A stretch of DNA of 22,011 bases from a virus: the IMG/VR virus record IMGVR_UViG_3300024518_004794, positions 1 to 22,011 of that record; one strand, 5' to 3'. Shown here one piece after another: positions 1 to 22,011 of this stretch. The position numbers and the translations under genes are program-made. A model generated the notes under the pieces. The model did no database searches and had not been told where the DNA came from. It saw nothing but the letters and a program-made list of their open reading frames with translations. Position 1 is the stretch's first letter. The number at the start of each line of letters is the position of its first letter.

Positions 1-321
1 TTTGGTGCAAATCGCCAGCACACCAGTGTCGACATAGCCCAATTCGATCAGCTTCAGTGCCTGACAGAACTTGTCCTTACGGGTCCACTGTATGGTCAGT
101 CCGCCCTCGGTGAAACGACAACCAGCAATATCAGCATCGGACCCGCCGATCGCAAATGACTTGTCACCACTATTAGATAGCGCACTGGATTGCGACAAGC
201 TGGTGCTGCCACGCAGATTGTAATGATCATCATCTGCCCAGGCTGGCGACATCAGAAATATTACGATCGCTGTTGCAAGCAAAAAGAACAGCGTCGACAA
301 GCTTGGCATTCGAATTTTCAT
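1..321 (-). CDS. Secreted phage protein of unknown function (3' end beyond window)
   Basis: The frame starts at 321 with MKIRMPSLSTLFFLLATAIV and continues open to the left edge (107 codons seen). The first 33 residues are a signal peptide ending in SPAWA, with cleavage expected before DDDHY. The mature part includes a Ser/Asn/Gly-rich stretch, then DIAGCRFTEGG and KDKFCQALKLIELGYVDTGVLAICTK, with three cysteines that could form disulfides. Small secreted proteins of this look follow the lysis genes in several phages, but I know of no established role. Its ATG overlaps the lipoprotein stop by four bases, and GGGAG lies about 10 bases upstream. Confidence 0.75.
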   Translation of the reverse strand, partial: MKIRMPSLSTLFFLLATAIVIFLMSPAWADDDHYNLRGSTSLSQSSALSNSGDKSFAIGGSDADIAGCRFTEGGLTIQWTRKDKFCQALKLIELGYVDTGVLAICTK

Positions 322-734
322 AATGCTATTGCTCCCGCTATCAGTACCCAGTAACCCAGGCTCTGCCAAAAGTGATGCCGGCGTTCATCCTCGAGCATGA
401 TCTGTTTCATGTCGGCTATGCGTCGCTGTGCCTGTCCTGCTTCGGTCAGGCCTTTGCGGGCGAGTTTCAACTGACCGATCTGCAGTACGTGCTCGCCGGC
501 AATTGCCTCATTGGCCTCGCTGCACTGCCTGTAGTCCTCCAGGTCATTCATGCCGGCAACGTCATAGGTGATAGTACTGTCACTCGATTCAGTCGGTAGC
601 GGGAACTTGCCACAATCCAGTGGTGCCGCCGCGGCCTTGGTCTCGGTCGTCAGCCCGTCCCAGGGATTCTCAGCCGGGACCGACGCACAACCACTAAGCG
701 CGCCAACGATCGAGCAAAGTATTAATTTCCTCAT
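318..734 (-). CDS. Outer-membrane lipoprotein spanin with extra C-terminal membrane segment
   Basis: From the ATG at 734 the protein has 138 residues. MRKLILCSIVGALSGC is a lipoprotein signal with lipobox L13-S-G-C16. A helical, charged region (about 60-115) follows, and the last 17 residues (FWQSLGYWVLIAGAIAL, 122-138) form a hydrophobic segment at the very C-terminus. Rz1-type o-spanins end in the periplasm. A lipid anchor at one end and a membrane span at the other is instead the layout of unimolecular u-spanins such as phage T1 gp11. The start is supported by AGGGG 7 bases upstream (GGGG at 741-744). A longer frame to 785 lacks a better signal and would put charged residues before the signal peptide. 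The stop overlaps the next start (ATGA). Confidence 0.75.
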   Translation of the reverse strand: MRKLILCSIVGALSGCASVPAENPWDGLTTETKAAAAPLDCGKFPLPTESSDSTITYDVAGMNDLEDYRQCSEANEAIAGEHVLQIGQLKLARKGLTEAGQAQRRIADMKQIMLEDERRHHFWQSLGYWVLIAGAIAL

Positions 735-996
735 CCTTTTCCCCTGCCTGGTTAAGCCTTGCCTCTGCCTTGGCCCTGATTTCATCCGCCTTGGCGTCGT
801 GCTTTTTCGCCTGAGTGCTCGCCGCTACAGCAGTAGTCGTGCCTTTCTTCACATTGCCCAGCTCGATATCCAGAGCCTTGTCTTTCCATTTGTCGGCTAC
901 GCCCTTCTGCCGGCTCGCCGACATAGCAGCAAAGATAGCAAGCAACACCAGAAAACCGGCACTTATTGCAGTCCATGTCGATTTCAGCCAAGTCAT
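694..996 (-). CDS. Inner-membrane spanin-like protein (Rz-type)
   Basis: A 100-residue protein with one N-terminal membrane anchor (AISAGFLVLLAIFAAMSA, about 10-27), followed by a charged, Lys/Ala/Glu-rich helical region (AKKHDAKADEIRAKAEARLNQ) predicted to form a periplasmic coiled coil. This is the layout of Rz i-spanins, which join inner and outer membranes in the last lysis step. It follows the holin candidate with an ATGA overlap, and the lipoprotein gene begins inside its 3' end in another frame (41-base overlap), an arrangement typical of Rz/Rz1 pairs. The ribosome binding site is weak (AAGAGA), so coupling to the holin gene is likely. Confidence 0.75.
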   Translation of the reverse strand: MTWLKSTWTAISAGFLVLLAIFAAMSASRQKGVADKWKDKALDIELGNVKKGTTTAVAASTQAKKHDAKADEIRAKAEARLNQAGEKDEEINTLLDRWRA

Positions 997-1172
997 TTCA
1001 GTACGTTCTCTTTCTTGTAGTAGCCAACTATGCCGGCCGCCAAAGCTGCGGTCTCAGCCGACAGCACAGCAGAAACTTCCACTGCCGTAAACTGATCCAC
1101 GAGCGCCCAAACAACGACGACTAACTGACTGGCTAGAAATGCTGCCGTGATTGTTGACGATGGTTTGTTCAT
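993..1172 (-). CDS. Holin candidate, 59 residues
   Basis: The frame reads MNKPSSTITAAFLASQL onward and ends GYYKKENVLK. It has two hydrophobic helices, about 8-25 (with VVVVWALV) and 33-50 (VLSAETAALAAGIVGYY), and a basic C-terminus. That is the size and layout of a class II two-span holin with both ends in the cytoplasm. AGGAG (1180-1184) sits 7 bases before the ATG and the stop overlaps the next gene as ATGA. Position between endolysin and spanin genes supports the call. The 82 bases upstream of it (1173-1254) contain no other convincing gene, only a direct repeat of cgcgcatg (1211-1218 and 1230-1237) before the ribosome binding site. Confidence 0.8.
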   Translation of the reverse strand: MNKPSSTITAAFLASQLVVVVWALVDQFTAVEVSAVLSAETAALAAGIVGYYKKENVLK

Positions 1173-1254
1173 AGCATATCTCCTGAAAGGGCAGCACAGT
1201 GGCTATAGGTCGCGCATGTCCCACCACGGCGCGCATGCCACCATACCTTCTGCG

Positions 1255-1701
1255 CTACCCTAATCTTCTAACACCAAGCAAATTGGTGACCGGATACCGT
1301 GACACCTTGACTGTGTCCGACTGATTGCCACCGAGAACTTCGATGAAACTACCAAAGCGGCCCGCATAGAAACCAACATGCCCAGGTGCATCAATCACCT
1401 CCGGTCCAGGCTGGTCGCCCTTGCCCCGCTTCAAAATAACAATATCGCCGGTGCGTGTATCGTCCAGGTGGACATTGCTGCCAACCTGTAACCACGACCT
1501 GGCCCGCAAATCCTTAGACCTTGGCAGTCTCAATAGCCAGCAAACGTAATTGACAAACGCACTGCACCACGGCACCTCGTCATTCTTGGGCCATTTCATA
1601 TCGAGATTCAACATTGCCATGATCTGTGGATTGTCCACCGACCCACCGACCTCTTTGATGCCAACAAATCGCTGTGCAATATCGAATGCGGTGATATTCA
1701 T
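1255..1701 (-). CDS. Endolysin, NlpC/P60-CHAP-like (TIGR02594 type)
   Basis: Peptidoglycan-degrading enzyme of 148 residues. It begins with a helix typical of this family (FDIAQRFVGIKEVGGSVDNPQI), followed by VPWCSAFVNYVCW, giving catalytic C46, then TGDIVILKRG (84-93), and PGHVGFYAG with catalytic H108, and finally LGGNQSDTVKVSRYP (123-137), the usual last motif of this cysteine-peptidase fold. No signal peptide or SAR helix is visible, so it should need a holin to reach the wall. The gene is followed by the holin candidate 82 bases downstream and then the spanin genes. The start overlaps the previous stop (ATGA). Confidence 0.9.
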   Translation of the reverse strand: MNITAFDIAQRFVGIKEVGGSVDNPQIMAMLNLDMKWPKNDEVPWCSAFVNYVCWLLRLPRSKDLRARSWLQVGSNVHLDDTRTGDIVILKRGKGDQPGPEVIDAPGHVGFYAGRFGSFIEVLGGNQSDTVKVSRYPVTNLLGVRRLG

Positions 1702-2129
1702 GCCGGGTTCAACTTCTCTGCGGTAAAGGTATATGAATCACTATCCATGACATTGCTGCCATCTGACTGATTGCCGAGCTCGAAGTAAGTGGTTGCCTCT
1801 TTGGTGCCGAAAGCCGATCTCTGTACATCAAAGATTCTATCCGTATTCAGTTGTAATGGCGCAGCCAAAGTACCGCCGGCATCGGTAGTCAGGGTACCGT
1901 CATCAACCCGGCGACCAACATAGAAACTAGATGCGCTGCCATTCAATAACCACGCTCCCAGGCTTGACCAACCTCCGCCAGTCTGGCGTTTATAAAGATT
2001 ACCATCACTATCGAACTTCAAACCAGAGTAAACAATGCTATCAAGACCAGCATTGCCAATAACCCCAGTCGGTAAGGTCACTGCATTGCCAGCGGCGCCA
2101 CTGCTGACAAGTAACGTCATCAGGCTCAT
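1698..2129 (-). CDS. Beta-rich putative virion protein, 143 residues
   Basis: I do not recognise the family. The sequence is rich in Gly, Ser, Thr and Asn with little charge. It begins with SLMTLLVSSGAAGNAVTLP, has a strand-turn pattern around IVYSGLKFDSDGNLYKRQTGGGW (32-54), and YVGRRVDDGTLTTDAGGTL near 70-88. Such composition is typical of phage minor structural or fibre-associated proteins. There is no signal peptide beyond the mildly hydrophobic start, and no catalytic motif. It sits between the fibre-like gene and the endolysin, with ATGA overlaps on both sides, so it may be a fibre partner. Confidence 0.68.
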   Translation of the reverse strand: MSLMTLLVSSGAAGNAVTLPTGVIGNAGLDSIVYSGLKFDSDGNLYKRQTGGGWSSLGAWLLNGSASSFYVGRRVDDGTLTTDAGGTLAAPLQLNTDRIFDVQRSAFGTKEATTYFELGNQSDGSNVMDSDSYTFTAEKLNPA

Positions 2130-2935
2130 GCGTATGCCTGTGAGAAGTTCCCGTGCCAGGCAGTACCGGCATCGGTTGTGAATGCCGTAATGACATCTAC
2201 TGCATCATTACCGGTCGAGATAACAGGATCCGTACCACCCGGGAACAACACCGCAGCAGGCCAGGCAACCGTATAAGCGCCAGCAGCACCGTCTTGAATA
2301 ACCCGCAACGTGAACTGACAAAACTTGCCTGTCGGTGACGGGTTACTGATAGTTACGGTCGAGATATTCTCGGTCAGCAGGGTCTGAAAACTATTTCCTG
2401 TTGATAAGTCGATGGTCAGGGTTCCTGACGAGCTCGAGATAGTATTGTGCGTTACCGAAAAGTCCTTGAGTTCCGGTCTCTCGGCGACATTATCGGCAAA
2501 TTTCCAGTCAGCACCGGATAGTGTTTGGTCAGCAGACCAGGTGTTCGCTGCAGATAACTTGGCATAATTAGCGCCCAGATCGGCAAGCACAGTCTCGACC
2601 TCGGTGCCGGCAAAGTACCCACCACTATCGACCACCAGAATATCTGACGATGTCAATGGTGTGCCGATCGGGTCAACATCCTTGATGGTTGCACCAGCCG
2701 ATGCTTCGGTGATAATGCACCGGTAGGTGATGGCAGGGTCCAGGTAAATAGGTGCGAACTGCCCGTCAGCACCAGCCACGACCGGGTTGGCGTGAGCGGT
2801 TGTGCGGGCCGAGTCCGTGTATGTATCGGTTCTGGTAGTGGTCCCGGTCAGATAGAAGTTAGCTTCGGCCGATGCATACGGTGTACCGGTCGAATTAATT
2901 CGAACTGCTTGCGGGATATAAAATAACTGACTCAT
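2126..2935 (-). CDS. Tail fibre-like structural protein, 269 residues
   Basis: The N-terminal 75 residues form a module common to phage fibre and spike proteins: ANFYLTGTTTRTDTYTDSA (25-43), then ANPVVAGADGQFAPIYLDP (49-67) and a beta strand TYRCII. A short linker region with TEVETVLADLGANY is typical of virion fibres. The C-terminal half is a beta-rich domain (SSGTLTIDLSTGN, FCQFTLRVIQDGAAGAYTVAWPAAV, and a final FTTDAGTAWHGNFSQAYA) also seen at the ends of phage fibre proteins. It probably attaches to the tail or recognises a surface. No enzyme motif is visible. It overlaps both neighbouring genes by four bases (ATGA). Confidence 0.78.
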   Translation of the reverse strand: MSQLFYIPQAVRINSTGTPYASAEANFYLTGTTTRTDTYTDSARTTAHANPVVAGADGQFAPIYLDPAITYRCIITEASAGATIKDVDPIGTPLTSSDILVVDSGGYFAGTEVETVLADLGANYAKLSAANTWSADQTLSGADWKFADNVAERPELKDFSVTHNTISSSSGTLTIDLSTGNSFQTLLTENISTVTISNPSPTGKFCQFTLRVIQDGAAGAYTVAWPAAVLFPGGTDPVISTGNDAVDVITAFTTDAGTAWHGNFSQAYA

Positions 2936-4977
2936 TGCTGTGCCTCTTTGGTTGCGTCCTGCAATATCACTGCAAGTAACGCAAGGTCTTCATCACCCGT
3001 GCTTTTGGCCTGGGTTGCCAGTGCAGCGATCCGCGCCGGCATTTGTTCCACGGGAAACTTCGTTGATTTTGCCAGCCACCTGACCACTGATGGGCTGGTC
3101 ATTAGTCGTGCCGACCCATTCAATACGCCAACACCGGCAGCGATCCCTGCAGCAGTTTCAAGTTGACCTGATATTACTGCCAGGCCAAAAGCGCCAATGG
3201 TCATATTCTGCGTTGCGGCCTGGGCAGTACCGGACGGATTTCTGAAGACTTGCGAGCCACCACGAAGATTTGCAGCAACCCGGGCCAAGGTATCCATGTC
3301 ATTACGGAAACCAGGACCATAACGATCGAACAAGGTGCGCTTTGCTTCCCGGCTGAGTGAGTTCCAGTTACTGAGAAATGTCTCGGTACTAAAAACATCA
3401 CCGAGTTCATTCTGAGCACCGGGTTTTGCCAGGCCCATTCGGCGCAGTACGGTTGCTGTCAGAATCTTCTGGTGTTCACGATCGAGCGATTGCATTACCG
3501 AACGCAACACAGTTGCACCTTCCTTGGTGCCTGACATTGCCGCAGCAAATACTTTCTCGGGCCCGCCTTTGCGTTTCAGTGCCGACTCAATAACCTCGAT
3601 GCGATTGTGGCCTGCATTGGTATGGTTATTGGCACGTAACCAGGCTTGCCTGGCTTGTGGGCTCTGACTAGCAGCAACTGCTGTCTCCATGTCTTTGCTC
3701 AGTGCAGCGTAGAGGCGTTTCCACTCGGCCTTGCTGATATCGTCTGCCAACCCGACAGTGGATAGTTTCTCACCGACCTTGGACCGCAATTCCTTGAGTG
3801 CCCTGAACGGCAAACGACCATTAGCCGATGCCGCCACATCATCATACAGGGCATCATAAATACGACGTAGTGCTGGGTTGGATATTGCCTCTGAAGTATG
3901 TGAAGCGCCGGCAATAGTGCCGGTCATCTCGTCCAGGGTCTCAACGGTATTTTCTACGCTGACCTTCGTTCTTGGCCTGACCAGCACCTCGAGCTCGTCA
4001 TAGAGTCGTTTTTGTGTAGCACGGAACCGGTCAATAAAACCATCCTTGCCACTGATCCCCTCAGTAATACTGCGCCCGGCACGTTCAGCCGATGTCTTGC
4101 CGGCAAGCTGATTTGCCCTTGCTTCAAGTCCTGCCGCAAGGTCGTCGGCTTGCTGTTCTGCAGCGCCAGTAATACGCCCGGCACTACCCGGAGCGCGTGA
4201 CATGGCGCCCTCAGTTGCCTGGGCTACTCGTCCCTGGGTTGCCTGGGCTACGGATGGTTCGGCACCAACCCGGTGAAAGTCATCGACGGTATTCGCCATA
4301 GACTGGCGACCTGCCGGGCCGCCCCTGACTGCTCCGCGCACCGCGGCCGCAGGAATGTTGGTAAGTGCCATTGGTGCCGCACCTCCTCCAATCCCTGCCA
4401 CCATTTGTGCTGTTGGGCCATAACCCTCTTCTGCGGCCGTATGCGCCGCTGTCATGCCCGTAGAGACACCAACTGCCTGATTGGCGGGATTCTGCGCCAT
4501 TGTCTGACCAACCGCCCTGGTGACTGGTGAGGTCGCCTGTTGCGCCATTTGAGCCCCGGTCGCTATCCCTGCCAAAGACATCACCCCAGCACGACTGATA
4601 GCCTCGCTATAGCGTTCTGCCTTGTCTTCTGGCTCTACGCCCGTGATATCGGTAAAGCCTTCGTATACTGTCTGCGCACGATTAGTAGGCAGCCTGTAAT
4701 CGAGCGGTTCATCACCCATAGCCTGCCCGGCACGATCAACGCCTTCAATGCCATAATTTATGCCAACAGCAAGCGTATCACTCAGGCCTGCAACGGCAAG
4801 TCCTGGTGTTTCTGCAAGGTAACGGCCGCCAAGCTTCATGCCACGCCAGACCTTCTCTGACAGGGTGCGTGGTTGTTCTTCAGCATACTCGAGCATGACC
4901 CTGTCGATGACCTCTTGTGCGGTACCATCGGCAAATTCGTGGATTTGCCCGTCAGCAGATTGTACTTCCTGTGTCAT
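2932..4977 (-). CDS. Large DNA-ejection / internal virion protein, 681 residues
   Basis: Third ejection-type protein, in the place of P22 gp16/gp20. The N-terminus (VQSADGQIHEFADGTAQEVI) is the short beta module DGxIHEFxDGT found at the start of many phage injection proteins. Gly/Ala-rich hydrophobic segments near 128-146, 192-216 and 593-622 could insert in a membrane. The region 233-290 (GAEPSVAQATQGRVAQATEG, then a helical QADDLAAGLEARA) is also common in these proteins and includes an exact tandem repeat. The middle is mainly charged helix. It may act as the envelope-spanning injection component; some relatives carry a lytic transglycosylase domain, but I see none here. It overlaps both neighbours by four bases. 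Confidence 0.8.
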   Translation of the reverse strand: MTQEVQSADGQIHEFADGTAQEVIDRVMLEYAEEQPRTLSEKVWRGMKLGGRYLAETPGLAVAGLSDTLAVGINYGIEGVDRAGQAMGDEPLDYRLPTNRAQTVYEGFTDITGVEPEDKAERYSEAISRAGVMSLAGIATGAQMAQQATSPVTRAVGQTMAQNPANQAVGVSTGMTAAHTAAEEGYGPTAQMVAGIGGGAAPMALTNIPAAAVRGAVRGGPAGRQSMANTVDDFHRVGAEPSVAQATQGRVAQATEGAMSRAPGSAGRITGAAEQQADDLAAGLEARANQLAGKTSAERAGRSITEGISGKDGFIDRFRATQKRLYDELEVLVRPRTKVSVENTVETLDEMTGTIAGASHTSEAISNPALRRIYDALYDDVAASANGRLPFRALKELRSKVGEKLSTVGLADDISKAEWKRLYAALSKDMETAVAASQSPQARQAWLRANNHTNAGHNRIEVIESALKRKGGPEKVFAAAMSGTKEGATVLRSVMQSLDREHQKILTATVLRRMGLAKPGAQNELGDVFSTETFLSNWNSLSREAKRTLFDRYGPGFRNDMDTLARVAANLRGGSQVFRNPSGTAQAATQNMTIGAFGLAVISGQLETAAGIAAGVGVLNGSARLMTSPSVVRWLAKSTKFPVEQMPARIAALATQAKSTGDEDLALLAVILQDATKEAQQ
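4215..4251 (-). repeat. Short tandem repeat within the large ejection gene
   Basis: The 13-base word ttgcctgggctac (plus strand) occurs at 4215-4227 and again at 4239-4251, a 24-base period. It encodes the repeated octet VAQATQGR / VAQATEGA in the protein, so it is probably an in-frame duplication. Confidence 0.8.
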
Positions 4978-6167
4978 TCGATCCGGCGCCCTTCAGTGTC
5001 ATAGTGCATCCTGGAACCACCAGACTCTGTCAGTGGTTCCAGGGTAAAGTCCAGTGCATCCTGAATTTCTTTGGCGGCAAATTCATCGCCGGCACGGGTT
5101 GCTGCTTCAATGCCGCGCCGTGCCGCACGTTCCATTATTTTCAGTGCCTGTTGCAGTAATCTACGGTTACCCTCGGTCGACTTACCAAAATTTGCCTCGA
5201 TGTACTCGAGTCGCTCACCCTCGCCGGCAGTGAACTGCGCGCCAAACACTGTACGTAATTGAGAAAGTATTGCCTTGCCAAGATTGGCGTTGAGTTCGGT
5301 TTCATCAGCACCAGCAATACCAAACAGGTTTCTCGCCGCCAGCGCAATTTCTCCGGGCCTGCCAGTGCCAACAACATCAAGCAATTGAATGCCTCTGCGT
5401 ATAACTGCAGTTGCATCGGCCTGACGTTGTCCTACATCAATAAATTCCTGGTCCCTGGCCGAAGCACCGCGCGCTGTGGCCTGACTACCAGCAACATCAG
5501 CAGCAATCCGTGACTGCCCGGCAGACTCTTCATCAATGGTCGTCAAAGACATTTGTTCACCACCGGGAAATACCCAGGTAGGTACACCGTTGATATCCTT
5601 TACGCTGCCAGCATAATTCGCTTGCATGTACCCGGCACGTTGCTTGGGTCCGGCTTTCATCCACCACTCGGCCTGCTGAATCTTTGCCGGTATCTGCGGT
5701 GCTCTTGTTGGGTTGTAATAGGGTCGCTCGCCGAGCGCATCGGACGGTCGGACGTATTCAGGGCCGTCTTCACCATGCACCCCAACAATGTCATTCTTCG
5801 TTAGTGGGTCTGGTTGGCCTGCCAGCCCCATCATCATGTCCTGGTTCATATTCTGTAAACCAACCATAGCCTCTTCAGAACTTGCTGTGGCCGGGTCGAA
5901 CGGGAAATCCTGCCAGACACCACGACGCTGTCCCTCGGCAATCATGTTCGGCATAAAAGCGCGAAATGATTCTGGATTTTGCTGCATTAGTTCAAGGCCT
6001 TGCTGACTAGCCGCGGCCGCCCATTTGGTGTTAGCAATGCGCTGGTCTTCTGAGAACGCATACTTCGTTTGCTCATTTCTCAGTGCATTCCATTCATGTT
6101 GCTGCGCCGCCTGGTCAATAGCTGCGACATTCATTTTGTTCGGTAACGGAGGTAGTTGCACGGCCAT
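4974..6167 (-). CDS. DNA-ejection / internal virion protein, 397 residues
   Basis: Probably one of the proteins expelled with DNA to form a conduit across the host envelope. The N-terminal half is Gln/Asn/Met-rich and helical (MAVQLPPLPNKMN, then QNPESFRAFMPNMI). The most family-like part is 295-357, with NLGKAILSQLRTVFGAQFTA and GERLEYIEANFGKSTEGNR followed by a basic helix, a block repeatedly seen in podophage DNA-transfer proteins. No cleavable signal or strong membrane span is seen. It lies between two other ejection-type genes, replacing the P22 gp7-gp20-gp16 group. The start has an excellent GGAGGA site and the stop overlaps the next start (ATGA). Confidence 0.78.
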   Translation of the reverse strand: MAVQLPPLPNKMNVAAIDQAAQQHEWNALRNEQTKYAFSEDQRIANTKWAAAASQQGLELMQQNPESFRAFMPNMIAEGQRRGVWQDFPFDPATASSEEAMVGLQNMNQDMMMGLAGQPDPLTKNDIVGVHGEDGPEYVRPSDALGERPYYNPTRAPQIPAKIQQAEWWMKAGPKQRAGYMQANYAGSVKDINGVPTWVFPGGEQMSLTTIDEESAGQSRIAADVAGSQATARGASARDQEFIDVGQRQADATAVIRRGIQLLDVVGTGRPGEIALAARNLFGIAGADETELNANLGKAILSQLRTVFGAQFTAGEGERLEYIEANFGKSTEGNRRLLQQALKIMERAARRGIEAATRAGDEFAAKEIQDALDFTLEPLTESGGSRMHYDTEGRRIE

Positions 6168-6170
6168 GAT

Positions 6171-7058
6171 TTATCCTCCAAACAACTTATCGTAATCGAC
6201 CATCAGGTAACCATCCTTTTCGGACACAGCATGCGGGTGAGTCTTTTGCACCTCTTGTGCGATCACGCCCGTAGTCGGGTCATCAATGCCGAGTCCCCTG
6301 GCAGTATCGTTCCAGTCCCAGGTATAAAACTGCAACCCGGCAAATTCACCACAAGACTCGATGTTTTCCTTGAGACGAATGTCAGACATTGGTCCCCCAA
6401 TATAGCCACCGAAATTTGCTGGGATGCCAATACCTCCGCCGCCACTGCCACCAGTCCCGGCACCAGATGTCGGTGGAATATTCTGCTGTGCCTTGTTCCA
6501 TCCATAGAGCATGTTACTGGCACCGGAGTTCATTGCGTTTGCCATGTTGGCAGCATTCCACATTCCAATGGACGCTGCGTTATCGCCCATTGCACTGTAG
6601 ATGCTTGCCTTTTGTCCGGTCACTGGTGTGGTGTAAGCTGCGGTACCGGTAGTTGCTGTCTGACCCATGCCGGCCATGCCAGCCTGCCGATTCCACCAGG
6701 AACCGAACTCGTTGGTTGCCAGGTTCTGGTTATATTCGTTGAGTGCTCGCATCGCATTTCCACCACCTGACTTGGCAGAAAAAATGTTCTCCATATCGCG
6801 CATGCCTTCTTTGCGTCTGAAAGCATAACCAGGGGATTCTTCAAATGCTGTTGGGTCTTCCATACGCCCAATAGCGCGCTCACCAGCCTCACGCCAGGGA
6901 GCGTAATCTTCGCGGGTTACATCAAATTGCCGCGTGAGTTCGTCAAGACCTTTTTGCTTGAATTTACGGTCACGCCTTGCAGCACTTCTTGCCTGATGAC
7001 CAGTGATGAATGCCATTGTCTGGTCATTCGCTGCACCAATTGTTGCTGACCAACTCAT
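6171..7058 (-). CDS. DNA-ejection protein fused to peptidase S74 chaperone domain
   Basis: The N-terminal two thirds match phage DNA-transfer proteins: RRDRKFKQKGLDELTRQFD (29-47), APWREAGERAIGRMEDP (53-69), ESPGYAFRRKEGMRDMENIF (74-93), GGGNAMRALNEYNQ (98-111) and WWNRQAGMAG (121-130). A Gly-rich linker (199-223) leads to MSDIRLKENIE (224-234) and GVIAQEVQKTHPHAVSEKDG (264-283), the hallmarks of the S74 intramolecular chaperone. This domain normally trimerises fibres and cuts itself off just before the Ser of the SDxRLK motif, here S225. Cleavage would release a chaperone of about 71 residues. It is the first of three consecutive ejection-type genes. Its last two Gly codons form the ribosome binding site of the next gene. 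Confidence 0.85.
   Translation of the reverse strand: MSWSATIGAANDQTMAFITGHQARSAARRDRKFKQKGLDELTRQFDVTREDYAPWREAGERAIGRMEDPTAFEESPGYAFRRKEGMRDMENIFSAKSGGGNAMRALNEYNQNLATNEFGSWWNRQAGMAGMGQTATTGTAAYTTPVTGQKASIYSAMGDNAASIGMWNAANMANAMNSGASNMLYGWNKAQQNIPPTSGAGTGGSGGGGIGIPANFGGYIGGPMSDIRLKENIESCGEFAGLQFYTWDWNDTARGLGIDDPTTGVIAQEVQKTHPHAVSEKDGYLMVDYDKLFGG
6174..6179 (-). promoter_or_regulatory. Strong ribosome binding site made of the final Gly-Gly codons
   Basis: GGAGGA on the minus strand encodes the last two glycines of the S74-fusion protein and lies 6 bases before ATG at 6167 of the next gene, with the TAA stop in the spacer. It should favour high translation and re-initiation. Confidence 0.7.
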
Positions 7059-7061
7059 ACC

Positions 7062-7496
7062 CTAACTCCCACTGAGTAGTTCCCTGGAATCTTGTTCCAA
7101 AAGCGCATCAACCTCTTCAAAGGTCTTTGCAATTACCTGCTCCTCAATAATCTCCAAGTCTGTCTCGTCTGTTACATGGATCGTGGTCCAGACCGTGTCC
7201 TCAAGGGCATAACCTGCCCGCTTTGTGCCTGGTTTCGATACCATTGTATGCGGCGCTTCGATAATAACAGAATTACCGTTTTCTGACTGAACCGCGATTT
7301 TTCCGGCAGAGATAATGTTCAAATGCTCGGTTTTGTGAATTTTGCCGGTCAGAACCGTACCCTTTGGCAGCCGCAATTCCCTGGCATAGACCCCAGGCGC
7401 AAAATGGTGGTGCAGATCTGGCTCTAGTTGAGGCAGTTTTCTGATCGCCCCCTCCAGAGCCAGAATATCTTCGCGGGATTTCTGCAGTTGGTTCAT
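7062..7496 (-). CDS. Cupin-like phage protein, 144 residues
   Basis: The N-terminal helix (1-20) is followed by a beta-rich region with a cupin look: GVYARELRLPKGTVLTGKIH then K-T-E-H, giving possible metal ligands H54, E57 and H58 in the first cupin motif, and H107 (VWTTIHVTD) in the second. The C-terminal 30 residues are acidic and helical. Proteins of this kind occur beside ejection genes in several podophages but their role is unsettled. The start overlaps the stop of the small membrane protein (ATGA). The end (AGT GGG AGT TAG) supplies the GGGAG ribosome binding site of the next gene. Confidence 0.7.
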   Translation of the reverse strand: MNQLQKSREDILALEGAIRKLPQLEPDLHHHFAPGVYARELRLPKGTVLTGKIHKTEHLNIISAGKIAVQSENGNSVIIEAPHTMVSKPGTKRAGYALEDTVWTTIHVTDETDLEIIEEQVIAKTFEEVDALLEQDSRELLSGS

Positions 7497-7660
7497 TTGG
7501 GCCGGGTTTTTCTGCCTTTGCCACCCGCACCAGAGCCACTACCAGATTTTGCAGTACTCCTGGCTCTGAGCTTTTTGTAACCAAGATAGGCACCATACAC
7601 AATTGCCATACCGAACAACCACCTTAAAACCAGTTCAATTGTACTAACGTCGCCTTCCAT
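7493..7660 (-). CDS. Small single-span membrane protein, 55 residues
   Basis: The 55-residue frame starts MEGDVSTIELVLRWLF. It has one hydrophobic helix (about 8-28, ending YGAYLGYKK) followed by a basic Ser/Gly/Lys-rich tail (KSGSGSGAGGKGRKTRPK). An AGGAG ribosome binding site lies 7 bases before the ATG, and its TGA overlaps the start of the next gene as ATGA, so it fits the operon exactly. The topology is short acidic N-terminus, one span, and a basic, probably cytoplasmic tail. Function unknown: possible membrane-active accessory virion protein, or a second holin-like peptide, though it is far from the lysis genes. Confidence 0.72.
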   Translation of the reverse strand: MEGDVSTIELVLRWLFGMAIVYGAYLGYKKLRARSTAKSGSGSGAGGKGRKTRPK

Positions 7661-7669
7661 ATCGTTCTC

Positions 7670-8548
7670 CTACGTTGCTGTCAATTTGATTATCTTCGGT
7701 GTCGAGGCAGCATCAGACGAGCAGTAAATTACCTTGCCGTCATCACTTACCCAGACATGCCCCATTACTCCGTAAGATGATAAGTCCAGTGTATTGACCG
7801 TATCCCACACTATACTGGTAACGTCACCGAGTACTGCATAGGTTCCAAAGATTAAAATCTCAGACCCCATATCATAAATGTATTGTTCGGTCGGGTCGGT
7901 ATAGGAGTGTTCCCTGACTACCAGGCCGCCCCTTGGAGGCTCGAAGTCCTGACTTGCGATCGTGCCGATTGTATCCAGATCATATGCCGTACCGAGCTCG
8001 GCGCGGGCTAAAGTTGTCTGTGAACTGACTTCAATCCAGTGATACGCTGCCGTGCCATCATCATTAAACCAGCAATGACCATCAGTCGCACCAGAATGGC
8101 CCCACTCAGTCTTATCTGCCTGCGAGCCAAGTGTGTCGCTGCCAGCACTGACTTCCCAGGTACTGATAGCCGAGTATGAAAACATATCGTCCAGCGTGTC
8201 CTGATACGAATAACCATCACCGTCACGATTCCAGCGAATACCAACAGCATTAGTAGCGGCACGACTGCTGGTCTTGGTGCCGGTGGAAAAATCAAATGGT
8301 GTTGATAACGTAAAACACTCGATCGTGTCATCGGTTGTGTTTGTCAGAATCAGTCGGGTGCCGTCCTGGGACAGATCGAAACTGCTGATCCTGGTGGTGG
8401 TCATACCGACAACCAGGCTATTGAGGTCATAAACCGGACCACCATCGGTCCATATCTCGACCACCGAAAAATCGTCAGGGCGGATAATCGGATCCCATGC
8501 CGACGAGGTGTGCAGAATCGGGTCGAGTAAACTTGGTGGCAACGTCAT
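7670..8548 (-). CDS. Beta-propeller-like tail protein, 292 residues
   Basis: Function not recognised at family level. The sequence is almost wholly beta-like and has blade-type repeats: FDLSQDGTRLILT (57-69) ending in FTLSTPFDFST (79-89), and later FNDDGTAAYHW ending in AELGTAYDLDT (183-193). Units with an LSTxxDxST signature occur in phage and bacterial propeller-like surface proteins. VWVSDDGKVIYCSS (265-278) could be a third DG-turn strand pair. No signal peptide or membrane segment. It lies among tail genes and overlaps both the previous gene (ATGA) and, nearly, the following small membrane protein. A receptor- or glycan-contacting tail part is an inference. Confidence 0.7.
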   Translation of the reverse strand: MTLPPSLLDPILHTSSAWDPIIRPDDFSVVEIWTDGGPVYDLNSLVVGMTTTRISSFDLSQDGTRLILTNTTDDTIECFTLSTPFDFSTGTKTSSRAATNAVGIRWNRDGDGYSYQDTLDDMFSYSAISTWEVSAGSDTLGSQADKTEWGHSGATDGHCWFNDDGTAAYHWIEVSSQTTLARAELGTAYDLDTIGTIASQDFEPPRGGLVVREHSYTDPTEQYIYDMGSEILIFGTYAVLGDVTSIVWDTVNTLDLSSYGVMGHVWVSDDGKVIYCSSDAASTPKIIKLTAT

Positions 8549-8925
8549 GACGCTGCCATCCTGCCAGCAACCATCCAGATATTTGTATCGACCTGGATAA
8601 TGGTAATACTGCCGTAGCGTTCGTTAAATACCAGCGTAGTTGGTGATTGCAGCGTAACGCCGGCAGCCTCTACCAGGGTCAGCTTGCCTGCTCCCCACTG
8701 CACAATGACAATCTGCTGTCCGAGCTCAAAGATGTTCTTTGGTACCACGACCTCGGTACTTGCCGGCCCAAGGGAACGGTGAATCTTGTCCTTATTGGCA
8801 TGTATGAGTGTATGGTCGCCGGTAAAATCGACTATCTCCCACAACGATAGTTGTTGTGCTCGCATCCATCGCGTCCACTCACGCAAGTCTTTTGGCACCT
8901 CACGGAATGGTTTCAGCCCGGCCAT
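8545..8925 (-). CDS. Short tail/fibre-like protein, 126 residues
   Basis: The N-terminus (GLKPFREVPKDLREWTRWMRAQ) resembles the PxxDxxEWxRFF starts of small phage head-tail or fibre-anchor proteins. The remainder is beta-rich, with VTLQSPTTLVFNERYGSITIIQVDTNIWMVAG (89-120), typical of repeats and C-termini of phage fibre or glycan-recognition proteins. The P22 equivalent region carries the tail needle gene 26, but this sequence lacks the long coiled coil of a needle, so I do not call it gp26. It overlaps the gp10-like gene by one base and the following gene by four. A virion surface or tail component is likely; exact role unknown. Confidence 0.75.
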   Translation of the reverse strand: MAGLKPFREVPKDLREWTRWMRAQQLSLWEIVDFTGDHTLIHANKDKIHRSLGPASTEVVVPKNIFELGQQIVIVQWGAGKLTLVEAAGVTLQSPTTLVFNERYGSITIIQVDTNIWMVAGRMAAS

Positions 8926-10853
8926 TACAATCTGCCGCCCTTCACCTCGAGGATGGTATCGACTACTGTTATCGGTATCGGATCACTCACTGCAGCCCGA
9001 TAAACCCGCTGCCTGGAAGAACCAAGGTTATACCAGATAGCCCGAGTAAATCGCTCACCCAGGGCGCCCAATGATTTATCTGGCAACGATATCCAGGTCT
9101 TACCACCGTCATCAGAGTACTGCAGCATGATCTTTGGATCAGAACCCTGGCCGATGGTTGCACCAACACCAGTCTCGAGTATGATCTCGAAACGATCATG
9201 GAATGCCCTTTGCCCGGTCGCATACACTGGCTGGTAAGTCCACTCCATACGTTGTGTATCTGACAGGTACCTGTTCAGTACCGTGCCTTCATTGCCATGA
9301 ACCCCCCATAAGTAAGTTCCAGAAGAACCATCACCAGAATAGGTCAGGCCCGCATCACCGTCTGACAAATGAAAACGAAACTCGGACGTCGTACCGGTTG
9401 CAACAACAGTAATCTGGCATAAGTACCAGCCTCCACCGACATGCGTAATCTTGCTCGCTGCCGGCGCGCCAACCAGAACACTACCAAGGGCACTGGTCGA
9501 CAGGTCGAAATAACGACCGTCAGCAGAACCTGCTTCATATATTGCAAACCAGTCACGTTCTGCGGCCTGGGCAAAAATGCCCACTGTAATAGTTGCGCCG
9601 GAAGTATGTGCTTTGGTTGTCTGAGTGATGTAGTGGTTGTTCGTTGCGGTACCGTCTTCAACCAGTTTATCTGCGGTTACAGAACCGTCCGGTGCGATAA
9701 TGGCATCAACAGTTTCACTGCTACGAACATTGGTCCACGACGATGCAGACAGGTCTTGCTGGTCAATCAGTAATCCCAGGCTCTTATAGCCCCAGTCTGT
9801 AGCTGTGTCGAAATCAAGCCAGCCAATCATGTTCGAGTCTGAATCACCAACGAGTTGCTTGGCAGCAAATAATGTATGGTGCCTTGGTCGCCAATTGGTA
9901 TAACCATAAGACTCACGTTCTGACCATTCCTGGGTGACGATGTCATAGGTATAAGTACCAGAGTCAGTGGTCAGGCAATAAAAGAAATGACCCTCTTGCT
10001 CGTAGGTGAATGCCTCGATCGATGTCTCTGATGACAGTTTCTGCTCGATGGCATGGGTCGATATTCTGATCGGCACCAAACCTTCAAAGTGCCGTACCGT
10101 GTAATCGTCAGCAACCCAGATTATCTGATCAAATACCCGGCCAATGGTCTTCGCATTCAGGCAACCGACCTGGATCGTGCCATTGATGATGCGCTCGAAC
10201 GGGAACCCGGCAACCCCGGTATTTTCCCAGAACTCGGTAGTGGTCACACCGAAATTGATCATGATGCCGCGATCTGCTTTCATGCCAACCAGTTCATCAG
10301 GGGCATCGTCTGCTATTGCAAATTGCAGTGCATCGAATGAGGTCGCAGAACCTATATCGGCAATAAACCATCTCGAGGAATTTGGCTCGCGAAATGCCAG
10401 AAACTTGTCCAGAAACTCGACATCACCGGCACCACGAGAAACAAAATCATCATCGGTAATCTCACCGAAAGTAGCCCCATCCCAATAATAAGCTCGCGGT
10501 TCATTGACCAGTACCACGGTATCTGAATTGGAGTCCATGTCGATCCTGTTCGGTGTGCCAATGTCACCGATCAGTGTTGCTACACCACTCGAGTTTACGT
10601 AATACCACTCAGAGCCAGATACCACATACAGATAGTCCTGGCGGCCGCTGGCAAACTCCACGGCATTGGCATACATGCCATAAATAGGTCCGGTCCCGAC
10701 CGTTGTCCACGCCTTGATACCTGGGGCTCTGGTTATCGTTACCGGCGTTTTTGCCCCGGCAGGGAGGATTTCTGGAAAGCAGTTAACCAACCTGGCGGGG
10801 CTCGCCGGCCGGGACCGAAGTTGGTAGGAATACAGTGGGAGGTTGAGTCTCAT
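8925..10853 (-). CDS. Tail hub / DNA stabilisation protein, P22 gp10-like, with inserted domain
   Basis: P22 gp10 forms the hexameric hub below gp4 that plugs the portal and keeps packaged DNA inside. This protein (642 residues) shows the family features on both sides of an insertion. The N-terminal 1-353 includes RLVNCFPEILPAGAK (21-35), TRAPGIKAW (41-49), FGVTTTEFWENTG (201-213) and IWVADDYTVRHFEG (245-258). The C-terminal 545-642 has FHDRFEIILETGVG (551-564), GQGSDPKIMLQYSDDGGKTW (568-587) and a terminal SDPIPITVVD. Between them (about 355-526) sits a jelly-roll-like module with a signature seen in phage tail and carbohydrate-binding domains: SSWTN, APDGSVTADKLVED, GGGWYLCQITV and SGTYLWGVH. 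The stop overlaps the next ATG by one base. Confidence 0.88.
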   Translation of the reverse strand: MRLNLPLYSYQLRSRPASPARLVNCFPEILPAGAKTPVTITRAPGIKAWTTVGTGPIYGMYANAVEFASGRQDYLYVVSGSEWYYVNSSGVATLIGDIGTPNRIDMDSNSDTVVLVNEPRAYYWDGATFGEITDDDFVSRGAGDVEFLDKFLAFREPNSSRWFIADIGSATSFDALQFAIADDAPDELVGMKADRGIMINFGVTTTEFWENTGVAGFPFERIINGTIQVGCLNAKTIGRVFDQIIWVADDYTVRHFEGLVPIRISTHAIEQKLSSETSIEAFTYEQEGHFFYCLTTDSGTYTYDIVTQEWSERESYGYTNWRPRHHTLFAAKQLVGDSDSNMIGWLDFDTATDWGYKSLGLLIDQQDLSASSWTNVRSSETVDAIIAPDGSVTADKLVEDGTATNNHYITQTTKAHTSGATITVGIFAQAAERDWFAIYEAGSADGRYFDLSTSALGSVLVGAPAASKITHVGGGWYLCQITVVATGTTSEFRFHLSDGDAGLTYSGDGSSGTYLWGVHGNEGTVLNRYLSDTQRMEWTYQPVYATGQRAFHDRFEIILETGVGATIGQGSDPKIMLQYSDDGGKTWISLPDKSLGALGERFTRAIWYNLGSSRQRVYRAAVSDPIPITVVDTILEVKGGRL

Positions 10854-10873
10854 GTCATCCGCCCGAGGCCGGG

Positions 10874-10999
10874 TTAATGTCGCTTAGATAGCAACAGCTT
10901 TTGAACTGCAGCAGACACCTCTTCCGGTGACATGCCTTGAGTTGGGTATTCATCCTCATCAATAACATGGTCATCATTCACCACCCTGGAGGAGGGCAT
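10874..10999 (-). CDS. Very small acidic protein, about 41 residues
   Basis: Reading frame beginning MPSSRVVNDDHVIDEDEY and ending QKLLLSKRH, acidic in the first half, with a helix-like SPEEVSAAVQKLLLS at the end. It fills the space between the 854-residue gene, whose last 26 bases it overlaps in another frame, and the gp10-like gene 20 bases downstream. The start is uncertain: ATG at 10999 has no clear ribosome binding site, and GTG codons at 10984 and 10981 are alternatives. Its reality is supported mainly by the fact that it fills an otherwise empty 120-base gap in a tightly packed operon. Function unknown. Confidence 0.45.
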   Translation of the reverse strand: MPSSRVVNDDHVIDEDEYPTQGMSPEEVSAAVQKLLLSKRH

Positions 11000-13538
11000 T
11001 GGCGCCCTGCTTCTTGATCTTCGGATCGCCCTTGTTCTCACCCAGGGATCCGCGTTGCTTGTCAAATGCCTTATCAAACTTAGATGCTGCCCATGACCAT
11101 GCTTCTGGACCTTTTTTTAATACCTCATCAAGGGTTCTTAGTTCCTTAATTGCGGCAGCCCAATTCTTTTCACCGATAGCAACCGCTGCATCACGGGCAG
11201 CACGTTGCATTTCATTGTATACAGGTAATTTGCGATGCTCATCGGCATACACTTTCAACGCAGCATCAAGTTCTTCTGCAGTGCGAACTGGACCGTACTG
11301 CGGATTCTCTTTTGCAAAGCGCGCATTGGCGGCAATGTTCTCAAGCATTTCGCGCTCAAATCCATAGCCACTAGTAAGGGCATGTAATCCACGGGTGACT
11401 TTTGGTGCAACAAACTCATAACCCATATCAAAAGATAAAGCGGTTGCTTCTGTCATGCGGTGCGTAATATCTCCAACATGCTCAACCACTGGATTAAGCA
11501 CACCACCACCAGTCGTGGCTTGTACTTTGACCATTGCTGCTTCTGGGGCGCCACGCTGCAGGTTACCCAGGGCAATGACCGACTTTTGATCTGCCGTGGG
11601 CTTGTCGTAAACAAAATCCTTGCCATAGCCAATTCGACCAACGTCCTCTGGTCCGACCATCTCGTTCAAGGTTGTCTGCCCGGTTCTTGCCGGCACCGGA
11701 GCAGACGGTTCTATGCCGGTTTGCCTTGCATTAGCCCACTCCCGTGCATCACGAAGAGTGTCAAATTCTGGGTGGTTATACATTTTGCCATTTGCATCAA
11801 ACACCACCCACTCAGTAACATTTGCATTACGCAACGAACTGCCGTCATACCTGACCACAGTAAATTTATTGTCGTGGTACATTTTGGCGACATTCTCAGG
11901 AAGGTATAACCCCTTCATGTCCTTTCTGATTGCCGATTCCCTGAAACCGAAGTCCATCTTTGGCTTGTCCGGTGGTTTGGGCCCACCCCGTTGTTTTGGA
12001 TCGACCCTGGACAACGGTTGCTTGTCTTGTTTTGCTTTCAGCTTTTCGAGTCGACGTTGCTCAACTGCGAGTTGCTTCTCGACCGTCTTGGTCGCTTCAC
12101 CTGCAACCCGGCGCGCGTCGAGCTCGGTTCGCATTTCATCAACCAGGTACTGCTGCGACTTGAGCTCGAAGTCGGCGCCTGGATCTACCGTCCTGGCAGT
12201 AATTCTGCCAGCATCTTCTCGTGCAGCAATTGCTTCATGCGATGCAGCGCCCCACTCTTTCGGCTCTTTAGGCGTGACCGACTTCTGCGCTTCGTTCGCC
12301 CTGGCGTATTCCCACACTGCTGGACGCATTGCATCCTTCATTGCGCCTGTAATTCGATCTGCCTCCATGCCGCGTGGACCCTCGAAGCGTTCAGGGAAAT
12401 ATTCTTCCCAATTTCTGAACTCATCGAATAACTCATTCGCCTTGACTGGGTAATCGCTCCATATATTCAGATTCTCACGATGTAAGTTCGGAATTGCCTC
12501 AATGACCTGATCATGAATTGCCGTTTCTGCTTCCCAAACATACAGAGCACCTGTGTCATCCTCAATCATGAATCGAACATTAGGATTGTCCCGACCGGCA
12601 AATCGTGCCAATGCTGCCTCATCTGGATTGATCAAAAGATCCACAGTTCCACCTTCCCTGTTTTCCAGTGCATTAAAGCGCCATTTTTCTGACACAGCTG
12701 GAACCTTGAGTTTCTGCTGTGTAAATTTCGGTTTTGTTGGTGACAAAACCGGGCCGCCACGTTGTCTGGGCAGTTGTTCTGCAAGCGTGTTGGTCGCTAT
12801 TGCCGCCTTTGTGGGTGCAGTCGGGTCGTGCTTCAGGGTAGTCTCAGCGAATTGCCGGTCGGTTGACATTGCATTGGTTTCTGGAATGCTTCGGCCTGGT
12901 TCACGCTGATCGGTTAATAGTCGTGACCTGGGCGCATCCGGGCGCATCTTATCCATCTCTGCAGCAACCCGGCCTGCCTGGTACTTACCGGCCATGCTGC
13001 CAAGACGCTCAGAGCCGCGGGTAATTGCCCGCAGTGGTGCCATTGGTGCGAGTGCCAGGGCAGCCTGTCCACCGGCATAGATTCCGCCAGCTATTTCCGG
13101 GCCAACCAATGGATCCATGAAGTTGTGGTACGCCTCACGGGCAGGCAGCATGGAATTGCCAATCTTCTCGATGCCCTTGCCAGCATCTGCCAGTGTTTGT
13201 TGTGCCAGTTCACCCTTGGGACTGTAAGTAAACTTGTCCTCTGCCTTGTGAATATAATCAACTGCACGATTCAGATCCCAACCATCTTTCGTCGCGCCGG
13301 CACCAATGCCGGTCCAACCCGCGACCGCCATAGCCGGGATTGCAGAGCCGAGCGCCAGCATATTTTCTGATGTAGCTTCGCGAACGGATTGTTCCTCGGC
13401 TGCCGTCAGGCCTGGTATGGGTTGATCGTATTCACCGGCAAATAATCTGCGGTGATCGGCATCATCAATATCGAATTTGGGTAGATCAAACCCCAGGTCG
13501 ACTAGACCGTAATGGCCCAGGTTGACGGTTATGCCCAT
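10974..13538 (-). CDS. Large putative virion or polyvalent protein, 854 residues
   Basis: I do not recognise a defined family. The N-terminal 190 residues contain two Gly/Ala-rich hydrophobic stretches (about 58-82 and 145-170) like those of phage ejection proteins. The middle has two alpha/beta-looking blocks, about 285-350 (LLINPDEAALARF, VRFMIEDDTGALYVW) and 545-605 (FTVVRYDGSSLRN, EWVVFDANGKMYNH), the latter reminiscent of large polyvalent-protein domains. A charged helix lies at 455-505, and the C-terminus is helical and Lys-rich. Linker motifs RQRGGP (258-263), KQRGGP (515-520) and KQRGS (827-831) separate the blocks. Position between the gp4-like and gp10-like genes suggests a virion component, perhaps delivered with DNA. 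Start overlaps the gp4-like stop (TAATG). Confidence 0.75.
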   Translation of the reverse strand: MGITVNLGHYGLVDLGFDLPKFDIDDADHRRLFAGEYDQPIPGLTAAEEQSVREATSENMLALGSAIPAMAVAGWTGIGAGATKDGWDLNRAVDYIHKAEDKFTYSPKGELAQQTLADAGKGIEKIGNSMLPAREAYHNFMDPLVGPEIAGGIYAGGQAALALAPMAPLRAITRGSERLGSMAGKYQAGRVAAEMDKMRPDAPRSRLLTDQREPGRSIPETNAMSTDRQFAETTLKHDPTAPTKAAIATNTLAEQLPRQRGGPVLSPTKPKFTQQKLKVPAVSEKWRFNALENREGGTVDLLINPDEAALARFAGRDNPNVRFMIEDDTGALYVWEAETAIHDQVIEAIPNLHRENLNIWSDYPVKANELFDEFRNWEEYFPERFEGPRGMEADRITGAMKDAMRPAVWEYARANEAQKSVTPKEPKEWGAASHEAIAAREDAGRITARTVDPGADFELKSQQYLVDEMRTELDARRVAGEATKTVEKQLAVEQRRLEKLKAKQDKQPLSRVDPKQRGGPKPPDKPKMDFGFRESAIRKDMKGLYLPENVAKMYHDNKFTVVRYDGSSLRNANVTEWVVFDANGKMYNHPEFDTLRDAREWANARQTGIEPSAPVPARTGQTTLNEMVGPEDVGRIGYGKDFVYDKPTADQKSVIALGNLQRGAPEAAMVKVQATTGGGVLNPVVEHVGDITHRMTEATALSFDMGYEFVAPKVTRGLHALTSGYGFEREMLENIAANARFAKENPQYGPVRTAEELDAALKVYADEHRKLPVYNEMQRAARDAAVAIGEKNWAAAIKELRTLDEVLKKGPEAWSWAASKFDKAFDKQRGSLGENKGDPKIKKQGANALLQGGE

Positions 13539-13954
13539 TAGTTGTCCGTGGTGATATCGTAACGGGTACCGAAGTGACCCTGGCCGATCGGCAGATGCGT
13601 CATGTCGGTATTGTCGAGTTTCTCCGATAACGACTTGCGCAGCATCGTGTTATAGGCACTTGAGCCCACGCCGATAAGTTCTGCGGATGCACTGGCGCCA
13701 AATCTTGGCGCTACATTGACTGCCAGGCCGGTAGTTACTGCCAATTCAGCCCAGTCAGGTATCGGACAGGTTGCAGTTGTGTCTGCTTGCGGATAATAGC
13801 CGAGGTCGATGCCGTCTTCGCGCCACATTTCCATCATTTGATTCAGCCGGCGCAAGGCTATGGCACCCTGATCTGAGCTTGCCGAGTCGACCTCGGAGAT
13901 TACATTGATTTCGCGCAGTGCGTCATCAATGAGCTGGATATTGGTGATTGCCAT
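13538..13954 (-). CDS. Tail accessory/head-completion protein, P22 gp4-like
   Basis: In P22, gp4 binds under the portal and prepares it for the tail hub. This 138-residue protein has the family pattern: a start with helix LIDDALREINVISEVDSA, QGAIALRRLNQMMEMW near 29-44, EDGIDLGYYPQ (46-56) and a central PIPDWAELAVTTGLAV (64-79), then an Ala/Ser-rich helix. The ATG follows the radical SAM stop directly (TGAATG), and I see no Shine-Dalgarno sequence at normal distance, so translation is likely coupled to the enzyme gene upstream. The stop overlaps the next start by one base (TAATG). In P22 this gene comes straight after coat, which makes the enzyme cassette look like an insertion. Confidence 0.9.
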   Translation of the reverse strand: MAITNIQLIDDALREINVISEVDSASSDQGAIALRRLNQMMEMWREDGIDLGYYPQADTTATCPIPDWAELAVTTGLAVNVAPRFGASASAELIGVGSSAYNTMLRKSLSEKLDNTDMTHLPIGQGHFGTRYDITTDN

Positions 13955-14821
13955 TCAGTATGTGCAGGTCTCACAAGCAGGATAATGCTGCCGGCTCAAC
14001 AACTGCTCCCTCCTCTGTCTCCAGTGTGGTGCATTATAGACCTCAAGGAGCGAGTTTTTGCTGATATCCCCAATGGGAAACTGACCCTCACCGTCCATGC
14101 AGCATAACGACACTACGCCGGAAGACATGATCGACAACTCAAACCACCGCGAACAAGGTGTATCCGGCACAGTGTCAATCTGCGAGTCAGTATACCCCAA
14201 CCACTCCGATCTCTGTATAGCCACAGACTGAAACTTGGGCCAACGATCAAAACAGTACATCCTGAACGGTTCATTGGGATAGCCCACAGTACTCAGTACT
14301 ACCGGGTGCGGGAAATCCTGACTATGCAGATTATCCAGGCGTTTTGCGGTCTTCTCGAACGGGATCGACATCAGTGCCTGGTAGTCCTCGGCGATATGCG
14401 AGTTCAGTGAAATCCACAAATGCTCAACCCGATCAAGACAGGCAATAGCCTCTATTTTGGCCTGGCTCAGTGGTGCGCCATTGGTGAATATGCGCAACCT
14501 TGCCATAGTATTGGCAACCACCCGCTGACAGATATCGAATAATCGCTTATCCAGCAATGGTTCGTTGACCTTAAATGGCGAGAAAAAGAACGGTTTGGTG
14601 AACCCGGACATCTCTTCGATGACCTTGTCAATGAGCTCGTCGGGCATTTTCTCGCCCTTGCGATCAAGGCTCGGGTACGGGCAGAAACTACAGGCCGCAT
14701 TGCAGAATGCGAATGTTTCCAGGGAGACCTCGTTTGGCTGATCCAGATAATGCTGCTGCAGATCACTGAAATAATCTGCTAGTGCATTGCCCTTCTCCAG
14801 TTCATCAAAGAAGTCGGTCAC
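13955..14821 (-). CDS. Radical SAM protein with C-terminal SPASM-like domain
   Basis: Radical SAM enzymes use a [4Fe-4S] cluster to cleave SAM and start radical chemistry. The cluster motif C40-x3-C44-x2-C47 (CNAACSFC) lies after an N-terminal helix, followed by FFFSPFKVNEPLLD (78-91, the GGEP-like position) and RIFTNGA (110-116). The C-terminal part has further cysteines, C223, C240/C241 and C283-x2-C286, with the SPASM-type pieces SSGVVSLCC, PIGDI and ACETC, enough for at least one auxiliary cluster. SPASM proteins often act on peptides or proteins, but also on other substrates; no precursor-like peptide gene is obvious here. The start is GTG overlapping the methyltransferase stop (GTGA), with no strong ribosome binding site, so translation is probably coupled. 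Its TGA touches the ATG of the gp4-like tail gene. Confidence 0.9.
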   Translation of the reverse strand: MTDFFDELEKGNALADYFSDLQQHYLDQPNEVSLETFAFCNAACSFCPYPSLDRKGEKMPDELIDKVIEEMSGFTKPFFFSPFKVNEPLLDKRLFDICQRVVANTMARLRIFTNGAPLSQAKIEAIACLDRVEHLWISLNSHIAEDYQALMSIPFEKTAKRLDNLHSQDFPHPVVLSTVGYPNEPFRMYCFDRWPKFQSVAIQRSEWLGYTDSQIDTVPDTPCSRWFELSIMSSGVVSLCCMDGEGQFPIGDISKNSLLEVYNAPHWRQRREQLLSRQHYPACETCTY

Positions 14822-15327
14822 TTAACTGCCCGGAGCACAAAACCGAAAGTATCACTACTCTCGTCCTTGCCAACCAGGTCAAAATCACCGTCCCAATATT
14901 TGCGATAATCGGTCATCGCATTTTTGCCAACCTGGGCCGCATATTCTTTCTGCGACAGAAATACCAGTGACCCAGACGAGATTATGCGCTTGTGACCAGG
15001 GTCGCCCCATGCCCACATGGAGTCCCACATCGGACAGGTGCCGATCAGGTAACCACCAGGTTTCAGGATTCTCCAGAGTTCGTAGAACTGGTTGAAGAAA
15101 AATCGCCAGTCACCCTGTTGCCCGGTATGCTCAAGCACCTCATAAGCATGCACCTCATCGAACATATTGTCATCGAACGGCAACGGCAGGTTCTCCAGGT
15201 CATGACAATATGTCGGGTTGCAGTCTTCATCGATATCCAGGGTAACCAGGTCGGTCCACTGTGTGGGTATGTCCGGTATCGTTACCTGCTTCTTGCGTTG
15301 ATTTCCACAACCAATCAGTAATTCCAT
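14818..15327 (-). CDS. Class I SAM-dependent methyltransferase
   Basis: Small cytoplasmic methyltransferase of 169 residues resembling the Methyltransf_11 type. LIGCGNQ at 4-10 is a motif I (SAM-binding loop) placed almost at the N-terminus, and D31 in LVTLDID fits the acidic ribose-binding position. LENLPLPFDDNMFDEVHAYEVLEH (44-67) is the usual region that carries the end of strand four, and LKPGG (88-92) is the conserved motif before strand five. Substrate is not evident. A good AAGGGG ribosome binding site sits 8 bases before ATG. It overlaps the glycosyltransferase by one base and the radical SAM gene by four (GTGA), so the three are almost certainly co-translated. Sugar O-methylation after glycosyl transfer is an inference from context only. 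Confidence 0.85.
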   Translation of the reverse strand: MELLIGCGNQRKKQVTIPDIPTQWTDLVTLDIDEDCNPTYCHDLENLPLPFDDNMFDEVHAYEVLEHTGQQGDWRFFFNQFYELWRILKPGGYLIGTCPMWDSMWAWGDPGHKRIISSGSLVFLSQKEYAAQVGKNAMTDYRKYWDGDFDLVGKDESSDTFGFVLRAVK

Positions 15328-16112
15328 TACGCTGCCCCTTTGCGTTTTTGTCCAAGCTTGGGTTCCGTATTTTCACGGTTCCACTTGAACTTCTCTACCT
15401 CTTTTCTGAGCCACTTGGAGTAGTTACAAGCCAGCCCGCCATGCACAAAATCAAAGTCAGTCCAGACACTGATCTTCTTGCCGTACTTCTTGACGTAGTC
15501 AGTACACCAGGCAAAGTCCTCACCAACAAAACGGCCCTCATCATCGATGTAGGTATAAAACAACCGCGGAATCGGTGCCTGGTTCTGTACATGAATCTTT
15601 TCGACGTCCTGTGACATTTCCTCGAGAATCTCACGCCGAATGCACAGAAACCCGGTCGCTACCCGGTCCGCCATTAGCCAGTCATCTTTGTCCATCCACA
15701 GAGTATCTTCACCATTTTCACCCTTTATGTCCGGGTGTGGTGACCACACGATAGGGTAATCCTCGAGTTCGGGATTACGACGCCGATATGCGCCAGCTAC
15801 CACGGGACGATCCGGTGTACAGTGCCTGACCAGTTCAGGTACTGCCCTGGTTTCGAATTTCAGGTCGGAGTCGATAAAAAAGAAGTGAGTGCAGTCTTTA
15901 TGCTCTTCGAGGAAAATCCTGACAAACATATTGCGGGCCAGGTCGATAAAGCAGCTATTGCCCATTGTTGCTGCGGTCATACGAATACCGAACACTGCAC
16001 AGGCAAATGATGCGTTGGCTAGTGATGCAGCAAAATCACTATCAACCTTGCCATCGTATGCCGGCGTAGCAACATACACATGCGCAATTTCCTGCTCGGA
16101 TTTCTTACCCAT
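15327..16112 (-). CDS. GT-A type glycosyltransferase
   Basis: Predicted nucleotide-sugar transferase of 261 residues. The N-terminal HVYVATPAYDGKV suits the first beta strand and nucleotide-binding loop. FFFIDSDLKFE near 77-87 carries a DxD-type metal/nucleotide motif (D81-S-D83). VVAGAYRRR (104-112), VATGFLCIRREIL (151-163), VGEDFAWC (196-203, candidate catalytic base) and DFVHGG (221-226, candidate metal ligand His) complete the usual GT-A motif series. No signal peptide or membrane segment is seen, so it should act in the cytoplasm. Acceptor and sugar are unknown. It starts 53 bases after the coat gene with GGGG about 8 bases before ATG. Its TAA overlaps the methyltransferase ATG by one base (TAATG), the first link of a three-enzyme cassette inserted between coat and tail genes. 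Confidence 0.85.
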   Translation of the reverse strand: MGKKSEQEIAHVYVATPAYDGKVDSDFAASLANASFACAVFGIRMTAATMGNSCFIDLARNMFVRIFLEEHKDCTHFFFIDSDLKFETRAVPELVRHCTPDRPVVAGAYRRRNPELEDYPIVWSPHPDIKGENGEDTLWMDKDDWLMADRVATGFLCIRREILEEMSQDVEKIHVQNQAPIPRLFYTYIDDEGRFVGEDFAWCTDYVKKYGKKISVWTDFDFVHGGLACNYSKWLRKEVEKFKWNRENTEPKLGQKRKGAA

Positions 16113-16134
16113 ACTTCAGCCCCAAATTGTAGAA

Positions 16135-16157
16135 GGGAGGGCCATTACGACCCTCCC
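16135..16157 (-). terminator. Hairpin after the coat gene (terminator or attenuator)
   Basis: On the minus strand GGGAGGG (16157-16151) pairs perfectly with CCCTCCC (16141-16135) around a 9-base loop, 8 bases after the coat stop codon. Only a weak T tract (TTCT, later ATTT) follows, so it is likely a leaky terminator or an mRNA-end stabiliser rather than a full stop. It lies in the widest gap of the right half of the window, 53 bases between coat and glycosyltransferase genes. Confidence 0.55.
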
Positions 16158-16165
16158 CGGATCGA

Positions 16166-17434
16166 TTACAGCAGATCCAACTCGTACATATGACGGTTGG
16201 CGAGTTCCGGGTACAACCCGGCAAATCCCCAGAGTACGTCAATACGACATGGAACAGAGTCATCGGCGATCGTGTACTGTCTTGCTACACGCATCGAGAT
16301 GCCATCTTTCTGCGCTCGAGCTCCCCAGGCACCATACCTGGAAACATCCTCGAGGTCCGCGGTAGCGAACACAAACGCATCCTTGTGGTACTGCAGATCC
16401 TGACCGAACCCGCTCGACACCGCACCGATCAGGGTACAGGTCAAACCGTCAGTATCGGATACGCCGCTCAACGCACAGTTCTGGTAGGCATTACCTGAAC
16501 CATAGATCAGTCCAGGCTTAACCGTCACTGTGTAAGCAGTTGCTGCAGTTGTCAGCGTCACATCACTCTGCACGACAAACGTCTTCAGTTTGCCACGAGT
16601 GGTCTTGGTCTCCGGGTGAACATCATAGACACCCGACATCGTGATGATGTCGCCGGCCTTGAGGTCCGTCGTGGAGGTAGCACCATCGATCGACAAAGCT
16701 GTTTGCGAAACCCAGGTATTTGCCGTGGTGGTAGCAGTACCCAATGCCGTGCCGTTCGTTAGAGCGGAACCAGCAAAGGAACCAGTGGTGTGACTTGGAA
16801 CAAGCGTGTTCTCGTACACATCGAAACCACCCGTGCGACCCATGAGGCCTTCACGGTACTGGCGCCGAATATTCTCCTGGGATTGAAAAAGACCCTTGAC
16901 GGCATCATTAAATTCAACCTGTGAATCAGGAGATAGAGCCGCGCAACGCTGCGACAGCGGGCCCAACTGGTTGGTGATGTTCGCACCACCTTGCTGGTAA
17001 CGCTTGTAGGTCATAAGACCATCTGTCGTTGCGTTGGTGTAGTTGTTCACGAGCTTGTAGGCTACTGCAAAAGCATCGCCTTCAATCTTCGCGGCCAACT
17101 GCGCCATTGCGGGTTCAATTACCCGATCAGAGAAATCGTCGAGGTCCATCGTCAGTTCAACAGTCGTGAACGATACATCCACATGGTACTGACTGTTGAC
17201 CGTCAGAGGAGTCGAACGCTCGGTGTGGTCCTGGTGCGAGATCGAGGCGCCAGTCTTAACGACATACTTCGGCGGCATCCGAATATTAAGACTTGTGCCA
17301 ATCTTTGCACCGGTCTCAGCAAACCGATCATCGTACTGACGATTGACGTTACCAATAAAATTGCACTTTTGATGCAGAACGTCCAACGATTTGCGCGTGA
17401 TCATGGTCGGCGTGAGAATCGTAGTGGATGCCAT
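16166..17434 (-). CDS. Major capsid protein, P22 coat (gp5) family
   Basis: Builds the icosahedral shell with the HK97-like fold. The 422-residue length and several stretches match the P22 coat family: an N-terminal region with TPTMITRKSLDVL, the segment KAGDIITMSGVYDVHPETK near 259-277, and a C-terminal FATADLEDVSRYG followed by IRVDVLWGFA-type ending (RIDVLWGFAGLYPELA). The stretch near 217-345 is Thr/Ala/Ser-rich and beta-like, and corresponds to the inserted I-domain region of P22 coat. Gene position after scaffold agrees. The ATG is preceded by GAGGGGA at good spacing. A GC-rich hairpin follows the stop codon, so expression may step down after this gene. Confidence 0.93.
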   Translation of the reverse strand: MASTTILTPTMITRKSLDVLHQKCNFIGNVNRQYDDRFAETGAKIGTSLNIRMPPKYVVKTGASISHQDHTERSTPLTVNSQYHVDVSFTTVELTMDLDDFSDRVIEPAMAQLAAKIEGDAFAVAYKLVNNYTNATTDGLMTYKRYQQGGANITNQLGPLSQRCAALSPDSQVEFNDAVKGLFQSQENIRRQYREGLMGRTGGFDVYENTLVPSHTTGSFAGSALTNGTALGTATTTANTWVSQTALSIDGATSTTDLKAGDIITMSGVYDVHPETKTTRGKLKTFVVQSDVTLTTAATAYTVTVKPGLIYGSGNAYQNCALSGVSDTDGLTCTLIGAVSSGFGQDLQYHKDAFVFATADLEDVSRYGAWGARAQKDGISMRVARQYTIADDSVPCRIDVLWGFAGLYPELANRHMYELDLL

Positions 17435-17437
17435 AGG

Positions 17438-18316
17438 CTATCCCCTCAGTTTAACTAACCGTTTCTCTTCCGCTGCAAACCACTCCGCATCAGACATCTT
17501 GTCTGACTTTGGATCGGTTGTCGCCGGCTTAAAGCCGGGTTGTGCGCCCTTTACCTTAGCTGGCGGCGGCGGAGCGTCACTGACCTTCTTGCTCTGAGCT
17601 TTTGCCTTCTCCGTGCGAAGTGTGGATTCAAGTTTCCACATCTCCCGGTCTGATTCACGGCCAGACAAACCATTGATACGAGATGCTTCCTCCGGGTGCT
17701 TGCCCAGGTAGTAGAACATTTCCGGGCCTAACTCGTTGGCGCGTAACTCGTCCGCCATTCGCTGATTAATACGCAAGGTCGGTTCCTGCGTGACCTTGGT
17801 ATAGTCGTCAATGCTCTCGGCGAATGCCGTTTCCCTGGCAGCGAACTTGTCTCTGAGTGACTCTGTCCGTTGGTTTACCTGGAAATCACGAACAACTTCC
17901 TTTGCAGCATTCTGTGCATCGGCTACTGTCTGATCATGCAGGTATGCCCTGAACTTGCCCTCATCGTAATCAAAGTCCTCCAGGGTTTTCGTTGGTTCCT
18001 GCGGCGCCGGTTGTGACGCTAACTCTGTCTCGGCTTTCTCAGCTCGGGCCAGTGCAGCGGCCTCACGCCGTTCCGCATCCCTGAAACTTTCGGTCAGCTT
18101 ATCGATGCGTCCTTGAAACGCATTGGTTTTTTTGTCGTCGTCTTCCTCGACGGGTGGTGGTGACTCACCTTCGCTTTCCAGGCCATCTTCCTGCTCCACT
18201 ACTTTGGCATCCGCCTCTATAGGTTCTGCAGGCTCTGGCTCTGGACTCGCGTCTGCACCAAATCCGGGGTCTGTCGGTGCGAAACCTTCATCTGCCGGTG
18301 CTGTACTGTTTTCCAT
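17438..18316 (-). CDS. Scaffolding protein (P22 gp8-like role)
   Basis: Probable internal scaffold that guides coat assembly and then leaves the prohead. The first 60 residues are very acidic and rich in Pro and Glu. A charged Ala/Glu/Arg helical stretch follows (about 65-105), then a predicted helical middle, and a C-terminal basic helix (AEWFAAEEKRLVKLRG) like the coat-binding ends of P22-type scaffolds. The assignment rests mainly on composition and position between portal and coat. I choose ATG at 18316 (292 residues) because GAAAGG (18325-18330) lies 8 bases upstream. A GTG three codons earlier would overlap that ribosome binding site. The last codons CTG AGG GGA supply the GAGGGGA ribosome binding site for the coat gene. 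Confidence 0.82.
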   Translation of the reverse strand: MENSTAPADEGFAPTDPGFGADASPEPEPAEPIEADAKVVEQEDGLESEGESPPPVEEDDDKKTNAFQGRIDKLTESFRDAERREAAALARAEKAETELASQPAPQEPTKTLEDFDYDEGKFRAYLHDQTVADAQNAAKEVVRDFQVNQRTESLRDKFAARETAFAESIDDYTKVTQEPTLRINQRMADELRANELGPEMFYYLGKHPEEASRINGLSGRESDREMWKLESTLRTEKAKAQSKKVSDAPPPPAKVKGAQPGFKPATTDPKSDKMSDAEWFAAEEKRLVKLRG

Positions 18317-18352
18317 TGGATACACCTTTCAGTGTTGCGCCTCCCGGCGAAT

Positions 18353-20692
18353 CTAGCCTCCCGTATCCCCGGAGTCGGGTTCGGCAGGGACAATACGTAA
18401 CCCTCCCTGCTCCCTGACAGCGGCAACACTCTTCATGCTGCCATCGTCAAATTCTACATCTGCGGTGAGTCTACCACCCTCTCGCCTGACAGTTCCACCT
18501 GTGGGCTTGCGCTGCAACTGCAAATCAGTGATATCCGAGTGCTCACGGATCTTCAGCATGGCCTGGTCAACCGACATCATGAACTGTGCCAGAATGCTAT
18601 CAACGCGCCCGGACTGATCCAGGGCAGTGTCTTCACGATCATCAAGTTCTTCGCCGGCGCGTACCGCTGCCTCTTTTACCTCGGCGCCCTTGACCGTCAA
18701 CTGAGCTTCACGCTGTACCAGGGCGGCACCCTTTTCGGTCATGCCAGATAATGTCTCGGCAATATGTGCATCGAACTCTGCCCGCGCAGTTCGTACATTG
18801 GCGGCCTCGAGCTTGAGTTCTGCTTTGGCCTGCTCGGTGACCGACTTATCCTCTTGCAGTTCGGCATTCGCTGCCTGCACCAGTTGCCCGTATTCTTGTA
18901 CCTGGGCCATAGCCTGCTCGGCCTGCTGCATCATCTGCTGGACCTCGGGCGGAATATCCTGCTCCTTGTCCATCATCTGCTGTATCTGTGGCGGCAGTAA
19001 TGTCTTCAGTCGTTCTGCAATGTCCTCGGCATAAGGCAAATCCATTGACTTGAATACCAGGTCACCAGCAACGCCCATGATCTCGGGCATTCCCTGGGTA
19101 AGCTGCATATATGTCTCGGCAGCCTCCTGGCGCAGTGTCGAGAAGTTCGGCCCAACAGTGACGGTGACATCGTACTTGCCGGTCGACAGGTCATTAACCC
19201 GCACCGTTCGGCCCTCGGCCGGATCGAATACAACCTGGTTGACCCGCACATAGTCCTCGGCACCGTCACTGCCCAATATCCGCAATTCACGTTCGGTATC
19301 GTAAATCTCCGGTATCAGGTCAATGATAATCTCGTAAGTGCGCTTAATGCCCTTTGCCATGTTGTCGGCATAATTGAATGTTGCGATCGATCCCTGCTGT
19401 TGACGGGCATAAATGGCCCTGCCAGACTTCTCGTCACCAGTCTTGCCCATCGAGGCATCCGGCAGGGCAATCACTTCCTTGATCTCCTCAGAAGCAATTG
19501 CAGCCTCTTGTATCAGTGCGATCGGTACATCGGCAGCGCCCATCCGCATCGGTGGACCTGGTGACTTGGGGTCAGGGTTATACAGCATGTAGGGCAGGTT
19601 CTTTTTGTGTGCTGTTGCCCACTGATCGGTAAGGCCTTTGGCCTGTTCCGGGGTTGCCCACCATACAGTTTTTGGTACCTGAGCAGTGGTCTCGATGATC
19701 GATGTGCGGGTTACGTTATATGCCCGTTGTGCATCCTTGGAGAATCTCGGCAAGCCCCACCAGTAAGGTCGACCATCAATGACTACGTACTCACCGAAGA
19801 TCACCACAAACGGAAAATGCTTGCCTGCCCACTCGGTCGGGCCTTCAAGGATAGACTTGCCGGAAACAATGCACCACATGATCTTGTCGGTCATTACCTC
19901 ACGCCTATCAACGATCGCTGCCGGGGCAATACCGCGGGCCTCATCCGATTCAGAATCAACTACCAGAGTCTCGCCGTCGAGCTCGACCTTCCACAGTTCT
20001 TTCTTGTGTGGCTCTTTCCACCAGTACTCAGCAATGCGGACAGTCTCATCGTCCTGCCAGTCCTCATCGTCATCGAACTCGAGTGAGTCTTCGAAATTGG
20101 ACTTCTGTGCTTTCTTGCCGTATTTCGCTTCGAAGGCCTTGATGCTGATCTTGGTGGTTAGAATCCAGTCCTCGGCATCACGCTTCATCGAATCCTTGGC
20201 AGCCGGATCCCAGAACAGACAGAACGGGTTCTCGATCGAGCGAATGGTGATGTCCTGGTCGAACATGGTGTCATCGGCATATTCGGTATCAACGCGCCAG
20301 GCACCGAATCCGGCATTCACCTGGTACTCGGCCGCATAGTCGATCACCGTATCACCGTCACTGACATTCCACAGATTGCGTACCAGGCCTTCATTGATCT
20401 CGGCAGTATCCTTGTCACCACCTTCGACTGCCCTGACCTTGCCCTGCGGTCTGTTGGCGCGCATCTCGTTGATGATGCGCTTGCCGGCAGGGCGAATCTT
20501 GTTGAACTCGTAACAGGGCCGCAAGCCACGTTCCTGTTTCATGTTGTCTTCCCACTGCCAGCCAGGGACATTGACGAACTTCATGTCCTGCATAGCCTCG
20601 AGTCTGTTCTCGTGGTCGGCGTCAAACATGATCGTGTAACGACCACGGATATCCTTCATCAGGTCTTGGCTTGCTTTACGCCGCATATCCAC
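18353..20692 (-). CDS. Portal protein, P22 gp1-like
   Basis: Forms the dodecameric ring at the unique capsid vertex that acts as DNA channel and tail attachment site. At 779 residues it is close to the P22 portal (725). It has the family N-terminal layout (a conserved RPCYEFNKIRPAGKRIINEMR-type region near 58-78, then SIENPFCLFWDP near 150) and a long Gln/Ala/Glu-rich helical region from about 575 to 690, likely coiled coil or barrel, before a short hydrophilic tail. The proposed start is a GTG at 20692 because AGAGGA (20700-20705) sits 7 bases upstream of it. The in-frame ATG at 20686 would have a spacing of 13. The start lies inside the terminase gene (17-base overlap), and the scaffold gene follows after a short gap. 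Confidence 0.93.
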   Translation of the reverse strand: MDMRRKASQDLMKDIRGRYTIMFDADHENRLEAMQDMKFVNVPGWQWEDNMKQERGLRPCYEFNKIRPAGKRIINEMRANRPQGKVRAVEGGDKDTAEINEGLVRNLWNVSDGDTVIDYAAEYQVNAGFGAWRVDTEYADDTMFDQDITIRSIENPFCLFWDPAAKDSMKRDAEDWILTTKISIKAFEAKYGKKAQKSNFEDSLEFDDDEDWQDDETVRIAEYWWKEPHKKELWKVELDGETLVVDSESDEARGIAPAAIVDRREVMTDKIMWCIVSGKSILEGPTEWAGKHFPFVVIFGEYVVIDGRPYWWGLPRFSKDAQRAYNVTRTSIIETTAQVPKTVWWATPEQAKGLTDQWATAHKKNLPYMLYNPDPKSPGPPMRMGAADVPIALIQEAAIASEEIKEVIALPDASMGKTGDEKSGRAIYARQQQGSIATFNYADNMAKGIKRTYEIIIDLIPEIYDTERELRILGSDGAEDYVRVNQVVFDPAEGRTVRVNDLSTGKYDVTVTVGPNFSTLRQEAAETYMQLTQGMPEIMGVAGDLVFKSMDLPYAEDIAERLKTLLPPQIQQMMDKEQDIPPEVQQMMQQAEQAMAQVQEYGQLVQAANAELQEDKSVTEQAKAELKLEAANVRTARAEFDAHIAETLSGMTEKGAALVQREAQLTVKGAEVKEAAVRAGEELDDREDTALDQSGRVDSILAQFMMSVDQAMLKIREHSDITDLQLQRKPTGGTVRREGGRLTADVEFDDGSMKSVAAVREQGGLRIVPAEPDSGDTGG

Positions 20693-22011
20693 TTTCGAAT
20701 CCTCTGTATGGGTTATCTATGACTGCACTATCATTGACCAACTGATCGGCGACCACGGCAGTGTAACAAAATGACTCACCTCCATGCGAGAACTCGTCCT
20801 TCATCGGCGGCATGGTCTTGATTGAGCCAGTATTGGTATCACTCACCTGGTAGCGCCACCGACGTAAACACCGCAGCAATACGCCACAATCCTCGTTGTC
20901 CGATATATAGATGTTATTGAACAGATCACGACCGGACTCGATGTAGTTCTCGACACCGATCTGCGGTATCTCTTCAGTCTGCCAACCCAGTTCCTGCATT
21001 ACCTCGTAATGACTCTTGCCGTACTTCGGATCCCGGTGACTGGCATCGTGCGGCATGAACACCTTACCCCAGCGGTAATTGGGAAACTCCTTCAGCAGTC
21101 CAGGCTCTGTACCGCTTTGGTTGCCATTGGTGAGCTCGGCATAGGTGCTGTGATACAACTCCTTGTAGCCAATGATCTGCACTGTCGAGGCAAACTTCTG
21201 CGCCAGTATTGCCGTCATCACTCCATAACCCAGGTCCATGATCACATGCACCCTGCCACTCGAATCATGATCCAGCGGCCTGATTCGACCTTGTTCCTTG
21301 AGCCTGGCAACCTCCGTTGCAAAGATAGCGCCTTCGACTGCCGGCAAACACTGGCCTTCCCAAATCCAGTTATATTTCACCTGACCTTCTGACTTGTCCT
21401 TTTGTTTCGATCGCTGCCGCTCCTTTTCCAGGACGGCCGGGAACCAGGGATTATCACGCCAGTTCAGCGTCACCACGCATACATCCGATTGTGGATCCAG
21501 AGCAAACCTGGCATGTACCGGGTCGTCCTCGAGCTCGGGATTGTAGGTATAAACGATGACTGAGTTCTCTTCACGGATGGTCGGTGTCAGGACATCTAGG
21601 CTTTTCTCGCTGAGTACATGCGACTCTTCGCACCAACACAGCATAATGCGCTCAGTCGATTTCAGCTTGGCAACATCCTGCTGTCTGAGGCCGGCAAACA
21701 GGAAAGCGGACCCGTTCATGCCATCAATACTGGTTTTCTTCTTGTCAAAGAACTCGTCGTCACCGAGCTCGGTAATAACGTCACTGAGCAACTGATACAC
21801 AGACTCCTCAATGCTCTTCTGCGTTTCACGAGTACAGAGTATGCGGATCGCATGCTTCTTGGCTATGTTGACAAACATCCTGGCAACGCTATGTGATTTG
21901 GCGCTACCGCGGCCGCCCTTGATGATCAGATGCCGTAATGGCACCTCGAACTCTTTGCTCGGGCCGCATTCACCGTCAATGGTCGCAAGCAACCAGTGCA
22001 GTGCATACTCG
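20676..22011 (-). CDS. terL: Terminase large subunit (5' end beyond window)
   Basis: DNA-packaging motor: ATPase plus nuclease that threads phage DNA into the prohead through the portal. Residues are counted from the first full codon in the window. The Walker A motif GGRGSAKS lies near 32-39, a Walker B-type CWCEES near 125-130, the coupling motif YTYNP near 154-158, and nuclease-domain acidic residues in MDLGYG (Asp near 259) and HDASHRD (Asp near 322). This pattern fits the Terminase_3/PBSX-like family. The frame stays open to the right edge, and the first possible in-frame start is an unconvincing TTG at 21992, so the true start very probably lies outside the window. The visible 444 codons should be nearly the whole protein. 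Its last codons overlap the start of the portal gene, the classic terminase-portal pair. Confidence 0.95.
   Translation of the reverse strand, partial: EYALHWLLATIDGECGPSKEFEVPLRHLIIKGGRGSAKSHSVARMFVNIAKKHAIRILCTRETQKSIEESVYQLLSDVITELGDDEFFDKKKTSIDGMNGSAFLFAGLRQQDVAKLKSTERIMLCWCEESHVLSEKSLDVLTPTIREENSVIVYTYNPELEDDPVHARFALDPQSDVCVVTLNWRDNPWFPAVLEKERQRSKQKDKSEGQVKYNWIWEGQCLPAVEGAIFATEVARLKEQGRIRPLDHDSSGRVHVIMDLGYGVMTAILAQKFASTVQIIGYKELYHSTYAELTNGNQSGTEPGLLKEFPNYRWGKVFMPHDASHRDPKYGKSHYEVMQELGWQTEEIPQIGVENYIESGRDLFNNIYISDNEDCGVLLRCLRRWRYQVSDTNTGSIKTMPPMKDEFSHGGESFCYTAVVADQLVNDSAVIDNPYRGFESGYAA
20700..20705 (-). promoter_or_regulatory. Ribosome binding site deciding a GTG start of the portal gene
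   Basis: AGAGGA on the minus strand, 7 bases before GTG at 20692, inside the last codons of the terminase gene. The spacing favours GTG over the ATG two codons further on. Confidence 0.55.

Follow-up and report, generated by a model that had tools for sequence, protein, structure and literature searches.

Why would a phage carry a glycosyltransferase (GT), a methyltransferase (MT), and a radical SAM enzyme (rSAM) in the middle of its virion operon, between the coat gene and the tail genes, and on what would these enzymes act? The locus in question lies in an IMG/VR virus record of 22,011 bases, here called the window, from an uncultured P22-like phage.

The late operon and its junctions

The late operon of the window lies on the minus strand and reads terminase, portal, probable scaffold, coat, GT, MT, rSAM, gp4-like tail factor, an 854-aa protein, and a gp10-like protein (Table 1). 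Its PF04466, PF16510, PF11651, and PF11650 matches follow one another as in the head module of a P22-like podovirus, with the scaffold placed by position only. The original prediction had described three ORFs at 13955-16112, coupled by 1- and 4-base overlaps and set between coat and tail genes; the coordinates were borne out, as was the placement, by the matches of the portal (PF16510), coat (PF11651), and tail factor (PF11650), and the overlaps could be read at the junctions. Specifically, the GT stop and MT start have one base in common (TAATG), the MT stop and rSAM start overlap by 4 bases (GTGA), and rSAM directly abuts the tail factor, its TGA being followed by ATG, while 53 bases separate the coat stop from the GT start. 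Farther along, the 854-aa protein (10974-13538), between the tail factor and the gp10-like protein, has no family match, and its slot in relatives holds a protein of 386, 538, 563, or 1175 aa or is empty. A tail protein with a Peptidase_S74 intramolecular chaperone domain is encoded at 6171-7058.

Table 1. Features of the late operon in the window and of the coat protein encoded therein
Feature	Position	Strand	Basis
Terminase large subunit	20676..21992	-	PF04466, phrog_3717
Portal protein	18353..20692	-	PF16510, 555 bits
Probable scaffolding protein	17438..18325	-	Position and conservation; no Pfam match
P22-family coat protein, immediately upstream of GT, proposed substrate	16166..17434	-	PF11651, 122 bits, E 4e-35; phrog_283
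Coat aa 224-245 (ALTNGTALGTATTTANTWVSQT), S/T-rich I-domain insertion, candidate acceptor	16700..16765	-	Alignment to P22/Sf6 coat and isolated I-domain 6mnt
Coat aa 293-296 (TLTT), second clade-specific I-domain insertion, conserved Thr	16547..16558	-	Coat alignment
G+C-rich hairpin, 23 bases, between coat stop and GT start	16135..16157	-	-21.1 kcal/mol, z -1.6
GT, GT-A-fold glycosyltransferase (predicted), 261 aa	15327..16112	-	phrog_1574; fold model
MT, small class I SAM-dependent methyltransferase, 169 aa	14818..15327	-	PF08241; LIGCGN and LKPGG motifs
rSAM, radical SAM enzyme, predicted one-cluster twitch domain, 288 aa, GTG start	13955..14821	-	PF04055, PF13186; CNAACSFC core
P22 gp4-like tail accessory factor/head-tail adaptor, downstream cassette boundary	13538..13954	-	PF11650, 29 bits; phrog_637

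The gap between coat and GT may matter for expression. The corresponding gaps in relatives hold hairpins with a median z of -2.7 against simple shuffles (70% of 88 below -2), often with a T-run after them, which makes them terminator- or attenuator-like; the hairpin of the window itself was not flagged by a consensus terminator scan. A partial terminator at this point would give much coat and little enzyme. A promoter belonging to the cassette was considered and rejected, the search having returned one weak match, fewer than in shuffles.

Predicted chemistry of the three enzymes

The catalytic motifs originally named for the three enzymes were all found, and relatives show little or no variation in them. 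In GT, these are DSD (D81-D83) and GED (197-199); D81 and D83 are invariant, and G197, E198, D199, and, outside these motifs, H224 at least nearly so. GT matches phrog_1574 (3e-21), a family without an assigned function, and falls under every Pfam cut-off (PF00535, 13.7 bits vs 23.3); PF00535 matches few of its relatives at all, one of which passes (L142, 24.0 vs 23.3). With all Pfam scores of the window protein below cut-off, the family assignment rests on phrog_1574 and the predicted fold. The AlphaFold model (pLDDT 92.0) is a compact single domain whose best PDB match by Foldseek is A197 of the virus STIV (2c0n, E 7e-9), followed by the glycosyltransferase region of human LH3, mimivirus R699, and the PBCV-1 capsid glycosyltransferase, whereas a sequence search against solved structures gave no match. 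In a viral structure library, many unnamed phage proteins came out on top, with the glycosyltransferase of mycobacteriophage Che8 lower. The TM-scores of the structure matches, 0.3-0.7, support fold and class, not substrate. Given the Rossmann-like fold of the model and the DXD metal motif, we are confident in placing GT among GT-A enzymes.

For MT, the assignment is simpler. PF08241 (Methyltransf_11) matches at 31.8 bits (cut-off 21.2), and motif I (LIGCGN) and post-motif LKPGG are those of a class I SAM methyltransferase; G6, G8, E66, H67, P90, and G92 are invariant or nearly so in 30 relatives. By its sequence, MT is a small Methyltransf_11 protein, from which a substrate cannot be read.

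The third protein had been called a radical SAM/SPASM enzyme, of which the first half stands and the second does not. PF04055 matches at 46.1 bits (cut-off 29.5), and C40, C44, and C47 form the invariant CX3CX2C of the radical SAM superfamily. PF13186 is also above its cut-off (38.4 bits vs 21.5), but the conserved cysteines of the C-terminal domain (C223, C240, C241, C283, and C286) amount to four of ligand type plus C241, in place of the about seven that bind the two auxiliary clusters of a SPASM domain. Judged by this pattern, the domain is a one-cluster twitch, not a full seven-cysteine SPASM. The original prediction had also proposed comparing predicted structures with sugar-modifying enzymes; when this was done, GT modeled as a GT-A fold nearest to STIV A197, and rSAM (pLDDT 84.6) modeled nearest to BtrN. 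BtrN (4m7t) ranks first by both sequence profile and fold, with 16% identity in the fold alignment; DesII is second by fold, the peptide epimerase YydG is the second solved relative by sequence, and the peptide enzymes SuiB and YydG follow BtrN and DesII among the matches. All seven cluster cysteines align with those of BtrN, three in the core and four auxiliary, giving the BtrN-like twitch arrangement of four cysteines around one auxiliary cluster. BtrN oxidizes an aminocyclitol in butirosin synthesis, whereas no aminocyclitol pathway was recognized in the phage. Cellular relatives of rSAM (40-43% identity) sit in two cases beside TPR-GT41 proteins and a sugar-C-methyltransferase-like protein (L150 and L159), in one of these also beside a GDP-mannose-dehydratase-type protein (L159), while others adjoin unrelated genes, for example, a helicase (L148). 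The suggestion that the cassette might process a peptide is thereby weakened: in the manner of a RiPP maturase, it would need a precursor gene, for which the cassette has no intergenic space beyond the 53-base gap behind the coat, and the nearest solved relatives of rSAM include sugar and aminocyclitol enzymes, YydG being a weaker match.

Distribution across coat clades and head modules

IMG/VR was scanned separately with coat, rSAM, GT, and MT; loci sharing sequence were collapsed, and genes were counted by tblastn. Coats at least 55% identical to that of the window were found on 87 uncultured contigs, 62 of which also reach a tail gene. GT is present on all 62, MT on 60, and rSAM on 26, a share inflated by the recruitment of some contigs via rSAM itself, and along the coat tree, presence changes 3 times for GT, 5 times for MT, and 13 times for rSAM. 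Thus, GT is constant in this coat clade and MT nearly so, while rSAM is an accessory that has been gained and lost, and the equal weight first given to the three enzymes has to be abandoned. Layouts without rSAM contain no replacement gene, and MT there adjoins the tail factor. At coat identities below 46%, 20 of 24 complete contigs have none of the three genes.

Homologs scattered without linkage to one another or to coat genes would speak against a cassette, and this is not what the enzyme-seeded searches returned. Every distinct contig found with GT (48/48) carries this P22 coat gene, at a median coat-to-GT spacing of 72 bases in tblastn terms, and MT is present on 45 of the 47 contigs found with rSAM (34 of them carry coat, MT, and GT; 5 are fragments that include tail genes; and 8 represent other settings). 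Coat distances correlated with GT distances at an r of 0.57, vs 0.42 with those of the portal and 0.28 with those of the tail factor, over contig sets that differ. The dN/dS values were 0.03-0.09 for MT, 0.08-0.09 for rSAM, and 0.04-0.06 for coat, with synonymous sites saturated, and could not be computed for GT, whose synonymous sites were beyond the range of correction at 83-84% protein identity. In the two relatives compared, all three enzymes are better conserved than the tail factor (57-67%). The recurrence in dozens of contigs, the saturated synonymous sites, and the low dN/dS (0.03-0.09 where computable) place the cassette far beyond chance.

Several loci deviate from this arrangement. 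An HNH endonuclease ORF stands between GT and MT in one contig (L036:8083-8523), and in another, rSAM precedes scaffold and coat rather than following MT (L135:3-755), which shows that its place within the head operon can vary. An apparent coat-GT fusion (L041) was rejected because the long ORF crosses the coat in another frame. Five contigs with more distant P22-like coats (L064, L073, L074, L079, and L080) have a divergent GT (28-29%), mostly behind a conserved ORF of 70-87 aa, and neither MT nor rSAM; they are possibly an independent coat-GT pairing.

The same chemistries appear in other phages. Between terminase and portal, rSAM and MT occur together in three contigs (L139, L143, and L145) whose portals resemble that of Pseudomonas phage tf, and L140 and L143 have a distant GT-like ORF just past the major head gene. 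A contig with an epsilon15-like portal (L010) has MT, rSAM, and GT between the portal and the major head gene. In L142, a single ORF (4228-5622) joins a GT domain to a methyltransferase domain and is followed by one small ORF and then rSAM. The presence of the same chemistries in three unrelated head modules argues for one pathway, and since MT and rSAM there accompany unrelated coats, their substrate would not be specific to the P22 coat. Among cultured phages, our searches found no isolate with the cassette: rSAM had one match at 24% identity, MT had none, and GT homologs were distant (about 30%). A literature search over an incomplete collection returned no description of the GT-MT-rSAM set.

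A host is nonetheless suggested by a contig of a metagenome-assembled genome (MAG) assigned to uncultured Woeseia (L207-L208), in which coat, GT, MT, rSAM, and tail factor lie inside an intact, integrated P22-like prophage of 37.6 kb (473-38096). The prophage sits in tRNA-Asn, bounded by a 44-base att repeat of the 3' end of that gene (473-516 and 38053-38096), with a tyrosine integrase adjoining the right repeat and host-like genes beyond, which we take, by reading alone, to be gyrA, aroA, smc, and others. It thereby gives a gammaproteobacterial host to an otherwise uncultured clade. A C5-cytosine methylase is among the other products encoded by the prophage, as is an antitermination Q protein. 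A search for further prophages in the order of Woeseia (296 genomes) turned up a single distant coat apart from the one already described.

If the coat is a substrate, a candidate acceptor can be named. The I-domain of P22/Sf6-type coats faces outward, and a profile alignment places the insertion region of the GT-clade coats on this domain. In the 47 GT-clade coats, the first insertion (aa 224-245) averages 9.1 Ser/Thr in about 21 residues, and T237 and W241 are invariant (47/47); both insertions are mostly gaps in 33 coats of the other group. One contig without GT (L059) has a shorter related insert that lacks the Thr pair and the Trp. Because the coats with and without the insertions are separate lineages, the acceptor is a lead, not proof, and as the insertions coincide with one clade, their association with GT may reflect shared ancestry only.

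Possible targets and meaning

We propose, at about even chances, that the cassette is a virion-glycosylation module in which GT glycosylates the coat and MT and rSAM tailor the glycan. GT probably acts on some virion protein, and if it does, the glycan, rather than the protein, is the likelier target of MT and rSAM. GT is found nowhere but beside coat genes of this type, and the phage therefore probably adorns its capsid with an unusual sugar. GT would draw on a nucleotide sugar of the host, a source proposed because 17 related records yielded no sugar-nucleotide gene of the NAD-dependent epimerase/dehydratase type. The transfer would take place in the cytoplasm with the coat protein as acceptor, and the likeliest sites are Thr or Ser residues in those outward-facing I-domain loops that are peculiar to this coat clade. 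Before or after transfer, MT would methylate the sugar and rSAM would oxidize, epimerize, or otherwise remodel it, while the hairpin behind the coat gene may keep the enzymes substoichiometric. The resulting capsid, bearing an unusual glycan, would have an altered surface, which might serve shielding, stability, or adhesion. Several phages that have GT and MT and lack rSAM count against this proposal. Among the options of the original prediction, a modified sugar on a virion protein is nonetheless the best supported, with the three enzymes of unequal weight. A bolder extension, which we hold tentatively and think rather doubtful, is that tailed-phage capsids are decorated with a methylated, radical-SAM-remodeled sugar by a mobile enzyme set, which has entered the head modules of no fewer than three unrelated podophage types (P22-like, tf/LUZ24-like, and epsilon15-like).

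Behind coat glycosylation, we rank as alternatives action on the host surface, then on protein residues, then on DNA. First, and in our view unlikely, the enzymes could remodel LPS or some other glycan of the host surface, either during late infection or in the lysogenic state, and so prevent superinfection or assist release. Some phage GTs have been attributed to host-surface or DNA glycosylation (PMC7029224, PMC12619734), those of pelagimyophages being interpreted as modifiers of the host surface (PMC7029224). The option of altered host glycans also gains from the integrated relative, which makes lysogenic conversion conceivable, and from the rSAM relatives in cellular sugar gene neighborhoods. 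It loses by the location of the genes, which lie inside the late head operon, translationally coupled and without an obvious promoter of their own, and by the tie of GT to one coat family on 48 of 48 contigs; further, GT is modeled as one compact domain, and the GtrA-type flippase (PF04138) that joins a membrane GT in Gtr serotype-conversion cassettes was not found in the 17 related records, which may be fragments. Somewhat less likely still, MT and rSAM might alter residues of head proteins by methylation, epimerization, or cross-linking, with GT a separate decoration. In favor are the peptide-modifying members of the twitch/SPASM class, with YydG and SuiB matching rSAM, and the presence of rSAM and MT in further head modules, some of which show no neighboring GT as far as their DNA was recovered. 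Yet the sugar and cyclitol enzymes BtrN and DesII rank first, the GT-MT fusion near rSAM hints at one glycan pathway shared by the enzymes, a precursor gene is absent, and rSAM has little N-terminal extension.

Action on DNA, with GT glycosylating phage bases and MT and rSAM tailoring the sugar, appears improbable. Virus GTs that hypermodify DNA are known from work cited in PMC12619734, and the GT of L142 weakly matches PF20691, the TET-associated glycosyltransferase. However, the related records, which are fragmentary for this search as for that of GtrA, contain no thymidylate-synthase-fold hydroxymethylase (PF00303; the control matched in 9 genomes) and no PF20691 match above threshold, and a place after the coat in a late operon is unusual for base modification. 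In the search for TET, the control itself gave no match. Fractionally more improbable is that the genes are unrelated cargo (morons), kept near the coat by hitchhiking in the operon and sharing no pathway; the 13 changes of rSAM on the coat tree and the occurrence of MT alone in other phages would fit, whereas purifying selection, the fixation of GT across the coat clade, and the reassembly of the three genes in unrelated phage head modules argue otherwise.

How far would capsid glycosylation of this kind depart from known systems? Virion glycosylation is known in few tailed phages, and GTs near structural genes are usually called modifiers of the host surface or of DNA. We know of no methyltransferase or radical SAM partner of STIV A197 and of no radical SAM enzyme in mycobacteriophage virion glycosylation; that such chemistry acts on a viral glycan has, to our knowledge, not been described. 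The major coat protein of STIV is glycosylated, and A197, a viral GT-A enzyme described as uncharacterized, is a strong candidate for the reaction (PMC4187194); it is the best solved structural match of the window GT, at 15% identity, but STIV is an archaeal virus with a capsid unrelated to the P22-like coat. PBCV-1 A64R (2p6w, an entry whose title assigns it a part in glycosylating the PBCV-1 major capsid) and mimivirus R699 (9dyt) are likewise virus-encoded and of GT-A fold, though these are large eukaryotic viruses and the TM-scores to the window GT are low. In the mycobacteriophages Che8 and Rita, phage GTs have been linked to capsid-protein glycans (Freeman 2023, as cited in PMC11256854 and PMC12619734). 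The Che8 enzyme is a distant structural match to the window GT; these are siphophages whose glycans are reported to lie at the C-termini of capsid and tail tube proteins, whereas here the link to the coat is genomic only. Phage virion glycosylation being known (PMC11256854, PMC12619734), the kind of modification is not new; what is new is the radical SAM partner and the linkage to a coat clade.

A GT that tracks one coat clade, together with Thr-rich loops specific to that coat, makes capsid glycosylation a sharp and testable prediction, and the twitch-type rSAM is a new candidate for a sugar-acting enzyme. If the proposed function is true, it would add a new tailoring chemistry for viral glycans and would explain a recurrent gene set of uncultured phages, including the prophage assigned to Woeseia, that has so far had no function.
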